Under the pieces are notes generated by a model. The model had not been told where the DNA came from. It saw nothing but the letters and a program-made list of their open reading frames with translations, and did not search any database. DNA of 64,000 bases from Propionibacteriaceae bacterium. GTDB taxonomy: Bacteria > Actinomycetota > Actinomycetes > Propionibacteriales > Propionibacteriaceae. Shown piece by piece: positions 1 through 64,000 of this stretch. The stretch is from the NCBI GenBank assembly GCA_025965155.1, contig JAOPXN010000084.1:1-64000 (forward strand). The letters are read 5' to 3'. Numbering within the stretch: the stretch's first letter is position 1; each line of letters opens with the position of its first letter. The translations under genes and the position numbers were made by a program.

Positions 1-554
1 GCCTCCCAGATCTTGGCCTGTTCCGCGGCGCCGTGCGGGTCGGCGGCGATGATCGCGGCGCCGAGCAGCGGCTCGAACCTCGCCCACGGCACCGTACTGA
101 TCGCGGTGGCGACGGCCCGGTCCACGACCCCGGCCGCCTCCGCCGGCAGCTGCCGGGTCGCCTGCGCGACCTTGCGGGCCTGCCAGCCGCGGACCTGCCC
201 GGCCAGCACCCGACCCCACAGCAGCGGCAGCCGGTGCCGCAGGTCGAGCGCGTCGGCCATCTGCCTGGTCGCGGCGGCGGTGCTGGTGTGTTGCAGGGCG
301 CCCAGCTCGGCGGCGGCGAACTCCCGCACCGCCGGCGTCCCCACTCCACCGATCCGGCGGCACTCCTCCACCCCCGCACCCACACCGGACAGCGAGCAGC
401 GCGGGTCGGACAGGTCAACACTGTGCAGGTCGGCCCAGTGCGCGGCCAACACCAACAACACGGTCTCCGCCTCCACCTGGGCGCGGTAGCTGTCGGCCAC
501 CAGCGCCGCGACGGCACCACCCGACAACCCCGCCAACCCCGCCAAATCGAACAT
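1..554 (-). CDS. DUF222 (13E12-type) HNH endonuclease family protein, 5' part only
   Basis: This open frame starts at ATG 554 on the minus strand and runs off the left edge without a stop, giving the first 184 residues. The translation begins MFDLAGLAGLSGG. It continues with the helical, Ala/Arg-rich DUF222 pattern, including LRHRLPLLWGRVLAGQVRGW at about 104-123 and a later VVDRAV...WARFEPL segment. In this family DUF222 precedes a C-terminal HNH nuclease motif, which would lie outside the window, so nuclease identity is inferred. The start is supported by TAGTGT at 561-566, six bases upstream of ATG. An SOS-box-like palindrome overlaps the start codon. Such genes are often multicopy; no second copy is in this window. 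Confidence 0.8.
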   Translation of the reverse strand, partial: MFDLAGLAGLSGGAVAALVADSYRAQVEAETVLLVLAAHWADLHSVDLSDPRCSLSGVGAGVEECRRIGGVGTPAVREFAAAELGALQHTSTAAATRQMADALDLRHRLPLLWGRVLAGQVRGWQARKVAQATRQLPAEAAGVVDRAVATAISTVPWARFEPLLGAAIIAADPHGAAEQAKIWE

Positions 555-562
555 ACGTTCAC
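547..562. promoter_or_regulatory. LexA/SOS-box-like palindrome over the DUF222 start codon
   Basis: The bases TCGAACATACGTTCAC match the Gram-positive and actinobacterial SOS box (CGAAC-N4-GTTCG type) at 13 of 14 core positions. The site covers the ATG (552-554) and abuts the -10 hexamer at 561-566, so a bound repressor would block transcription from a leaderless promoter. LexA binding is inferred from the motif alone. Confidence 0.55.
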
Positions 563-566
563 ACTA
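561..566 (-). promoter_or_regulatory. -10 hexamer, leaderless DUF222 gene
   Basis: TAGTGT on the minus strand lies six bases before ATG 554. It fixes the start codon and implies transcription begins at or next to it. Confidence 0.4.
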
Positions 567-699
567 ACGGGGCCGTCTGACAATTTGTGAGTTGCCGGTG
601 CCCGCCCACAGAGGACATTGCCGGTGGAATCGATGTGCCCCAAGTGAGCGCTCCGGTCAGAGTCCCCGAGCGAGCTACCCACGTAGCAGCATTACGGCT

Positions 700-1104
700 T
701 CACGGGCTGCCTGGCTCATGGCCGACGCGCGCGAGCAGCCGCTTGCTCAGGACGACGTCGTGCGGTAGCCGCTTCAACTCCGGAGCGTCCGCATCAACTC
801 CCTGCTGCCGGAGGGTCGCAGCCAGCAGGGCCCAGTGATCTGCCTCCATGTCCTCGTGCGAGTGCCCATCGGATGGCTCGTCCGGTCCGACCACCATGCG
901 CGTAGTGTCCACAATGTCCTCAACCGAGGTCGCAGCCCAGATGTTGGGTGAACCGGAGACGCTCCACCCCCGGTCATCCAGCAGCAGCACGCGGCGGCCG
1001 TTCACCAGCACGGCCTCGTGTCGTGCCGATACCGATATCCGCCGAACGTCACTGACAAGTTCATCGACCTCGACGAACGTCACCAGGCGTCTTACTGGAC
1101 CCAT
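700..1104 (-). CDS. hypothetical protein (134 aa)
   Basis: I do not recognise a named family. The protein reads like a real soluble actinobacterial protein: an N-terminal beta-rich stretch (MGPVRRLVTFVEVDELVSDV, then VLVNGRRVLLLDDRGW at about 33-48), followed by an acidic helical C-terminus with HWALLAATLRQQGVDADAP and LKRLPHDVVLSKRLL. The plus-strand frames over the same bases are Ser/Arg/Pro-rich shadows. The frame stays open upstream to TTG 1257, but that extension is Arg- and Ser-rich. I prefer ATG 1104, which has GATGAT six bases upstream as a weak -10. It is transcribed away from the neighbouring lipoprotein gene. Confidence 0.5.
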   Translation of the reverse strand: MGPVRRLVTFVEVDELVSDVRRISVSARHEAVLVNGRRVLLLDDRGWSVSGSPNIWAATSVEDIVDTTRMVVGPDEPSDGHSHEDMEADHWALLAATLRQQGVDADAPELKRLPHDVVLSKRLLARVGHEPGSP

Positions 1105-1309
1105 CTGCACATCATCGCAACCCAACCGTGTCGCATCTGCAGATTTCCCGAAGTGGGTTGCCGAACGTCGACGAAGACCTCTAGCCGAGCCACAAGGGAC
1201 CGAACCCAGGCCCGAGATCCGGATGGGCTCGGCGGCGTTAAACCGGGAGTCGGACAAGTTAGCCCTCGTACCGTCTCGGCGTGACGTTCAACCACCCGAG
1301 AAACGAACC

Positions 1310-1315
1310 TAGACT
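1310..1315 (+). promoter_or_regulatory. -10 hexamer of the 1322 lipoprotein gene
   Basis: TAGACT lies six bases before ATG 1322. TTCAAC at 1287-1292, 17 bases upstream, is a weak -35. The message would be leaderless. Confidence 0.4.
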
Positions 1316-1321
1316 CGACAG

Positions 1322-1804
1322 ATGAGGGTCCGACCGATCGTCATCGCCTCCTTGTCGGTGCTCATAGCTGGCTGCAACGGTCCGTCGTCGCTGGCCTGCA
1401 CAGAGATAGCGGCGCAGTCGGGCATTGCGGTCACCGTGGAGCGGAGCGCCGCCGCGACCTTGACAGCGCTGAGCATCAAGGCCTGCCTGGGTGCCACGTG
1501 CTTCGAACACCCGGTGGTCCTCTCCCCCGGTTCAGACACAGTTCACCAGGGCTGCGACGGCACCGGCCCGGACGCGCCGTGTTCGGCGACGGCCGTTCCG
1601 AACGGCACAAAGGTCGGTTTCGTGGAAATGCTGGACCTGCCGGAGGGACCGCTTGCCGTGTCTGCGACGGAGACTCGGGGCCGCCGGAAGGAACAGCTAC
1701 CGGCAGTCACCATCGTCGCCCGCACCACCTATCCCAACGGTGTCGACTGTCCCGGTAGCGGCAACCAGGCTCCGCTCACAGTCACGACTGAGGGGCTTCG
1801 CTAG
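1322..1804 (+). CDS. small secreted lipoprotein, function unknown
   Basis: A 160-aa protein with a short signal peptide ending in the lipobox LIAGC (Cys18), so it is predicted to be lipid-anchored on the outer face of the membrane. The mature part is about 140 residues and has five further cysteines plus the segment ATLTALSIKACLGATCFEH. It ends with a beta-rich stretch, LTVTTEGLR. No catalytic motif or family is recognisable. The start follows a -10 hexamer at 1310-1315 directly. The stop overlaps the stop codon of the convergent glnE gene by four bases, leaving no room for a separate terminator between them. Confidence 0.65.
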   Translation: MRVRPIVIASLSVLIAGCNGPSSLACTEIAAQSGIAVTVERSAAATLTALSIKACLGATCFEHPVVLSPGSDTVHQGCDGTGPDAPCSATAVPNGTKVGFVEMLDLPEGPLAVSATETRGRRKEQLPAVTIVARTTYPNGVDCPGSGNQAPLTVTTEGLR

Positions 1805-4767
1805 CCGGTCTCTCCCCAGAACACCCGGTTCACCACGCCGCGGGCGCGTCGGGTCACCCGCCGATAGTCCGCCAGGAGATGAGAGGACTCCCCGGGGCCG
1901 TAACCCATCAGCTCGGCCAGCGCCGCCAGCTCGCGGTTGTCGCTCGGCAGTGAGTCAGAGCCGCGACCCCGCACCAACATGATCTGGTTCCGGATCTTGC
2001 TGGCGAGCATCCAGGCCGCCTCCAGCTGAGCGGCGTCGATCGGTCCCAGCACCCCGGCGTCGCGGGCAGCACGCAGAGCCTCGATGGTTCTGCTCGACCG
2101 CAGCTCGGGGATCCTCCAGGCATGTTGGAGCTGCAGCAGCTGAACGGTCCACTCCACATCGGCCAGGCCACCCGGCCCCAGCTTGGTGTGCTTGGCCGGA
2201 TTGGCGCCGCGCGGTAACCGCTCCGCCTCGACCCGGGCTTTGAGCTTGCGGATCTCGGTCAGCTGGGCAGCGGTCAGCCCACCTTCGGGCCAGCGGCGGG
2301 CGTCGATCTCCTCCAGCAGCTCCCGCCCCAGCTCCTCGTCGCCGGCCAGGGCGTCCGCCCGGACCAGAGCCTGCAGCTCCCAGGTTGAGGACCAGCGGCT
2401 GTAGTAGTTCCGGTACGCGGTCAGCGACCGGATCAGGGCGCCACCCTTGCCCTCCGGTCGCAGGTCTGCGTCAATGCTGAGGACCGGGTCGGCGCCTGGT
2501 CGAGTCAACAGCTTGCGCATCTCGGTGACGATGCCGCTGGCGATCCTGGTCCGGTCACCCTCCCCCTCGGCGTCGTCCATCACGAACATCGCATCGGCAT
2601 CGGAGGCGTACGACATCTCCCGGCCACCCCAGCGGCCCATGGCGATGACCGCGATCCGCGGCACCGACTCGGCCGGGGACGCATCCTGGGCCACCATCAG
2701 CGCCGCGTCGATGGTGGCCGAGGCAAGGTCCGCCAACGCCTCCCCGACGGCCAGCACATCGTTCAAGCCGAGCAGGTCGCCGGCGGCGGTACGGAACAGC
2801 TCCCGCCGGCGGATCGCCCGGATGGACTCGACCGCGGCGACGGGGTTGCTGTGCCTGCGCGCGGCCGTCCGCATCTCCACCCGCAGCGACTCCAGCGTCC
2901 GCGGCCTCAGCTGTTCATCGTCGCCCAGCATCTGCACGGTCTGCGGCGCCCGGGTCAACAGCTGAACCGCGTACCTGCTGGAGGCGAGGATGTGCGCGAG
3001 CCGCTCAGCCGTACGGCCCTCGTCTCGCAGCGCGCGCAGGTACCAGGGTGTGGTGCCGAGTGCCTCAGACACCTGCCGGAAAGCAAGCAGTCCATGATCA
3101 GGGTTGGGTGCATCCGCGAACCAGCCCAACATCGCCGGCAAGAGCTGCCGCTGGATCTCCGCCTGTCGGCTCATCCCCTGGCTCAGTGCCGCGATATGGC
3201 GCAGCGCCGCGGACGGGTCTGCGTACCCGAGCGCCTTCAGCCGGTCCACCGCCGAGTCGGTGGTCAGCCGTAGTTCCGAGCTCGGGATCCGCGCCACCGT
3301 GTCCAGCAGCGGCGAGTAGAACAGCCGTTCGTGCAACCGTCGAACGCGTTGTGTACAAGACTTCCAGGTACTCAGCACCTCTCTGACCGGGTCCCGGTAG
3401 CCGAGCGACCGGCCGATCCGACGAAGATCATCATCGCTGTCCGGCAGGACGTGGGTACGGCGGAGCTGGAACAGCTGAATCCGGTGCTCCAGCGTCCGCA
3501 GGAACCGGTACGCGAGTCCGAACCCCTTCCCGTCCTCGCGTCCGACGTAGCCGTTGTCGACCAGAGCCTTCAGTGCCTCAAGGGTGCCGCGGCGACGAAG
3601 TCGATCATCAACACGACCGTGCACCAGCTGAAGCAGCTGCACCGAGAACTCGACGTCGCGCAAACCGCCCTCGCCGAGCTTCAGCTCGCGTCCGGCGTCG
3701 CGGGCAGGGATATGCGCGACCACCCGTTTGCGCATGGCCTGGGTATCGGAGACGAAGTGCTCACGCTCGGCCGCCTGCCAGACCATGGGGCTCACCATGT
3801 CGACGAACTCCTGGCCCAGTGCAAGATCACCGGCACTGGGCCGCGCCTTCAACATCGCCTGGAACTCCCAGGTCTTAGCCCACTTGGTGTAGTAGATCTT
3901 GTGGCTGGCCAAGGTTCGGACCAGCTGGCCGGCCTTGCCCTCGGGCCGCAGGGCCGCATCCACCTCCCAGATCGTTCCGGCGGCGGTGTGCGCGGAACAG
4001 ACCCGGCTGAGCTCCGCCGCCATCCGACCGCCAACAGTGGCTACCTGCTCGTTGGTCAGCAGCGGGGTCCCGGCATCGTCGCTGGCCGACTCCGCCACAT
4101 AGAGAACGTCCACATCGCTGACGTAGTTGAGCTCCTGCGCCCCTGCCTTACCCAGTCCGACGATCGCCAGCCGGCACTGCAGAGCCAGCGGTCCGGTCTT
4201 TGCCCGGGCGATGGCCAGCGCGGCCTCCAGGGTGGCGTCTGCCAGGTCGGACAGCTCGGCGGCGATGCTGGGCATCGCCTCGATCGGTTCAGGGTCACAC
4301 AGGTCCCGGGCCGCGATCCGCAGCAGCGCACCACGATAGGCGATCCGCAGGCTGTCGCCGGACTGATCCGTGGCGACCGGCATGTCCGCAGCCGGGTCCG
4401 CGCCGACCGCCGTCAGCAACTGCGCCCGCAGCTCGTCGGCCGGTACCCGTACCGCTTCGCTGGCCAACACGTTCAGCTGCTCAGGGTGAGCCACCAGGTG
4501 CTGTTGCAGCGAGACGCTGGAACCAAGCACCATGATCAGCTGCCGCGCCATCGCCGGGTCGTTCATCACCCGCTCGACCAGCTCGGGGTCGCCGTCGGCC
4601 AGCCGGTCAAGGCCGGCCAGGGCAAGGTCTGGGTCGGCTGCGCTGGTCACCAGCTCCAGCAGCGGCTCGTACGACTGGTCCCACTGCTGCACCACACGCT
4701 CCGCCGCGGCCGAGTCGGCGAAACCTCGACGGGCCAGGTTGCCTTGGGTGGTCTGCAGTCGTCTCAC
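1801..4767 (-). CDS. glnE: bifunctional glutamine synthetase adenylyltransferase/deadenylase
   Basis: The 988-aa product adenylylates, and removes AMP from, glutamine synthetase type I according to nitrogen status. It contains two nucleotidyltransferase domains. The N-terminal adenylyl-removing domain has GLGKAG at 204-209 and the metal-binding SDVD at 217-220. The C-terminal adenylyl-transferring domain has MGRWGG at 710-715 followed by SDAD. Both carry the family's (D/A)LRPEGK(A/G)G motif. Length matches actinobacterial GlnE. The GTG start at 4767 is supported by TAGCAT at 4774-4779, six bases upstream, which implies a leaderless message. It sits two genes from glnA2, as in mycobacteria and streptomycetes. 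Its usual target, GlnA1, is not in the window. Confidence 0.96.
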
Positions 4768-4773
4768 GCCATG

Positions 4774-4779
4774 ATGCTA
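4774..4779 (-). promoter_or_regulatory. -10 hexamer of glnE
   Basis: TAGCAT on the minus strand is six bases before GTG 4767. It occupies the ATGATGCTA that could otherwise be read as the start of the divergent gene, which is one reason to move that start to 4813. Confidence 0.45.
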
Positions 4780-4812
4780 ACCACTCCGGTGTCCCTGATA
4801 GCGTCGTCCGTC

Positions 4813-5604
4813 GTGGCGAGGGCACTATCGAAACCAGCGGACGCGTTGTTGGAGCAGTCCCGTACGGTGCTCCACTGGCTGCGCGACGTGCCATCGAACG
4901 CCTTCGAGCAGCCCTCCGTGCTCGGTGAGTGGGACGTCCGCACGGTGACGGGGCATCTGCTGCTGATCCACAGCGGGATGCTAGCCGTCATCGGCCGACC
5001 GACCCGGGACAAGGCACTCCCACTGGCGGATTTCGTCCGCCGCTACCGCCGCGATGTCACCGACATCCTCGATGCCACCCGAACCACCACCGGCGACGCA
5101 ACGCCGGCCGAGCTGCTCGACCGGCTCGAGACTGCGATCGGCGACCTGACGGAGACGCTGGGGGCCGACGCACGCCTGCCAAAGACAGTCGAGACTGCTC
5201 GCGGGCCCAGCACCCTGAACGACTTCATTGCCACCCGGATCGTGGAGGTGGTCGTCCACTCCGACGACCTGAGCCGGTCGCTGCCTGATCGGGACCCGAT
5301 TCAGTTACGCCGCCAGCCGTTGGGAATCGCCAGCCGTACCTTGACCTCGATCCTGGCGGGCCAGCACCCGGGTCGATCCGTCGAGGTACGGGTGCCGCCG
5401 TTCGCCGCCGTGCAGTGCGGCATCGGAGACCCCGGTCCCACGCACACCCGCGGAACCCCGCCGAATGTCGTGGAGACCGACGCTGTCACGTTCTTGCGGA
5501 TGGCGACCGGACGAGTCAGCTGGAACCAGGCGATGGCCACCGGCAAGGTGCATGCCAGTGGTCTGCGCGCCGACCTGTCCCCCGCCCTGCCGCTGCTGTC
5601 CTGA
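4813..5604 (+). CDS. maleylpyruvate isomerase-family (MDMPI/DinB-fold) mycothiol-dependent enzyme
   Basis: A 263-aa protein of the actinobacterial MDMPI family. It has an N-terminal DinB-like four-helix domain with the hallmark [22 protein letters not shown] (in the first 60 residues) and a second helical stretch with [15 protein letters not shown] small C-terminal domain ends in [12 protein letters not shown]. These residues support a metal-binding, mycothiol-using fold; the substrate cannot be told from sequence. The frame is open upstream to ATG 4771, but that segment uses rare CTA and ATA codons and overlaps the glnE -10. I therefore prefer GTG 4813, eight bases after TAGCGT. It is convergent with glnA2, 16 bases away. 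Confidence 0.75.
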
Positions 5605-5620
5605 CGCAGAGGACGGGGAC

Positions 5621-6958
5621 TCAGAGGACGGGCAGCATCCGCTTCAGCTCCATCGGGGTCACCTGGCGGCGGTACTCCTCGAACTCGGCTCGCTTGTTGC
5701 GCAGGAAGAAGTCGAAGACGTGCTCGCCCAGGGTCTCGGCCACCAGCTCGGAGCTCTCCATCACCCGGATCGCCTCGTCCAGGTTCCGTGGCAGCGGCGA
5801 GATGCCGAGCGCCTTCCGCTCCCGCTCGGTCAACGACCAGACGTCGTCCTCGGCTCCCTCGGGCAGCTCGTACTCGCCCTCGATTCCGGCCAGGCCGGCG
5901 GCCAGCATCAACGCGAAGGCCAGGTACGGGTTGCAAGCCGTGTCGATGGACCGGAGCTCAACCCGGGCCGAGGCCCCCTTGTTGGGCTTGTACATAGGCA
6001 CCCGGACCAGCGCCGAACGGTTGTTGCGACCCCAGCAGATGTAGCTGGGAGCCTCGCCACCGCCGGCCAGTCGCTTGTACGAGTTCACCCACTGGTTGGT
6101 GACCGCGGTGATCTCGCCGGCGTGCCGGAGCAGGCCGGCAATGAAGTAGCGGGCCACCTTGGAGAGGTGATGCTCGGCGCTGGCGTCATAGAACGCGTTG
6201 TTGTCGCCTTCGAACAGTGACATGTGGGTGTGCATGCCTGAGCCCGGGTAGTCGGTGAACGGCTTCGGCATGAAGGAGGCATGGATGCCCTGCGACAGCG
6301 CCACCTCCTTGACCACGACCCGGAAGGTCATCAGATTGTCGGCAGTGGACAAGGCGTCGGCGTACCGGAGGTCGATCTCCTGCTGGCCCGGGCCGCCTTC
6401 ATGGTGGGAGAACTCGACCGAGATCCCCATCTGTTCCAACATGGTGATCGCCTTGCGCCGGAAGTCGCTTCCGACACTCTGCGGCGTGTGGTCGAAGTAG
6501 CCCGACTGGTCCACCGGGATAGGCGGCTCACCTGGCACCAGCGGGTCCTTGAACAGGTAGAACTCGACTTCGGGGTGGGTATAGAAGGTGAAACCAAGAT
6601 CGGATGCCTTATTCAGTGCACGCTTCAGCACGTAGCGCGGGTCCGCGTAGGACGGCGACCCGTCCGGCATCGCGATGTCGCAGAACATCCGAGCCGTTGC
6701 CGGCTTGGTGTCGCGCCACGGCAGCACCTGGAAGGTCGACGGGTCCGGCCGGGCCACCATGTCGGACTCATAGACCCGGGCAAAGCCTTCGATTGCCGAG
6801 CCGTCGAACCCGATGCCCTCCGCAAAGGCCCCCTCCAGTTCGGCGGGCGCGATGGCCACCGACTTCAGAAAACCCAGAACATCGGTGAACCACATCCGGA
6901 CAAAACGGACATCACGTTCTTCGATGGCACGCAACACGAACTCTGTCTGCTTGTCCAC
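5621..6958 (-). CDS. glnA2: type I glutamine synthetase, GlnA2 type
   Basis: The 445-aa enzyme makes glutamine from glutamate, ammonia and ATP in the cytoplasm. Visible signatures are FDGSAIEGF (51-59), EVEFYLF in the active-site strand, SHHEGGPGQQE with metal-binding glutamates (184-194), GSGMHTHMSLF (239-249) and RNNRSALVRVP (311-321). Length and sequence style fit the GlnA2 (GSI-alpha-like) group rather than the longer GlnA1. Tyr363 in EYELPEG lies about where GSI-beta enzymes carry the adenylylated tyrosine, but the surrounding NLYDLPPE consensus is not kept, so control by GlnE is uncertain. The GTG start has AAGGG immediately upstream. The spacer to nadE carries a GlnR-like box. Confidence 0.95.
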   Translation of the reverse strand: MDKQTEFVLRAIEERDVRFVRMWFTDVLGFLKSVAIAPAELEGAFAEGIGFDGSAIEGFARVYESDMVARPDPSTFQVLPWRDTKPATARMFCDIAMPDGSPSYADPRYVLKRALNKASDLGFTFYTHPEVEFYLFKDPLVPGEPPIPVDQSGYFDHTPQSVGSDFRRKAITMLEQMGISVEFSHHEGGPGQQEIDLRYADALSTADNLMTFRVVVKEVALSQGIHASFMPKPFTDYPGSGMHTHMSLFEGDNNAFYDASAEHHLSKVARYFIAGLLRHAGEITAVTNQWVNSYKRLAGGGEAPSYICWGRNNRSALVRVPMYKPNKGASARVELRSIDTACNPYLAFALMLAAGLAGIEGEYELPEGAEDDVWSLTERERKALGISPLPRNLDEAIRVMESSELVAETLGEHVFDFFLRNKRAEFEEYRRQVTPMELKRMLPVL

Positions 6959-6982
6959 AACCCTTAGTCTGCCGGTCCTCGT

Positions 6983-6998
6983 GTAACAGCGGCGTTAC
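6983..6998. promoter_or_regulatory. GlnR-like box between glnA2 and nadE
   Basis: GTAAC, six bases, then GTTAC: a perfect dyad with the 5-6-5 spacing of actinobacterial GlnR half-sites (GTnAC-N6-GaAAC). It lies 24 bp upstream of glnA2 and 45 bp upstream of nadE. Assignment to GlnR is inferred; the second half-site deviates (GTTAC for GAAAC). Confidence 0.45.
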
Positions 6999-7031
6999 AT
7001 CGGCCCGTGTCTGACGCGGTAAGCCGGGCAG

Positions 7032-7037
7032 TAGTCT
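7032..7037 (+). promoter_or_regulatory. -10 hexamer of nadE
   Basis: TAGTCT lies six bases before the GTG at 7044, selecting that codon over other in-frame choices. Confidence 0.4.
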
Positions 7038-7043
7038 CTTGGC

Positions 7044-8807
7044 GTGCCACATCTTCGACTTGCACTGGCTCAAATCAACGCAACGGTGGGCGATATCTCC
7101 GCCAACGCAGACCTGGTCGTGGAGTGGGCGCGTCGCGCCCACGAGGCAGGCGCGGACCTGGTGCTGTTCCCGGAGATGGTGCTCACCGGCTACCCGGTGG
7201 AAGATCTGGCGCTCCGCCAGAGTTTCGTCGAGGCGTCCCGGAAGTCGATCACCCGGCTGGCCACCCGCCTGGCGGACGAGGGGCTCGGTGACATGGTGGC
7301 GGTGGTGGGTTATCTGGACCGCACCGACGAACCTGATCATCCCAAGGGTGGTCATCCGCAGAACAAGGCAGCAGTGCTCAGCGGTGGCCGGGTCGTCAGC
7401 TCCTATGCCAAGCACCATCTGCCCAACTACGGCGTCTTCGACGAGTTCCGCTACTTCAGCCGCGGCGAGGACCTGCACGTGGTCCGGATCCATGGCGTGG
7501 ATGTCGCCGTCGCTATCTGTGAAGATCTCTGGCAGGAGGGCGGTCCGGTCGCGGCCGCAGCCGAGGCGCGGGCGGGACTGCTGGCGGTGATCAACGCCAG
7601 CCCGTACGAACGGGACAAGGACGACACCCGTGGCGAGCTCGTGGCCAGACGGGCCGGGGAGGCCGGATGTCCGTTGGCGTACGTCAACCTGGTCGGCGGC
7701 CAGGACGAGCTGGTTTTTGACGGGGATTCCATGATCGCCGACGCTGCCGGTCAGATCGTCGTCCGCGCCCGCCAGTTCGTTGAGGAGCTGGTGGTGGCTG
7801 ATCTTGACCTGCCGGCCGCCGTGGTCGACCTCGATCACCCGGTGGCGGAAGGGCCGGGTCTCAGTGGCATGACGATCAGCCGTACGTTGATCAGTGAAGA
7901 GCCGACCGAGCAGCAGGACCGGGAGTGGATCACCCCGGCGATCGAGGAACGGCTGCCGGCGCTGGAGGAGGTCTACTCCGCTCTTGTTCTCGGACTGCAC
8001 GACTACTGCGCCAAGAACGGCATCGAACGCGTCTACCTCGGGCTGTCCGGCGGCATCGACTCGACCCTGGTCGCCGCCCTCGCCTGTGACGCGATCGGTG
8101 CGGCCAACGTGTACGGCATCTCCAACCCCAGCTCGTACTCCTCCGAGCATTCCAAGACCGACGCGCGCGAGCTCGCCGAGCGGACCGGTCTGAACTTCAG
8201 CACCGTGCCGATCGCTCCCGTGGTGGACGCCTTCCATCAAGCCATCGACATCGACGGCATTGCCGCCGAGAACCTGCAGGCGCGGATCCGCGGGGTGATC
8301 TGGATGGCCGAGTCCAACCAGCACGGTCCCTCGATCGTGCTGGCCTGCGGCAACAAGAGCGAGCTCGCGGTCGGCTACAGCACCATCTACGGGGACGCGG
8401 TCGGAGGCTTCGCCCCGATCAAGGACGTTCCGAAGACCTGGGTGTGGAAGCTGGCGTCCTGGCGCAACGAGAACGCGGTCGCCCGCGGCGAGACGCCGCC
8501 GATCCCCGAGAACACCATCACCAAGGAACCGAGCGCCGAGCTCCGTCCGGGTCAGAAGGACACCGACTCGCTGCCGCCGTACGAGGTCCTGGACGAGATC
8601 CTGACCGACTACGTGGAAGGCGACAAGGGCCGCGACGAGATCATCGCCATGGGCTACGACGCAGACCTGGTCGACCGGGTGATGCGGATGGTTGATCGTG
8701 CCGAGTACAAACGACGGCAGTACCCGCCGGGCACCAAGATCTCGTTCAAGGCCTTCGGCCGCGATCGCCGGCTCCCCATCACCAACGGTTGGCGGGAAGG
8801 GCGATAG
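7044..8807 (+). CDS. nadE: glutamine-dependent NAD+ synthetase
   Basis: The 587-aa two-domain enzyme converts deamido-NAD to NAD+ using glutamine as the ammonia source. The N-terminal nitrilase-fold glutaminase has the catalytic triad Glu44 (LFPEM), Lys123 (YAKHHLPN) and Cys159 (AICEDLW). The C-terminal synthetase has the PP-loop SGGIDS at 335-340 and KSELAVGYSTIYGD further on. The GTG start directly follows a TAGTCT -10. It is divergent from glnA2, sharing the spacer with a GlnR-like dyad, which would tie NAD synthesis to glutamine supply. A 19-bp gap leads into the next gene, suggesting co-transcription. Confidence 0.96.
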   Translation: MPHLRLALAQINATVGDISANADLVVEWARRAHEAGADLVLFPEMVLTGYPVEDLALRQSFVEASRKSITRLATRLADEGLGDMVAVVGYLDRTDEPDHPKGGHPQNKAAVLSGGRVVSSYAKHHLPNYGVFDEFRYFSRGEDLHVVRIHGVDVAVAICEDLWQEGGPVAAAAEARAGLLAVINASPYERDKDDTRGELVARRAGEAGCPLAYVNLVGGQDELVFDGDSMIADAAGQIVVRARQFVEELVVADLDLPAAVVDLDHPVAEGPGLSGMTISRTLISEEPTEQQDREWITPAIEERLPALEEVYSALVLGLHDYCAKNGIERVYLGLSGGIDSTLVAALACDAIGAANVYGISNPSSYSSEHSKTDARELAERTGLNFSTVPIAPVVDAFHQAIDIDGIAAENLQARIRGVIWMAESNQHGPSIVLACGNKSELAVGYSTIYGDAVGGFAPIKDVPKTWVWKLASWRNENAVARGETPPIPENTITKEPSAELRPGQKDTDSLPPYEVLDEILTDYVEGDKGRDEIIAMGYDADLVDRVMRMVDRAEYKRRQYPPGTKISFKAFGRDRRLPITNGWREGR

Positions 8808-8826
8808 CGCGAGCCAGAATGGGGTC

Positions 8827-9126
8827 ATGCTTATCGCCTTCAGTATTGCCCCAGCCGATGCCGACCCGGACGGATCGGTGAGCGTCGCCGTCGCCGACGC
8901 GATCAGGATCGTCCGTGCGTCTGGGCTGCCGAACGAGACCAACGCCATGTTCACCAACCTCGAGGGCGAGTGGGACGAGGTGATGGCCGTGGTCAAGCAG
9001 GCCGTCGACGCAGTCCTGGCGCACTCGGACCGGGTCAGCCTGGTCCTGAAAGCCGACATCCGCCCCGGGCACACCGGCCAGCTGACCGCCAAGGTTCAGC
9101 GGGTGAACCAGCGACTCGAGGACTGA
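8827..9126 (+). CDS. MTH1187/YkoF-family thiamine-binding-type protein
   Basis: A 99-aa ferredoxin-fold protein beginning MLIAFSIAPADADPDGSVS. It matches the small MTH1187 family: a first strand with a Gly-Ser turn, the central NAMFTNLEGEWDEVMAVVKQ (38-57) and a late SLVLKADIRPGHTG strand. Family members bind thiamine or related ligands and form tetramers; the ligand here is not evident. ATG 8827 is chosen because CAGAAT precedes it by six bases and the in-frame extension upstream lies inside nadE. It lies 19 bp downstream of nadE and 129 bp before the sulfate operon. Confidence 0.8.
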   Translation: MLIAFSIAPADADPDGSVSVAVADAIRIVRASGLPNETNAMFTNLEGEWDEVMAVVKQAVDAVLAHSDRVSLVLKADIRPGHTGQLTAKVQRVNQRLED

Positions 9127-9134
9127 CCCGTATC

Positions 9135-9230
9135 TGAGATCCCATCTCATCATGTGACTTGTTCGGCCATCTCACCCTGCGCCCCTAGATTCTCTAGTAC
9201 TCATATAGGGAAACATCCGCGTTGAGATGG
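9135..9230. promoter_or_regulatory. dyad-rich regulatory region of the sulfate operon
   Basis: The leader contains a perfect inverted repeat TGAGAT-CCC-ATCTCA (9135-9149), the same half-site again as CCATCTCA (9167-9174) and TGAGATGG (9223-9230), and a second dyad CTAGA-TTC-TCTAG (9185-9197) near a CATATAGGG -10-like stretch. The repeated half-sites flanking a likely promoter look like operators of a sulfur-responsive regulator. The regulator's identity is unknown. Confidence 0.4.
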
Positions 9231-9254
9231 GTCAGAACAGTAGAAAGATGAGCC

Positions 9255-10328
9255 ATGAAGGTCTTCACCGCATTCAGGCACTCCGCAGGTGCCGCCCGCA
9301 CGGCCAGGGCGCTGCTCGGCACCGCCATCCTGGGGCTTTCCCTGGTCCTTGCCGGCTGTGTGGGCGGGGCTGCCGCCCCTGACGGGACCAGCGGGCCCTC
9401 CGGCACCACCTTGCACCTGGTGGGCTTCGCCGTGCCGAAGGAGGCGAACAACGCCATTCAGAAGAAGTTCGCCGCCACGGATGCCGGTCGAGGTGTCGTC
9501 TGGGAGGAGTCGTATGGCGCCTCCGGCGACCAGAGCAGGGCAGTCGTCAACGGCCTCAAGGCCGACTATGTCAACTTCTCCCTCGAGGGAGACGTCACCC
9601 GGCTGGTGAAGTCTGGACAGGTGGCTGAGGACTGGAACAAGGGCGCCACCAAGGGCATCGTGTCCGACTCGGTGGTCGTCATCGTGGTCCCCAAGGGGAA
9701 CCCGAAGAACATCAAGGGGTGGGCCGACCTGGTCAAGCCCGGTGTCAAGATCGTCACGCCTAACCCGGCCTCCTCCGGATCGGCCCGCTGGAACATCCTG
9801 GCCGCCTACCACCAGGTGGTCAGCGCCGGCGGCACCGAAGCGCAGGCTCGGACGTATCTGACGAGCTTCTTCAAGAACGTGGTTGCACTACCCGGCAGTG
9901 GCCGAGACGCCACCAACGCCTTCTTGCAAGGGACGTCGGATGCGTTGATCAGCTACGAGAACGAGGCGATCCTGGCCCGCCAGTCCGGCGAGGAGTTTGA
10001 CTACATCGTTCCCGACGACACGATCTTGATCGAGAATCCGGGAGCCGTGCTGACCGACGCCGATCCAAAGGCAAGGGACTACCTCAACTTCGTGCTGAGC
10101 CGGGCCGGACAGGAAGAGTTCTACAAGAAGGGCTTCCGGCCGGTGATCAAGGACGTTCCGCACACCGACGTCAACGGTGCCAACGACCCGGCGAACCCCT
10201 TCCCCGTCCCCAAGCGGCTGTTCACCGTAGCCGACCTCGGTGGTTGGGATGCGGTCACCGCCAAGTTCTTCGCGGACGGCAGCGGCCTGGTGCCGCAGAT
10301 CCAAGAGGCCACGGGCAAGTCGCAATGA
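9255..10328 (+). CDS. sulfate ABC transporter substrate-binding lipoprotein
   Basis: A 357-aa lipoprotein. The signal peptide ends in VLAGC (Cys35), anchoring it outside the membrane, where it captures sulfate (or thiosulfate) and delivers it to the CysT/CysW channel. The family signature ESYGASGDQSRAVVNG (about 84-99) and the following DYVNFSLEGD line the anion pocket; GSGRDATNAF appears further on. The GTG/ATG choices upstream are poor; ATG 9255 has a purine-rich AAAGATGAG before it. It is the first gene of a tight four-gene operon, overlapping the next gene by four bases (ATGA). Confidence 0.92.
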   Translation: MKVFTAFRHSAGAARTARALLGTAILGLSLVLAGCVGGAAAPDGTSGPSGTTLHLVGFAVPKEANNAIQKKFAATDAGRGVVWEESYGASGDQSRAVVNGLKADYVNFSLEGDVTRLVKSGQVAEDWNKGATKGIVSDSVVVIVVPKGNPKNIKGWADLVKPGVKIVTPNPASSGSARWNILAAYHQVVSAGGTEAQARTYLTSFFKNVVALPGSGRDATNAFLQGTSDALISYENEAILARQSGEEFDYIVPDDTILIENPGAVLTDADPKARDYLNFVLSRAGQEEFYKKGFRPVIKDVPHTDVNGANDPANPFPVPKRLFTVADLGGWDAVTAKFFADGSGLVPQIQEATGKSQ

Positions 10329-11194
10329 CCGCGTCCAGCCTGGCCATGCCTCCGGTGAGGGTGGAGCCGCCGACGCGGCGGATGGGCCCGCGTCGGTCGC
10401 GGCAGGCGACGTCCCTCTCTGGAGCCTCGGCTCTGGGGCTGGGCGTCGCGCTGCTGTGGTTCAGCCTGCTCGTGCTGATTCCGCTGACCGCCGTGTTGGT
10501 GCAGGCCTCAGCCGGCGGGTGGGACGCCTACTGGGCCGCCTTGAGCAGCGCCCAGACCGTCGCGGCGCTGAAGCTCACCGTTGGTACGTCGTTCCTGGTC
10601 ACCATGATCAACATCCTCATGGGCACGGCCATCGCGTGGGTGCTGGTCCGCGACCACTTCCCCGGCAAGCGGGTGCTCGAGGTCGTGATCGACATCCCGT
10701 TCGCGCTTCCGACGATCGTCGCCGGGCTGGTCCTGTTGAGCCTGTACGGGCCGTCGAGCCCGCTCGGAGTCAACTGGGCCAACACCCGGATGGCGGTCTT
10801 CCTAGCCTTCTTGTTCGTCACCCTGCCGTTCGTGGTCCGCACGGTCCAGCCGGTCCTGCTCGAGCTCGAACCCGAGGTCGAGGAGGCGGCTGCGTCGCTG
10901 GGCGCAAGCCGGTTCACCACCTTCAGCCGGATCATCCTGCCCAGCCTGGCACCGGCGATCACGTCCGGCGCCGCCCTCTCCTTCGCCCGTGGCATCAGCG
11001 AGTACGGCTCCCTGGTGCTGCTCTCGGGCAACCTGCCGTACAACACCGAGGTGGCCTCGGTCCGCATCCTGTCCTACGTCGAGGGCGACAAGCTGACCGA
11101 CGCAGCGGCGGTTGCATCGATCTTGCTTGTGGTGGCCCTGGTGGTCATCGTGGCGCTGGACGTGATCTCACGCAGGGTGGCCCGCCATGGCTAG
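10325..11194 (+). CDS. cysT: sulfate ABC transporter permease CysT
   Basis: A 289-aa inner-membrane permease with about six hydrophobic segments, starting after a basic cytoplasmic N-terminus. The binding-protein-dependent transport (EAA-type) loop reads EVEEAAASLGASRFTTFSRI at about 187-206, the contact site for the ATPase. The sequence style (FVTLPFVVRTVQPVL, ARGISEYGSLVLLSG) is that of CysT/CysU. The ATG overlaps the stop of the binding-protein gene, implying translational coupling. It pairs with the CysW-type permease next to it, which overlaps by eight bases. Confidence 0.93.
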   Translation: MTASSLAMPPVRVEPPTRRMGPRRSRQATSLSGASALGLGVALLWFSLLVLIPLTAVLVQASAGGWDAYWAALSSAQTVAALKLTVGTSFLVTMINILMGTAIAWVLVRDHFPGKRVLEVVIDIPFALPTIVAGLVLLSLYGPSSPLGVNWANTRMAVFLAFLFVTLPFVVRTVQPVLLELEPEVEEAAASLGASRFTTFSRIILPSLAPAITSGAALSFARGISEYGSLVLLSGNLPYNTEVASVRILSYVEGDKLTDAAAVASILLVVALVVIVALDVISRRVARHG

Positions 11195-12044
11195 CGCCGT
11201 ATCCGCGACAGGTGCGGTGCGGACCACCCGGCAGAAGTCGCCGCTGCGATGGGTGCTCCGGGTGCTCGTGATCACTTATCTGTTCTTCCTGGTGATCTGG
11301 CCGGTCGCGCTGGTGGCCAAGGCCACGTTCTCCCGCGGCCTGGCGCCGGTGATCGAGTCACTGAGCCAGCCGGAGGTGATCTTCGCCTTCCAGCTGACTC
11401 TGGTGGTGGCGTTCTGGGCCGTGCTGATCAATACGATCTTCGGCATCGGAATCTCGCTGCTGCTGGTGCGGTACACCTTCCCAGGCCGACGGGCGCTCTC
11501 GGCGCTGATCGACCTCCCGCTGTCGGTCTCCCCGATCGTGGTCGGCCTCTCGTTGCTGCTGGTCTACAGCGGCCAGACCGGATGGCTAGGCAGTACGCTC
11601 GAAAACGCCGGACTGCAGGTGATCTACGCCCCGCCGGGCATCGTACTGGCCACCGCGTTCGTCAGCCTGCCGCTGGTGATCCGCGAGATCATCCCGGTGC
11701 TGCATGAGATCGGCACCGAACAGGAGCAGGCGGCGCGCAGCCTCGGGGCCTCACCGGTCCAGACCTTTGCCCGCATCACGCTGCCCGCCATTCGCTGGGC
11801 GCTGCTGTACGGGGTGGTGCTCAGCCTGGCCCGCTCGCTCGGTGAGTTTGGAGCGGTCAAGATCGTCTCCGGAGGCGTTGCGATGCGGACCCAGACCGCG
11901 ACCTTGTTGGTCGAGGAGCGGTACGGCCAGTTCGGCCCCGACAACACCACCAGCGCCTATGCGGCCGCCTTCATCCTTGCGCTGATCGCGGTCATCGCCT
12001 TGACCATCGTCACCAGCCTCCGCCCGGACAAGGAGTCCTCATGA
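11187..12044 (+). CDS. cysW: sulfate ABC transporter permease CysW
   Basis: A 285-aa membrane permease, the second half of the sulfate channel. It has about six transmembrane helices and the EAA loop [20 protein letters not shown] at about 181-200. The motif [16 protein letters not shown] is characteristic of CysW. It starts inside the end of cysT and overlaps cysA by four bases, so all three would be translated in a coupled way. With CysT it would form the heterodimeric pore energised by CysA. Confidence 0.93.
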
Positions 12045-13036
12045 GCATCAAGATCACCTCAGTCGGCAAGACGTTCGGAGACTTCGTCGCACTCGACGAC
12101 ATCAACCTCGACATCGCCACCGGTGAGCTGACCGCCCTGCTCGGGCCGAGCGGTGGCGGCAAGTCGACACTGCTGCGGATCATTGCTGGTCTGGAGGTGG
12201 CCGACTCCGGCACGGTCGAGATCGAAGGAGTCGACGCCACCCGCCTGCCGGCCCAGAAACGCAATGTGGGGTTCGTCTTCCAGCACTATGCCGCGTTCCG
12301 CCATCTCACGGTCGCCAACAACGTCGCGTTCGGGCTCAAGGTGCGCAAGCGGTCGAAGAAGGAGATTGCCGCTCGGGTCGATGATCTGCTCCGGCTGGTG
12401 CACCTGTCGCAGTTCGCCGACCGGCTGCCGTCGCAGCTCTCTGGTGGACAGCGCCAGCGGATGGCACTGGCCCGGGCGTTGGCCATCGAGCCGTCCGTGC
12501 TGCTGCTGGACGAACCGTTCGGAGCGCTCGACGCCAAGGTACGCAAGGAGCTCCGCGACTGGCTCCGCCGGCTGCACGACGAGGTCCATGTGACCACGGT
12601 GTTCGTCACCCACGACCAGGAGGAGGCGCTGGAGGTAGCGGACCGGATCGTGGTCATCAACGACGGTCGGATCGAGCAGGTGGGCTCACCCGATGAGCTC
12701 TACGACGAACCGGCATCCGACTTCGTGATGAGCTTCCTCGGTCCGGTCACCACGCTCAACGGAGCGCTGGTCCGGCCGCACGACCTGGAGATCGAGAGCA
12801 GCCCCTTCCTCGGCGCATCGGCGGGGCGGGTGGTCCGCTACACCCGGGTCGGCTACGAGGTCCGGCTGGACGTCGAGCTGACCGAGGAAGCAGGCACGGC
12901 GCCGGTCCTGGTCACCCTGACGCGGGCAGACGCCTCGGCCAAGCAGTTGGGCGAGGGCTCCCGGGTCTGGCTACGCCCCATAACGCCGACTGGTCACGAC
13001 TTCCGCGTTCCCGTAGGAGTGGCGCGGCCGGCGTGA
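12041..13036 (+). CDS. cysA: sulfate ABC transporter ATP-binding protein CysA
   Basis: A 331-aa cytoplasmic ATPase. Walker [10 protein letters not shown] (35-43), the signature LSGGQRQR (133-140) and Walker B LLLDEP (154-159) are all present, followed by the H-loop [10 protein letters not shown]. The C-terminal ~90 residues form a TOBE-like regulatory domain. [15 protein letters not shown] after the ATPase core is typical of CysA. It is the last gene of the operon and converges on katA with only 25 bp between stop codons. Confidence 0.94.
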
Positions 13037-13061
13037 CCAGTCGACGTGGACCGTGCTGGGG

Positions 13062-14546
13062 TCAGCTCTTGTTGGGCGGCAGCAGCGGGTCAGGCGACCC
13101 GGCTACCCCGGTGACGTGGTCGGCGACTGCGTCACCAACCGACTTGTCCACGTTGCGCCAGTACTCGTACACCCGCTGGCGCATCGGCTCGGACACGGTG
13201 GCCAAGGTGGAGGCGATGGTCGCCACCAGACGGCCGCGCGCAGCCTCGTCCATCACCTTGTTGACCAGCGTGTTGGCCTGGCCGAAGTCATCGTCCTCGG
13301 CACGCAGGGTGTAGGCCGCGCGAACCATATCTCCGTCCAGCTCCCAGTTGGTCTCGGCGAAGAGGTCAGCCTTCACGGCGGGGCCACCGACCGTGTTCGG
13401 GCTGTAGACCGGCTGGCCGGCGTTGTACTCGAACCGCATCGGGCCGTCGAACTGGTAGGTGTTGACCTCCACCTTGGGCCGGTTGACCGGCAGCTGCAGG
13501 TAGTTCGGGCCGATCCGGTACCGGTGCGTGTCAGCGTAGGCGAACACGCGACCGAGCAGCATCTTGTCGGGGCTGAAGCCGATGCCGGGCACCACCGAGC
13601 TGGGCTCGAAGGCTGACTGCTCGATCTGGGCGAAGAAGTTCTCCGGGTTGCGGTCGAGCACCAGCCGACCGACCTTGATCAGCGGGTAGTCGCCCTTCGA
13701 CCACACCTTGGTCAGGTCGAACGGGTTGAAGCGGTAGTCGGCGGCGTCGGCGTACGGCATCACCTGGACGTGCAGGGTCCAGCTCGGCGCATTCCCGGCC
13801 TTGATGGCGTTGAACAGGTCGCGACGGTGAGCGTCCGGGTCCGAGGCAGCGAGGATGGCGGCGTCCTCGTTGGTCAGGTTCTCGATCCCCTGGTCGGTCA
13901 GGAAGTGGTACTTGACCCAGAACTTCTCACCTCCGGCGTTCACCCACATGAAGGTGTGCGAGCCGAAACCGTGCATGTTGCGCCAGGTCAGCGGGATGCC
14001 GCGGTCACCCAGCAGGTACGTGACCTGGTGCGCGGACTCGGGCTGCAGCGTCCAAAAGTCCCAGCGCATCTCCCAGTCCTGCAGACCGGAGTCGGGCAGC
14101 CGCTTCTGGCTGCGGATGAAATGCGGGAACTTCATCGTGTCCCGGATGAAGAAGATCGGGGTGTTGTTACCGACGAGGTCATAGTTGCCCTCGGAGGTGT
14201 AGAACTTCAACGCGAAGCCGCGAGGGTCACGCGCGGTGTCGGCCGAACCCTGCTCGCCGGCGACAGTCGAGAAGCGGGCCAGCGCCTCGGTCTTGGCACC
14301 CTTCTGGAACAGCGCTGCCTTGGTGTACTGGCTGACGTCCTCGGTGGTCTCGAAGTATCCGAAGGCGCCGCCACCCTTGGCGTGCACGTTCCGCTCCGGC
14401 ACCCGCTCCCGGTTGAAGTGCGCCATCTGGTTCACGAAATGGAAGTCGTGAAGGAGGATCGGCCCGTCCGGGCCCACGGTCAGCGAGTGCTCGTCGCTGG
14501 GTGCGGGGGCACCGGTATCGGTGGTCGAGATCTTGACGTCTGTCAT
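13062..14546 (-). CDS. katA: monofunctional haem catalase
   Basis: A 494-aa clade-3-type catalase that splits hydrogen peroxide. The distal His55 lies in [13 protein letters not shown], the distal Asn128 in VGNNTPIFF, and the haem-ligand Tyr338 in [12 protein letters not shown]. Length is normal for small-subunit catalases. The open frame extends upstream, but ATG 14546 is preceded by GAGAG at a good distance and starts the expected N-terminus. It lies 52 bp downstream of a FUR-family gene on the same strand, forming the classical furA-katA unit, so peroxide/iron-dependent derepression is likely. Confidence 0.95.
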
Positions 14547-14598
14547 CGTTGCTCTCACTTCTCTTTCAGGGTGGTGAAACTGGCATTGAAACTTCTGA

Positions 14599-15051
14599 CT
14601 ACTCCGGGGTCGACGCGGATACGCAGTCGGCGCAGAGCCCCCAGTAGGTGACCTCGGCCTCGTCCACGACGAAACCCTCGGTCTCCTGCGGTATCGCACA
14701 CGGCATGGACCCCAGCGCGCACGGCACATCGCGGACCGAGCCGCAGGACCTGCACACGAGGTGGTGGTGATTGTCCCCGACGCTGACCTCGAACCGCATC
14801 GACGATCCTGCAGGCTCGAAGCGTCGAAGGATTCCCTGCTCGGTGAGCGTGTTCAGCGCGTCATAGATGGCCTGGGTGGAGACCGCCCCGATAGCGCTAC
14901 GAACACCGGCCGTGATCTGGTCGGCGCTGAGATGCGGAGCGGAGTCGACTACGTCGAGCACAGCGAGCCGGGGCTGAGTGACTCGGAGACCGGCCGCCCG
15001 CAGTCGGATCGACCAAGGCTGTTCACCGGGGTCGGGGGAAGCGGGCTCCAT
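14599..15051 (-). CDS. furA: FUR-family peroxide/iron regulator (FurA/CatR type)
   Basis: A 150-aa winged-helix metalloregulator. The DNA-binding helix lies in [29 protein letters not shown] (about 41-69). The metal-sensing part has NHHH at 94-97 and the structural zinc pair Cys100/Cys103 and Cys140/Cys143. Position directly upstream of katA indicates that it represses katA and itself, and responds to peroxide through metal-centred oxidation as known for FurA/CatR. A palindrome at 15069-15093, 18 bp upstream of its start, is the likely operator. No strong ribosome site precedes ATG 15051. Confidence 0.92.
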
Positions 15052-15068
15052 GACCCGCAGTCAACCAC

Positions 15069-15093
15069 CTTTTCTGGAATCGTTCAAGAAAAG
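15069..15093. promoter_or_regulatory. candidate Fur-type operator upstream of furA
   Basis: CTTTTCT, 11 bases, then AGAAAAG: a perfect 7-bp inverted repeat. It is one of the few AT-rich stretches here and lies 18 bp before the furA ATG. The inner TGGAATCGTTCA is itself near-palindromic. Confidence 0.5.
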
Positions 15094-15103
15094 TCGGGGA
15101 GCG

Positions 15104-15286
15104 TCAGTCGTCTTTCCATCTCGGGTCGTTGTCCCAGGCGTCGTTGCGCTCGGCCACCTTCTCGAGGGCGTGCCCGGCTTCCTCGCGTGATGCGTACGGT
15201 CCCAACCGGTCAACCGCCTTGCAGCCCGCGTCGTCGGCCTCCACAGTCTTGTGCTGGATGCAGTACCACCATTGCCCGTCGGCCAT
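15104..15286 (-). CDS. conserved 60-aa actinobacterial protein
   Basis: A small acidic/basic protein starting MADGQWWYCIQHKTVE. It contains the conserved phrases DRLGPYASREEAGHAL and NDAWDNDPRW. Proteins of this length and pattern are widespread in actinobacteria and often sit beside map; no function is known to me. It has two cysteines (about 9 and 22) and an adjacent His, which could bind a metal, but this is speculation. ATG 15286 is preceded by a strong GAGGAGGG ribosome site. It is upstream of furA on the same strand with a 52-bp gap that contains the candidate Fur operator. Confidence 0.8.
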   Translation of the reverse strand: MADGQWWYCIQHKTVEADDAGCKAVDRLGPYASREEAGHALEKVAERNDAWDNDPRWKDD

Positions 15287-15350
15287 GACGTTCCCTCCTC
15301 GTCGGTCATTTCTGAGGCTACTCCCGGGGTCCCTGCGCGATGCGGACGCC

Positions 15351-15356
15351 TAGTAT
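15351..15356 (+). promoter_or_regulatory. -10 hexamer of map
   Basis: TAGTAT six bases before GTG 15363. It supports the long N-terminus over an internal start. Confidence 0.45.
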
Positions 15357-15362
15357 CTGGCT

Positions 15363-16229
15363 GTGACAAGCCCTCTTCGATCTGGCCCCATTCGCCCTGG
15401 CCGGGTTTCCCCGCGACGGAGCGTTCCGGAGCACATCGCCCGGCCCGAGTACGTAGGTAAGGAAGCACCAACCCGCTATACGGGCCCACACGTGCAGTCC
15501 AGCGAGACCATCGAACGGATGCGGGTGGCCGGCCGGATCGCCGCGCGGGCGATGCGGGAGGCGGCCAGGGCCATCGCCCCGGGGGTCACCACCGACGAGA
15601 TCGACCGGATCGGGCACGAGTACCTCCTTGACCACGGGGCCTACCCGTCGACGCTGGGATACCGCGGCTTCCCCAAGTCGCTCTGCACCTCGGTCAACGA
15701 GGTGATCTGCCACGGCATCCCGGACTCCAGGCGCCTCGAGGACGGCGACATCGTCAACATCGACCTGACCGCGTACATCGACGGCGTGCACGGCGACAAC
15801 TGTGCTACCTACCTGTGCGGAAACGTCGATGAAGAGTCGCGCCTGCTGGTCGAGCGCACCGAGGAAGCGCTCAACCGCGCTATCAAGGCGGTCCGGCCTG
15901 GACGCCAGGTCAGCGTGCTCGGTCGGGTGATCGAGAGCTACGCCAAGCGGTTCGGGTACGGCGTCGTCCGCGACTACACCGGCCACGGCGTCCATACCGC
16001 CTTTCACTCCGGCCTGGTCATCCCGCACTACGACGAGCCGCGCTACGACACCGTGATGGAGCCCGGCATGACCTTCACCATCGAGCCGATGATCACCCTC
16101 GGCACCCACGCCTGGACCATGTGGGACGACGACTGGACCGTCCTGACCGCTGACGGTAGCCGGACGGCGCAGTTCGAGCAGACCCTGGTCGTCACCACGA
16201 CCGGCGCCGAGGTTCTCACCCTGCCGTGA
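15363..16229 (+). CDS. map: methionine aminopeptidase, type Ib/c
   Basis: A 288-aa metalloprotease that removes the initiator methionine from new proteins. The substrate His117 is in EVICHGIPD, and the metal ligands are Asp134 (NIDLTAY), Asp145 (HGDNCA), His208 (GHGVH), Glu241 (FTIEPMI) and Glu272 (QFEQTLV). About 40 basic/Pro-rich residues precede the catalytic core, as in actinobacterial MetAP1c with its SH3-binding-like extension. The GTG start directly follows a -10 hexamer. The RNase P RNA gene follows 39 bp downstream on the same strand but has its own -10. Confidence 0.95.
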
Positions 16230-16256
16230 ACTCCGGCTCGGCTACCCGGCATCGGC

Positions 16257-16262
16257 TACCCT
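16257..16262 (+). promoter_or_regulatory. -10 hexamer of the RNase P RNA gene
   Basis: TACCCT lies six bases before the first base of the P1 stem (16269). This is the same spacing seen between -10 hexamers and start codons elsewhere in the window. Confidence 0.4.
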
Positions 16263-16268
16263 TGGCGC

Positions 16269-16656
16269 GGACGAGTCGGTCAGGCGGTCGCGGCAGCTCC
16301 TTGGAGCTGTCGAGGAAAGTCCGGACTCCACAGAGCAGGGTGGTGGGTAACGCCCACCCGGGGCGACCCGCGGGAAAGTGCCACAGAAAGCAGACCGCCT
16401 CCGGAAACGGAGGTAAGGGTGAAACGGTGGTGTAAGAGACCACCAGCACCTCAGGTGACTGAGGTGGCTCGGTAAACCCCACCCGGAGCAAGATCAAGAG
16501 GGTGCACGTCGGTGCACCTGCGGAAACGTTTGAGGGCTGCTCGCCCGAGTTTCCGGGTAGATCGCACCAGGTCGCTGGTAACAGCGGCCGCAGATGGATG
16601 ATCGCCGCCCGCCGTTCGCGGCGGGCACAGAATCCGGCTTATCGACCGACTCGTCC
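16269..16656 (+). ncRNA. rnpB: RNase P RNA, bacterial class A
   Basis: The catalytic RNA that trims tRNA 5' ends. The ends pair perfectly: GGACGAGTCGGTC at 16269-16281 with GACCGACTCGTCC at 16644-16656 forms helix P1. Conserved landmarks are GAGGAAAGTCCGGACTCC (from 16312), CCACAGAAAGCAGACCGCC, GGTAAGGGTGAAACGG, GGTAAACCCC and the 3' ACAGAATCCGGCTTAT (16627-16642). Length near 388 nt is typical for high-GC actinobacteria. No open frame over this interval is credible. It is located between map and a secreted nuclease gene. Confidence 0.96.
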
Positions 16657-16683
16657 CTCATCGTGTGACTCCTGAAATGGAGG

Positions 16684-16719
16684 GGTCCTCGCTCGGAGTC
16701 GTGATTTCCGGCGAGGACC
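16684..16719. other. perfect 9-bp inverted repeat downstream of rnpB
   Basis: GGTCCTCGC (16684-16692) and GCGAGGACC (16711-16719) enclose an 18-base loop. There is no T-run after it, so it may be a weak terminator or processing site for the RNase P transcript, or neither. Confidence 0.35.
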
Positions 16720-16806
16720 GCCTCGTTGCTGCGCCACACCTGACCAGCAACTTGGTCGCAGAGACTTGGGGGGTGGCCCCTGCGTATTGCCTTTAGACTC
16801 TCATCC

Positions 16807-16828
16807 AACGTTTACGTTGTAAACATTT
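16807..16828. promoter_or_regulatory. short palindrome resembling a LacI-type operator
   Basis: The sequence contains GTTTAC-GTT-GTAAAC in a locally AT-rich patch between rnpB and the 3' end of the nuclease gene. It resembles the core of LacI-family operators, but no gene starts next to it, so its role is unclear. Confidence 0.25.
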
Positions 16829-16882
16829 CTCGGCCGGTTCACTCCCCCCAATGTTAGGGTGTCCAGCGCGGCATTCACTGCC

Positions 16883-18229
16883 TCAGGGCAGGAGGACGTC
16901 GGCCCGGATCATATTGTGATCGGACGGGATGACGCCTTTGAAATTCCCTTGGTCATCGACATCGACCACCGTCTCCCACTCCAGTGTTCTCATCCGCGAG
17001 GTCAAGATGTAATCCATGTAGGTGCCATTGCCGTAGTTGTTCCGTGCGGGCGGCTTGCGGGAGAAGCCGTTGTAGCTGTCAAGGTTCGAGCGGATCCTTC
17101 TCTCTGCCGTCGCACCGGCGCTCGGCAGGTCCTGCCGGTAGGTATTGCCGAGCGGGTCGAGGAAACCAGCCTGAGTCAGCACGTCATACGGCGCGTTCGT
17201 CGGCTTGGCCCATTTGTTGGAGTTCAGGTCGCCCGCGATCAGCACCGGCAGTCCGGCCGGGTTGTTGGACTGAATCGTCTCGACCACCTGCTGAGCCTGC
17301 TTCTGGCGAAGATCGAAGTACGCGGGATCCCCCAGGTGCTGGACCAGGTGGACATTGACGAAGAAGAAGCTCTTGTTCGTCGCCTGCTGGCGCAGAATGG
17401 CCCAGGCAAGGTATCGATCATCGGACTGCAGCCCGCTGGCGAGCTTGACCGCACCCTGGCTGAGCAGCGTGACCGTCGAGGTGTTGAACAGAATCCTGAC
17501 TCCCGCCGAGGCGCCGCGGTACTGCTCCTGACAGTTGGTCGCCGTGTTCGGGTCAATGCAGTTGTTCCGAGCGGTGTTGGTGAGCTCGTACGGTGCACCG
17601 GCAGCGACGAGGCCGTTGTGCAGGTCTTCGAACTGTGCCACCCCGGGCACCGAGGTGTCCTCTTTGAGGCGGGCCGCGGACGCCTCCTGGAGACCGATGA
17701 CATCAGGCATCCGGGACTTGATGGTCGAGACGACAGCGTCCCTCCGCCCGCTCCACGGCAGCTCGTTGGGATGACCGGCAAAGCAGTAGTCGCAGTAGAC
17801 GTTGTAGCTGGCCACCCGAAGCGGATGTTCCACCGGAGCGACCTTGGGGCGCGGTTCGGTCCTGACTTCCAGCGGCGCCGAGTACGGGCCGGCGGCGGTT
17901 CCGTCGCTTCTGACAACGCCCACCTTGACGTAGTAGGTGGTGTCCGGGCTTAACCCGGGAATCTCCGCAGTCGGCGCGGTGACCGTGTAGTAGGAGCCCG
18001 CTGTCAGCCCAGGATTCGTCGACTGCTCAACGCGGTAGGCGGGCGCCCCCGCAACCTGCTCCCAGCTCAGCGTCAGCGAGGTGACATCGCGATCCGCGGC
18101 TGTCACCGTTGCAGGCGCTTTGAAGGTCGGTTCCAGCTTGGTCAGGGGCGCGTCGGCCGAGATCAGAAAGAGGCAGGCGATCGCCACGGCCACGTACCTT
18201 TTCAGGCGCGATCTGCCGAGGAGGGGCAT
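16883..18229 (-). CDS. secreted FN3 - endonuclease/exonuclease/phosphatase family protein
   Basis: A 448-aa exported protein. An N-terminal hydrophobic signal/anchor (about 10-26) is followed by one fibronectin type III domain (about 36-125) and an EEP (DNase I/sphingomyelinase-like) domain (about 135-448). Catalytic landmarks are Asn143 in ASYNVY, Glu182 in GLQEAS, the Asp334/Asn336 pair in AGDLNSN, and Asp437/His438 in SDHNMIRADV. Extracellular nuclease or phosphodiesterase activity is likely; the substrate is not shown. The FN3 domain suggests polymer or surface binding. Its long spacers on both sides suggest a single-gene transcript. Confidence 0.88.
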   Translation of the reverse strand: MPLLGRSRLKRYVAVAIACLFLISADAPLTKLEPTFKAPATVTAADRDVTSLTLSWEQVAGAPAYRVEQSTNPGLTAGSYYTVTAPTAEIPGLSPDTTYYVKVGVVRSDGTAAGPYSAPLEVRTEPRPKVAPVEHPLRVASYNVYCDYCFAGHPNELPWSGRRDAVVSTIKSRMPDVIGLQEASAARLKEDTSVPGVAQFEDLHNGLVAAGAPYELTNTARNNCIDPNTATNCQEQYRGASAGVRILFNTSTVTLLSQGAVKLASGLQSDDRYLAWAILRQQATNKSFFFVNVHLVQHLGDPAYFDLRQKQAQQVVETIQSNNPAGLPVLIAGDLNSNKWAKPTNAPYDVLTQAGFLDPLGNTYRQDLPSAGATAERRIRSNLDSYNGFSRKPPARNNYGNGTYMDYILTSRMRTLEWETVVDVDDQGNFKGVIPSDHNMIRADVLLP

Positions 18230-18502
18230 AGCCGATCGGTCTCTCTCTCCTTGGTTGGTGGCTCGATGTCAGGTTGGAAGAGCGAGCCGCGCCGCCCGGC
18301 AGGTGAAAGGTGGAAACGCAATGTTAACCCGGTGCCCAAGTTGAAGCCGTCCTTTGCGGGTTCGGAAACTTCGGGCGGCTGCTGTATCGTTTTCGGTGCG
18401 CCTGTGTCTGTGCCGACACAAATGATTGCGGCTCTGTCTGGGGCCGCGCCCGGGGATCTGCGCTCAGTCAGTCACTCGGGTTCAATCAGATAGGGCCACA
18501 CC

Positions 18503-18763
18503 GTGAAGCGTGAACTTTCCCACGGGACGTCACCGCACCGCGTCGCAGTCCGGATCCAGGAGTCGACCTTGGTCGACATCTGCGACCTGCTGGAAGCGAA
18601 CACCATCGAGGTTGTCGACACCGAGGTGACGTTCACCAAGGTGCTTCCCACCTCCGACCGCCAGACCTGGCGCGGGGAGTTCGGCCACTGGGTCGTCGCG
18701 GACGGTTTCGGGTGGTCCGTGCTGCCTGATGCCAAGCCGGCAGAGTGGGCTCGATCAGCATGA
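18503..18763 (+). CDS. hypothetical protein (86 aa)
   Basis: Not recognised. The GTG-initiated frame encodes a small soluble protein with alternating strand and helix (VAVRIQESTLVDICDLLEAN, IEVVDTEVTFTKVL) and an aromatic C-terminal third (WRGEFGHWVVADGFGWSVLP). The composition is protein-like, unlike the Ser/Arg-rich opposite frame. No clear ribosome site or -10 hexamer precedes GTG 18503, so the exact start is uncertain. It lies 64 bp upstream of the M15 peptidase gene on the same strand. Confidence 0.5.
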   Translation: MKRELSHGTSPHRVAVRIQESTLVDICDLLEANTIEVVDTEVTFTKVLPTSDRQTWRGEFGHWVVADGFGWSVLPDAKPAEWARSA

Positions 18764-18827
18764 CCGGCTGGGCGGTGTCGGCGTGTGAATGCCACCCGAC
18801 GAGCCCGATCTGTGGTTTCTTGGTCTG

Positions 18828-20330
18828 ATGAGAGCGCTCACGGTAGCGGCTTCCGCCGGACTCATCGCCGCCCTGACCATCCCGGTGAGCGCGTACGCCG
18901 ATCCGCTGCCCAGCCCGAGCGTGTCCTCGACCACGCCGTCGAGCGGATCAACAACGGCCACTCCCAGCAGTACGGCCGAGACGGAATCTCCTCCACCGAC
19001 AGCTGGCACCGAGTCGACGTCGCCGACCTCGGAAGAGTCCCCCACCGCGACCTCAACGGCGACCGCGACCGCCAAGCCGGAAGCATCCCGCACCTCGGAG
19101 GCATCGAGGCCTACGCCGGCCAAGACGCCGCAGCGCGACCAAGCGACGCCGCCGGCGGCCATCACCTTGTCGATCAGCGCCGGTGGGACCCCGCAGCCGG
19201 GCAGGTACTTCGAAGACATCGGCTACTACGCGATTCGCGGCACCACCGCGGCGGCGACCAGCGGCCAGCGGGTGGAGATCTACTGGTACAGCGTCAGGGC
19301 CAAGAAATGGCAGCGGTCCGTCGAGCTGAGGACCACGGCCGGCGGACGCTACTCCCACAACCAGCCGGTGGGCCACGCCCAGTCGGATCTGCGCTTCGTC
19401 GCCACCCTCGGTGGTGCGCCGGGCGTCAGCGGTGTCCGGTCCAGTAGGCAGGTCAGCGTTGACGTCGCCGACGCCTCCGTCGTCCTGACCCGACCGGTGA
19501 AGTCCATCGACTCACTGAAGAACCCCACGCTCAGCGGCTACGTCATGCCGGCCCGCCCCGGCGTCAGGATCAACCTGGACGTCCGCCGGCCAAGCGGTGC
19601 GTACCGCGGTGTGAGCACAGTGACTACTGATACCAAGGGCCGGTTCTCCGGCTCGCTCTCCTACGGCAGAGGCAACCTGGCCACGTACACCGTCCGTAGC
19701 TCCTACAAGGCCGCCAACCGTGACCGGTGGGAGAAGAGCGCGACGCACAAGATCACCCGGGCTGCGGTGCTGAACGCCGAGATCACCAGGACAGCCGCCG
19801 CCGAGGTGGCCAAGACCTACCGCCGGGGTTGCCCGGTGGGACCCTCCAAGCTGCGTACGGTCACGATGAACTTCTACGGCCGGGACCGCAAGATGCACCG
19901 CGGCGTGATCATCGTGCGGTCCGACCTGAACTCGGAGGTGATCCGCGGCTTCAACTCCGCCCTCACCCACCGGTTCCCGATCGCGAAGATGAACAATCCG
20001 AACGTGTACGCCGGCAACGATCCCCGGCAGATGGAGGCCAACAACACCAGCGGGTTCAACTGCCGCAAGGTGGTCGGCAACCCGTACGCCCAGTCGCCGC
20101 ATTCCTACGGCATCGCGGTCGATGTCACGCCGGTGCAGAACCCGTTCCGGGACCGCAACGGCAAGTGGTGGCCGAGCAACGGCAGGTCCTACATCGACCG
20201 GTCCCCCCGCCGCTTCGGGATGCTGACCAGGGGCTCGTATCTCACCAGGCAGCTTGCTGCGGACGGCTTCTTCTGGGGCGGCCGGTGGAGTCCGGGCCGG
20301 GACTACCAGCACTTCGAGTACGACAGATGA
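18828..20330 (+). CDS. secreted M15-family peptidase with Ser/Thr/Pro-rich linker
   Basis: A 500-aa exported protein, probably a D-Ala-D-Ala carboxypeptidase or L-Ala-D-Glu peptidase acting on peptidoglycan. A signal peptide (MRALTVAASAGLIAALTIPV, cleavage after AYA) leads into about 110 residues rich in Ser, Thr, Pro and Ala, then beta-sandwich-like repeats. The C-terminal M15 domain carries the zinc ligands His425 and Asp432 (SPHSYGIAVD) and His495 (DYQHFEYD). The frame is open to 18789, but ATG 18828 begins a clean signal peptide. The Thr/Pro-rich linker could be glycosylated or span the wall. A lipoprotein gene follows after 28 bp. Confidence 0.88.
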   Translation: MRALTVAASAGLIAALTIPVSAYADPLPSPSVSSTTPSSGSTTATPSSTAETESPPPTAGTESTSPTSEESPTATSTATATAKPEASRTSEASRPTPAKTPQRDQATPPAAITLSISAGGTPQPGRYFEDIGYYAIRGTTAAATSGQRVEIYWYSVRAKKWQRSVELRTTAGGRYSHNQPVGHAQSDLRFVATLGGAPGVSGVRSSRQVSVDVADASVVLTRPVKSIDSLKNPTLSGYVMPARPGVRINLDVRRPSGAYRGVSTVTTDTKGRFSGSLSYGRGNLATYTVRSSYKAANRDRWEKSATHKITRAAVLNAEITRTAAAEVAKTYRRGCPVGPSKLRTVTMNFYGRDRKMHRGVIIVRSDLNSEVIRGFNSALTHRFPIAKMNNPNVYAGNDPRQMEANNTSGFNCRKVVGNPYAQSPHSYGIAVDVTPVQNPFRDRNGKWWPSNGRSYIDRSPRRFGMLTRGSYLTRQLAADGFFWGGRWSPGRDYQHFEYDR

Positions 20331-20358
20331 CCCGAGGTGGACCGATCAGTTGATCTCG

Positions 20359-21132
20359 ATGACGTCGACGCCGCGACTGAGGGGCCGCTGGGCGAGCATC
20401 GCAGCTACCGGGTGCCTTGCCTTCGCCGCCTGCTCCACCTCCGCTCCTGCCCCGCCGACCCCTCCCACGACGCCCGCAACAGCCGCGACGACGGTGCGGC
20501 CGGACCCGACCGCATCCCCGCCCACCGCACCCGAGTCCACCGTGGCTGAGCCGACCAGCACCAACACCCTGCCGCCGCCACCACGGCCCAGCCGGCCGGC
20601 GCCGTCCACCGCCGGCCGCCTGACGTCCAAGTCACTCCCGGTCCCCGCCGGCTGGCATCCGGTGACACGCAAGGGTGGCGCAGAAGAGGGGTACCAGGGC
20701 AACGGCACCTGGGTGCACCAGCGCGATCCCCGCTACGCGGCCCGGGACGCGATCACCATCGGCTGCGCCGACGTCAGCCGCGACGACTATTCAGACCCTG
20801 TCGCCGCGCTGGAGGGAACCTACGAGAGCCCGGCCGGCGACCCGGGGATCGGACTGGTGCTGCAGTTCGGCACGACGGACGCCGCCAAGGGTTACTACGC
20901 TCGCTATGTTCAGCAGGTCTCGGCCTGTACTAGCGAAGACGGCCCGGTGGTCGCCGAGGTCATCCCGTCCGACCAGGGCCTGATTGACCGCCGCAGCTAC
21001 CCCGACGGCGACTGGACCGAGGTGGCGGCACTGAGACGCAGCCGGGTGACCCTTGTGATCCTGACCGATCCCGGCCACAAGATCAGCACCGCAGCGGCCG
21101 AGCGGCTGCTCGCCGCCACCACCTCGGGCTGA
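20359..21132 (+). CDS. putative lipoprotein with Pro/Thr-rich linker
   Basis: A 257-aa exported protein. The N-terminus (MTSTPRLRGRWASIAATGCL) leads to a weak lipobox FAAC at about residue 28. A ~75-residue Pro/Thr/Ala linker follows, then a globular C-terminal domain (about 105-257) with WHPVTRKGGAEEGYQ, TIGCADVSRDD and AAKGYYARYVQQVSACTSEDG. No family is recognised; the globular part has paired cysteines that may form a disulfide. It is probably co-transcribed with the upstream M15 peptidase, and it converges on the RNB gene. Confidence 0.65.
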   Translation: MTSTPRLRGRWASIAATGCLAFAACSTSAPAPPTPPTTPATAATTVRPDPTASPPTAPESTVAEPTSTNTLPPPPRPSRPAPSTAGRLTSKSLPVPAGWHPVTRKGGAEEGYQGNGTWVHQRDPRYAARDAITIGCADVSRDDYSDPVAALEGTYESPAGDPGIGLVLQFGTTDAAKGYYARYVQQVSACTSEDGPVVAEVIPSDQGLIDRRSYPDGDWTEVAALRRSRVTLVILTDPGHKISTAAAERLLAATTSG

Positions 21133-21166
21133 GCTGGCCGGACCTCAAGGTGCGCCTGCCGCGCCG

Positions 21167-22594
21167 TCAGGCCAGCGCGAACTGGACGGCACCGTCCTTC
21201 GGGTCGGCGGACTCCAGCCGGACCCGGGCTTCGTGCCCCAACGGAAGATCGGCACCGATGATCTTGGCCTCGACCGCCGGGTCCGCAATCACCACCGAAC
21301 CGCGCGTCTTGGCCCGGTCCACCTCGATCACCGTGCCGGTGAAGGTCTCCCCTACCCGGTTCTGCAGCAGGTGCACCTCCACGAGGTCGATGATCGCGCG
21401 CTCGTACTGCTTTGCCCGCTGCTCTGAACGGGCCATTTCCGCTGGCAGTGCGTCCAGCGCAGTCAGCACCCACGACGGGATGGGCTGGTTGGCGCAGAGC
21501 GCCAGACAGATCTCCCCCGCGTACCGGTCGACCAGCCTCCGCAACGGCGCCGTGGTGTGTGCATACTCGATCGCCAACGCAGCATGCTCGACATCCTCCG
21601 GGATGCCGCCGCTGAAGGCGCGGTAGCCCGCGCCGCGGAACAACGTCGTGCACGCGTTCAGCATCGCCGCGTGGTCGCCTCGACCCGGGTCGAGGCTCCG
21701 GACGAACTCCGGGTAGTCCAGCTCAGGCGGCCAGAAGAGATGCAGCGCCTTGGCGGTCTGGTGCAGTCGCCGCAGTGAGACATTGTCGGCCGGCGGCAGC
21801 GTCCGCAGGATCCCCACCTGGCCGTACATCATCATGTCCGCCGCCACCATCCCGGTCAGCAGCGAGATCTGCGCGTTCCAGCCTTCGACCGGCAGCGGTG
21901 AACGAAACTTCAGCGACCACTGCGGTCCGCCGGTGTTGATCTGCTGCTCCGGGATCGGCAGGCTGACCCCGCCACGGTCGCGCTCCCGCTGCTCCCGCCA
22001 GGAGCCGACGATCTTCAGCAGTTCGAGTGTCTCTCTGGGCGATCCCCCGTCGATCTCGGCCTGCGCCTGCTCGTAGGTCAGCTGTGCGCGGCTGCGTACC
22101 TTCGCCCGGCGTACCTGGGCGTCCAGCGTCTGCCCATGCTGATCAAGCCGGATGGTCCAGAGCAGCGCCGGCCGGACCTGGTTGGGGAGCAGGCTTGCGG
22201 CATCCTCGCTCAGTTCCGGCGGGTGCAACGGTGTGCGGCCGTCGGGTGCGTAAAGAGTCTGTCCCCGCCGGTGTGCTTCAAGATCAACATAGTCACCCGG
22301 CGAGACGAAGGCCGCGACGTCGGCGATCGCGTAGGACACCACGAGATCAGTGCCGTCCCGGCCGATGTGCAGAGCCTGGTCAAGATCACGAGCACCGGGC
22401 GGGTCAATAGTGATCAGCTCAAGATCAGTGCGATCGAGGTCGGGCCAACGCGGGTTCGCCGCAGCTTGCCGGGCCGCCTGCGTCACTTCATCAGGGAAGG
22501 CCTCGGGGACCTCGAGCTTGGCGCGGACGGCAGCCAGACCGTCGGAGAGGGCCTGGGGCACATCATTGGGCAGACCGACCTTGCGTGCAGGCAT
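21167..22594 (-). CDS. RNB-domain ribonuclease, short actinobacterial form
   Basis: A 475-aa 3'-5' exoribonuclease-like protein built from an RNB catalytic domain (about 50-370) and a C-terminal S1-like barrel. The N-terminal cold-shock domains of RNase R/RNase II are absent. The catalytic patch reads IDPPGARDLDQAL, keeping Asp64, Asp70 and Asp72, but with Gln73 where E. coli RNase II has its fourth aspartate. ATTAPLRRLVDRY, the RNA-contacting loop, is kept as HTTAPLRRLVDRY. ATG 22594 is supported by TAGGCT at 22601-22606. RNase H and a zinc-ribbon gene lie just upstream on the same strand. Confidence 0.9.
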   Translation of the reverse strand: MPARKVGLPNDVPQALSDGLAAVRAKLEVPEAFPDEVTQAARQAAANPRWPDLDRTDLELITIDPPGARDLDQALHIGRDGTDLVVSYAIADVAAFVSPGDYVDLEAHRRGQTLYAPDGRTPLHPPELSEDAASLLPNQVRPALLWTIRLDQHGQTLDAQVRRAKVRSRAQLTYEQAQAEIDGGSPRETLELLKIVGSWREQRERDRGGVSLPIPEQQINTGGPQWSLKFRSPLPVEGWNAQISLLTGMVAADMMMYGQVGILRTLPPADNVSLRRLHQTAKALHLFWPPELDYPEFVRSLDPGRGDHAAMLNACTTLFRGAGYRAFSGGIPEDVEHAALAIEYAHTTAPLRRLVDRYAGEICLALCANQPIPSWVLTALDALPAEMARSEQRAKQYERAIIDLVEVHLLQNRVGETFTGTVIEVDRAKTRGSVVIADPAVEAKIIGADLPLGHEARVRLESADPKDGAVQFALA

Positions 22595-22600
22595 GTTGAG

Positions 22601-22606
22601 AGCCTA
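22601..22606 (-). promoter_or_regulatory. -10 hexamer of the RNB gene
   Basis: TAGGCT on the minus strand, six bases before ATG 22594. It lies within the 26-bp gap after the RNase H stop, so the RNB gene can be transcribed alone. Confidence 0.4.
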
Positions 22607-22620
22607 CAAGAACGCAACGC

Positions 22621-23118
22621 TCAGACGGCTCGGGTGACTGGTGCCCCGTCCAGCGCTGCGTTGACCAGGGCGTCGGCCGCCTTGTTCTCGGCGCGCGGCA
22701 CCCAGGTCCAGCGCACCTCGGCCGGCCGTAGCTTCGAGGCCTCCAGCGCCAACGGCTTCATGCCGGGATGCTTGATCTTCCAGCGGCCGGCCATCTGCTC
22801 GATCACGAGCTTGGAGTCCATCCGTACCTCCACCGCAGCCTGCGGATCGATCGCCCGGGCCATCTCCAGACCAGCGATCAGACCCGAGTACTCGGCCACG
22901 TTGTTGGTGGTGTGGCCGATCGTGCGGCCCTCCTCCGCCAGCACCGCGCCCGTCTCGGCGTCCCGCACCACAGCGCCGTACGCGGCCGGCCCGGGGTTGC
23001 CGCGGGACCCACCGTCGGCCTCGATGATCAACCGACGACCGGTGCGGGACGGCAGCGCGGACTCCTCGTCGAAGAACCCGGGCCCGTCCTGGACGTCCGT
23101 CGGTCGCCGACCCGCCAT
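22621..23118 (-). CDS. RNase H-fold protein, probable RNase HI
   Basis: A 165-aa protein with the RNase HI active site: Asp35 (EADGGSRGNPGP), Glu76 (NVAEYSGL), Asp101 (VRMDSKLV) and Asp149 (ENKAADAL). It would degrade the RNA strand of RNA:DNA hybrids. In mycobacteria the same fold is fused to a C-terminal CobC-like phosphatase; here the protein ends at the RNase H domain. ATG 23118 overlaps the stop of the zinc-ribbon gene (TGATG), so the two are translationally coupled. This gene order (zinc ribbon then RNase H) matches Rv2229c-Rv2228c. Confidence 0.9.
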   Translation of the reverse strand: MAGRRPTDVQDGPGFFDEESALPSRTGRRLIIEADGGSRGNPGPAAYGAVVRDAETGAVLAEEGRTIGHTTNNVAEYSGLIAGLEMARAIDPQAAVEVRMDSKLVIEQMAGRWKIKHPGMKPLALEASKLRPAEVRWTWVPRAENKAADALVNAALDGAPVTRAV

Positions 23119-23861
23119 CACAGACCAGACTCCGGGGTTCGGATGAGGATCCGGCTGCATTCCTCGCAACGGAGCACCTCGTCGGCCGGTGCCGCGGCGA
23201 ACGCGCGGAGCTCCGCGGCGTTGATCTCTAGCCGGCAGCCGGTGCAGCGGCGCTGCCGCAGCTCCGCTGCGCCGACTCCGCCGTGACTGGCTCGGAGCTT
23301 TTCGTACAGCGCAGCGAGATCAGTCGGGATCCGTGGCGCAAGGGTGCTGCGCTCGGCCTGCTGCTCGACGAGCTCCGCGTCGATGGCGGCTACCTTCTCA
23401 TCGCGCCTGGCCACCAGGTCGGCCATCCCCTCATCGATCTCGGCGACCTGCCGCCGAAGCTCCTCGCGCGTCGCCGTCGCCGTGTCCAGCTGTTCCATCA
23501 GCTCCAGCTCGGCATCCTCGAGGTCTGAGATGCGTCTGCCGAGGTGCTGAACCTCCTCGATCAGGGACGTCAGTGCCTTCGGGTCGGCGACAGTGCCGTC
23601 GGCGATGCGGTGCTCGTTGCGTACCAGCCGGTCGCGGACCGGCTGCAGGTCCGCCTCAGACTTGCTGAGATCGAGCTCCAGGTCCGACACCCTCGTGTCC
23701 GCAGCCACGAGGTCGGCCATCAGTCTGTTCCGGACGGCCGTGCGAGCGTTGATCTCGCCGTGCTCGGGCAGCGTACGGCGCCGATGCTGCAGCTGTGCCA
23801 CTGCGGAGTCAACGGCTTGCAGGTCCAACAGACGTATCTGGGCAGTCGTATCGGCCTTGAT
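23118..23861 (-). CDS. zinc-ribbon coiled-coil protein (Rv2229c family), apparent AUC start
   Basis: A 247-aa protein with a long antiparallel coiled coil (about 20-190) and a C4 zinc ribbon at the end (Cys206/Cys209 and Cys232/Cys235 in numbering from AUC). It resembles the Rv2229c family found beside RNase H; its role is not settled. The annotatable start by usual rules is TTG 23828. However, the homologous N-terminus (K-A-D-x-x-x-Q-x-x-L-L-D-L) continues upstream to codon ATC at 23859-23861. That codon is preceded six bases away by AAGGGAG, with an in-frame TGA just beyond. I therefore call AUC, or a sequencing error of ATG, as the start. Confidence 0.82.
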   Translation of the reverse strand: MKADTTAQIRLLDLQAVDSAVAQLQHRRRTLPEHGEINARTAVRNRLMADLVAADTRVSDLELDLSKSEADLQPVRDRLVRNEHRIADGTVADPKALTSLIEEVQHLGRRISDLEDAELELMEQLDTATATREELRRQVAEIDEGMADLVARRDEKVAAIDAELVEQQAERSTLAPRIPTDLAALYEKLRASHGGVGAAELRQRRCTGCRLEINAAELRAFAAAPADEVLRCEECSRILIRTPESGL

Positions 23862-24186
23862 GGCTTGCTCCCTTCACAGACCAGCGGGTGCTGGACACTC
23901 GAACGCGACCACACTACTTTCCGCGGGCCCTCTGCGTCGCGTCGGCTACGACGCGCCTGCCGAAAGAGTCGCGTCGGTCCGACCGGCCTGCTGAAAGATC
24001 AGCATGGCTTGGCTGCGCCTACTGAAAAGATAAGTTCACAAACCGGCCGTTGAGGTTTGTTAGGGGCGGAATGTTTCCGCGAGAATGATGGTTGTTGCGG
24101 ACAGCGAGTCTTCGCCTCACGCGGGTCACAGGGTAGTGACCGTCCAGTTCTCACCTTCACCCCCCTTCATCTGTCTGAGGATCGTT
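23862..24186. other. 325-bp intergenic region upstream of the exporter gene
   Basis: Between the zinc-ribbon gene and the Bcr/CflA exporter. It holds the divergent promoters, the three 31-bp-spaced repeats, and a locally less GC-rich stretch around 24025-24100 (GATAAGTTCACAAACC, TTTGTTAGG). I see no RNA gene or credible small gene. An in-frame ATG at 24085 would extend the exporter but lacks a coding look. Confidence 0.45.
23955..24030 (+). repeat. three direct repeats with exact 31-bp period
   Basis: GCCTGCCGAAAGA (23955), GCCTGCTGAAAGA (23986) and GCCTACTGAAAAGA (24017) begin exactly 31 bases apart, about three helical turns, in the spacer upstream of the exporter gene. The bases between copies differ. 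Copies on one DNA face suggest protein binding sites; a decayed tandem duplication is the alternative. Confidence 0.5.
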
Positions 24187-25473
24187 ATGACCACTGTGGT
24201 CGAGCCCGCTCTCGAAGCCGGCGTCATTGAGTCGTCGGAGACCGTCGCAGCCCCACCATCGCTGTCCAGCCAGTTCGTTGGACGAAAGTACGTCCAGCTT
24301 GTCCTGGTGCTGGGTGCGTTGAGCGCGATTGGTCCGCTGACCATTGACATGTATCTTCCGGCGCTGCCGCAGCTCACCGAACAGATGCAGGCGACCGCCC
24401 CTCAGGCACAGTTGACCATCACCGGTCTGCTGGTAGGTCTGGGCCTCGGCCAGCTGATCATCGGGCCACTGTCGGACGCTATCGGCCGTCGCCGTCCGCT
24501 GCTCTTCGGGCTCGCCTTCCACGCCCTGATGTCGCTGCTCTGCGTGGTGGCGCCGACCATCACCATGCTGTCGGTGACGCGGAGCCTCCAAGGTGTCGCC
24601 GGTGCAGCGGTCGCGGTGGTGTCGATGGCTATGGTCCGTGACCTGTTCAGCGGGCTCCGGGCGGCCCAGCTCTTGTCCCGGCTGGTCCTGGTGATGGGTG
24701 TCGCGCCGATCCTCGCGCCTTCGCTGGGCAGCGGCCTGCTGAAGTTCACCTCCTGGCAGGGGATCTTCGTGGTGCTGGCCGTAACCGCCGTACTTCTGTT
24801 CGTACTCGCTCTGGTCGCCCTACCCGAGACGCTGCCGCCGAGCCGTCGGGTCTCGGCCCGCCCCAGCCAGTCGCTGCGCTCGTACGGCTTGCTGTTCAAA
24901 GACAAGATCTTCTTGTCGATGGTGGCCGTGGCCAGCCTCATGTTCGCCACCATTTTTGCCTACATCGCCGGTTCGCCGTTCATCCTGCAGGACCTCTACC
25001 AGCTCACCCCCCAGCAGTACGGAATCGCCTTCGGCCTGAACGCGTTCGGCCTGATCCTGATGACCCAGGTCAACCCGGTTCTGGTGAGACGGTACGGGCC
25101 GGTGAAGGTGCTGAGCGGCGCCGTTGCTGTGGCTTTTCTGGCCGGCTTGGCTCTGCTCGCCGTCACCGTCACTGCAGTCGGCGGCCTGGTCGGGATGATG
25201 ATCCCGCTCTGGTTCGTGATCGCCTCGACCGGCCTGTCCTTCCCGAACGCACCGGCCATCGCCTTGAACCGGCACGCCGAGGCGGCTGGAACCGCTGCAG
25301 CGATGTTGGGTTCGGCCCAGTTCCTGATCGGTGGCCTGAGTGGGCCGCTGGTGGGTGCACTGGACAACGGCACTCCGGTTCCGATGGCCGCCGTCATCGT
25401 CGGCACCACCGGCCTGGCCACCGTACTGTTGATCTTTGCCCGGAGCGGGCTGAACTCGATCAGCTACGACTGA
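24187..25473 (+). CDS. MFS multidrug exporter, Bcr/CflA type
   Basis: A 428-aa proton-driven exporter with about 12 transmembrane helices after a 40-residue cytoplasmic N-terminus. The Bcr/CflA hallmarks are IDMYLPALPQL in helix 1 (about 53-63), the loop motif GPLSDAIGRRRPLL (about 94-107), and MAMVRDLFSG in the next loop (about 145-154). ATG 24187 follows GAGGATCGTT, a proper ribosome site, so the message has a leader, unlike many neighbours. The substrate is unknown. The upstream region with 31-bp-spaced repeats suggests specific regulation. It is convergent with a histidine-phosphatase gene, two bases apart. Confidence 0.92.
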   Translation: MTTVVEPALEAGVIESSETVAAPPSLSSQFVGRKYVQLVLVLGALSAIGPLTIDMYLPALPQLTEQMQATAPQAQLTITGLLVGLGLGQLIIGPLSDAIGRRRPLLFGLAFHALMSLLCVVAPTITMLSVTRSLQGVAGAAVAVVSMAMVRDLFSGLRAAQLLSRLVLVMGVAPILAPSLGSGLLKFTSWQGIFVVLAVTAVLLFVLALVALPETLPPSRRVSARPSQSLRSYGLLFKDKIFLSMVAVASLMFATIFAYIAGSPFILQDLYQLTPQQYGIAFGLNAFGLILMTQVNPVLVRRYGPVKVLSGAVAVAFLAGLALLAVTVTAVGGLVGMMIPLWFVIASTGLSFPNAPAIALNRHAEAAGTAAAMLGSAQFLIGGLSGPLVGALDNGTPVPMAAVIVGTTGLATVLLIFARSGLNSISYD

Positions 25474-25475
25474 AC

Positions 25476-26045
25476 TCAGGCGTTCCACTGCTCCAGGGCA
25501 GGGATGCCCTTGGCCTCCCCGAGGATGGAGATAGTGCCGGTGTCCAACGGGAAGCGGGCGCCGAGTGTCAGGTCGAGCTCCAACCAGCACACGGTGAGCG
25601 CCCGCAGAATGTGGCCGTGGGCAAAGCAGATCGCCCGCTCCGCTCCAACGCTGCGGACCCTGTTGATCACCCGGGCCAGCCGGGTTCGAATCTGCCCGGC
25701 CGTTTCGCCGCCGGGGGTGGGGTGGGTCCAGATGGTCCAGTCGGGCACCGACTCCTGGTTCTGCTCGCTGGTGCGGCCCTCGAAGTCGCCGTAGAACCAC
25801 TCGGCCAGGTCCTCGTCCACCTCGGGCGCAAACATGCCGGTGAAGCCGGCGAGCTCAGCGGTCTGCCGGGCCCGCTGCCGTGGGCTGGTCAGTACCAAGC
25901 CAAAATCGGCCGGGTTGAGCCGGTCCGCGAGCCGCCGCGCTTCCTGCTCGCCGTCGGGTGTCAGCGCCAGGTCGGTGACCGAGGTGTGCTGGCCCGCTTT
26001 GCTCCACTCCGTCTGGCCGTGTCGCACCACGTAGAGCCGGGTCAT
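25476..26045 (-). CDS. histidine phosphatase (phosphoglycerate mutase-like) family protein
   Basis: A 189-aa single-domain enzyme. It has the phosphohistidine loop VVRHGQTEW (Arg8, His9), the acid EWFYGDFEG (about 82-90) and the second His in CFAHGHILRAL. The substrate is not evident; family members act on sugar phosphates, phosphoglycerate or alpha-ribazole phosphate. Its ATG overlaps the stop of the upstream acyltransferase-like gene (ATGA), so both belong to one transcript. In mycobacteria an RNase H is fused to such a phosphatase; here the two are separate genes 2.4 kb apart. Confidence 0.9.
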   Translation of the reverse strand: MTRLYVVRHGQTEWSKAGQHTSVTDLALTPDGEQEARRLADRLNPADFGLVLTSPRQRARQTAELAGFTGMFAPEVDEDLAEWFYGDFEGRTSEQNQESVPDWTIWTHPTPGGETAGQIRTRLARVINRVRSVGAERAICFAHGHILRALTVCWLELDLTLGARFPLDTGTISILGEAKGIPALEQWNA

Positions 26046-26953
26046 CGGTTCAGCCCCGGAAGCTGTTCAGGCACGGACGACAGGGGCTTCCGACCGTTCC
26101 AGACGTGCCAGTGGCCACCGGAGCGTAGCCGTCCGACGATGGCCCGCTGCAGTGAGGTGTCCTGCGGCAGGCAGTCCAGGTCGATGTCCCCGCGCCGGGC
26201 GAAGGTGAAGAACAGCGCGTCGGCGTCCCCCTGCATCGGCTCGCCGAACAGGTTCCACCGTCGCTGGAAACAAGCCATGTTCGACGTCGGTGACAGCGCC
26301 GCCGCCAACTCGGGGTCCAGCAGCCAGCTGGAGCAGAAGAACCCGCTGAGCTGATAGTCGGGGAAGTGTTCGCCGAAGAACTGCACGGCCTGCGCAAAGC
26401 TGGCGTCCACGCTCGCCGGGGTCAGCGGGCCGGTCCGCGGGATGTGGGTGGACAGCAGCCACTCCGCACCCTCGCGGTGCAGGTTGAACTGGAGCCGACC
26501 AAGCCAGTACAGGGCGCCGGACCAGGCCACGCACAGCCATCCCTGGGTGTGTAGCCCGAAAGAGCCGTAGGTGAGCCGGTGCACGTAGGTCTGCTGTCCA
26601 AGGTCGGACAGCGCCCGCCAGGACAGCTTCTCGGAGATGCCGCGGCTGCGGTGGAAGGCTTGGACCTCTTCGACTGTGGCCACCAGGGCCAGCATTGACA
26701 GCACCCCGATGCCGAGGTCGTCGGAACAGCCGGCCGCGCAGTCGAACGGATCCGCACCAGGCTCGGGATCGAGGACGCCGATGATCGGTAGCAATCGGTC
26801 GACCAGGCCGGTGACCTGGTTGAGGAGCTCTGGGGACCCGGCCACGGCGTCCGCCGCCTTCAGCAGCTCTTCCCTGTCGTCGTCTTTGAAACTCAGTCGT
26901 CGGAGTCGCGCATCCAGCTCGGGCGCACTCAGGCGGCCTCGTACATCAACCAT
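26042..26953 (-). CDS. acyltransferase-domain protein (DUF5596/GNAT C-terminal type)
   Basis: A 303-aa protein that I place in the group usually labelled acyltransferase domain-containing. It lacks a complete N-terminal GNAT half. Its C-terminal ~170 residues show the conserved run WLGRLQFNLHREG, LSTHIPRTGPLTPASVD, FFGEHFPDYQ, SSWLLDPEL and ADALFFTFARRGD. Activity and substrate are unknown. ATG 26953 is supported by TATGGT at 26960-26965. The long open frame further upstream is antisense to pepP and is rejected. It is translationally coupled to the following histidine phosphatase. Confidence 0.75.
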   Translation of the reverse strand: MVDVRGRLSAPELDARLRRLSFKDDDREELLKAADAVAGSPELLNQVTGLVDRLLPIIGVLDPEPGADPFDCAAGCSDDLGIGVLSMLALVATVEEVQAFHRSRGISEKLSWRALSDLGQQTYVHRLTYGSFGLHTQGWLCVAWSGALYWLGRLQFNLHREGAEWLLSTHIPRTGPLTPASVDASFAQAVQFFGEHFPDYQLSGFFCSSWLLDPELAAALSPTSNMACFQRRWNLFGEPMQGDADALFFTFARRGDIDLDCLPQDTSLQRAIVGRLRSGGHWHVWNGRKPLSSVPEQLPGLNR

Positions 26954-26959
26954 TCCCCA

Positions 26960-26965
26960 ACCATA
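26960..26965 (-). promoter_or_regulatory. -10 hexamer of the acyltransferase-like gene
   Basis: TATGGT on the minus strand, six bases before ATG 26953. It decides against the ~100-residue longer N-terminus. Confidence 0.4.
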
Positions 26966-27008
26966 ACGACGAGCGCTCGGCGGCTTGACCGGGTGCGACA
27001 ATGCGGGG

Positions 27009-28517
27009 ATGAGCGAGAAGCCATCAGCGACAAGCGAGAAGCCATCAGGGACCAGCGAGCAGCCGACAGCCCAGTCCAACCGAGCCACCCCCTTCTCCGA
27101 GGCGTTCAAGCGTTTCATCGGCGAGGACTGGGCGCCGTACTCCAGCGAGATGCCGCAGCTGCTTCCGGCGGCGGTGGCGGCATCGACCCGTCGGCAGCGG
27201 GTCAGCGCGTTGTTTCCCGGCGATCGGCTCGTTATCCCGGCCGGTGATCTGAAGGTGCGGTCAAACGACACCGACTACCGGTTTCGGCCGCACACCGCCT
27301 TCGCCCACCTGACCGGCCTCGGCACCGATCGCGAGCCCGGCGCCGTGTTGGTGCTGGAGCCGACCGACTCCGGCCACCAGGCCACCTTGTATTTCAAGCC
27401 GCGTCCCCCCCGGGACTCCGAAGAGTTCTACGCCAACGCTCGGTACGGCGAGATGTGGGTCGGCATGCGCCCCTCGCTGGAGGAGATGAGCCATCTCTGC
27501 GGCCTTACCTGCGCGCCCATCGACGATCTGGAGGCCGAGCTGGGGAAGAACGCCGAGGGCACCCGGATCCGGCTGGTGCCAGGCGCCGACGAAGCGGTGA
27601 CCGCGCTGGTCGACACTCTCCGCACCAGCACGGAGGAGACCGCAGGTCTGGACACCGAACTCGCCGTCGCGCTCAGTGAGCTACGGCTGGTCAAGGATGA
27701 GTTCGAGATCGAGCAGATGCGCGACGCATGCGCGAAGACCGCCGCCGCGTTCGAGGCAGTCGTCGCCGACCTCCCCGAGGCGGTACGTCGCGGCCGCGGG
27801 GAACGCTGGGTCGAGGGAGTCTTCGGCCTGCATGCCAGACATGCGGGCAACGCGGTGGGGTACGACACGATCGCCGCAGCCGGTGACCATGCCTGCACTC
27901 TGCACTGGATTCGCAACGACGGCGACCTCCGCGAAGGGGAACTGCTGCTGCTGGACGCAGGAGTCGAGCTGGACAGCCTCTACACCGCCGACGTGACCCG
28001 GACACTGCCCGTCAGTGGCACCTTCACCGACGACCAGCGTCGGGTGTACGAGGCAGTGCTGGCCGCCCAGCAGGCCGGCATTGCGGCCGCCCAGCCAGGT
28101 GCCACCTTCTCCGACGTGCATGCCGCTGCCATCGCTGTGATCGCCCGGTACCTCCAGGAGTGGGACATCCTGCCCATGTCGGCGGAGGAGTCGCTGAGCG
28201 ACGAAGGCGGGCTGCACCGGAGGTGGATGGTGCACGGCACCTCGCACCATCTCGGCATGGACGTGCACGACTGCGCGCAGGCCCGGCTGGAAAACTACCG
28301 GAAGGGCGTGCTCAGACCGGGCATGGTGATCACCGTCGAGCCGGGGATCTACTTCAAGTCTGACGACCTGCTGGTACCGGAGAACCTACGCGGGATCGGG
28401 ATCCGGATCGAGGACGACATCCTGATCACCGCGGACGGCAACGAGAACCTCTCGGCGATGCTGCCCCGCAGCAGCACCGCGGTGGAGGCGTGGATGGCTC
28501 AGATCCTGCAGGACTGA
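27009..28517 (+). CDS. pepP: Xaa-Pro aminopeptidase (aminopeptidase P)
   Basis: A 502-aa M24B metallopeptidase that releases N-terminal residues preceding proline. The N-terminal AMP_N domain spans about 30-190 and the pita-bread domain about 225-495. Metal-binding residues are the aspartates in LLDAGVELDSLYTADVTR, His in GTSHHLGMDVHD, and the glutamates in ITVEPGIYF and GIRIEDDIL. The first 22 residues are three heptapeptide repeats (SEKPSAT, SEKPSGT, SEQPTAQ). ATG 27009 follows GACAAT by six bases. It is divergent from the acyltransferase-like gene across 55 bp and convergent with the stress-protein gene. Confidence 0.94.
   Translation: MSEKPSATSEKPSGTSEQPTAQSNRATPFSEAFKRFIGEDWAPYSSEMPQLLPAAVAASTRRQRVSALFPGDRLVIPAGDLKVRSNDTDYRFRPHTAFAHLTGLGTDREPGAVLVLEPTDSGHQATLYFKPRPPRDSEEFYANARYGEMWVGMRPSLEEMSHLCGLTCAPIDDLEAELGKNAEGTRIRLVPGADEAVTALVDTLRTSTEETAGLDTELAVALSELRLVKDEFEIEQMRDACAKTAAAFEAVVADLPEAVRRGRGERWVEGVFGLHARHAGNAVGYDTIAAAGDHACTLHWIRNDGDLREGELLLLDAGVELDSLYTADVTRTLPVSGTFTDDQRRVYEAVLAAQQAGIAAAQPGATFSDVHAAAIAVIARYLQEWDILPMSAEESLSDEGGLHRRWMVHGTSHHLGMDVHDCAQARLENYRKGVLRPGMVITVEPGIYFKSDDLLVPENLRGIGIRIEDDILITADGNENLSAMLPRSSTAVEAWMAQILQD
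27012..27074 (+). repeat. 21-bp tandem repeat in the pepP 5' end (three copies)
   Basis: Three consecutive 21-base units encode SEKPSAT, SEKPSGT and SEQPTAQ; the first two are almost identical in DNA and the third has diverged. The repeat lengthens a flexible N-terminal tail. Confidence 0.7.
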
Positions 28518-28542
28518 GCTGTGTCGATGAGGGAGTCCTGGG

Positions 28543-29046
28543 TCACTCGAAGGCGGCGGCGCGGGCGCCGGGCAGGTTCAGCAGTCGCTCGCGCGCCTCA
28601 GCCGCAACCTTGTGCTCACACAGCACCTCGTACTTGGTGGCGACCGTCTGGGTCACCGAGGTGAAGTCACGCTTGCCCCGGGTCATCGCGTACGCCATGG
28701 CGCTGAAGGCGACCCCGATGCTGACACCGATGGCCAAGGCCACCAACATCAGCAGCAAGACGCTGCGCGGGTTGCCGAAGATGAGCATCACCAGACCCAC
28801 CAGCAGGCCGGTCGAGACACCGGACTGGACGCCCTGCGCGATGACGGTGCCCCAGTTCTTTCGACCCAGCACCCGTTCCACCGACTTAAGGTCGGTGCCG
28901 ACGATGGCGAGGTTCTGCACCGGGAACTTCTCGTCGGCGAGGTAGTCGACCGCCTTCTGAGCGTCGGCGTAGGTCCGGTAGATACCTACTGACTGTGGGA
29001 ACTGGAGCTCGAACAGTGAGCCGGGCTGAGCTTGCGGATTGACCAT
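28543..29046 (-). CDS. general stress protein, YflT/GSP17M-like, membrane-associated
   Basis: A 167-aa protein with an N-terminal heat-stress-protein domain (VGIYRTYADAQKAVDYLADEKFPVQNL, then AIVGTDLKSVERV). A glycine-rich region with two hydrophobic segments (about 78-122: GVSTGLLVGLVMLIFG, LLLMLVALAIGVSIGV) looks like a glycine zipper that inserts into membrane. Two ATGs occur in tandem; the second (29046) has AGGAGG at the better distance of five bases, so I choose it. Function is a stress response by family association only. Confidence 0.82.
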   Translation of the reverse strand: MVNPQAQPGSLFELQFPQSVGIYRTYADAQKAVDYLADEKFPVQNLAIVGTDLKSVERVLGRKNWGTVIAQGVQSGVSTGLLVGLVMLIFGNPRSVLLLMLVALAIGVSIGVAFSAMAYAMTRGKRDFTSVTQTVATKYEVLCEHKVAAEARERLLNLPGARAAAFE

Positions 29047-29131
29047 CATGTCCTCCTGTGCTGAAGCCCCTAATCTACTCCAGCGGCACTGTGCGACCCC
29101 TTAGCCTCAGCGGCGGTGGTTGGCCCCGGCG

Positions 29132-30631
29132 TCAGCGGCGGCGGTGGTTTGCAAGGACCACGACGAGCTTGTCCTCGACGGGCCGTGGAGTCCGGCCGGT
29201 GTACTGGCTCATCATCGAGAAGACGTACCGCCGACCGTCGGTCCCACGCACGTAACCGCTCAGAGCGGTCACCCCGGTCAGCGTGCCCGTCTTGGCGTGC
29301 GCGTTGCCGGCCGCCTTGGTGTGCTTCATGCGCTTGGCCAGCGTGCCGCCAGTCATCCGCTCACTGTGACCGGCCACCGGGAGCGAGGCGTAGAACGCCG
29401 GGAACCACTTCGCCTTCTGCACCTTGTCGAGCACCACTCCCATGGCGCGCGGGGTGATCTTGTTGCTCCGGGTCAGGCCCGAGCCGTCGCGGAGCACGAT
29501 CCCGCTCATCGGGGCCCCCAGACTCCTCATGTACGCCCGTGTGTACGTCAGGCCGTCGGGCCAGTTCCCGGGCCGGCCGGTCCTGGTGGCCATCGTCTTG
29601 GTCAGCGCCTCGGCGTGCATGTTGTTGGACAGCTTCATAAATGGCACCAGCAACTTCGACAGCGTCATGGATCGGTCACGGGCCACCAGGGTCTGCGACC
29701 CGGCCGGAGTGCTCATGATCTTGGTGCCGCCGACCACCGTGACACCGGCCTTGATCAACTCGGCCCGGAACAGTGCGGCCGCGTACAGTTCCGGCTTGTT
29801 CACCGTGACCCATTCCTTGCCGCCACCGCGTCCTGCCGGTACCCGGCCGCTGACGCTAACGGTGTTGGTGCCGGGCGTCCGCCTGACCGAGAGGGATTTC
29901 GAGCTGCCCTTGGGGCCGGTCCTCGTGGAGTTCTTGATCTTGACGTACTTCGCCGCCGAGGCTGGCGTGAGCTTGAGACTGGCCCGCTTGCCTACCCGGG
30001 CGGGCTTGTAGTTGACGATCACGGTGCCGGAGTCGTAGTCGCGGTTGGGTGCTGCCGTCAACGCCGAGATCTGCGCCGCATAGTAGTCCGAGGCATAAGA
30101 GGTGGACCAGTACGGGTTGTATCGGGCCGAGTCGAAGAAGCTGGCGTCTGCGACAACCTTCCTGGTCACCCGCTTGATGCCTGAGGCTCTGACCTTCTCC
30201 GCCAGTGCGCGGAAGTCGCTGGTCATGGTTGTCGGGTCCCCGTACCCCTTCAGATACAGGTTCCCGCGCAGGGTGCCGTTGGAGACCTTCCCCCGTCGGA
30301 TGACGTCGGTCTTGAACCTGTAGTTGGGTCCAAGGGTGTCCATGGCAGCGACGGCGGTGAGGATCTTGGTGTTGGACGCCGGGGTGGTGGCGCGGCCGGC
30401 GTAGCGGGAGTAGATCACCGAGCCCGTAGCGCCGTCCACGACGACGGCGGCCGAGGTGGCGCGCTGGACCCGCGAGTCCTTCATCACCGCACCGAGCTTC
30501 TTGGCCAGAGCCGAGTCCGTGGGGGCCGCCGCGGCCTCTGGGGTCTGCCCCAGACCGGCGCTGAGTAGGACTGCAGCCGTCGCCAGCGAGCTGACTAGCA
30601 GCCGGGGAAGCGAACTGGGATTGGACCGCAT
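29132..30631 (-). CDS. dacB: D-alanyl-D-alanine carboxypeptidase/endopeptidase, PBP4 (DacB) type
   Basis: A 499-aa exported penicillin-binding protein of the S13 class, which trims or opens cross-links in peptidoglycan. The signal peptide covers about residues 1-36 (ending AAA). Active-site motifs are Ser86-x-x-Lys89 (ASNTK), SNN in FMKLSNNMHAEA, and HAKTGTLTG near the C-terminus. The ~100-residue insertion between the first two motifs is typical of this class. ATG 30631 is preceded by AAAGGGAG. It stands alone between the stress gene and the VOC gene, both on the same strand. Confidence 0.94.
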   Translation of the reverse strand: MRSNPSSLPRLLVSSLATAAVLLSAGLGQTPEAAAAPTDSALAKKLGAVMKDSRVQRATSAAVVVDGATGSVIYSRYAGRATTPASNTKILTAVAAMDTLGPNYRFKTDVIRRGKVSNGTLRGNLYLKGYGDPTTMTSDFRALAEKVRASGIKRVTRKVVADASFFDSARYNPYWSTSYASDYYAAQISALTAAPNRDYDSGTVIVNYKPARVGKRASLKLTPASAAKYVKIKNSTRTGPKGSSKSLSVRRTPGTNTVSVSGRVPAGRGGGKEWVTVNKPELYAAALFRAELIKAGVTVVGGTKIMSTPAGSQTLVARDRSMTLSKLLVPFMKLSNNMHAEALTKTMATRTGRPGNWPDGLTYTRAYMRSLGAPMSGIVLRDGSGLTRSNKITPRAMGVVLDKVQKAKWFPAFYASLPVAGHSERMTGGTLAKRMKHTKAAGNAHAKTGTLTGVTALSGYVRGTDGRRYVFSMMSQYTGRTPRPVEDKLVVVLANHRRR

Positions 30632-30720
30632 CAGAACTCCCTTTAATGGTCCCCGAGTCCGAGGACACAGTATTCCAGAATGTCTGCCCGACACCACCTG
30701 CGCGACCCGGAGACTCTGGA

Positions 30721-31419
30721 TCAGGGCCGGGTGAAGACACAGAACTCGTTACCGTCGGGGTCAGCAAGCACGTCCCAGCCGATCTCGTCATCCCGCCCGC
30801 GGAGCAGGATCGCTCCGGCTGCCAGAAAGTCTTCGGGATCTCCCCAGACGTCCCAATGCACCCGGTTCTTCACCGTCTTGGCTTCGGGTACCGGGTTGAA
30901 CACCATGTCCCACGGCATACCGGGGGCATTCTCCAACCAGAACCCCTGGTCCGGGTGGCCGGTCGGCTGGACGCCGTACCGGTCGGCCCACCAGCGCGCA
31001 ATCCGGCCGACGTCGGTTGAGTCGACGACCAGCTCGTAGAGCCGGTACGACGGCAGCTCCTCTTGGCGGAGGAATGCACAGAACTCAGCACCCTCCGGGT
31101 CCTCCATCACCGTCCACGAGTGCTCCTGTGCCACCGGACGGGCGCCGAGCGCGGTCAGCTCCGAGAGGTCGGCGGTATGCAGGTCGAGGTGCACCCGGTT
31201 CTTGACCGTTTTCGGTTCCGGAACCAGGTTGAGCCACACGGTGTGCTGATCGTGGTCGTCGCCCAGCATCATGCTGTTCCCGCCCGGTTCGGGCCGCAGA
31301 CCCAACGCCCGCGACCAGAACGCTGCCGCCAGTGTCGGGTCGCCCGTATCGATGCACAGGTCCTTGAACTCGCACTGCGAGGTTGACTTAGAGGTACCGG
31401 CCTGGTTCGACACAACCAT
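30721..31419 (-). CDS. VOC (glyoxalase/bleomycin-resistance fold) protein, two-module
   Basis: A 232-aa cytoplasmic protein made of two glyoxalase-like modules (about 8-112 and 116-232). Each ends with the same pattern: NRVHLDLHTAD...DPEGAEFCAF in the first, NRVHWDVWGDP...DPDGNEFCVF in the second. This shows internal duplication. Members are often annotated as glyoxalase-like or resistance proteins; the ligand is unknown. ATG 31419 has AGGTGG five bases upstream; the in-frame GTG at 31428 is the alternative. It is divergent from the IclR-type regulator across about 47 bp, a common regulator-target layout. Confidence 0.85.
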   Translation of the reverse strand: MVVSNQAGTSKSTSQCEFKDLCIDTGDPTLAAAFWSRALGLRPEPGGNSMMLGDDHDQHTVWLNLVPEPKTVKNRVHLDLHTADLSELTALGARPVAQEHSWTVMEDPEGAEFCAFLRQEELPSYRLYELVVDSTDVGRIARWWADRYGVQPTGHPDQGFWLENAPGMPWDMVFNPVPEAKTVKNRVHWDVWGDPEDFLAAGAILLRGRDDEIGWDVLADPDGNEFCVFTRP

Positions 31420-31466
31420 GGCGTCCACCTAACCATCCCCCGTATGGTCTTGTCAGAGGTGCCAAC

Positions 31467-32246
31467 GTGATCCAGGACAATCCGCAGACACTGATCGCTT
31501 CGGTGCAGCGTGCGCTGCAGCTGATCGACATCGTCGCAAACGCGGCCCGCCCGCTACCGGTGAAGGCGGTCGCGCATACCAGCGGGCTCAGTCTGGGCAC
31601 CACGTACAACATCACCCGCACGCTCATCCACGAGGGTTACCTTGCCTCCGAGCCGGACGGGCTGGTGCTCGGTCCCCGTTTTCCAGGCCTGCGAACCGAC
31701 GCCGGCGAGGACGGTGTCTTTCTGGCCAAGGTACGCGCTACCCTGCGCCTGGTGGCCAAGGAGCTGGGCTATACCGCCTACCTGTCCCGCTACAGCCACG
31801 GCGAGATCTACGTTGTCGACATCGTCGCCTGCCCGGCCTCCCCGGGAGACCAGATGTGGGTCGGTATGAGCGGGGGCGCGCAGCTGACGGCGGTCACCAA
31901 GCAGATCCTGATCCACCTCTCGGCAGCCGAGCGAACCCAGTATCTCGACGGACACCCGAGCTACCAGCTGGGCTCGGACCGGACCTACAACGGACACCAC
32001 CGGCTGATCGCGCAGCTCGACTCCTACCCCAAGCACACAGTGGAGGTGCACGAGTTCGCGGTCGGCAGCACCTGCGTCGCTGTTCCGGTGGAGGCCCCGG
32101 GCGTGGTGGCCTCCCTCGCCATCTCTGTCCCCTCGGATCGGGTTGCCGAAGGCATGGAGCCTGGGTTGGCCCCACTTATTGCGGGATTGGAGAGCGCCGC
32201 CTCACGGCTGTCCATGCAGCTGGGGCGCTCAACATTCACCATTTGA
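31467..32246 (+). CDS. IclR-family transcriptional regulator
   Basis: A 259-aa regulator with an N-terminal winged helix (SVQRALQLIDIVANAARPLPVKAVAHTSG, about 10-38) and a C-terminal GAF-like effector domain (about 80-250; YLSRYSHGEIYVVDIV, VGSTCVAVPVEAPGVVASLAISVP). GTG 31467 is preceded by AGAGGTG. The effector cannot be read from sequence. The divergent VOC gene is the nearest candidate target, and the short spacer would host both promoters. Confidence 0.88.
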   Translation: MIQDNPQTLIASVQRALQLIDIVANAARPLPVKAVAHTSGLSLGTTYNITRTLIHEGYLASEPDGLVLGPRFPGLRTDAGEDGVFLAKVRATLRLVAKELGYTAYLSRYSHGEIYVVDIVACPASPGDQMWVGMSGGAQLTAVTKQILIHLSAAERTQYLDGHPSYQLGSDRTYNGHHRLIAQLDSYPKHTVEVHEFAVGSTCVAVPVEAPGVVASLAISVPSDRVAEGMEPGLAPLIAGLESAASRLSMQLGRSTFTI

Positions 32247-32521
32247 AAAAATCAGTGAGCGTTTTCGCCTTGCTGCCGACCGACAGTGCCTAGACTGGCT
32301 AAGGATCGGGGGTGACCGCGCCGCAGGGCCCTTCTTCCTGGTCTGCTTGCAGCCGTGCGGCACCGACGCTTTCCCCGAGGCCTCGGGAGGCATGCTGGCT
32401 GCAGCATCTGGTGGCCCGCTCCTCCCCGGGAGCCTGGCACCTGGCGCCCGGCCGGCGTGAGACTCCCCCCGCTCACGCCGGACGGGTCGTCCCAGCTCAG
32501 CCGCTGCGCTAATCTCCACGG
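32247..32521. other. 275-bp intergenic region, no gene seen
   Basis: After the IclR-gene stop there is a short A-rich patch (GAAAAAATCAG), then GC-rich sequence up to the -10 hexamer TAATCT at 32510-32515. Frames here are Arg/Pro/Gly-rich and not convincing. Confidence 0.4.
32510..32515 (+). promoter_or_regulatory. -10 hexamer of the MgtE_N-CBS gene
   Basis: TAATCT lies six bases before GTG 32522 and selects that codon as start. Confidence 0.45.
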
Positions 32522-33802
32522 GTGAGCGGCGCAGCGACTTCGGTCTTCATCTCCAGGATCCAGGGCCTGCCTGTCCTCGACGGCGCCGGGGACCAGGTCG
32601 GCAAGGTTCGCGACGTGCTCGTGCAACGAAGAGCCGCCGGTCGGGCCCCACGGGTCAAAGGGCTGGTGGTGGAGCTGTTCGCGCGGCACCGCATCTTCGT
32701 CCCGATCGAGCGGGTGAAGAGCATCGACGGTCTCCAGGTTGTGATCAGCGGCGTCGTGAACACCCGCCGGTTCGAACGGCGTGACTCCGAGACGTTGGTG
32801 ATTGACGACCTGTTCGACCTGCAGGTCACCCGCAGCGAAAACGCGACACCGGCCGTGATCTTCGACGTCGCCATGCGACCGATCCGGTCCCGGGACTGGG
32901 AGCTGTCCGAGGTTGCCCTCCGCGACGGCGCGTCGGCTAAGCGGTTCGGGCGCCGGGGTCACATCACGATCGTGGACTGGAGCTCCATCCGCAGCCTGCA
33001 GGTTAACCACGGGCAGGGCACCGAACATCTGATCGCCAAGATGGAGGACATGAAGGCCGCAGACGTCGCCCGCGAGCTGCACGACATGACGCCCGAACGC
33101 CGGGTCGAGGTGGCTTCCGCGTTGGACGACCAGAAGCTCGCCGATGCGATCGAGGAGCTGCCCGAGGACGAGCAGGTCGAGATCATCAAGGAGCTGAGCA
33201 ACGAGCGTGCCGCCGACGTCCTGGAAGAGATGGACCCCGACGACGCCGCGGACCTGATCGCTGAGCTGACCCCAGAGATGGCCGAGGACCTGCTGGCGCG
33301 GATGGAACCGGGCGAGGCGAAGGACGTCCGCCGGCTGCTGAAGTACGCCGAGTTCACCGCCGGCGGCCTGATGACACCCGAGCCGGTGATTCTGCCGCCT
33401 GACGCCACCGTCGCCGACGCCCTGGCCTGCGTCCGCGACTCCGAGCTCACTCCGGCGTTGGCCTGCATGGTGTACGTCTGCCGGACTCCTCTGGAGACAC
33501 CGACCGGCCGGTACCTGGGCGGCGTCCACATCCAGCGGCTGCTCCGAGAACCGCCGTCAACCCTGATCTCGGCGCTGGTGGACTCCGAGCTGGAGCCGCT
33601 GAACGACACAGCCAACCTGCATGCGGTTAGCCGCTACTTCGCCACCTACAACCTGGTCAACGCGCCGGTGGTGGACGGAGCGCACCGGCTGATCGGAGCC
33701 ATCACCGTCGATGACGTCCTCGACCACGTGCTTCCTGAGGACTGGCGCGGAACCCAGCTCGACGCCCTCTCCAGCCACCACACCCGCCTAAGCCATGGCT
33801 AG
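32522..33802 (+). CDS. PRC-barrel/MgtE N-domain/CBS-domain protein
   Basis: A 426-aa cytoplasmic protein. An N-terminal PRC-barrel-like region (about 5-130) is followed by an MgtE intracellular N domain (about 165-290, with ELHDMTPERRVEVASAL and LEEMDPDDAADLIAEL helical repeats). CBS repeats follow (about 295-415: TAGGLMTPEPVILPPDATV, IGAITVDDVLDHVLP). It lacks the MgtE membrane channel, so it may sense Mg2+ or nucleotides rather than transport. It corresponds to the protein encoded near mrp in mycobacteria (Rv1232c region). It overlaps the DUF1003 gene by eight bases, giving an operon with mrp. Confidence 0.9.
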   Translation: MSGAATSVFISRIQGLPVLDGAGDQVGKVRDVLVQRRAAGRAPRVKGLVVELFARHRIFVPIERVKSIDGLQVVISGVVNTRRFERRDSETLVIDDLFDLQVTRSENATPAVIFDVAMRPIRSRDWELSEVALRDGASAKRFGRRGHITIVDWSSIRSLQVNHGQGTEHLIAKMEDMKAADVARELHDMTPERRVEVASALDDQKLADAIEELPEDEQVEIIKELSNERAADVLEEMDPDDAADLIAELTPEMAEDLLARMEPGEAKDVRRLLKYAEFTAGGLMTPEPVILPPDATVADALACVRDSELTPALACMVYVCRTPLETPTGRYLGGVHIQRLLREPPSTLISALVDSELEPLNDTANLHAVSRYFATYNLVNAPVVDGAHRLIGAITVDDVLDHVLPEDWRGTQLDALSSHHTRLSHG

Positions 33803-34325
33803 GCCGGCAACCGAGCGGGAGCTCGACCGGCTCAATACCCCCGGCCGGCGGCGACGGTCGATGCTACCCCGGGTGAAGATGGACCGCGACGCCTTCGGAA
33901 ATTTCGCCGAAGGCTTCGCCCGCTTCATGGGCACCGCCCGCTTCCTCGCGTACATGACCGCCTTCGTGATCGTGTGGGTGGCCCTCAACGTGGTGGGCCT
34001 GTTCGGCCTGATGTGGGACCCCTACCCCTTCATCTTGTTGAACCTGTTCTTCTCCACCCAAGCCAGCTATGCCGCGCCCCTCATCCTGCTGGCGCAGAAC
34101 CGGCAGGAGGCGCGCGACCGGGTCACCTTGGAGCAGGACCGGCAGCAGGCGGCGCAGAGTCGCGCCGACATGGATTTCCTGGCCCGGGAGATCGCCGGGC
34201 TGCGTATGTCGGTTGGTGAGCTCGCCACCCGCGACTTCGTACGGTCGGAGCTCCGGGCCGAGCTGCGGGCCATCCTTGACGAGCTCGACGAGAACCAGCC
34301 CCGGGCGGAGTCCGAGGCCGTCTGA
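33795..34325 (+). CDS. DUF1003 membrane protein
   Basis: A 176-aa protein with two transmembrane helices (about 53-72, FLAYMTAFVIVWVALNVVGL; and about 78-101, with PYPFILLNLFFSTQASYAAPL) joined by the GLMWDPYPF turn that marks DUF1003. The C-terminal ~70 residues form a charged cytoplasmic coiled coil (EARDRVTLEQDRQQAAQ). Function is unknown. It begins within the 3' end of the CBS-protein gene and is followed 31 bp later by mrp. The MgtE_N-CBS/DUF1003/Mrp trio is conserved in actinobacteria. Confidence 0.9.
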   Translation: MARPATERELDRLNTPGRRRRSMLPRVKMDRDAFGNFAEGFARFMGTARFLAYMTAFVIVWVALNVVGLFGLMWDPYPFILLNLFFSTQASYAAPLILLAQNRQEARDRVTLEQDRQQAAQSRADMDFLAREIAGLRMSVGELATRDFVRSELRAELRAILDELDENQPRAESEAV

Positions 34326-34344
34326 GGCACAGCAGCCCGCGGGC

Positions 34345-34350
34345 TAGGCT
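34345..34350 (+). promoter_or_regulatory. -10 hexamer of mrp
   Basis: TAGGCT six bases before ATG 34357, within the 31-bp gap after the DUF1003 gene. It gives mrp a possible promoter of its own. Confidence 0.4.
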
Positions 34351-34356
34351 GGGCGC

Positions 34357-35532
34357 ATGCAGGACCCGCATTCTTCGACAGCTGACCATCTCCTCCCTCT
34401 GATCCGCAAGGCGCTCGACCGGGTCAACGACCCGGAGATCCGCCGACCCATCACCGACCTAGGCATGGTGGCGGCGCTCGACGTCAGCGATGCTGGCCTG
34501 GTCCGGGTCGAGGTGCTGCTGACCGTGGCCGGCTGCCCGATGAAGGACACGTTGCGACGTGAGGTCACCGCCGCGGTGCTCGGCGTCAACGGTGTGACTG
34601 AGGTACAGGTTGACCTCGGGGTGATGTCGGACCAGCAGCGAGGCGCGCTGCGTGAGCTGCTGAAGGGCGGCCAGGTCGACAAGGAGATCCCCTTCGCCCG
34701 ACCGGGCTCCCTGACGCAGGTCATCGCCATCGCATCCGGGAAAGGCGGCGTCGGTAAGTCGTCGGTGACCGTCAACCTCGCGATGGCGCTGGCACGGCGC
34801 GGACGCAGCGTCGGAGTGCTGGACGCCGACATCTACGGGCACTCCATCCCGGCCATGCTCGGCGTCGCCGATGCCCGACCGACCTCGGTCGAGGACATGA
34901 TCATGCCGGTGCCGACCAACGGGCTGAAGGTCATCTCGATCGGAATGTTGAAGCCACGGCGTGACCAGGTGGTGGCCTGGCGCGGCCCGATCCTTGACCG
35001 GGCACTGACTCAGATGCTTTCGGACGTGTACTGGGGCGACCTGGACTTCCTGCTGCTCGACCTCCCGCCGGGCACCGGCGATGTGGCCATCTCGCTCGGC
35101 CAGAAGCTGCCGAACGCAGAGGTGCTCGTGGTGACCACCCCTCAGCAGGCTGCCGCCGAGGTGGCCGAGCGCGCCGGCACCATGGCGTCGATGATGAACC
35201 AGCGAGTCGTCGGCGTGGTGGAGAACATGTCGTTCCTCGAGGTCTCCTGCCCGCACTGCCACCGACCGCACCGCTACGACGTGTTCGGGACCGGAGGCGG
35301 CCAGGAGACGGCGGCCACGCTCAGCGCACGCCTGGGCTATGCCGTTCCGCTGCTGGCCCAGATCCCGCTGGACCCCCAGCTGCGCGCCGGCGGAGACGAC
35401 GGTACCCCGATCGTGGTCGGAGCTCCCGACCAGCCGGCAGCCCGGGCGCTGGATGAGCTAGCCGGCTCCCTGGCCGCTAGGGGTCGAGGCTTGCTGGGCC
35501 GTCAGCTCGGACTGGCGCCGGCCGGACGGTAG
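34357..35532 (+). CDS. mrp: Mrp/ApbC iron-sulfur cluster carrier ATPase
   Basis: A 391-aa P-loop NTPase that carries and delivers Fe-S clusters. An N-terminal MIP18/DUF59 domain (about 10-90; VAGCPMKDTLRREV has its conserved Cys60) precedes the deviant Walker A SGKGGVGKSS at 127-136 and LDADIYGHSIPAMLG. The cluster-binding CPHC lies near 296-299 (EVSCPHCHRPH). It converges on tatB, 17 bp apart. The arrangement mrp opposite tatB-htrA-sigE matches mycobacterial order. Confidence 0.95.
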   Translation: MQDPHSSTADHLLPLIRKALDRVNDPEIRRPITDLGMVAALDVSDAGLVRVEVLLTVAGCPMKDTLRREVTAAVLGVNGVTEVQVDLGVMSDQQRGALRELLKGGQVDKEIPFARPGSLTQVIAIASGKGGVGKSSVTVNLAMALARRGRSVGVLDADIYGHSIPAMLGVADARPTSVEDMIMPVPTNGLKVISIGMLKPRRDQVVAWRGPILDRALTQMLSDVYWGDLDFLLLDLPPGTGDVAISLGQKLPNAEVLVVTTPQQAAAEVAERAGTMASMMNQRVVGVVENMSFLEVSCPHCHRPHRYDVFGTGGGQETAATLSARLGYAVPLLAQIPLDPQLRAGGDDGTPIVVGAPDQPAARALDELAGSLAARGRGLLGRQLGLAPAGR

Positions 35533-35549
35533 CGTTTCCGCGCCTCCAC

Positions 35550-35975
35550 TCAGGTTGCGTCCGGGTCGAAAGGGGTCAGCGGCCGGGCCGGTGTGGCGCC
35601 CGCCAGCACGTGGCGGGGGCCGCCCGCACTGCCACCCTTGGCGCTGTTGAGCGCGTCGGTGACCGCTTTGCTCGCACCCACTCCACCAGCCGTGGCATCG
35701 GTGAAGTCTTTCTTGACATCTGCCACGATCGGGTCGACCTCGTCGAGCAGATGCTTCTGCAGGAAGGTCTTCGGATTGAGGTCGCGCAGGTCGATGTCCT
35801 CGAAACCGGGCCCGAGCTCCTTGCTCAGCTGTTCCTGTGCGCTGCCCGCCATGGTGCGGATATAGCGGAGCAGCCTGGCCGCTTTGCGGGCGAACTCGGG
35901 CAGCTTCTCGGGCCCGAACAAGATCACGGCGGCCACGAGGAGCAGCAGGAACTCGGGGGCGCCTATGTCGAACAT
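35550..35975 (-). CDS. tatB: Sec-independent (Tat) translocase subunit TatB
   Basis: A 141-aa membrane protein of the twin-arginine export system. One N-terminal transmembrane helix (about 7-21: PEFLLLLVAAVILFG) ends at the PEKLPEFARKA hinge, followed by an amphipathic helix and a charged, disordered tail. The glutamate-containing N-terminus MFDIGAPE is the TatB signature. It is the last gene of the sigE cluster, nine bases after htrA. TatB recognises signal peptides of folded cargo; TatA/C must lie elsewhere. Confidence 0.94.
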   Translation of the reverse strand: MFDIGAPEFLLLLVAAVILFGPEKLPEFARKAARLLRYIRTMAGSAQEQLSKELGPGFEDIDLRDLNPKTFLQKHLLDEVDPIVADVKKDFTDATAGGVGASKAVTDALNSAKGGSAGGPRHVLAGATPARPLTPFDPDAT

Positions 35976-35984
35976 GGGGTCACG

Positions 35985-37481
35985 TTAGCCTTCCTTGCTC
36001 CCCAGCGTGACCCGAGCCTCGCCGGTGGAACGGTCACGCTTGTAACCAAGTTTGATGACGTCGCCGGGACGATGGGTGCGAATGGCAACGATCAGCTGTT
36101 CAATGTCGGTCACTGGCTTACCGTCGATGCTGGTGATGACGTCGCCCTCTCGCAGCCCTGCGTCATCGGCCGGCCCACCGGACTCCACCGTGCTGAGCTT
36201 CGCCCCGCCATTGTCGGTGGTGCTGCTGACGTTGGCGCCGATCACCGGATAGGTCGCCTTGCCGTTCTTGATCAGCTGGGCGCCGATGTCCATGGCCTGG
36301 TTGATCGGGATGGCGAAACCGAGCCCGATGTTGCCGGACACCTCCTGCGACTGACCCAGGGTCAGGATCGCCGAGTTGACTCCGACCACCCGCGCCGCCG
36401 CGTCGATCAGCGGGCCGCCGGAGTTGCCCGGGTTGATCGGCGCATCGGTCTGGATGGCGTCGATGTAGGCCGAGGGGTCATCCGCACTATTGGCACCGCT
36501 GACAACCACCGGACGGTTCCGGGAGCTGATGATGCCCTTGGTGACGGTACCGGGCAGGGCCAGTGGAGCGCCGACTGCGATCACTGTCTCGCCGACCTGG
36601 GCACCGTCGGAGTCACCTACCTGCATCGGGACCAGCGAACGGGACGCAGCGACCTTGATCACGGCGAGGTCATAGCTGGGACTGCGGCCGACGATCTTGG
36701 CTCGGGCCCGGCTCCCGTCGTTGAAGACAACCTCGATCCGACCCCCGTCCGCTGCACCTTGAACCACGTGGTTGTTGGTCATGATGCGACCGTTGGTGTC
36801 CAGCACGAAGCCGGAACCGGTGGCAGCGTCGGACCCCGTGCCGGACCTGATCATCACAGTGCTCGGCAGCACTGTCTTGGCGATCTCGACCGTGTTGGCC
36901 TCTGCCGGTGCCGGGGTCAGCGGGGCCCCGGTACCGGCACGCGACGGCGCGGGCGCCGAGCTGGCCGCCGGCTCCGCGCTCAGTTCGGCCAGCTTCGAAC
37001 CACCGAAGCCGGCGGCGGTACCGATGACGAGCGCGGTCAGAGCCGCGACCCCGACCACGGCGGCTGCCCGCATCGGACGCCTGTTCCGCGCAGCCGGGGG
37101 GTAGCCCAGGTAGCTAGGGTGCGGCTGGAGGCCGACGACACCGGGTGGCGCCGGAAACGGGTTCTGGCTGCGGGGCGGTTCGTAGCCGCGGTACGCCGGT
37201 CCCGGGAGGCCGCTAGTCATCTGGCCCGGTCCCGGAGGGCCGCTAGTCAGGTGACCCGGTCCCGGAGGGCCGCTAGTCAGGTGGCCCGGTCCCGGAGGGC
37301 CGCTCGGCGGGTGGGGCGCTCCTGGAGCGTACGACGGATCGACTCGCGGGATCGGCTGGGTGTCGTCGTCCTCCACCGAACCAGGCGCGCCGCCCGACCC
37401 GGGCCCAAAGGGACCGTAGTACTGCGGTTGCTGCGGATTGCCCCCCGGCTCCCCGCCGTACCGGCGGTTTTCTTCCACCAT
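35985..37481 (-). CDS. htrA: HtrA-family membrane-anchored serine protease
   Basis: A 498-aa envelope protease/chaperone. The cytoplasmic N-terminal 135 residues are Pro/Gly-rich, including four 10-residue repeats (61-100). A transmembrane helix follows (about 137-158), then the trypsin-like domain with His238 (NNHVVQG), Asp271 (SYDLAVI) and Ser354 (PGNSGGP), and a C-terminal PDZ domain (about 400-490). Four bases into the gap after the anti-sigma stop, it is part of the sigE operon, as expected for a protein-quality protease controlled by envelope stress. It may also process the anti-sigma factor. Confidence 0.95.
   Translation of the reverse strand: MVEENRRYGGEPGGNPQQPQYYGPFGPGSGGAPGSVEDDDTQPIPRVDPSYAPGAPHPPSGPPGPGHLTSGPPGPGHLTSGPPGPGQMTSGLPGPAYRGYEPPRSQNPFPAPPGVVGLQPHPSYLGYPPAARNRRPMRAAAVVGVAALTALVIGTAAGFGGSKLAELSAEPAASSAPAPSRAGTGAPLTPAPAEANTVEIAKTVLPSTVMIRSGTGSDAATGSGFVLDTNGRIMTNNHVVQGAADGGRIEVVFNDGSRARAKIVGRSPSYDLAVIKVAASRSLVPMQVGDSDGAQVGETVIAVGAPLALPGTVTKGIISSRNRPVVVSGANSADDPSAYIDAIQTDAPINPGNSGGPLIDAAARVVGVNSAILTLGQSQEVSGNIGLGFAIPINQAMDIGAQLIKNGKATYPVIGANVSSTTDNGGAKLSTVESGGPADDAGLREGDVITSIDGKPVTDIEQLIVAIRTHRPGDVIKLGYKRDRSTGEARVTLGSKEG
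37182..37301 (-). repeat. 30-bp tandem repeat in htrA (four copies)
   Basis: Four adjacent 30-base units encode GPPGPGHLTS twice, then GPPGPGQMTS, then the diverged GLPGPAYRGY. The DNA of the first three is nearly identical, a likely site of copy-number change by slippage. The repeats are in the predicted cytoplasmic tail. Confidence 0.8.
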
Positions 37482-37483
37482 GA

Positions 37484-39001
37484 CTACCCGACTATGCGCT
37501 CGATGATGCGGACCCAGCCCGCGTGGACGCGTTCAATGGTAGTCGGGGTCAGGGTCTTGCCATGAGGCAGCGCTTGCACCGCCTGGGCCAGCAGCGCTGC
37601 CGGCCCATCGGTTACCACCGTGAAGACGGTATCGCCGGACTGCCAGGTGGCCGAGGTCGAAGCCCCGGGCCGTACATAGGCTTGCAGGTCGTTGTCCCAG
37701 CGCGCCTCGGGGCTCGGTGCCGTCAGCCGGCCGCGCTCCTCGAAGACGCTGACGGTGGAGACGCCATCGCTGTACACCATGTGCACGACGGCGGGCTCAG
37801 CCCCGGCTCCGGTACGCAGCCGTACCAGCGACAGCCCCGCCAGCTCGCCGGAGCAGAACCAGCCGTGGCTGCTGAGGTCGTCGACGTGAGACAGCGTGAG
37901 GGTGGCAGTGGTGACCGACGTAGTCAGACTGGGCGGGAGGTGGTTCAGGAACGAGTCCTGACCGCTGGTGATCTGGACGTGTGAGAAGCCGGATGCCAAG
38001 GTCAGGGCGCCGCTCCGGTCGTAGGTCTCGCTCCACAACAACAGTCCCGTCTCGTTGTCCACCCACCAGCGAGCCAGCACGCCGCTGCTGAGGTCCCGCC
38101 GCACGGCCTCCACCATGGTGGCGTGCCGCCCGGCCACCTCGGCGTCGGTGGCGCCGCGGAGGGCGTAGTTGCGCGACAGCAGCGACAGCAGCTCGCGGTC
38201 GATCATTCGGGAGGTGGCACGTTTTCCGACCAACCGCTCGATCGAGGGTTTGTCACCGGTTGGGCGGATGGTCACAGTGCTGCCCAGGCCCGGTTCGAAA
38301 TGCACCGCCACCTTCGTCGAGAGGATGGACCCATCGCGCGGCGCGATCACTACCTGGGTGCCGACGTACCCAACCTCGGTGGCAGTCTGCACGGCGCGTT
38401 CCAGGACGGTCAGCGCCTCCACTGACCCCAGCTGTCGACCCCAGGCCGGGTCCGGAGATCCCACTACCGGCGTGGCGGCACCGGTCAGGTCCGTCGCCGA
38501 AGTCACCATGGCGGCGTTCGCCGCGTCGGTGGCCAGCGGAAACTGGGTCAGTACGGAGGCGAACTCGGTCTGGGCGCGTCCGCTGGGGTCCTTGATGTCT
38601 GTCAGGTCGAGCACCGGGGCGGCGGCGTACCCGATGCCCCCGGCGGTGGCGACCAGCGATCCCAGCACGATGGTTACTGCGGTGGTGCGAAGGCGCAACG
38701 TACGCCGGGCATTCGGCAGCGCACCCGGCCGGGTGCGCCGGAATGGTCGGATCCACAGTGGTGCCGTCGCCTCGGCGCCGGCAATGGAGACCAGCCGGCG
38801 AGTGAGCTCCGACGGTGCGGCCGACCCGCCTCGTACGGCGGCCAGCAGGTCACGGACCCGCCGGAGATCCTCGACCTCACGACGACACGCCTCGCAACCC
38901 ACCAGGTGGGCCAGCAGCGACTCCCGGTCCTGGTTGCCGAGTGCTCCGTCGACGTACGCCGACCTGAACTCGGCTAGGCGCTGACACGTCCGTCGCTTCA
39001 C
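37484..39001 (-). CDS. membrane anti-sigma factor fused to an RseB/MucB-like sensor domain
   Basis: A 505-aa single-pass membrane protein. The cytoplasmic zinc anti-sigma domain has Cys6, His32, Cys36 and Cys39 (HLVGCEAC), the ZAS pattern that holds the ECF sigma factor. A transmembrane helix lies at about 105-127. The ~370-residue outer part resembles the LolA/RseB-like fold ([46 protein letters not shown]). This puts sensor and anti-sigma in one chain, whereas E. coli uses separate RseA and RseB. Its GTG overlaps the sigma-factor stop (GTGA), ensuring coupled synthesis; htrA follows after two bases. Confidence 0.88.
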
Positions 39002-39657
39002 CGCGTCCTCGCAGGTAGCAGACCTCTCCTGCGGTCAGCTGGATCCCCGTCCCCGACCTCGACCTCAACGCCGAGATAGCGTTCCCGGTCCCCGGTCGGG
39101 CGGCGGTGGGCCAGCGCCTTGCGCAGCTGGGCGCGGCCACGGTGGATCCGGCTGCGTACCGTGCCGATCTTGATATCCAGCACGCTGGCGATTTCTTCGT
39201 AGCTCAGGCCCTCGATGTCACACAGCACCACGGCGGCGCGGAACTCCGGCGCCAGCGCGGCCAGGGCTCCGGCGACGTCGTGGTCCAGGTCCGCATCCGA
39301 CAGTGCCTCGGACGGACTGGGCCAGCTGCTGGGTAGCCGCTCGGCAGCACCGTCGGCGAGACCGTCGAAACGAATCTTCTGCTTCCGCCGCGCAGAGTCC
39401 AAGAACAGGTTGGTGGTAATCCGGTGCAGCCAGCCCTCGAAGGTGCCGGGCTGGAAACGGTCCAGGGATCGGAAGACGCGGATGAACACATCCTGGGTCA
39501 GGTCCTCGGCGTCGTGCCGGTTCCCGGTCAGCCGGTAGGCGAGGCGGTACACCCGGGCGCTGTGGTCACGGACCACCTCCTCCCAGCTGGGTGGCACCCA
39601 GGGCGAGTCAGCGGGCGCTTGCCAGTCGGAGGGATCGGGCGCCGGCCATGCCGTCAC
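38998..39657 (-). CDS. sigE: ECF RNA polymerase sigma factor, SigE type
   Basis: A 219-aa sigma factor with region 2 (about 29-92: [38 protein letters not shown]) and region 4 (about 135-185: [40 protein letters not shown]). It heads the operon with its anti-sigma, htrA and tatB, the same content as mycobacterial sigE-rseA-htrA-tatB, so an envelope-stress role is expected. GTG 39657 follows AGGAGGGATGACCC, a good ribosome site. The upstream region has GTTCAC repeats. Confidence 0.94.
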
Positions 39658-39743
39658 GGGTCATCCCTCCTGTCCTTCGTTCACCTGTCCGCGGGCGGGG
39701 TTTCAAGGACAGCTACGCGTCATCCTCTCTGACAGTGTGCCGG

Positions 39744-39833
39744 GTGAACCTGGCAGTTGGCTGAGTGAACCCTGTCAAGAGGCTGTGCCGGGACCGTGCT
39801 GGCGCAGGCTGTTCTTCTCCGTACAACGTGAAC
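39744..39833 (-). promoter_or_regulatory. GTTCAC repeats upstream of sigE
   Basis: On the minus strand GTTCAC occurs at 39833-39828, 39770-39765 and 39749-39744; starts are 63 and 21 bases apart, multiples of two helical turns. A TTGACA sits at 39778-39773 beside the middle copy. These could be activator or repressor sites for the sigE operon; PhoP boxes also use GTTCAC units, but with 11-base spacing. Confidence 0.35.
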
Positions 39834-39879
39834 GCTTCACCGGGTGCGGATGTTCCCGACTCCGCCTCGGCGTTCTTCC

Positions 39880-40764
39880 TCAGAGGCCGGCAGCCGCCAG
39901 ACACCGAGCCAGCGCCTGCTTCTCGGCCTCGGTCGCGTTGACCAGCGGCAGCCGGAGACCGCCGACGCCGCGGCCCTGCAGCTCCAGCCCCGCCTTCACC
40001 AAGATGCAGCCCTGGGTGGCGAAGATCCCGGTGAAGATCGGCAGCAGCTGCTGGTGCAGCCGCAGCGCGGTGGACACGTCGCCGGCCAGGTACGCCTCAA
40101 TCATCTGCTTGGTCTCGCACCCGCTGAAGTGGGTCGACGTGCCGACGACGCCGACGGCACCGACAGACAGCAGCGGCAGCGTTAACGCGTCCTCACCGGA
40201 GTAGTAGGCCAGATCGGTCTCGGCGATGACCTTGGACGAGGCCGCCAGGTCGCCCTTGGCATCTTTGACGGCGACGATCCTGGGGTGCTCGGCGAGTCGC
40301 AGCATGGTGTCGGTGGCGATCGGGATCCCGGCCCGGTGAGGGATGTCGTAGAGCATCACCGGCAGCTCGGTGCTGTCGGCGACGGTGCTGAAGTGTTGGA
40401 CCAACCCGCTCTGCGGCGGCTTGGAGTAGTACGGGGTGACGACCAGAATGCCGTCGGCGCCTGCGGCGGCCGCCTCCTGCGCGGTCTGCACGGTGTGCCG
40501 GGTGTCGAAGCTGCCGACCCCGGCGATGACAGCAGCCCGGTCCCCCACCGCAGCGATCACCGCCGCGAGCAGGGCAGTCTTCTCGGCATTGGTTGTGGTC
40601 GGCGACTCACCGGTGGTGCCGCTCACCACCAACCCGTCGTGGCCCAGCTCATCGACCAGGTAGCTCGCGAGCGCCGCTGCGCCGTCCAGGTCGAGAGCAC
40701 CGTCGGCGTCGAACGGGGTCACCATCGCACTGAGCAGGCGACCGAAGGGCGGCTGGGCTGGCAT
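39880..40764 (-). CDS. dapA: 4-hydroxy-tetrahydrodipicolinate synthase
   Basis: A 294-aa TIM-barrel enzyme condensing pyruvate with aspartate semialdehyde, the first step specific to lysine/diaminopimelate synthesis. The Schiff-base Lys167 is in VAVKDAKGD; Thr50/Thr51 (SGTTGES) and Tyr139 (LYDIPHRAG) complete the active site. ATG 40764 is chosen because TACAAT precedes it by seven bases; the in-frame extension to 40821 is not supported. Other DAP genes (dapE, dapD, dapC) lie 6.5-11 kb away in the same window. Confidence 0.95.
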   Translation of the reverse strand: MPAQPPFGRLLSAMVTPFDADGALDLDGAAALASYLVDELGHDGLVVSGTTGESPTTTNAEKTALLAAVIAAVGDRAAVIAGVGSFDTRHTVQTAQEAAAAGADGILVVTPYYSKPPQSGLVQHFSTVADSTELPVMLYDIPHRAGIPIATDTMLRLAEHPRIVAVKDAKGDLAASSKVIAETDLAYYSGEDALTLPLLSVGAVGVVGTSTHFSGCETKQMIEAYLAGDVSTALRLHQQLLPIFTGIFATQGCILVKAGLELQGRGVGGLRLPLVNATEAEKQALARCLAAAGL

Positions 40765-40771
40765 AGCAGAG

Positions 40772-40777
40772 ATTGTA
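40772..40777 (-). promoter_or_regulatory. -10 hexamer of dapA
   Basis: TACAAT on the minus strand, seven bases before ATG 40764; it removes the 19-residue longer N-terminus. Confidence 0.45.
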
Positions 40778-40838
40778 GTGCCGCGGCGACCGGAGCATCG
40801 CGGCTGACGGGCCGCGTGCACATCCCCGCCGGATTCGC

Positions 40839-41066
40839 CTACCGCGACGCCGGGGTGATCATGACCAACGGGTCGCCGTCGTTGACAACATCCCCAGCGG
40901 ACACACTGATCTCGCTCACGGTGCCGGCCACTTCGGCTAGTACCGGGATCTCCATCTTCATCGACTCCAAGATCACCACTGGGTCATCGGCCGCCACGGT
41001 GTCGCCGATCTTGACCTCCACCAGGAGGACTGCTGCGACTAGTTCGGCTACGACCGTATGGCTCAT
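40839..41066 (-). CDS. biotin/lipoyl-attachment carrier protein (TB7.3-like)
   Basis: A 75-aa single biotinyl domain. The modification site is Lys37 in ESMKMEIPV, flanked by AEVAGTVSEISVSAGDVV, as in the free-standing M. tuberculosis biotinylated protein TB7.3. It would carry CO2 for an acyl-CoA carboxylase or serve an unknown partner. The frame remains open for 290 codons upstream, but TACGAT at 41073-41078 sits six bases before ATG 41066 and the domain is complete. It is divergent from the O-methyltransferase gene, whose promoter shares the 82-bp spacer. Confidence 0.9.
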   Translation of the reverse strand: MSHTVVAELVAAVLLVEVKIGDTVAADDPVVILESMKMEIPVLAEVAGTVSEISVSAGDVVNDGDPLVMITPASR

Positions 41067-41072
41067 GAGCAC

Positions 41073-41078
41073 ATCGTA
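41073..41078 (-). promoter_or_regulatory. -10 hexamer of the biotin-carrier gene
   Basis: TACGAT on the minus strand, six bases before ATG 41066. It fixes the product at 75 residues. Confidence 0.4.
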
Positions 41079-41135
41079 GAACCCATGGACCTCCGCAGGC
41101 GGACCTGACGGTGTGTGCACCGCTGGCGCTTTCGC

Positions 41136-41141
41136 TAGGCT
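41136..41141 (+). promoter_or_regulatory. -10 hexamer of the O-methyltransferase gene
   Basis: TAGGCT seven bases before GTG 41149. Confidence 0.4.
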
Positions 41142-41148
41142 GAGCCCC

Positions 41149-41811
41149 GTGAACGCCTCCTCCGCCAAGTCGCCCGCCAAGTCCGCCCCGAAGGCAGCAT
41201 CGTGGGCGTACGCCGAAGACTTCGTCGACGAGAACGAAGCGGGCGCGGCTGCCCGGGCGAATGCAACCGAACTCGGGCTCGAGCCGTTGGCCCGGGGTAC
41301 GGCCAGCGCCCTGACGCTGCTGGCCAAGGCCGTCCAGGCCCGTGCGGTAGTGGAGATCGGCACCGGCTCGGGCGCCTCCGGCCTGGCACTGTTCGCCGGG
41401 ATGACGCCAGACGGGGTACTGACCAGCGTTGACATCGAGCCGGAGCACCAGCAGCTGGCTCGGCGTTCCTTCATCTCGGTGGGTATCCGCACCCAGCGGT
41501 TCCGGCTGATCGCCGGTGCCGCGCTCACCGTACTACCGAAGCTCAGCGACGGCGCGTACGACCTGGTGTTCATCGACGCCGACAAGCTCGAGTACGCCGA
41601 GTACGTCGAACAGGGCCTGAGGCTGCTGCGGCACGGCGGCATGCTGGTGGTCAACGACTCGCTCTGGCACGACCGAGTCGCAGACCCGGGCAACACCGAC
41701 GACGAGACGGATGCGATCCGGGACGCGCTGAGCATCGTGTCCGAGAACGACGACCTGGTCTCCGCGCTGCTGCCGGTCGGCAACGGTCTGCTCGTCGCCG
41801 TGAAGCGCTGA
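41149..41811 (+). CDS. O-methyltransferase (Rv1220c-like)
   Basis: A 220-aa SAM-dependent class I methyltransferase of the catechol/caffeoyl-CoA type. Motif I is VVEIGTGSGASGLALF (about 65-80), the acidic loop SVDIEPEH follows, and the metal-linked DLVFIDADKLEY lies at about 135-146. The substrate is unknown; the mycobacterial homologue is encoded beside sigE, and here it is 1.5 kb from sigE. The start is set by the -10 hexamer. It converges on glgC 30 bp downstream. Confidence 0.88.
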   Translation: MNASSAKSPAKSAPKAASWAYAEDFVDENEAGAAARANATELGLEPLARGTASALTLLAKAVQARAVVEIGTGSGASGLALFAGMTPDGVLTSVDIEPEHQQLARRSFISVGIRTQRFRLIAGAALTVLPKLSDGAYDLVFIDADKLEYAEYVEQGLRLLRHGGMLVVNDSLWHDRVADPGNTDDETDAIRDALSIVSENDDLVSALLPVGNGLLVAVKR

Positions 41812-41841
41812 CCCGAGCAGGTCGAACAGCAGGCTGGCCGG

Positions 41842-43068
41842 CTAGGCCGGCGTGACGGTGATGCCCTTGCCGACGATGGTGATCCCACCCTCGGAAACGG
41901 TGTAGCCGCGGGCAAGATCGGCTTTGGGGTCAACCCCGATCTCGCACCCGTCCGGAACCACCACGTTCTTGTCCAGGATCGCTCGCCGGACCGTCGCCCG
42001 GGGGCCGATCTGAACGTTGCTCAAGATCACCGACTCCTCGATGGTTGCACCCTCCAGGGCCCGCACATTGGGCGACAGCACCGAGCGGTCCACCGAAGCG
42101 CCCGAGATGATGCTGCCAGGGCTGACGATGGAGTCCTCAGCGCGACCCTTGAGCACGAACTTGGCTCCGGGCATCTGCACCGGATAGGTCCAGATCGGCC
42201 ACTCTTCGTTGTACAGGTTGAAAACCGGGTCGACCGAAACCAGGTCCATGTGGGCCTCGTGATACGCGTCGATGGTGCCTACGTCGCGCCAGTAGCTCTT
42301 CTCCCTCCCGCTGGACCCGGGCACCTGGTTGGCGGTGAAGTCGTACACCTGGGCCTCACCGCGGGACACGAACGAAGGGATGATGTCGCCACCCATATCG
42401 TGCCGCGAGTCGATCTGCTCCGCATCGGACTTCAACGCCTCGATCAGAGCGTCGGTGGAAAAAATGTAGTTTCCCATCGACGCAAAGGAGGACTCGGGGT
42501 CGTCCGAAAGGCCGGGCGGGTCAGCCGGCTTCTCCAGGAAGTTCTTGATCTTGTTGTCCGCACCGGCATCGATCACCCCGAAGGCGCTGGCCTGGTTCCG
42601 TGGGACCCGGATGCCGGCCACCGTGCAGCCCAGACCTCCGTCGATGTGGGCGTCGACCATCTGGGAGACGTCCATCCGGTAGATGTTGTCGGCACCGAAG
42701 ACCACGACGTAGTCGGGGTCTTCGTCACGGATCAGGTTCATCGACTGGAAGATCGCGTCGGCGCTGCCCTGGTACCACCGGGGGCCGAGTCGCTGCTGAG
42801 CCGGCACCGGGGTCACGTAGTTCCCCAGCATGGTCGACATCCGCCAGGTCAAGGAGATGTGCCGGTCGAGTGAGTGGGACTTGTACTGGGTGAGTACGCA
42901 GATCTGCCGAAGCCCGGCGTTGGCCAGGTTCGACAAGACGTAGTCGATCAGTCGGTAGGTTCCTCCGAACGGCACTGCGGGCTTTGCCCGATCCATGGTC
43001 AGCGGCATCAGCCGCTTCCCCTCCCCGCCGGCGAGAACAATTGCCAGTACCTTCGGTCGCGCTGCCAT
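41842..43068 (-). CDS. glgC: glucose-1-phosphate adenylyltransferase
   Basis: A 408-aa enzyme that makes ADP-glucose, the first committed step of glycogen synthesis. The nucleotidyltransferase domain starts with [16 protein letters not shown] (about 9-24); [15 protein letters not shown] (substrate site) and SYWRDVGT follow, then a left-handed beta-helix domain (about 290-408). ATG 43068 is supported by TAGGTT at 43076-43081, with TTGTCC 18 bases farther as -35. The longer upstream frame overlaps the divergent glgA and is rejected. Confidence 0.95.
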
Positions 43069-43075
43069 GTGACTG

Positions 43076-43081
43076 AACCTA
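43076..43081 (-). promoter_or_regulatory. -10 hexamer of glgC
   Basis: TAGGTT on the minus strand, seven bases before ATG 43068, with TTGTCC as -35 at a spacing of 18. Confidence 0.5.
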
Positions 43082-43198
43082 GGGGTATCGGGCCATGTGG
43101 GACAAGAGGCGCGCCAGATCAGTCCGACCGGCAGAGCCAGCAGCCGCCCACCGAGCGGCCCCGGGACCTTCTCAGCCCTGCGCACGTGTGGCACCATT

Positions 43199-43246
43199 CG
43201 ATCCATGACGACTCCATCGGGGCGATCCATGACGACTCCATCGGGC
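43199..43246 (+). repeat. 24-bp tandem duplication across the glgA start codon
   Basis: Two adjacent 24-base units (23 of 24 bases identical) each contain CCATGACGACTCCATCGGG. The result is two in-frame start codons (43205 and 43229) and the peptide MTTPSGRS followed by MTTPSGDD. Confidence 0.85.
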
Positions 43247-44455
43247 GACGACGCCGCCGAACAAAAGCTGAGCATCTCGCTGCTGACCCGCGAGTACCCA
43301 CCGACCATCTACGGCGGCGCCGGCGTCCACGTGGCGCAGCTGGTCCCCCAGCTGCGCAAGCTCATCGACGTCGATGTGCACTGCATGGGGGAACCTCGCG
43401 AAGGGGCGACAGCGCATCCGGAGAACTTCCCGCTGGGCGCCAACCCGGCGCTGCGGGTCTTCGGAGCCGACCTGGCGATGGCGGCCGCGATCGGCGAAGT
43501 CGATCTTGTCCACTCCCACACCTGGTACGCCAACCTGGGCGGCCATCTCGCCGGGCTGCTGCACGACATACCGCATGTGGTCAGCGCGCACTCGTTGGAA
43601 CCGCACCGACCGTGGAAGGCCGAACAGCTCGGTGGTGGTTACCAGCTCTCCTCTTGGGCGGAGCGGACCGCCTTCGAGGGCGCCGACGCGGTGATCGCCG
43701 TCAGTGCCGGGATGCGTGCCGACACGTTGGACTCCTACTCCGAGCTGGACCCGGACAAGGTGCACGTAGTCCGCAACGGCATCGACACCGACGAGTTCAA
43801 GCCCGACCTCGACACTGACGTGGTGGCCCAGCTCGGGATGGACCCCGACCGTCCGTCGGTGGTCTTTGTCGGCCGGATCACCCGACAGAAAGGGCTGATT
43901 CACCTTGTCCGGGCCGCCGAGCAGCTGGACCCGGACACGCAGCTGGTGCTGCTCGCCGGCGCCCCGGACACACCGGAGATCGCCCGATCCATCGGCGATG
44001 CGTTCGCCCACCTGCAACGGAGCCGGGGCAACGTGCTGTGGGTCGAACAGATGCTGCCGCGTGCGCACGTCCGGCAGGTCCTGTCCCATGCGACTGTGTT
44101 CGCCTGCCCGTCAGTCTACGAGCCGCTCGGTATTGTGAACCTGGAGGCGATGGCGTGTGAGACCGCCGTAGTGGCCAGTGCGGTCGGTGGGATCCCCGAG
44201 GTTGTGGTGGATGGCGAGACCGGGTACCTAGTGCCCTACGACCCGGCCCAAGCCGATGACCCGGCCGCGGTCGCGGCCTTCGAGGCTGATCTGGCCGCGA
44301 AGATCAACTCTCTGACGTCCGACCCGGACAAGGCCAGGGCGTTCGGGGTGGCCGGACGGCAACGCTGCATCGACGAGTTCAGCTGGGCCAAGATCGCGGC
44401 CGAGACGGTGGAGGTCTACCGGCGCGCCATCGAGGTGCACAGCAGCCGACGCTGA
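43205..44455 (+). CDS. glgA: glycogen synthase, actinobacterial GT4 type (GlgA/GlgM)
   Basis: A 416-aa GT-B glycosyltransferase. Features are the N-terminal donor/acceptor loop [16 protein letters not shown] (about 31-46), [15 protein letters not shown], the nucleotide-binding [11 protein letters not shown] (about 221-231) and the conserved glutamates in [16 protein letters not shown]. In mycobacteria this homologue (Rv1212c) builds maltose-1-phosphate from ADP-glucose for the GlgE route, so the product here may be maltose-1-phosphate or glycogen. It is divergent from glgC. The start codon is duplicated in a 24-bp tandem repeat, so translation may begin at 43205 or 43229. A strong hairpin follows the stop. 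Confidence 0.93.
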
Positions 44456-44469
44456 CCGGACATAGCAAA

Positions 44470-44498
44470 GGGCCCCGGTGCTCATCACATCGGGGCCC
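44470..44498. terminator. bidirectional terminator between glgA and the DUF3117 gene
   Basis: GGGCCCCGGTG, loop CTCATCA, then CATCGGGGCCC: an 11-bp stem with one G-T pair and a 7-base loop. It sits 15 bp after glgA and 21 bp after the convergent DUF3117 gene. No long T-tract follows on either strand, as usual in high-GC actinobacteria. Confidence 0.75.
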
Positions 44499-44518
44499 CG
44501 CAACGTGTGGGGGATGAT

Positions 44519-44686
44519 CTAGCCGACGACCTCTTTCAGTGCTCCCGCCAACTCGGCCGCCTCGTCAGCGTTGAGTTCGACCACGAGTCTGCCGCCTCCT
44601 TCGAGCGGCACCCTCATGACGATCCCCCGGCCCTCCTTGGTGACCTCCATCGGGCCGTCACCAGTCCGCGGCTTCATTGCAGCCAT
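44519..44686 (-). CDS. DUF3117 small conserved protein
   Basis: A 55-aa protein too short for most gene lists. It starts MAAMKPRTGDGP and contains EGRGIVMRVPLEGGGRLVVEL, the near-invariant pattern of DUF3117 (Rv1211-type) proteins of actinobacteria. Function is unknown; the fold is probably a small beta-alpha unit. ATG 44686 is preceded by GATGAGG. In mycobacteria it is likewise encoded between glgA and tag, so neighbourhood supports the call. Its 3' end meets the glgA terminator hairpin. Confidence 0.92.
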   Translation of the reverse strand: MAAMKPRTGDGPMEVTKEGRGIVMRVPLEGGGRLVVELNADEAAELAGALKEVVG

Positions 44687-44970
44687 CGTGCAACCTCATC
44701 TCTGTCATCCAGCAGTCAGGTCAATTATTCCGCATGGCGGGGCCGCGTTCTTCGCCGGGTCAAGAACCTTCGTGGGCACTTATCCATCGGTAAAGGGCGG
44801 GTCTAGAGTCTGCCGCAGCACCAAGGTGCCGATCGAGGCGGTGGCTGCGGATCGGCGTGGCATCGGAAGTGGTTGACGACGGCTCCCTCGCCGACCGCGT
44901 CGCCGAGCCGGTGGGTCGGCTCCCGCACGGGCCCACCGGGTGCCCCCACCGGGGAGTAAGGTCCCGCGGC
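44687..44970. other. 284-bp intergenic region between DUF3117 and tag
   Basis: Includes a moderately AT-rich patch (GGTCAATTATTCCGCATGG near 44719-44737) that may hold the DUF3117 promoter, and GC-rich sequence next to the tag stop. No convincing gene or RNA seen. Confidence 0.4.
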
Positions 44971-45564
44971 TCAGCAGCCGGCTTGATCATCGGCGGTGCG
45001 GTCGATCTGAACGAAACAGTCGGCCAGGTGGTCATCGACCAGACCTACTGCTTGCATCAGGGCGTACGCGGTGGTCGGTCCGACGAACCGGATTCCCTTG
45101 TTTTTCAGCAGCTTCGAGAGTGCGACGGACTCGGCGGTACTGGCCGGCACCTCGGCCAGCGTCCTCGGGCGCGGGCGGTCCGGCTGGCGGAAGCTGGTGA
45201 CCAGGCTGGCGAAGTCGTCACCGAGGTCGGCCACGACCCGCGCGTTGCTGATGGCGGCGTCGATCTTGATCTTGTTCCGGACGATGCCTGCGTCGCTCAT
45301 CAGCCGGTCCACGTCGGCCGGGCCGAACGAGGCGACCACCGCTGGGTCGAAACCGGCGAACGCTGCCCGGAAGTTCTCCCGCTTGCGCAGGATCGTAATC
45401 CAGGACAGGCCCGACTGGAACGCCTCCAGAGTCAGCCGCTCGTACAAGCCGCGGGTGCTGACGACGGGTCGTCCCCACTCCTGATCGTGATAGTCGCGGT
45501 AGTCGCCGACCGGCACCCCCCATGGGCACCGCAGCTTCCCGTCCGCTCCGGCCACCGCCTCCAT
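44971..45564 (-). CDS. tag: DNA-3-methyladenine glycosylase I
   Basis: A 197-aa base-excision repair enzyme removing 3-methyladenine. The Tag family zinc ligands appear as Cys13 (LRCPWG), His26 (YHDQEWG) and, near the C-terminus, His179 and Cys183 (DHLADC). LTLEAFQSGLSWITILRKRENF and KNKGIRFVGPTTAYALMQAVG are family-diagnostic. ATG 45564 overlaps the stop of the SRPBCC gene (TGATG). It is the last of four same-strand genes after the LOG-family gene. Confidence 0.95.
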   Translation of the reverse strand: MEAVAGADGKLRCPWGVPVGDYRDYHDQEWGRPVVSTRGLYERLTLEAFQSGLSWITILRKRENFRAAFAGFDPAVVASFGPADVDRLMSDAGIVRNKIKIDAAISNARVVADLGDDFASLVTSFRQPDRPRPRTLAEVPASTAESVALSKLLKNKGIRFVGPTTAYALMQAVGLVDDHLADCFVQIDRTADDQAGC

Positions 45565-46040
45565 CAGCGCACCTCCTCCTCGACCAGCCGGCCCAGCTTC
45601 GACAGACTGCTCCGCAGGGCGACACGCATCACCGGCACCAGCAGGCCGACCACCGCTTCCACTGCGCGCCCTCCGGGGAGGTCAAAGAGCTCAGTACAGG
45701 TCACAGTGCTGCGACCGGGGCCGCAGGCCTCCACCCGGAACACCCCCGGACCGGTGAAGTAGGGGCCAAGGTGCAGCACCTCGAGCTCGCCGACGCGACC
45801 CGCCGCCGGTGGAGTCCACCCGGTCACCATGAAGCGGTCCAGCAGGCCCAGCGGCACCGGACCCAGCTGGACGCCCGAGAGAGCGGCCGCACGGACGCCG
45901 ACGCCGTCACTGCGCTTGGTGAGCACGGTGACTGTGGTCATCGGGATCCAGTCCGACTGGCCCTTCCAGTCCGTCAGCCGGGACCAGACCGCCTCGGCCG
46001 GTGCCCTGACTGTGGTACCCGTTTGCAGCCGGACGCTCAT
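45564..46040 (-). CDS. SRPBCC (polyketide cyclase/START-like) family protein
   Basis: A 158-aa lipid/ligand-binding helix-grip protein. The start MSVRLQTGTTVRAPAEAVWSRLTDW is the standard first strand and helix of SRPBCC proteins; GPGVFRVEACGPGRSTVTCTELFDLP is the late beta sheet. The ligand is unknown. It is sandwiched by four-base (ATGA) and one-base (TGATG) overlaps between the DivIVA-like gene and tag, so its expression is coupled to DNA repair and cell-pole-type genes, though a functional link is not shown. Confidence 0.85.
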   Translation of the reverse strand: MSVRLQTGTTVRAPAEAVWSRLTDWKGQSDWIPMTTVTVLTKRSDGVGVRAAALSGVQLGPVPLGLLDRFMVTGWTPPAAGRVGELEVLHLGPYFTGPGVFRVEACGPGRSTVTCTELFDLPGGRAVEAVVGLLVPVMRVALRSSLSKLGRLVEEEVR

Positions 46041-46378
46041 TCGGGGCTCACCTGGTGTGGCGCCGGGCGGGACTCGGTTTCAGGGTCCGTCTGCTCGAGC
46101 CCTCTTTGTAGTCGGGCGATAATGGCATCCCGGGCGGCGATCTCGGCGGCCAGCCGGTCCAAGACGTCGTCGACCTGCCCCATCGCGTACCCGCGGAGGC
46201 TGAGCCCGAACCGAAGGGTCTGGATGTCGGCTGCCATCAGCGGCTGTTCGGCCGGAGGCAGGTCCTGCCGGTACGTGTCGCGTACCGGGTCCTTGCTCAT
46301 CTGTCCCAGTCCGCCCGCGGCGGCCAGCGCGGCCACGCCCAGCGCCGCGATGACAACCACCGCGATGAACCACTCCAT
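46037..46378 (-). CDS. DivIVA-domain small membrane protein
   Basis: A 113-aa protein with an N-terminal transmembrane helix (about 4-22: FIAVVVIAALGVAALAAAG). The following short DivIVA-like segment (LRFGLSLRGYAMGQVDDVLDRLAAEIAARDAIIARL, about 56-91) predicts a coiled coil. Actinobacterial homologues are encoded next to tag and gpgS-type genes. Function is unknown, possibly membrane or pole associated. CACGAT six bases upstream of ATG 46378 is a weak -10. It follows the LOG gene by 34 bp. Confidence 0.85.
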   Translation of the reverse strand: MEWFIAVVVIAALGVAALAAAGGLGQMSKDPVRDTYRQDLPPAEQPLMAADIQTLRFGLSLRGYAMGQVDDVLDRLAAEIAARDAIIARLQRGLEQTDPETESRPAPHQVSPE

Positions 46379-46412
46379 GCACCGATCGTGCCATGGGCCA
46401 CCTGAGGCTGAG

Positions 46413-47177
46413 TCACTCCGGTCGCTCGGGCACGCGGGGCACCGGCTGGTTCGACAGCGCGATGTCGACCGCTTCGTCGACGTCGTCGGTGACCTGCAGC
46501 ATCTTGAGGTCCGCGGCGGAGATGTTCCCGGACTCCAGCACCGCCGAACCGATCCAGTCCAGCAGACCCTGCCAGTACTGGCTTCCGAACAGCACCACCG
46601 GGAATGAGGTCACCTTGCGGGTCTGCACCAGGGTCAGCGCCTCGAACAGCTCGTCGAACGTTCCGAACCCGCCCGGCATCACGATGAAGCCCTGCGAGTA
46701 CTTGACGAACATCGTCTTCCGGGCGAAGAAGTAGCGGAAGTTGATGCCGAGGTTGACGTACGGGTTCAGCCCAGACTCAAAGGGCAGCTCAATGCCCAAG
46801 CCCACCGATACGCCGCCCACCTCGGCGGCTCCCTTGTTCGCTGCCGCCATCGTCCCCGGCCCGCCGCCGGTGATGACCGCCAGACCGGCTTCGGCAAGCT
46901 TGGCGCCCATCCGCTCCGCGGCGGCGTACATCGGGTGATCGGGGGCGGTGCGGGCTGAGCCGAAGACGCTGACGGCAGGGCCCAGCTCGGCCAGGGTGCC
47001 GAATCCATCCACGAACTCAGCCTGGATCCGCAGCACCCGCCAGGGGTCGGTGTGGACCCAGTCGGTCGAGCCGGCACCGTCCAACAGTCGCTGGTCGGTG
47101 GTGGTGTTCTGCAACTGCCCGGCGCCGCGGACGACCGGGCCCTGGGAGTACCGGGCTTCAGGTTCGGACTGACTCAC
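46413..47177 (-). CDS. LOG-family (TIGR00730) Rossmann-fold protein
   Basis: A 254-aa protein with the LOG hallmarks GSAR (73-76) and PGGFGTFDE (168-176). Family members hydrolyse cytokinin-riboside monophosphates or other nucleotide monophosphates to free the base; the mycobacterial homologue is Rv1205. The N-terminal 35 residues are polar and unordered. The frame is open far upstream into dapE's 3' end, but TATGCT at 47184-47189 is six bases before GTG 47177 and homologues start near here. Confidence 0.88.
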   Translation of the reverse strand: MSQSEPEARYSQGPVVRGAGQLQNTTTDQRLLDGAGSTDWVHTDPWRVLRIQAEFVDGFGTLAELGPAVSVFGSARTAPDHPMYAAAERMGAKLAEAGLAVITGGGPGTMAAANKGAAEVGGVSVGLGIELPFESGLNPYVNLGINFRYFFARKTMFVKYSQGFIVMPGGFGTFDELFEALTLVQTRKVTSFPVVLFGSQYWQGLLDWIGSAVLESGNISAADLKMLQVTDDVDEAVDIALSNQPVPRVPERPE

Positions 47178-47183
47178 CGGCTC

Positions 47184-47189
47184 AGCATA
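47184..47189 (-). promoter_or_regulatory. -10 hexamer of the LOG-family gene
   Basis: TATGCT on the minus strand, six bases before GTG 47177, in the 74-bp gap after dapE. Confidence 0.4.
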
Positions 47190-47251
47190 GGACGACCGGG
47201 CTGGGCGCTCGCGCCCGAGGAAGTGCTGCCCGAGCAGCGGGCCCCGACCGG

Positions 47252-48328
47252 CTAGCCGAGCCAGCGCAGCAACGCGTCCCGGCAGGAGACCACATCGGCG
47301 GCTGGGCAGAACTCGTCGTCGGCGTGCGCCTTGCTCGGGTCCCCCGGGCCGAAGTTGACCGCCGGCACACCGAGTGCGGCGAACTGGGCCACATCGGTCC
47401 AGCCGAACTTGGGGTTGGCGCTGCCCCCGACCGCCGCCAGGAACTCGGCCGCCGCCGGCTGATCCAGTCCCGGCCGAGCACCGGCACTGGCGTCGGTCAC
47501 GGTCAGGTCGAACCCCTCGAAGACCTCGCGTACGTGGGCTTCGGCGGCAGCAATGTCCTTGTCCGGCGCGAAGCGGTAGTTCACCGCAACAGTGCAGCGG
47601 TCGGGGATTACGTTGCCGGCGATCCCGCCCGTGATGGATACCGCGTTCAGACCCTCGCGGTAGACCAGTCCCTCCACTTCCACCTCGGCGGGCTGGTAGT
47701 CCCGCAGCCGCTGCAGCACCACGGCCGCATCGTGGATGGCGTTGTGGCCCTTCCAGGCACGGGCAGAGTGCGCAGCGACGCCGGTGAGCTGTATCTCCGC
47801 CCGCATGGTGCCCTGGCAACCGCCCTCGATTCCGGCGTTGGAAGGCTCACCCAGCACCGCGAAGGATCCGGTTAGCAGCTCCGGCCGTTCCCGGGCCAGT
47901 CGGCCCAGACCGTTGAGGTCCGCCTGGACCTCTTCGTTGTCGTAGAAGATCCAGGTGATGTCCCGGCTCGGCTGCACCAGCCGCGCCGCGGCCGCCAGCT
48001 GGACGGCGACACCGCCCTTCATGTCGCAGCTGCCGCGCCCCCAGATGATCGTCTGGTCACCCGCGCCGGTCCGCCAGGACGGGACGTTGTCAGCAATCGG
48101 CACCGTGTCCAGGTGGCCGGCAATGACCACCCGGTCAGCCCGGCCGAGATCGGTCCGGGCGACCACCACGTTGCCGTCCCGGATCACCTCCAAGTGCGGG
48201 TAGCGGCGCAGTGCTTCCTCCACCGCGTTGGCGATCGGTGTCTCATTGCCGCTGACCGACTCGATGTCAATGAGCTGGGCCAGCAGGTCGACTACGTCGC
48301 CGTCGAGATCGAGCGAGGGAACAGGCAC
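47252..48328 (-). CDS. dapE: succinyl-diaminopimelate desuccinylase
   Basis: A 358-aa M20 metallohydrolase that releases succinate to give LL-diaminopimelate. Di-zinc residues are His72/Asp74 (GHLDTVP), Asp102 (SCDMKGG), Glu132/Glu133 (DNEEVQ) and further ligands downstream; [16 protein letters not shown] lies in the lid domain. GTG 48328 is set by TAGGGT at 48335-48340. It is divergent from dapD across only 37 bp, giving paired leaderless promoters that could be co-regulated. Confidence 0.95.
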
Positions 48329-48334
48329 ACCGGC

Positions 48335-48340
48335 ACCCTA
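48335..48340 (-). promoter_or_regulatory. -10 hexamer of dapE
   Basis: TAGGGT on the minus strand, six bases before GTG 48328. Confidence 0.45.
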
Positions 48341-48352
48341 TCCGGGAGCCCG

Positions 48353-48358
48353 TAGGCT
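48353..48358 (+). promoter_or_regulatory. -10 hexamer of dapD
   Basis: TAGGCT on the plus strand, seven bases before ATG 48366. It lies 12 bp from the dapE hexamer on the other strand, so the two polymerases would compete. Confidence 0.45.
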
Positions 48359-48365
48359 TGGCTCC

Positions 48366-49313
48366 ATGACCGAAGCCACGCCCGCATCCCCGTCCCGCCG
48401 CGCGTGGGGCTGGGGGCTCGCCACCATCCATGACTCCGGCCAAGTCCTCGACACCTATTTCCCGGATCCTCAGCTGGGTACCGCCCCGGAGACCACGACT
48501 CCGACGGCTCTGACCGACGCCGTGGGACAGGACCTTGTCCGCAAGGTTCACACGGAGCCAGTCCTGGTCGAGATCGATCTTGACGCTGCCCCTGCCGGCA
48601 CCTCGGACGCCTATCTGCGGCTGCATCTGCTGAGCTCGCGGCTGGCGGCTCCACGGACAGTGAACCTCGATGGCATCTTCGCCGTACTTCCGAACGTCGT
48701 CTGGACCTCGGCCGGCCCCTGTGCCGTGGAGGGCTTCGAGCAGGTACGCACAGCGCTCCGGGCCAGCCAGGGCCAGGTGACGGTGTTTGGCGTCGACAAG
48801 TTTCCCCGGATGGTCGACTACGTGCTGCCGACCGGCGTACGAATCGCCGAGGCGGACCGGGTCAGGCTAGGTGCCCACCTCGCCGCCGGGACGACGGTGA
48901 TGCATGAGGGGTTCGTCAACTTCAACGCCGGGACTCTTGGTACCTCCATGGTCGAGGGACGGATCTCGGCCGGTGTGGTGGTCGGCAAGGACTCCGACAT
49001 CGGCGGTGGCGCCTCGATCATGGGGACGCTGTCGGGTGGCGGCACCCAGGTCGTGTCGATCGGTGAGCGCTGTCTGCTCGGGGCGAACTCCGGGATCGGG
49101 ATCGCGCTCGGTGACGACTGCGTGGTGGAGGCGGGCCTGTACGTCACCGCGGGAACCAAGGTGACCACACCCGATGGCTCGGTGGTCAAGGCGCAGGAGC
49201 TGTCCGGCCAGAGTGGTCTGCTCTTCATCCGCAACTCGGTCAGCGGAGCCATCGAGGTTCGTGGCCGGCAGGGCAAGGCCGTTGAGCTGAACGCCGCCCT
49301 GCACACGAACTGA
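48366..49313 (+). CDS. dapD: tetrahydrodipicolinate N-succinyltransferase
   Basis: A 315-aa actinobacterial-type DapD that adds succinate to tetrahydrodipicolinate. An N-terminal domain (about 1-150) precedes a left-handed beta-helix acyltransferase domain (about 155-280) with hexapeptide turns such as [31 protein letters not shown] and [16 protein letters not shown]. The position of dapD, dapE and dapC together shows that this organism uses the succinylase route. ATG 48366 follows the -10 hexamer; the longer frame runs back over dapE. Confidence 0.95.
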
Positions 49314-49317
49314 CGCC

Positions 49318-50172
49318 GTGGCGGGTCCAGGGCCGGCGCGTGCTGTCGGCTGTCTGTTCGTGGCGGTTGTCGTGGTCGCGGCACTGGCTGTGGGCGCGTT
49401 CATGCTGCTGCAGAACCAGAACGTCACCACACCGTTGCCTGGCCAACAGCGCTGCGTGGCGCGGACAAGCAACGCAAGCGTCGCTCTTGATCTTGACCAG
49501 GCCCGGCTGAGCTCGATCATCGTCGGGCTGTCGGTCCGGCGCGGTCTGGCGCCACGGGCGGCGTCGATTGCGATGGCGACCGTCTACCAGGAGACCGGGA
49601 TCCGGAACCTGGACTACGGCGACCGGGACTCGGTCGGGCTGTTCCAGCAGCGACCGTCGCAGGGCTGGGGCACGCCCGAGCAGCTGATGGATCCCTACTA
49701 CGCAACGAACAAGTTCTACGATGCGCTGGTCAGGGTCGACAACTGGGAGACCGGTGACATCAACGATGTTGCGCAGAAGGTCCAACGCAGTGGCTATCCC
49801 GAGGCCTACCGTGATCATGAGTCCGACGGCCGGGTGCTGGCCAGCACGCTGACCGGTCACTCCGCTGCCGGCATCAGCTGCCTGGACAAGAAGAAGGCGG
49901 ACGGTGACGCCGCCGGGCTGGTCCGTTCGCTGAAGAAGACGTTCGGGTCCGTGCCGGCTCAGCGGGACGGCACGGTGATCACCATCAAGGCTCGTAGCAC
50001 CACGCTGGCCTGGGCGTACGCGCACTACGCGGTGGCGAACGCCTCAGGCTTCGGCGTGACCTCGGTCAAGACCTCCGGTCAGACCTGGCAGACCGACAGC
50101 CGGAACCTGCCGGAATGGTCGGCCGCCAGTCCGGCCGCCGGCACTCCGGTGGTCACGATCACCGTCCGCTGA
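49318..50172 (+). CDS. membrane-anchored lysozyme-like/transglycosylase-fold protein
   Basis: A 284-aa protein with an N-terminal transmembrane segment (about 10-31: VGCLFVAVVVVAALAVGAFML). The extracytoplasmic domain carries YQETGIRNLDYGDRDSVGLFQQRPSQGWGT (about 87-116), with a glutamate in the position and context of lytic transglycosylase/lysozyme cores. Homologues are often mislabelled heavy-metal transporter; I see no transport feature. A role in wall turnover fits its position four bases after dapD. GTG 49318 is the chosen start. It converges on dapC. Confidence 0.78.
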   Translation: MAGPGPARAVGCLFVAVVVVAALAVGAFMLLQNQNVTTPLPGQQRCVARTSNASVALDLDQARLSSIIVGLSVRRGLAPRAASIAMATVYQETGIRNLDYGDRDSVGLFQQRPSQGWGTPEQLMDPYYATNKFYDALVRVDNWETGDINDVAQKVQRSGYPEAYRDHESDGRVLASTLTGHSAAGISCLDKKKADGDAAGLVRSLKKTFGSVPAQRDGTVITIKARSTTLAWAYAHYAVANASGFGVTSVKTSGQTWQTDSRNLPEWSAASPAAGTPVVTITVR

Positions 50173-50201
50173 GCTGCCTCACCGCGCGGGCCGCCGGCCG
50201 G

Positions 50202-51296
50202 TCAGGCCAGCAGGCGCTCGACGGCGGCGTCAACCCGTTCGTCGGTGGCAGTGAGGGCGACCCGGATGAACTGGTGGGCGGCGCTGCCGTAGAAGTCGCC
50301 GGGTGCCACCAGAATGCCCAGCTCTGCGAGGAAAGCGACCGAGGACCGGCAGTCCTCACCGCGGGTCGCCCAGAGGTACAGCGACCCCTCGGAGTGCTCG
50401 ATGCTGAAACCCCGGGCCTCCAGCGCGGGCCGGAGCCGTGACCGGCGGTGCAGGTACCGGCTGCGCTGCTGTTCGACATGCTGCTGGTCGCCGAGCAGGG
50501 CGATCATCGCCTCCTGGACCGGCCGCGGCACGATCATCCCGGCATGCTTGCGGACGGCCAGCAGGTCGGCGACCAGAGCGGAGTCACCGGCGATGAAGCC
50601 CGCGCGGTAGCCGGCCAGGTTGGAACGTTTGGACAGCGAGTGCACGGCCAGCAGGTTCTCGTTACTGCCGGCATTGATGCTCGGATGTAGCACCGAGACC
50701 GGCTCGGCGTCCCAGCCGAACTCTCCGTAGCACTCGTCGGAGGCCACCACGGCGCCCCGCTCCCTGGCCCAGCGGACTCGCTCCGCCAGCACCTCGGCGG
50801 GCAGGATCTCGCCGGTGGGGTTGGAGGGTGAGTTCAGCCAGACCAGAGCGGGACGCAGGTCCCCTAGGCTGGATAGGTCATCGGCCTCGACCATCTGGCA
50901 GCGGGCGATGGACGCACCCACCGCATAGGTCGGGTACGCCATGGTCGGAATCACCACCACGTCCGACGGTCCCAGACCGAGCAGCGTCGGCAGCCACGCC
51001 ACCAGCTCCTTGGTCCCGATGACCGGCAACGTGTCGGCCGGCGCTACCTGCTCGGCACCCCACCGACGCAGCAGGTAGCCGGCCATCGCGTCGCGGAGCG
51101 CAGCGGTTCCTGACGTCAACGGGTACCCGGGGCTGTCTGCTGCGCTGAGCAGTGCGGTCCTGCCGATGCCCGGGGTGGGGTCGACCGGCGTACCTACCGA
51201 CAGGTCGACGATGCCGCCCGGATGCGCGTTGGCCGTCGCCTTGGCACCGGCCAACGTGTCCCAGGGGAAGTCGGGCAGGGTCGAGGCGAGGCTCAC
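50202..51296 (-). CDS. dapC: succinyldiaminopimelate transaminase
   Basis: A 364-aa PLP aminotransferase of fold type I that converts the keto intermediate made by DapD to N-succinyl-LL-diaminopimelate. The PLP lysine is in VHSLSKRSNLAGYRAGF (about 211-227). WLNSPSNPTGEIL and ASDECYGEF mark the cofactor pocket. Its GTG overlaps the fdxA stop (GTGA); GAGGAG is adjacent. The fdxA-dapC order matches mycobacteria (Rv1177-Rv1178). Confidence 0.94.
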   Translation of the reverse strand: MSLASTLPDFPWDTLAGAKATANAHPGGIVDLSVGTPVDPTPGIGRTALLSAADSPGYPLTSGTAALRDAMAGYLLRRWGAEQVAPADTLPVIGTKELVAWLPTLLGLGPSDVVVIPTMAYPTYAVGASIARCQMVEADDLSSLGDLRPALVWLNSPSNPTGEILPAEVLAERVRWARERGAVVASDECYGEFGWDAEPVSVLHPSINAGSNENLLAVHSLSKRSNLAGYRAGFIAGDSALVADLLAVRKHAGMIVPRPVQEAMIALLGDQQHVEQQRSRYLHRRSRLRPALEARGFSIEHSEGSLYLWATRGEDCRSSVAFLAELGILVAPGDFYGSAAHQFIRVALTATDERVDAAVERLLA

Positions 51297-51619
51297 TCCT
51301 CGTGCTCTTGCGGCGGCAATGCCTCAATCAGAGGGTGGTCCTTGTCGATCACGCCAACCTTGGCTGCGCCACCGGGCGAGCCGAGATCGGAGAAGAAGTC
51401 GACGTTGGCGGTGTAGTAGTCCTTCCACTCCTCCGGGGTGTCGTCCTCGTAGAAGATGGCCTCCACCGGGCAGACGGGCTCGCAGGCCCCGCAGTCGACG
51501 CACTCGTCGGGATGGATGTAGAGCATCCGCTTGCCCTCGTAGATGCAGTCAACAGGACACTCTTCGACGCAGGCGCGGTCCTTGAGGTCTACACACGGCT
51601 GGGCAATGACGTAGGTCAC
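51293..51619 (-). CDS. fdxA: 7Fe ferredoxin
   Basis: A 108-aa ferredoxin with one [3Fe-4S] and one [4Fe-4S] cluster. Cys9, Cys17 and Cys50 would hold the 3Fe cluster and Cys21, Cys40, Cys43 and Cys46 the 4Fe cluster, exactly the 7Fe pattern; Cys25 is the extra free cysteine. The acidic C-terminal tail (about 65-108) is as in FdxA/FdxC. GTG 51619 has GAGGAG seven bases upstream. It is translationally coupled to dapC; the biochemical link between the two is not known. Confidence 0.95.
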   Translation of the reverse strand: MTYVIAQPCVDLKDRACVEECPVDCIYEGKRMLYIHPDECVDCGACEPVCPVEAIFYEDDTPEEWKDYYTANVDFFSDLGSPGGAAKVGVIDKDHPLIEALPPQEHEE

Positions 51620-51729
51620 GGCTCTACTCCTCGATGATCATGTACGGCCGGGGGTCGATGAACTGGGTCGTACGGTTGTTGTTCTAGTATCACGCGTCCG
51701 CTCCAGCTCTGTGAAAGCACCTCCACCCA

Positions 51730-52734
51730 ATGGACCCTGTTGACATCCTCGTCCCGCCGGCCACGGTTGGTGACCGGGTTGTGCTGAGAACGCTGCTGCC
51801 GGACGGCTCCGCCACGGACGTCATCGGCTGGGTCGCCGCCGTCGATTCGGAGCAGGTGACGCTGGAGGGACTGCAGGCAACGTCGACCGTGCACCGGTCG
51901 CGGGTCGTGGCTGCCCGGCGGCTGCCGGCCGCGCTCGGTGGGCCCGGCCCGCAGCGGACCAGCCCCGAGGAGCTGGAGCAGATCTCGCTGCCGGGATGGG
52001 TGGCCCACAGTGAGCCGCTCGGGGAGTGGACGCTGCGGTACGGCGGCGGCTTCACCGGCCGGGCGAACTCCTGCCTGGCGGTCGGTCACCCCGGTATGGA
52101 CGTGGCCGAGGCGGCGGCCCGGATCGTCGCTTTCGCCGCCCGACATCAGATCCAGCCATGGGCGCAGGTGGTGGCCGGCGGCGACGTCGAGCACCGGCTC
52201 CGCGGCCTCGGCTGGACCGAGGCGTACGTACGCACCGATGTGCTGGCCGTCCGGCTCAACGAGCTACTCGGTGCTGAGCGCCCCGATCCTCGGGTCCGGG
52301 TACTGACGTCGCTGGGGCCAGGATGGCAGGACGCGTACCAGATCAGCCGGCCCAACTCCGCTGAGGCCGCTGTGCTGCACTCGATCCTCGACGGACGTCC
52401 GCCTCGGGCGTTTGCCCAGGTGGAGGCCGACGGGGACGTGATAGCCATCGGCCGCGCGCACGTGAACCAGTCCTGGATGGGTCTGGCATCCCTCTGGACG
52501 GTTCCGGCTCACCGCCGCCGTGGGTGGGCGACCAAGATCATGACCGCGCTGGGTCACTGGGCGGCTCGGCAGGGGGCACGCAACGTGTACCTGCAGGTGG
52601 CCACCGAGAACAGCGCGGCACACCGGGCGTACCAGCGGGCAGGCTTCGCCGTGCACCACAGCTACCTGTACCTCGCGCCACCCGCGACCGGTCAGTGCGG
52701 CCGGGACACGCCGCCAGATGCTGGGAGAAGCTGA
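51730..52734 (+). CDS. GNAT-family N-acetyltransferase with N-terminal SH3-like domain
   Basis: A 334-aa protein. The N-terminal ~65 residues look like a small beta barrel (VGDRVVLRTLLPDGSATDVIGWVAAVDSEQVTLEG). The C-terminal half is a GNAT domain with the acetyl-CoA loop VPAHRRRGWATKIMTALGHWA (about 258-278) and VYLQVATENSAAHRAYQRAGF (about 287-307). The substrate is unknown. The N-terminal barrel is found in a set of actinobacterial GNAT proteins. It is divergent from fdxA and convergent with the VanW-family gene. Confidence 0.88.
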   Translation: MDPVDILVPPATVGDRVVLRTLLPDGSATDVIGWVAAVDSEQVTLEGLQATSTVHRSRVVAARRLPAALGGPGPQRTSPEELEQISLPGWVAHSEPLGEWTLRYGGGFTGRANSCLAVGHPGMDVAEAAARIVAFAARHQIQPWAQVVAGGDVEHRLRGLGWTEAYVRTDVLAVRLNELLGAERPDPRVRVLTSLGPGWQDAYQISRPNSAEAAVLHSILDGRPPRAFAQVEADGDVIAIGRAHVNQSWMGLASLWTVPAHRRRGWATKIMTALGHWAARQGARNVYLQVATENSAAHRAYQRAGFAVHHSYLYLAPPATGQCGRDTPPDAGRS

Positions 52735-52747
52735 CGCGTCGGCGGAG

Positions 52748-54523
52748 TTAGGTGCAGCGGACCCGGTCGGTCGGGGCGTACCGCCAGAAGAACCGCTCCG
52801 TCTTCACCACCTCGCCGTCGCGGTAGAACAGCCGCGAGTAGTTGACGTCGAAGCCGCGCACCGGGCTCATCGGCTGGCACTTGGGGCTGTCGTCGTCGAG
52901 GTCCCGGCCGGTGGTGAAGTTGGATCTCCTCAGCGGGGACGACTCAATCTTGCCGTAGGTCTTGGTTGACCACATCTTGACGGTGATCGAGCCGCGGCGG
53001 CCGGGGCTCGCCTTCCGCACCCTGGCCTCCACCAGGACCCCGTACTTCGTATCGTTGTTGAACTTCAGGTCGAGGTTGGGCCACGCCACCGTCGCCTCCC
53101 GGCCGGGTGGGTAACGGTCGATGAAGAGAGTGTGCGGCTGGTGCTCGATATCCTTCAAACCGGCGAAGAACATCGCGTTGTACGTCGTCGTGGCGCTTTG
53201 GGACACTCCGCCGCCGAGCTCGAGGCGGAACTTGCCACCGGTGATGATGTTGCCCTCGGTGAAGCCGTTGGCCTTGGTCCGCTCGCCGACGATGCGGTTC
53301 AGCGAGAAGGTGTCACCCGGCTTCAGCACCGTGCCGTTGATCAGCTCGGCCGCCCGGCCGATGTTGACGTTGCGGTAGTGGGCGTAGGGGAAGTAGGTGG
53401 TGAACCGCCCCGTCACCTCCTTGATCGCGAGCTTCTCCGCGTCGGCGGTGGTGAACTTGGCCTTGGCGCCGGTGAGCTCGATGGTGACAGTGCGAGCCTG
53501 GCCGGATTTGGTGAGGGCCGGCTCGACCACCTTGGCCAGGTTGTCCTTCGACACCTCGGTCCCGTCCACCGCCGGGATCACGGTGGGTTTGCCGTCCACC
53601 AGCCGGACGGTGGCGTTCCTCGGCTTCTTCCCCTCCACCTTGCTCAGCTCGGGCTTGGCCTGCTGGTAGAGCGCGGCGCTGTCGAGTCGGGGGGCCAGGG
53701 TGCCGTCCCGCGGCTCGAAGGTCACGGCCTTGCCGATCATGGTGGGGGTTAGCCGGAAGGAGCCGGCGTCGCCGGCCCGCACCGTGATGGGAGCCGCAAC
53801 GGCGGGCTTGGCGACGTCGTTGACGACCCGTGCCAGGTCATCGTTGCCGACCTGGGGCTGGGTCAGCTCGGCGGCAAGATCAACAGGGCTGGCGGCGCTC
53901 AAGTAGCTGCGCTGCAGGGTGTCCGCGGCGGCGTCTTGGTCCAGCCGGACCCCCACTGAGGCGTTGCGGGTGATGATCTTGGCACCGTCGAACTTCAACC
54001 CTGCGTCCCTGGGCGCTGTGTCGTGCTTAATCGCGAGCGCCGTGACTGCGGCCCCGAGCTTGGCGCGGTCCACCGCGACCACTGCGTCGGTGGAGCCACC
54101 ACCGGTCAGCACCTGCCAGATTTGCCGCGGGTCGAAGCTTTTCCCGCCGCCGGCTTGCGCGACGCTCTTGGCGTAGTCGACCGATAGCCCGGACTCGGCC
54201 GGCATCACCTCATCCGCGGTGTCGCCGACCGTGACCTTGATCGGCTGCCGAGCCCTGGCTTCGAGCGTGTCCTCCAGCTTCGTCGCCGCAGCCGTATGGT
54301 CAAGCCCCCCCACCGGCACACCCAAGACCCGGGCGTCCTTGGGGAGCTTGTCGCCGGCCATCAGATAGCCGACGAGGTACAGGGCCACGGCCGCCAGCAG
54401 CGCGACGCCCAGAACTCCACCGACCACCCTGCGCCGACGCTGCTGAGGCTCGGGCCCGTTCGCCGATGCTGTGACGATCGTGTCGTCCGCGACGGGAGCC
54501 CTGTCGGGCATGGGAGTGCTCAC
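52748..54523 (-). CDS. VanW-family membrane-anchored cell-wall protein
   Basis: A 591-aa protein with a cytoplasmic N-terminus, a transmembrane helix (about 38-55: VGGVLGVALLAAVALYLVGY) and a large outer part. Two peptidoglycan-binding-4-like segments (about 60-330) are followed by a short beta segment and the VanW domain (about 395-530: FTTYFPYAHYRNVNIGRAAELINGTVLKPG, GGGVSQSATTTYNAMFFAGL). VanW proteins (YoaR type) are linked to the wall; their chemistry is unknown. The frame opens at ATG 54565 inside the flavin-reductase gene; GTG 54523, just after that gene's stop, is preferred. Confidence 0.9.
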   Translation of the reverse strand: MSTPMPDRAPVADDTIVTASANGPEPQQRRRRVVGGVLGVALLAAVALYLVGYLMAGDKLPKDARVLGVPVGGLDHTAAATKLEDTLEARARQPIKVTVGDTADEVMPAESGLSVDYAKSVAQAGGGKSFDPRQIWQVLTGGGSTDAVVAVDRAKLGAAVTALAIKHDTAPRDAGLKFDGAKIITRNASVGVRLDQDAAADTLQRSYLSAASPVDLAAELTQPQVGNDDLARVVNDVAKPAVAAPITVRAGDAGSFRLTPTMIGKAVTFEPRDGTLAPRLDSAALYQQAKPELSKVEGKKPRNATVRLVDGKPTVIPAVDGTEVSKDNLAKVVEPALTKSGQARTVTIELTGAKAKFTTADAEKLAIKEVTGRFTTYFPYAHYRNVNIGRAAELINGTVLKPGDTFSLNRIVGERTKANGFTEGNIITGGKFRLELGGGVSQSATTTYNAMFFAGLKDIEHQPHTLFIDRYPPGREATVAWPNLDLKFNNDTKYGVLVEARVRKASPGRRGSITVKMWSTKTYGKIESSPLRRSNFTTGRDLDDDSPKCQPMSPVRGFDVNYSRLFYRDGEVVKTERFFWRYAPTDRVRCT

Positions 54524-54530
54524 AGCAGGC

Positions 54531-55055
54531 CTAACGTATGTCGGGGAGTCTGGAATAAGTCCCACGATGGTACGTCAGCGGTGCTGAATCCGCAGACTCT
54601 ACAGAGGTGGCGAGAACGCGGCCGACCACGATGGTGTGGTCACCGGCATCGTGCTTGTCGTAGGTCACGCACTCCAGCCAGCCTTGGGCTCCGTCGAGGA
54701 CCGGCGCCCCGCAGTGCGGGGCCGGCGTGTGCGGCACCCCGTCGAACTGGGTCGCCAGGTCCCGGCCGCTGTGGCTGAAGTGCCGGGCGATCTGCACCTG
54801 ATCGGCGCTGAGGATGGACACTGCCCAGGTGCCGGCCTGGGTCACCGCGTGATGGAACCGGCTGCTCTTGCCGACACAGACCAGTACCAGTGGCGGTGTC
54901 AGCGAGACCGAGCTGAAGGCCGTAGCCGTCATGGCGTGCGGCATTCCCTGCCAGACGGTCGTCACCACGGTCACGCCGGCTGCGAACTCCGCCATCACCT
55001 CACGCAGTCGCTCCGGGGAAGCTCCTGCACTGTTGGCCGACCACAGCTCGTGCAC
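54531..55055 (-). CDS. flavin reductase-like (FMN-binding split-barrel) protein
   Basis: A 174-aa protein of the HpaC/FRP type that reduces or binds FMN/FAD for a partner monooxygenase. Signatures are LREVMAEFAAGVTVVTT (about 17-33), TATAFSSVSLTPPLVLVCVGKSS (about 43-65) and GWLECVTYDKHDAGDHTIVVGRV (about 128-150). No oxygenase gene is nearby. GTG 55055 is the only sensible start. It follows mshB by six bases and precedes the VanW-family gene, making a small operon. Confidence 0.9.
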   Translation of the reverse strand: MHELWSANSAGASPERLREVMAEFAAGVTVVTTVWQGMPHAMTATAFSSVSLTPPLVLVCVGKSSRFHHAVTQAGTWAVSILSADQVQIARHFSHSGRDLATQFDGVPHTPAPHCGAPVLDGAQGWLECVTYDKHDAGDHTIVVGRVLATSVESADSAPLTYHRGTYSRLPDIR

Positions 55056-55061
55056 CGCCGG

Positions 55062-56015
55062 CTAGTCCAGTCCGGCGAAGACGTCTGTGGCCCAGCTGCG
55101 CTCCGACCCTTCGGGTGCCGGCGGGAACGGCGTGCCGACGGCCAGTCTGAAGTACTCCTGCCCCCAGGCCTCGTCGCCGAAGTTGTCGGCCATGGCGAAG
55201 AACGGACCGTCGAGGGTGATCTGGGTCGCGTGGGCGCGCATGGCGTCCATCTTCTGGCTGACGATGTCGGAGCCGTCGATGACACAGTCGATGTCCTCGT
55301 CCGAGGTCACCATGGGGGGCATCTCGCCGTCCGGGTCGAAGCCCTTCCAGGTCTCCTCGTCGCCGGCGTTGCGGAATGCCCGGACCGCCTCCCGCATCCG
55401 GCTCTCACTCATCGCCGTCCAGAGGACCCGGGGCACCACCCACGCCGGCCCGAGGTCCTTCCGGTATGAGCGGACGCCGGCGAGCAGGTAGGCGTACATG
55501 GCCACCCGGTGCGCCTGGACGTGGTCGGGATGGCCGTAGCCACCGAACTCGTCGTAGGTGATCAGCACCTGCGGACGGCGGTCACGGATGATCGGAACCA
55601 GCTCATTGGCCGCCTCCAGCAGGTCCGCGGTCCAGAAGATTCCCGGGCGCAGCTCGGTCCGAGCGATGGCCATTCCCAAGTCGTCGTAGGCCATCCCCGA
55701 GTCCCGGTAACGGCCGTCGCCCCCGAGCCGGAGGAAGTCGGTCACGCCAAGGGCGGCCATCGCCTGGTTCAGCTCACCGAGCCGGTGCTCACCGAGGGTG
55801 TCCTCCTGGTGTGCGGCCAGGTGACCCAGCGAGTCGACCAGCACCTCACCTTCTTCACCGAGGGTGCAGGTCACCAGGGTGACCGCAGCCCCAGCGGCGA
55901 CGTACTCAGCCATGGTCACTCCGGTGCCGATGGTCTCGTCGTCCGGATGCGCATGCACCAGCAGCAGGCGCCGGTCGGGCAGGTTCGTGGCAGCAGAAGT
56001 CACGGCGACAACCAT
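55062..56015 (-). CDS. mshB: GlcNAc-inositol deacetylase, MshB (or Mca-like)
   Basis: A 317-aa zinc deacetylase that removes the acetyl group from GlcNAc-Ins in mycothiol biosynthesis. The LmbE-type metal motif HAHPDDE (21-27) and the second ligand motif GYGHPDHVQAH (about 160-170) are present. The size and the N-terminal LLLVHAHPDDETIGTGVTMA fit MshB; the related conjugate amidase Mca is the alternative. ATG 56015 is used; GTG 56003 is possible. It lies 31 bp after the peptide-importer operon and six bases before the flavin reductase gene. Confidence 0.9.
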   Translation of the reverse strand: MVVAVTSAATNLPDRRLLLVHAHPDDETIGTGVTMAEYVAAGAAVTLVTCTLGEEGEVLVDSLGHLAAHQEDTLGEHRLGELNQAMAALGVTDFLRLGGDGRYRDSGMAYDDLGMAIARTELRPGIFWTADLLEAANELVPIIRDRRPQVLITYDEFGGYGHPDHVQAHRVAMYAYLLAGVRSYRKDLGPAWVVPRVLWTAMSESRMREAVRAFRNAGDEETWKGFDPDGEMPPMVTSDEDIDCVIDGSDIVSQKMDAMRAHATQITLDGPFFAMADNFGDEAWGQEYFRLAVGTPFPPAPEGSERSWATDVFAGLD

Positions 56016-56046
56016 ACGGCGCCGGGGCGACCGGCACTGATTCGCG

Positions 56047-57051
56047 TCAGACCACCACCCGCGCCTCGGCGAAGTGGCAGGCGGAATCGTGAGCGCCCCG
56101 GCCGTCCGGTCGGTTGATCAGTAGCGGTACGTCGGTGACGCACTTCTGCTGCGCCTTCCAGCATCGGGTGTGGAACCGGCAGCCACTCGGCGGGTTCGCC
56201 GGGCTGGGCACGTCACCGGCGAGCACGATCTGCTCCCGCCTACCGCGCAACGTCGGGTCCGGCACCGGGACGGCGGACAGCAGTGCCTGGGTGTAGGGGT
56301 GCGTCGGTCGGGAGTAGATCTGCTCCTCATCCCCCAGCTCGACCATGGTGCCCAGGTACATCACGCCCACTCTGTCGGAGATATGCCGCACTACCGACAG
56401 GTCATGGGCGATGAAGACGTAGGCCAGCCCGAACTCGGACTGCAGCTTCTCCAGCAGGTTCACCACCTGCGCCTGCACCGAGACGTCCAGGGCAGACACC
56501 GGCTCGTCGCAGATGATCACCTTCGGGTTGAGGGCCAGCCCCCGGGCGATCCCGATCCGCTGCCGCTGACCGCCGGAGAACTGGTGGGGATAGCGGTTGA
56601 TGTGCTCGGGGTTCAGCCCGACCAGGTCAAGCAGCTCCTGCACCCGCCGGCGACGGCCGCCCTTGGGGACGACGTCGCGGTGGATCTCAAACGGCTCCCC
56701 GACGATGTCGCCGACCGTCTTGCGCGGGTTCAACGACGTGTACGGGTCCTGGAAGACGATCTGGATGTCACGTCGCAGCCGCCGCATCGCGGCGCCCTTC
56801 TGCGTGTAGACGTCTACTCCGTCGAAGGTCAGGGTGCCCGCTGTTGGCTCCTCCAGCCGCATCAACATCCGGCCCAGTGTCGACTTGCCGCAGCCGGACT
56901 CACCCACGATGCCGAGCGTCTCACCCTTATAGAGCTTGAAGGAGACGCCGTCGAGAGCCTTCACCTGGCCGATCGTGCGACGCAGCACTCCGGCGCGGAT
57001 CGGGTAGTACTTGACCAGGTTGTCGGCCTCGAGGATGACTTCGCGGCTCAT
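56047..57051 (-). CDS. peptide ABC transporter ATP-binding protein DppF/OppF
   Basis: A 334-aa ATPase. Walker [10 protein letters not shown] (about 51-59), signature [19 protein letters not shown] (about 160-178), Walker [13 protein letters not shown] and the C-terminal oligopeptide-transporter tail [14 protein letters not shown] (about 292-305) are visible. It is the second ATPase subunit of the importer. Its ATG overlaps the stop of the DppD-type gene (ATGA). Confidence 0.93.
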
Positions 57052-58139
57052 GGTCGGACACCACCTTCGAGTTGGTCACGCCGTCGGGTCAGCGGGGGTT
57101 CCTGCCCGCGCACGAGCTGGTCGGCGAAGTGGCAGGCGCTGCGCCGATGGTGGCCGACCTCGTACAGCTCTGGCCGCTGTTCCCGGCAGATGTCCTGCGC
57201 GTAGTTGCAGCGTGGGTTGAACGGGCACCCCGGCGGAATCTGCATCAGGTTCGGCGGCAGCCCACCGATGGAGGCCAGCGTCTCGCCCTTACGGTCCAGC
57301 CGTGGGATCGACTCCAACAGTCCCTTGGTGTAGGGGTGGGCAGGCTGCGCGTACAGGTCGAAGACGTCGGCGTACTCGACGATCCGCCCGGCGTACATGA
57401 CGGCGATCCGGTCGGCCACGTCGGCTACCACACCGAGGTCGTGGGTGATCAGGATCAGCCCCATCCGGCGCTCGGCCTGAAGCTCTTCGAGCAGCTGCAT
57501 GATCTGCGCCTGTACGGTGACATCGAGCGCTGTCGTGGGCTCGTCTGCGATCAGCACAGCAGGGTCGAGCGCAATCGCCATGGCGATCATGATCCGCTGT
57601 CTCATGCCGCCCGAGAACTGGTGCGGATAGGCCTTGACCCGCTGCGCCGCGCCTGGGATCTGGACCCGCTCCATCAGCCGGACCGCTTCGGCCAACGCAT
57701 TGGACTTGTTCATCCCCCGGTGTTGCCGAAACATCTCCGCGATCTGCCAGCCGACCGGAAATACCGGGTTCAGCGAGGACAGTGCGTCCTGGAACACCAT
57801 GGAGATCTCCGGCCCGCGGATCGTGCGGCGCCGCTCATCGCTCATGGCCAGAATGTCCTCGCCGCAGTAGCGGACCTCACCGCCGGTGACAAAGCCCGGC
57901 GGGGAGTCGAGGATGCCCATCACCGCCTGCGCGGTGACCGACTTACCGGATCCGGACTCCCCCAGGATGGCCAGTGTCTCGCCCTCTCGTAGGTCGAACG
58001 AGACACCGTTGATGGCTTTGGCGACACCCTCGCGGGTCCGGAACTCAACCTCCAGCCCGTCGACCTCCAGCAGCAGCCCGTCGTGGGGCTGCCAGCTGCT
58101 GGTGCTGCCGAGGACCTCGTTGTTCAGCGTGGAAGACAT
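57048..58139 (-). CDS. peptide ABC transporter ATP-binding protein DppD/OppD
   Basis: A 363-aa ATPase with Walker [10 protein letters not shown] (about 57-65), [19 protein letters not shown] (about 170-188), Walker [13 protein letters not shown] and the oligopeptide-type C-terminal [14 protein letters not shown] (possible Fe-S or zinc cysteines). It pairs with the DppF-type protein to drive the DppB/DppC channel. It starts ten bases after the DppC-type gene's stop. The N-terminal 20 residues are longer than in E. coli DppD. Confidence 0.93.
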
Positions 58140-58148
58140 CGGTTCCTC

Positions 58149-59096
58149 TCAGCGGAGCTTCGGGTCGAGGGCGTCTCGGACTGCGTCCCCCAGCATGATG
58201 AAAGCGAGCACCGTCAACGACAAGAAGATGCTGGGGAAGAGCAGCATGTGGGGGGCTGCGCGGATCAAGCCGATGCCTGAGGCCTCCGAGATCGCCAACC
58301 CCCATGAGATCGCCGGCGGCTGCAGACCGATGCCGAGGTAGGACAGCGTTGCTTCGGCCGCGATGTAGGCGCCCAGGTTGATGGTGGAGACAACGATCAC
58401 CGCAGCCAAGGAGTTGGGGAGTATGTGGGAGAGGATGATTCGGCCTGGGCTCGCGCCCAGCGCCCGGGCCGCTTGGACGTAGTCGTTCGGCTTGACCTGC
58501 AGCACGCTGGAGCGCATCAGCCGGGCGATATTCGGCCAGCCCAGCAGCCCCAGCGCCAGCACAACCTTTCCGACGACGACCAGGTACGGGGTCTCCAGGT
58601 CGCTGGGGAAGGTGTAGAGGATCAGGATGCCGCCCAACAGCAGCGGAATGGCGAAGAAGATGTCGCCCAACCTGCTGAGCAGCGCATCCAGCGATCCACC
58701 GGAGTAACCAGCGAGGATGCCAAAAAGGCTGCCGATGACGAGAGTGAAGAGGGTCGCGAACACCCCGACCAAGATCGAGGACCGGGCGCCGTAGATGGTC
58801 CGTGCGTAGACGTCGTGGCCCTGGCCGTCGTAGCCGAACCAGGCCTCGGCCGAAGGCTTCTCCCGCGCATGAGCCAGGTCGGCGAAGTACGGATCGGTGC
58901 TGGTGAACAGTTGCGGGAAGGCGGCCATCACCAAGAACACGGCAATCAGGACCGCCGAGACCCAGAAGAACGGGTTGCGCCGAAGATCCGCCCAGGCGTC
59001 GGACCAGAGCGAGCGGCCCTCGTCCGCGGCACGGGTGGCGGGTACCAGGGCCCCTGCCGCGCCGGAGACCTCTTGTGCAGTGAGCGGCTCAGTCAT
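58149..59096 (-). CDS. peptide ABC transporter permease DppC/OppC
   Basis: A 315-aa membrane permease with six transmembrane helices, the first at about 42-62 (FFWVSAVLIAVFLVMAAFPQL). The large outer loop carries HDVYARTIYGARSSI. The EAA loop reads VQAARALGASPGRIILSHILP (about 205-225). ATG 59096 lies eight bases inside the end of the DppB-type gene and is chosen over an in-frame upstream start in that gene. The C-terminal motif GDAVRDALDPKLR is typical of the DppC class. Confidence 0.93.
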   Translation of the reverse strand: MTEPLTAQEVSGAAGALVPATRAADEGRSLWSDAWADLRRNPFFWVSAVLIAVFLVMAAFPQLFTSTDPYFADLAHAREKPSAEAWFGYDGQGHDVYARTIYGARSSILVGVFATLFTLVIGSLFGILAGYSGGSLDALLSRLGDIFFAIPLLLGGILILYTFPSDLETPYLVVVGKVVLALGLLGWPNIARLMRSSVLQVKPNDYVQAARALGASPGRIILSHILPNSLAAVIVVSTINLGAYIAAEATLSYLGIGLQPPAISWGLAISEASGIGLIRAAPHMLLFPSIFLSLTVLAFIMLGDAVRDALDPKLR

Positions 59097-60009
59097 GAGT
59101 GATCCTCGGGTCCAGTACGCCGTAGAAGAGGTCAACTATCAGGTTGACGACGAGGTAGACCACCACCAGACACACGACGGTGCCGACCACCGAGACACCG
59201 TCCTTCTGTTGGATGCTCCGGTAGAGGAACCCGCCGACGCCGTTCACGTTGAAGATGCGTTCGGTGACGATCGCCCCGCCCAGCAGCCCGCCGAAGTCGG
59301 CACCGATGAAAGTGACCACCGGGATAAGTGAGTTGCGTAGCGTGTGGACACCGACGGCACGGCTTGGCTTCAATCCCTTGGCTTTCGCGGTCCGGACGTA
59401 GTCGGCGCGCAGGTTCTCCACCAGGCTTGTCCGGGTCAGCCGGGACACGTAGGCAATGGAGATCGAGCCCAGGACGAACCCCGGCAGGATCAGCTGGCTC
59501 CAGGTGCCCTGGGTTGCCGTCACCGGGAAGATTCCGAGCCGCACGCCGAACACTAGCTGCAGCACGCTGCCGATAACGAAGACCGGAATGGAGATCACAA
59601 ACAAAGTGCTCACCGTGACCAGATGGTCCATGAACCGTCCGCGACGGATGCCGGCAAGCACGCCGGCGCTGACGCCGATGACTACCTCGAAAACCAGCGC
59701 TATGGACGCGAGTTTGGCGGTGGTCGGCCAGCGGGCGATCAGCTCCTCGCTGACCGAGTTGCCGAAGAAGTTCGTTCCCAGGTCTCCGCGGAGCACGTCG
59801 CCCATATAGAGCGCGTACTGCACTAACAGTGGCTCATCAAGGTTGTAGTCGGCCTTGAACTTGGCCACGTAGTTGGCCGGACAGGGCCGCTCACCGCAGC
59901 GTCCAGCCGTCGGGTCGCCGAGGGCAAAAACCATGACGTAGATCAAAAAAGTGGTACCGATGAGGACCGGGACCATCTGTAGCAGTCGCCGCAGCACGTA
60001 CTTGCCCAC
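59089..60009 (-). CDS. peptide ABC transporter permease DppB/OppB
   Basis: A 306-aa permease with about six transmembrane helices beginning YVLRRLLQMVPVLIGTTFLIYVM, the DppB/OppB N-terminus. A long first outer loop contains paired cysteines (GRCGERPCPANY), an actinobacterial variation that may form a disulfide. The EAA-type loop is DYVRTAKAKGLKPSRAVGVHTLRNSLIP (about 219-246). It follows the binding-protein gene after a 110-bp gap that holds a long hairpin. Confidence 0.93.
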   Translation of the reverse strand: MGKYVLRRLLQMVPVLIGTTFLIYVMVFALGDPTAGRCGERPCPANYVAKFKADYNLDEPLLVQYALYMGDVLRGDLGTNFFGNSVSEELIARWPTTAKLASIALVFEVVIGVSAGVLAGIRRGRFMDHLVTVSTLFVISIPVFVIGSVLQLVFGVRLGIFPVTATQGTWSQLILPGFVLGSISIAYVSRLTRTSLVENLRADYVRTAKAKGLKPSRAVGVHTLRNSLIPVVTFIGADFGGLLGGAIVTERIFNVNGVGGFLYRSIQQKDGVSVVGTVVCLVVVYLVVNLIVDLFYGVLDPRITHD

Positions 60010-60062
60010 GCCGGCACTCCTCTCGCTCGGACCGCAGAAACAAACAACCCGTCTTCACAGTA

Positions 60063-60098
60063 TTGTCGGCCCGCCGGGAACGTTCGGCGGGCCGACAA
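60063..60098. other. 14-bp perfect hairpin between dppA- and dppB-type genes
   Basis: TTGTCGGCCCGCCG, loop GGAACGTT, then CGGCGGGCCGACAA. On the minus strand it lies between the binding-protein gene and the first permease gene. It lacks a U-tract, so partial termination or 3'-end protection of the upstream mRNA, raising binding-protein levels, is more likely than complete termination. Confidence 0.7.
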
Positions 60099-60119
60099 AC
60101 TGCACTTGGTAGCCGGGGG

Positions 60120-61754
60120 TTACTTCGTCTTGATCCCTATCAGGTCCAAGGTCCCGAACGCGGTCACCGTAACGTCGGTGACCTTCTCCGACCAACCAGA
60201 CACCGTGGAGGGGTACCACAGCGGCGCGGTTGGCATATCCCTGGCCAGCAGCGCTTCAGCCTGCTGGTACAAGACGTTGGCCGCATCGGTCGTCTTGGCC
60301 GCAGCGGCCTGGTTGATCAGCTTGGTGAACTCCGGGTTGTCGTAGTGTGAGTAGTTGGAGTCGGCACCCTTCGCGTAGATCGGCGTCAGGAAGTTCTCGA
60401 TCGAGGGGTAGTCCATCTGCCAACCGGTGCGCAGCAGGCCCTTCAAGGAGTTGTCATCGAGCTTCTTGTTGTAGGTGGCAAAGTCCACCACCGGGCTGGC
60501 GACGCAGTTCACGCCGACGGCGTTCTTGATCGAGTTGCAGACCGCCTCGGAGTACTCCTTGTTGCCGGCAGTGTCGGCGTTGTACGTCATGGTCAGCGTG
60601 CCGTCGTAGCCGCCTGCTGCCTCAAAGGCCTGCTTGGCCGCTGCTGCATCGAACTTGCAGGATTCACCGCAGGTGTCGGGTTTGTAGCCGTCCACCGACG
60701 GTGACACCCACCCGGTCGCAGGAATGACGGTACCGTTGAAGATCTGCTTGGCGATCAGGTCACGGTCGATGGCCCGAGACAGGGCCTTACGCAGCGCGAC
60801 GTTGTTCTTGAGCTGCGGATCGTTGGGGGAGAAGGTCAGGTAGGTGAACCGCCCACCCTCGGTGATCGAGTTCCGGTCCGGCAGGTCGTTCTTGTACGCC
60901 TCTCCCACCAGCTGATCGGTGGGGATGTGGTCGGTGAAGTCCAGCTGACCCGACACGAGATCGGCGTATGCGGCCGCGTCGTCGGTGTAGATGCGGAAGG
61001 TGACCTTGTCCACGTTGGGCTTGAACTCGCCGGCGTAGTCGGCGAACTTGGTCAGCACTATCTCGGTGGTGGTCTTGCTCTGCAGCTGGAACGGACCCGC
61101 CCCAATCGGCTTGTCCTCAAACGCCTTCGGGTCTGCGAAGAAGGAGTCAGGCAGCGGGGCGAAGGCGGTGTAGCCCAGCCGGAGCGGGAGGTTGGACACC
61201 GGCTCGGTTGTCTTGATGGTGAAGGTCGTGTCATCCACTACCTTCAGCCCGGACATCTTCTCCGCCTTCGGCTTCTGCTTGCACTCCTCATCGGGGCACT
61301 GCACGTCGCCGTAGCCCGCGATCGGCGCGAAGAAGTAGCTGTTGGCCTGACCATTGGGAGCGTAGGCCACCCAGTTCCACGCATCGACGAAGTTCTTGGC
61401 CTTGACCTGGGTGCCGTCGTGGAACTTGTAGCCTGGCTTCAGCTTCACGGTGAAGTTCTGGTTGTCGTTGCTCTCGATCGACTCAGCGATGTCATTTGTC
61501 GGCGCTGCAGTCTTGGGATCGTAGTGAACCAGCTTTGCGGCCATGGCGTCGATGACGTTGCCGCCACAGACCTCGGTTGTGTTGCCTGGGATGAGCGGAG
61601 CCGTCGGGGTGCACCCCCGGATGGTGATCTCTGCCCCGGCCTGACCACCAGTGCTGTTGCTGGTGCTCGGGGTGCCTCCACCGCCGCACGCCGTCGCCAC
61701 CAGGGCGATCGACGTGAAAGCGGCAGCGGCCATCGCGCGAGTTCGTCCTCGCAT
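60120..61754 (-). CDS. peptide ABC transporter substrate-binding lipoprotein (DppA/OppA type)
   Basis: A 544-aa family-5 solute-binding protein, probably for di- or oligopeptides. The signal peptide ends in the lipobox VATAC (Cys23), then a Gly/Ser-rich linker. YKFHDGTQVKAKNFVDAWNW (about 104-123) and ALSRAIDRDLIAKQIFNG (about 321-338) are family signatures. ATG 61754 is preceded by GGAGGAGG. The upstream region contains a GlnR-like half-site pair at 61888-61903. It is the first gene of the five-gene importer. Confidence 0.92.
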   Translation of the reverse strand: MRGRTRAMAAAAFTSIALVATACGGGGTPSTSNSTGGQAGAEITIRGCTPTAPLIPGNTTEVCGGNVIDAMAAKLVHYDPKTAAPTNDIAESIESNDNQNFTVKLKPGYKFHDGTQVKAKNFVDAWNWVAYAPNGQANSYFFAPIAGYGDVQCPDEECKQKPKAEKMSGLKVVDDTTFTIKTTEPVSNLPLRLGYTAFAPLPDSFFADPKAFEDKPIGAGPFQLQSKTTTEIVLTKFADYAGEFKPNVDKVTFRIYTDDAAAYADLVSGQLDFTDHIPTDQLVGEAYKNDLPDRNSITEGGRFTYLTFSPNDPQLKNNVALRKALSRAIDRDLIAKQIFNGTVIPATGWVSPSVDGYKPDTCGESCKFDAAAAKQAFEAAGGYDGTLTMTYNADTAGNKEYSEAVCNSIKNAVGVNCVASPVVDFATYNKKLDDNSLKGLLRTGWQMDYPSIENFLTPIYAKGADSNYSHYDNPEFTKLINQAAAAKTTDAANVLYQQAEALLARDMPTAPLWYPSTVSGWSEKVTDVTVTAFGTLDLIGIKTK

Positions 61755-61868
61755 GGATGTCCTCCTCCAAAGGGTTGCGTCCGTCATGGGGACGCGTGTG
61801 AGTGCGCGTGAGTACGCACGCCGAATGCAACAGTTCTAGGACACCCGACCTACAACCACAAGTCTTTG

Positions 61869-61888
61869 CGGCTACTCACCAGTAGCCG
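61869..61888. other. 8-bp hairpin with tetraloop upstream of dppA-type gene
   Basis: CGGCTACT, CACC, AGTAGCCG. It lies 115 bp upstream of the dppA-type ATG and 31 bp after the phosphotransferase stop. It could terminate the upstream gene or form a 5'-leader stem; no T-run follows. Confidence 0.45.
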
Positions 61889-61903
61889 AAACATAATTGT
61901 GAC
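61888..61903. promoter_or_regulatory. GlnR-like half-site pair upstream of the peptide importer
   Basis: GAAAC, six bases (ATAATT), then GTGAC on the plus strand: the b- and a-type GlnR half-sites (GaAAC, GTnAC) with the correct six-base gap. The AT-rich patch could also contain the promoter -10 (AATTAT). GlnR control of peptide uptake is inferred. Confidence 0.4.
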
Positions 61904-61918
61904 TTGAACCGGATTGGG

Positions 61919-62968
61919 TCAGGTCGGCTCCGTACCCGGCCGGAAGGCGTACACCGCAGCCAGCCGGGTCCAGGTCAACGACATGTAGCGCGGCAGCCGC
62001 AACAGCAGCTCCGCTGATGGCTGGTAGCCCACAAGCACGGCGTGCTCGAGGGGCGAGCTGTCGGTCAGCATGCCTTGGCGCTGCCGCAACTGGAGGTGGA
62101 CCAGCAGATTGGCCAGGTCCAGCGCGGGGTCGCCCACCGCCGCCAGGTCGAAGTCAAGGATGCCGACGGTGTCGTCGTCGGCGACGAGTACCTGCTTGTC
62201 GTGGAAGTCGCGGTGCACCACCGCCACGGCGCGGCGATCCGCCGGCTCCGCGTCCTGCACTGCGTTCGCGGTCTCGGCGAGGAAAGCCAGCGGCGCCCCG
62301 AACGCGGCCGCCCATGCCTGCCAGGTCCGGGCCACCTGCTGCTCGTCAGCCAGGCTGTGTTCGGGCAGGTCGGCTGGCACCGGGATGCGGTGGACGGCGG
62401 CAAGCGCGGCTCCGGTGGCCCTGCAGGCAGCCTCCGCCCGAGGACTCCGGAGCAGCTCGTGCAGCGGTACGCCCGGCAGCGCGGCGGTGGTTACCGTGCC
62501 GCGCTCTGGGTCCACTTGCTCAACCGCTGGCGTTCGCAGCGGGAACGCGGCAGCCCGAGCGGTGGCCCGGTGCAGCCCAGGCAGCTTCTTGCGAGGCACG
62601 ACCTTGGTGTAACGGACGCCGGAGGTGGACCGCTCCCGCAGCACCGCGCGACGCTCCGGTCGGTGGCTGATCAGCTCGGTGGTCGGCTCCGCGACCATCG
62701 CGCGCAGCGGTCGTAGCGCTCGGTCCGCACCGCCGGGCTGGAAGACGAGCTGACCGGCGCAGGTCGACCCCTGAGTCGCCTCGGCGACCACGCGGGCCTG
62801 GTCGGACGAGCTGAACCACTGGCCCGCCGTGCTGCTGCCGTCGGACCCGTTCATCACCCGCAGGTCGAGCAGCAGATGCTCGGCCGAGCGCGGCCAGGAC
62901 CGCACCAGTTCCAGCCCGTGCCCAGCCAGAGTCTCGACGATCTGCGGCAGGGTTCGGACCGGGCTCAC
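61919..62968 (-). CDS. APH-fold phosphotransferase
   Basis: A 349-aa kinase-like protein. The C-terminal lobe has the catalytic loop HRDFHDKQVLV (about 246-256), in which Gln replaces the usual Asn of HxDxxxxN, followed by the metal motif GILDFDLAAVGDPALDLANL. The N-terminal half is poorly conserved, so the substrate is unknown. GTG 62968 overlaps the stop of the upstream phosphotransferase gene (GTGA); the two are a coupled pair and may form a heteromer or act in sequence. Confidence 0.82.
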   Translation of the reverse strand: MSPVRTLPQIVETLAGHGLELVRSWPRSAEHLLLDLRVMNGSDGSSTAGQWFSSSDQARVVAEATQGSTCAGQLVFQPGGADRALRPLRAMVAEPTTELISHRPERRAVLRERSTSGVRYTKVVPRKKLPGLHRATARAAAFPLRTPAVEQVDPERGTVTTAALPGVPLHELLRSPRAEAACRATGAALAAVHRIPVPADLPEHSLADEQQVARTWQAWAAAFGAPLAFLAETANAVQDAEPADRRAVAVVHRDFHDKQVLVADDDTVGILDFDLAAVGDPALDLANLLVHLQLRQRQGMLTDSSPLEHAVLVGYQPSAELLLRLPRYMSLTWTRLAAVYAFRPGTEPT

Positions 62969-64000
62969 GACATGTCCGCTCGCAGTTCGGCCAGTCGTCG
63001 GCCGATCTCGCACGCCCAGTCTGACTGTGCCGCCCGGAACGGATCGGCCAGCCGACGCAGCCGGGCCACGCAGAGATGCCAGCTGAGATGGTCCGGGATC
63101 GGGCGCACATCGCCGTACCCGGCCAGCACCGCCTGGAACGAGCTGCTCCTCATCGCGGCCGACCCGTGGGAGGGGCCGAGCCCGGTCGCCAGCAGCCCTG
63201 CCAGATCCGTGGCCGGATCCGCTCGTCCGGCTCGGTCGAAGTCGATGAATCCGGGAACCCCATCCGGGGAGATGATCACCTGGTCAGCCGAGAAGTCGCC
63301 GTGGCACAGCGTGTTCTCGTTGGCAACGGGGCAACGGCGGTCAATGTCGTCCAGCAGTTCGGTCAGCTGCGGGGCCAGGGTCGGCTGCAGGGCTGAGACC
63401 AGCGCAACGGTGCCGCTCGGACGCGCGTGAGCAGCCGCCGGGATCCTGCTGCGGCGACTCCGATGATGATCATGCAGCCGGGCCAGGGCAGCTCCGACGG
63501 CACTCCACAGCTGATCGTCGGCCCCCGCGGTGGATACGAGCCTGTCCAACGGCGAGCCGGCGAGATGACTCACCGCAAGCAGGGCGTGATTTCGCGACTT
63601 CCCGGCCACCTTCGGCACCTGGACGGCATCGAGGGAGCGGACCAGGCGGTAGCGGTCGGCGGCGTCGATAAACCCCGGGCGACGGTAGGCCCTGATCACG
63701 AGCGGATCCTGCTCCTGCCGGGTCAGCACGCCGACCCATCGCCGCTGTGGCTTGTGTATCAGCGTTCGCAACGAGCGGCACTCCAGGTGGGCTTCCGCGG
63801 ACCACATCGAGGTCACTGCCGCAGGCAGGTTCCGCAGCGCCGGAAGGTCCCGGTCGGCCTGCATCCGGGCCAGCAGCAACCGCCGTTCATGATCAACTGC
63901 GAGCACCGAGCCGGCAGGTCCGTCCATGATCATCTTGTCCAGCTTGGGTCGCGCGGCCTCGGCGAGGCCGTACAGGAAGGCCGGCCCGGACGCCAGCTCG
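62965..64000 (-). CDS. APH-fold phosphotransferase, open at the right window edge
   Basis: The catalytic loop is HGDFSADQVIIS, again with Gln for Asn, followed by GFIDFDRAGRADPATDLAGLL. The ATG at 63933 would give 322 residues, but the frame continues without a stop to the edge, encoding ...FLYGLAEAARPKLDKMIMD, which looks coding. The true start may therefore lie outside the window. An N-terminal lobe with SRNHALLAVSHLAGSPLDRL fits a kinase fold. The substrate is unknown. It is translationally coupled to the following phosphotransferase gene. Confidence 0.75.
   Translation of the reverse strand, partial: ELASGPAFLYGLAEAARPKLDKMIMDGPAGSVLAVDHERRLLLARMQADRDLPALRNLPAAVTSMWSAEAHLECRSLRTLIHKPQRRWVGVLTRQEQDPLVIRAYRRPGFIDAADRYRLVRSLDAVQVPKVAGKSRNHALLAVSHLAGSPLDRLVSTAGADDQLWSAVGAALARLHDHHRSRRSRIPAAAHARPSGTVALVSALQPTLAPQLTELLDDIDRRCPVANENTLCHGDFSADQVIISPDGVPGFIDFDRAGRADPATDLAGLLATGLGPSHGSAAMRSSSFQAVLAGYGDVRPIPDHLSWHLCVARLRRLADPFRAAQSDWACEIGRRLAELRADMS

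Follow-up and report, generated by a model that had tools for sequence, protein, structure and literature searches.

In Mycobacterium tuberculosis, 13E12 (DUF222/HNH) genes have been assigned to the LexA regulon, with MKWMTCGAAMRYWTGTTCGA as the extended LexA motif (PMC4181829, excerpt), a membership that the original prediction for the present locus had rightly invoked. The gene described here resembles them in family, by name, and in predicted LexA control; however, its LexA box adjoins a PafBC promoter and holds the start codon, a geometry absent from the available portion of PMC4181829. Joint control by the two damage pathways is exemplified by mycobacterial recA, with a PafBC promoter P1 and a LexA promoter P2, and several other mycobacterial genes also carry both a RecA-NDp motif and an SOS box (PMC5656591, PMC8223512, excerpts). 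While recA employs two separate promoters, a single core promoter bears both elements at the present locus. The lexA gene of M. tuberculosis likewise has a damage-regulated leaderless message with its start codon at the transcription start (PMC2897130, excerpt), but the nearby PafBC motif is reported not to act on lexA (PMC8151990, excerpt).

The REP13E12 repeats of M. tuberculosis are also multicopy and linked to HNH/DUF222 (PMC10589994, excerpt), and a recent preprint describes them as still lacking a defined function (PMC13061034, excerpt). Unlike the genes considered here, they are not tied to damage control in the available portions of PMC10589994 and PMC13061034; moreover, the copies in the present genome are bounded by the promoter, and for two relatives the shared stretch stops close to the stop codon. 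In the literature searched, whose coverage mostly excludes subscription journals, no paper contains both 'PafBC' and '13E12', and the portions of text available describe neither a single promoter of this kind whose operator includes the start codon nor any connection between PafBC and the DUF222 family. The composite promoter would be a variant of the known SOS/PafBC control.

Contact of a predicted PafBC promoter and a predicted LexA box

The window, i.e. the whole 64-kb stretch of DNA analysed, is contig C93 from base 1. The original prediction had placed a LexA-type palindrome on the start codon of a leaderless gene, abutting its -10. Direct reading of the plus strand confirms TCGAAC-ATAC-GTTC at 547-560, followed by AC. 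The gene lies on the minus strand and is cut by the contig end, which corrects its orientation and extent: it is open to base 3, with 184 aa left. Read from 583, the minus strand is T-TGTCAG-ACGGCCCCGT-TAGTGT-GAAC-GTAT-GTTC-GATTTG, and the features of the locus are the following.

577 to 582, minus strand: PafBC element TGTCAG, preceded by T at 583; exact match to the published motif
561 to 566, minus strand: -10 hexamer TAGTGT, 10 nt after the PafBC element and 6 nt before the ATG
549 to 560, minus strand: LexA box core GAAC-GTAT-GTTC, followed by GA at 548-547; adjoins the -10
552 to 554, minus strand: ATG start codon inside the LexA box, where predicted transcription and translation starts coincide; the reading frame is open from here
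3 to 554, minus strand: 5' part of the DUF222 gene (184 aa, MFDLAGLAGL...), stopping at the contig end

The LexA-type operator therefore does lie over the start codon, with the ATG (554-552) inside GAAC-GTAT-GTTCGA, and the -10 directly adjoins it with 0 nt between; the box covers both the predicted +1 and the start codon. As the ATG is in the box and six bases separate it from the -10, a leaderless message is expected, in agreement with the original prediction. The promoter itself fits TGTCRG-N10-TAnnnT in the coding direction and TGTCAG-10xN-TA-3xN-T, the printed form of the PafBC (RecA-NDp) motif (PMC8151990, excerpt).

Neither site is convincing on its own. The box has all 8 core bases of GAAC-N4-GTTC and 2 of the 4 flanking consensus bases, its two mismatches to TCGAACN4GTTCGA both being in the outer bases of one arm. 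At two mismatches this 16-mer palindrome occurs 7 times in the window against a shuffle mean of 2.27, and is hence weak evidence by itself. The exact core GAACN4GTTC is present twice in the 64 kb, at 549 and at 3319 within glnE, against a first-order Markov expectation of 0.82; the second core (3319-3331), which lies in the glnE coding region, is probably due to chance. The pattern TGTCAG-N10-TAnnnT occurs once in the window (561-582, minus strand) with an expectation of 0.175 for both strands, and its reversed form is also found once, at 18082. A PafBC site and a LexA site in contact, with 0 nt between them, did not arise in any of 200 simulated windows; the improbable thing is this contact and not either site alone. 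The LexA reading of the original prediction is very probably right, though it describes half of a composite PafBC/LexA promoter: the operator stands, but LexA control is incomplete as an account, since the promoter is predicted to be a PafBC-type (RecA-independent) damage promoter, which makes LexA one of two locks.

Gene product and its copies in the same genome

The window fragment matches Pfam PF02720 (DUF222) at 2.8e-5 with 24.0 bits, against a cut-off of 24.4, and scores 24.4 bits when its neighbours in frame are included. A relative of 70% identity, together with more distant ones, links the window protein to the DUF222 family; among the relatives, L346, from Nocardioides jiangsuensis, and L323 score above the cut-off for PF02720, L311 below it (18.7), and L359 gives no match. 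The DUF222 part of the original prediction is retained as probable, but the HNH part rests on relatives, there being no HNH motif inside the window, where the gene meets the contig end. Full-length relatives end in a D-x-D-H...N...H-H-R-x-K pattern, and D384, H385 and H414 (L346 numbering) are invariant in 15 relatives. PHROG HNH endonuclease profiles match residues 357-421 of L346 at 8e-5; two other relatives give no such match, and no Pfam HNH domain is found in 4 relatives. Nuclease activity of the DUF222/HNH relatives is likely, as judged from these patterns. Overexpression of the HNH nuclease MSMEG_1275 is inhibitory to M. smegmatis (PMC9416677, excerpt); this protein is not counted here as DUF222 evidence.

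The AlphaFold model of L346 (mean pLDDT 75.9, pTM 0.61) has no significant match in the PDB, with 192 matches at E<=10 and 0 at E<=0.001. Weak structural matches of this predicted model to ParB/KorB, and a sequence match to ZRANB3 over the HNH region (E 0.72), may serve as leads only. A defence-system role was set aside, as PADLOC gave no match for 3 relatives. Phage origin was likewise set aside, the exact window pattern (with GA and a 0-nt gap) giving 0 matches in viral contigs. Distant relatives of L346 are present in 4 plasmid records.

The PafBC+LexA composite occurs at 10 sites in the 4.49 Mb of the same genome, against 0 for the reversed pattern, and 8 of the 10 are starts of the subfamily of the window gene (type A). 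A motif-blind protein search of this genome returned 9 type A matches; the 8 that include a start all carry the composite, and the ninth match, on contig C10, covers an internal part of the gene. The further type A copies are 92-99% identical to the window gene over the part present; only 3 of the 8 copies are found by Pfam search, the rest being short fragments recognised by their identity of 92-98%. TGTCAG and both LexA arms are the same in 8/8 type A starts, and across these sites 0 of 17 motif-fixed positions vary as compared to 7 of 17 free positions (Fisher p 0.007). These eight copies are recent duplicates and not independent.

Candidate genes for the damage regulators expected for such a promoter are also present. 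The genome has one LexA gene, and the same LexA core is found upstream of recA-recX (C75), ruvC (C89) and lexA (C29). One pair of adjacent WYL genes lies at C117, as expected for pafB-pafC, to which NCBIfam gave no name. Upstream of lexA there are two tandem LexA boxes (L329, C29, oriented about 1136-1170), the second with one mismatch; this second box (GAACGTATGTTTGATTTG) differs by a single base from the type A start, and a 72-aa frame, MFDLYRIEPL..., opens from it ahead of lexA.

A second subfamily of the same genome, type B, comprises 8 starts found by their 5' coding sequence among the loci read. It carries TTCGAAC-N4-GTTCGAA between -35 and -10, exact in 7 of the 8 starts; the exception, L003, departs from it at one base (GAATCTGTGTTC). 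After the box comes a -10, which reads TATGAT in most copies, and 6 nt further on an ATG, replaced by TTG in one copy. MFEYD, read from a GTG/TTG/ATG within the LexA box in the same register as the window ATG, was tried as the type B start and rejected: a -10 and then a start codon follow the box, which therefore lies between -35 and -10, and M(D/G)SV is taken as the start. One further copy in this genome, L002, assigned to neither count, has neither motif.

All 16 start-bearing type A and type B copies meet a contig end about 0.6 kb or less from the start, on contigs C3, C10, C35, C37, C43, C48, C57, C61, C66, C89, C93, C107, C108, C112, C115 and C121, which indicates that draft assemblies truncate these repeats. 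The composite also stands at L360 (C7:80857-80901), ahead of DUF6504 and SAV_6107-like HEPN genes; in a related genus (L070-L099) it looks alike and is followed by similar proteins by eye, L070 alone being translated fully. At L362 (C26:14006-14040) a composite with the ATG in the LexA box is followed by a 124-aa gene.

DUF222 starts in relatives and across the phylum

Type A relatives in other genomes were read in two sets. The first, with one locus per genome, covers 19 of the 31 other genomes with a subfamily match, and by exact sites 8 of these relatives carry PafBC, 2 LexA, 0 both and 9 neither. The second (Nocardioidaceae, Propionibacteriaceae, Microlunatus, Raineyella and unplaced Propionibacteriales) covers 27 of 28 loci, L354 being left out with too little upstream DNA; here, 22 have PafBC, 6 LexA, 4 both and 3 neither. 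PafBC is thus commoner than LexA among type A relatives (8 versus 2 of 19 and 22 versus 6 of 27), and these counts place dual control in the copies of the window's genome and in scattered lineages rather than in the whole subfamily. The presence of the site at orthologous starts, on which the original prediction had staked itself, is mixed: L310, the nearest relative of the window gene (70% identity), keeps PafBC, but its box, GAAC-AT-GTTC, has a 2-base spacer. Several Nocardioidaceae relatives combine an MFD start and PafBC with the right LexA half-site only.

Across the phylum, 220 DUF222 starts from 89 genomes were scanned with exact motifs, over up to 600 bp around the N-terminal DUF222 match and with PafBC counted in the coding direction. 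A LexA core is present in 87 of them, so that the site does recur at other DUF222 starts as the original prediction implied; a PafBC promoter is present in 89, both in 21, either in 155 and neither in 65, and 66 have a LexA core without a PafBC site. At least one motif-bearing DUF222 gene occurs in 65 of the 89 genomes. Reversed LexA, reversed PafBC and antisense PafBC controls each gave 0 in the 220 regions, and the remaining 170 kb of the long loci hold 5 LexA cores (one being the true start of L190) and 1 PafBC site. With 155 of 220 starts carrying a LexA core, PafBC or both, the link of the family with the DNA damage response appears to reach far outside the mycobacteria, and there is a phylum-wide tendency of DUF222/HNH genes towards damage control, as read from their promoters.

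The 220 regions were hand-chosen from part of the eligible matches, taking best-scoring ones with a profile start of about <=31, plus 8 loci of the window's genome; L003 with its mismatched box is included. Left out were L001 (no 5' part), L002 (neither motif), L207 (which has a LexA core), and L036, L037 and L198 (neither motif in the part scanned). Several genomes give many paralogues, so the counts are of genes and not of independent events; DUF222/HNH genes are highly multiplied in many of the genomes searched, with up to 33 matches in one among those listed. Also among the matches listed, 7 of 7 genomes of one genus group (7.1-9.9 Mb, presumably Streptomyces-like) have no DUF222, and the PafBC motif is described as not conserved in Streptomyces venezuelae in an initial search (PMC9380542, excerpt).

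The position of the sites was analysed for 89 LexA sites and 90 PafBC sites, both sets excluding L190 (LexA core at the start, 113 bp upstream only) and L316 (PafBC). An ATG or GTG lies 6-7 nt after the -10 at 81 of the 90 PafBC sites and is in frame and open into DUF222 at 77, suggesting that leaderless geometry is general at DUF222 PafBC sites. The LexA sites are more varied: a -10 followed by a start codon within the box, as in the window, is seen at 20 sites in 15 genomes; a box followed by a -10 and a leaderless start at 24 sites in 16 genomes; 3 more have the start codon in the box with no TAnnnT at the right distance, and 42 fit neither defined geometry. In the 21 dual promoters the box lies over the start region at an offset of 22-25 from TGTC (31-32 in one genome), over the -10 (11-12) or just upstream of TGTC (-17, -18). 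One PafBC core with differently placed operators suggests that LexA control may have been added to it repeatedly and independently.

A scan for composite sites found them in 153 of 293 genomes, the reversed control occurring in 1 genome, and 30 loci of these genomes were looked at in addition to the window's own genome. When the exact architecture (PafBC -10, 0-4 nt, GAACNNATGTTC) was searched for without regard to genes, 11 of 396 phylum genomes contained it, with 0 for the reversed control. DUF222 genes account for 16 of its 20 places, in 8 of the 11 genomes: 8 are the copies already described, at 6 the frame begins with the ATG of the site (Pfam 1.3e-9 to 2.7e-94), and 2 immediately precede DUF222 matches, the ATG there beginning a frame of 7 codons ahead of the gene. 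These two (L398 and L399, identical with L195 and L194) may represent a leaderless mini-ORF coupled to the DUF222 gene. The other 4 places precede a polymerase III alpha/PHP (dnaE2-like) gene, an HNH_3 gene, one other gene and the 124-aa gene of the window's genome; at L397 and L396 the composite with the start codon in the LexA box stands before the dnaE2-like and the HNH_3 gene, respectively. The signature offers a simple means of finding putatively doubly controlled genes, such as the dnaE2-like polymerase gene.

Proposed control and the repeated unit

LexA is removed through RecA on single-stranded DNA. Single-stranded DNA also activates PafBC, which works through sigma adaptation, whereby sigma-A polymerase is reprogrammed to PafBC promoters (PMC11804915, excerpt). 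Positions 583-547 (minus strand) very probably form a DNA-damage promoter with two locks, serving a DUF222/HNH gene that is present in several copies, and the window gene appears, from its promoter, to be switched on only after DNA damage. When there is no damage, sigma-A RNA polymerase would use the promoter poorly, PafBC being inactive, and LexA on GAAC-GTAT-GTTC would cover the downstream edge of the -10, the transcription start and the start codon. Single-stranded DNA would then activate PafBC for sigma adaptation at TGTCAG-N10-TAGTGT and, via RecA filaments, trigger the self-cleavage of LexA; only then would a leaderless mRNA be made from the ATG. As PafBC activation and LexA removal act on one core promoter, the outcome would be an AND gate of two switches driven by single-stranded DNA with a presumably low leak, which would suit a potentially self-damaging nuclease. 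From the sequence we infer that LexA and PafBC bind, that the message starts without a leader, that the gene is induced, that the two switches act by AND logic and that the product is a nuclease; a single-promoter composite offers a natural test of how two pathways sensing single-stranded DNA combine.

Control by one of the two regulators would be a simpler explanation. If the gene were a PafBC gene alone, the palindrome would be a relic, or a by-product of the conserved N-terminus (Met-Phe-Asp), without a working operator; the Nocardioidaceae relatives having MFD, PafBC and only the right half-site, and the nearest relative having no 4-base spacer, agree with this. The left arm GAAC, however, is not part of the coding sequence, and it stays unchanged at 8/8 starts of this genome while free positions vary; in other lineages the box stands upstream of TGTC or over the -10, where there is no coding constraint. 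This reading is considered unlikely. A plain SOS gene, governed by LexA alone and with TGTCAG-N10-TAGTGT as an ordinary sigma-A promoter or a coincidence, would agree with the LexA regulon membership of the M. tuberculosis 13E12/DUF222 genes (PMC4181829, excerpt), with the 66 of 220 starts that have a LexA core but no PafBC site, and with the single reversed PafBC pattern in the window. Against it, the PafBC motif is present in 8/8 starts of this genome, is commoner than the LexA core among the subfamily relatives, and occurs at 89 of 220 DUF222 starts versus 0 reversed and 0 antisense, which renders it quite improbable.

It is also conceivable that the palindrome is real but bound by another factor, either an ArsR-type repressor or the DUF222 protein itself. 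The occupation of SOS boxes by ArsR regulators is speculated upon in PMC8151990 (excerpt), and the box accompanies each copy of the gene in this genome. The same core before recA, ruvC and lexA of this genome points instead to LexA, and such a factor is very improbable. A chance palindrome in GC-rich DNA might be proposed from the expectation of 0.82 cores per 64 kb and from the second core inside glnE, but it is contradicted by the contact with the -10, the 8/8 starts, the zero controls of the phylum survey and the 200 simulated windows, and is hardly credible.

The extent of the repeated unit was examined by comparing copies. In the 8 type A copies of the window's genome, mean pairwise identity drops at -31 from the ATG, three bases ahead of TGTCAG, its value going from about 0.95 to 0.3-0.4. 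Two single-contig relatives carry 7 copies at 84-88% and 6 copies at about 88-96% identity, respectively, and in both the column identity is lost some 10-20 bases ahead of TGTC. For most pairs in these two genomes, local alignments start 0-60 bases upstream of TGTC, and their other end is at the stop codon or no more than about 40 bases from it. Some pairs of a third genome have homology that reaches further upstream. These limits would fit either moving promoter-plus-gene cassettes or old copies kept alike by gene conversion while their flanks diverged. In M. tuberculosis, REP13E12 loci are described as gene-conversion hotspots, with 87 events (PMC13061034, preprint, excerpt).

A wider scheme, advanced as a tentative and rather unlikely possibility, is that DUF222/HNH genes are compact promoter-to-stop cassettes copied or spread between dispersed loci by damage-triggered recombination; the PafBC/LexA locks would confine a recombinogenic nuclease to moments of single-stranded DNA and RecA, and LexA operators would have been added independently in several lineages at differing positions on a fixed PafBC core. 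In the two single-contig relatives (L370-L382), the sequence shared by DUF222 copies runs in essence from the predicted damage promoter as far as the stop codon; the copy at L374 is frameshifted.
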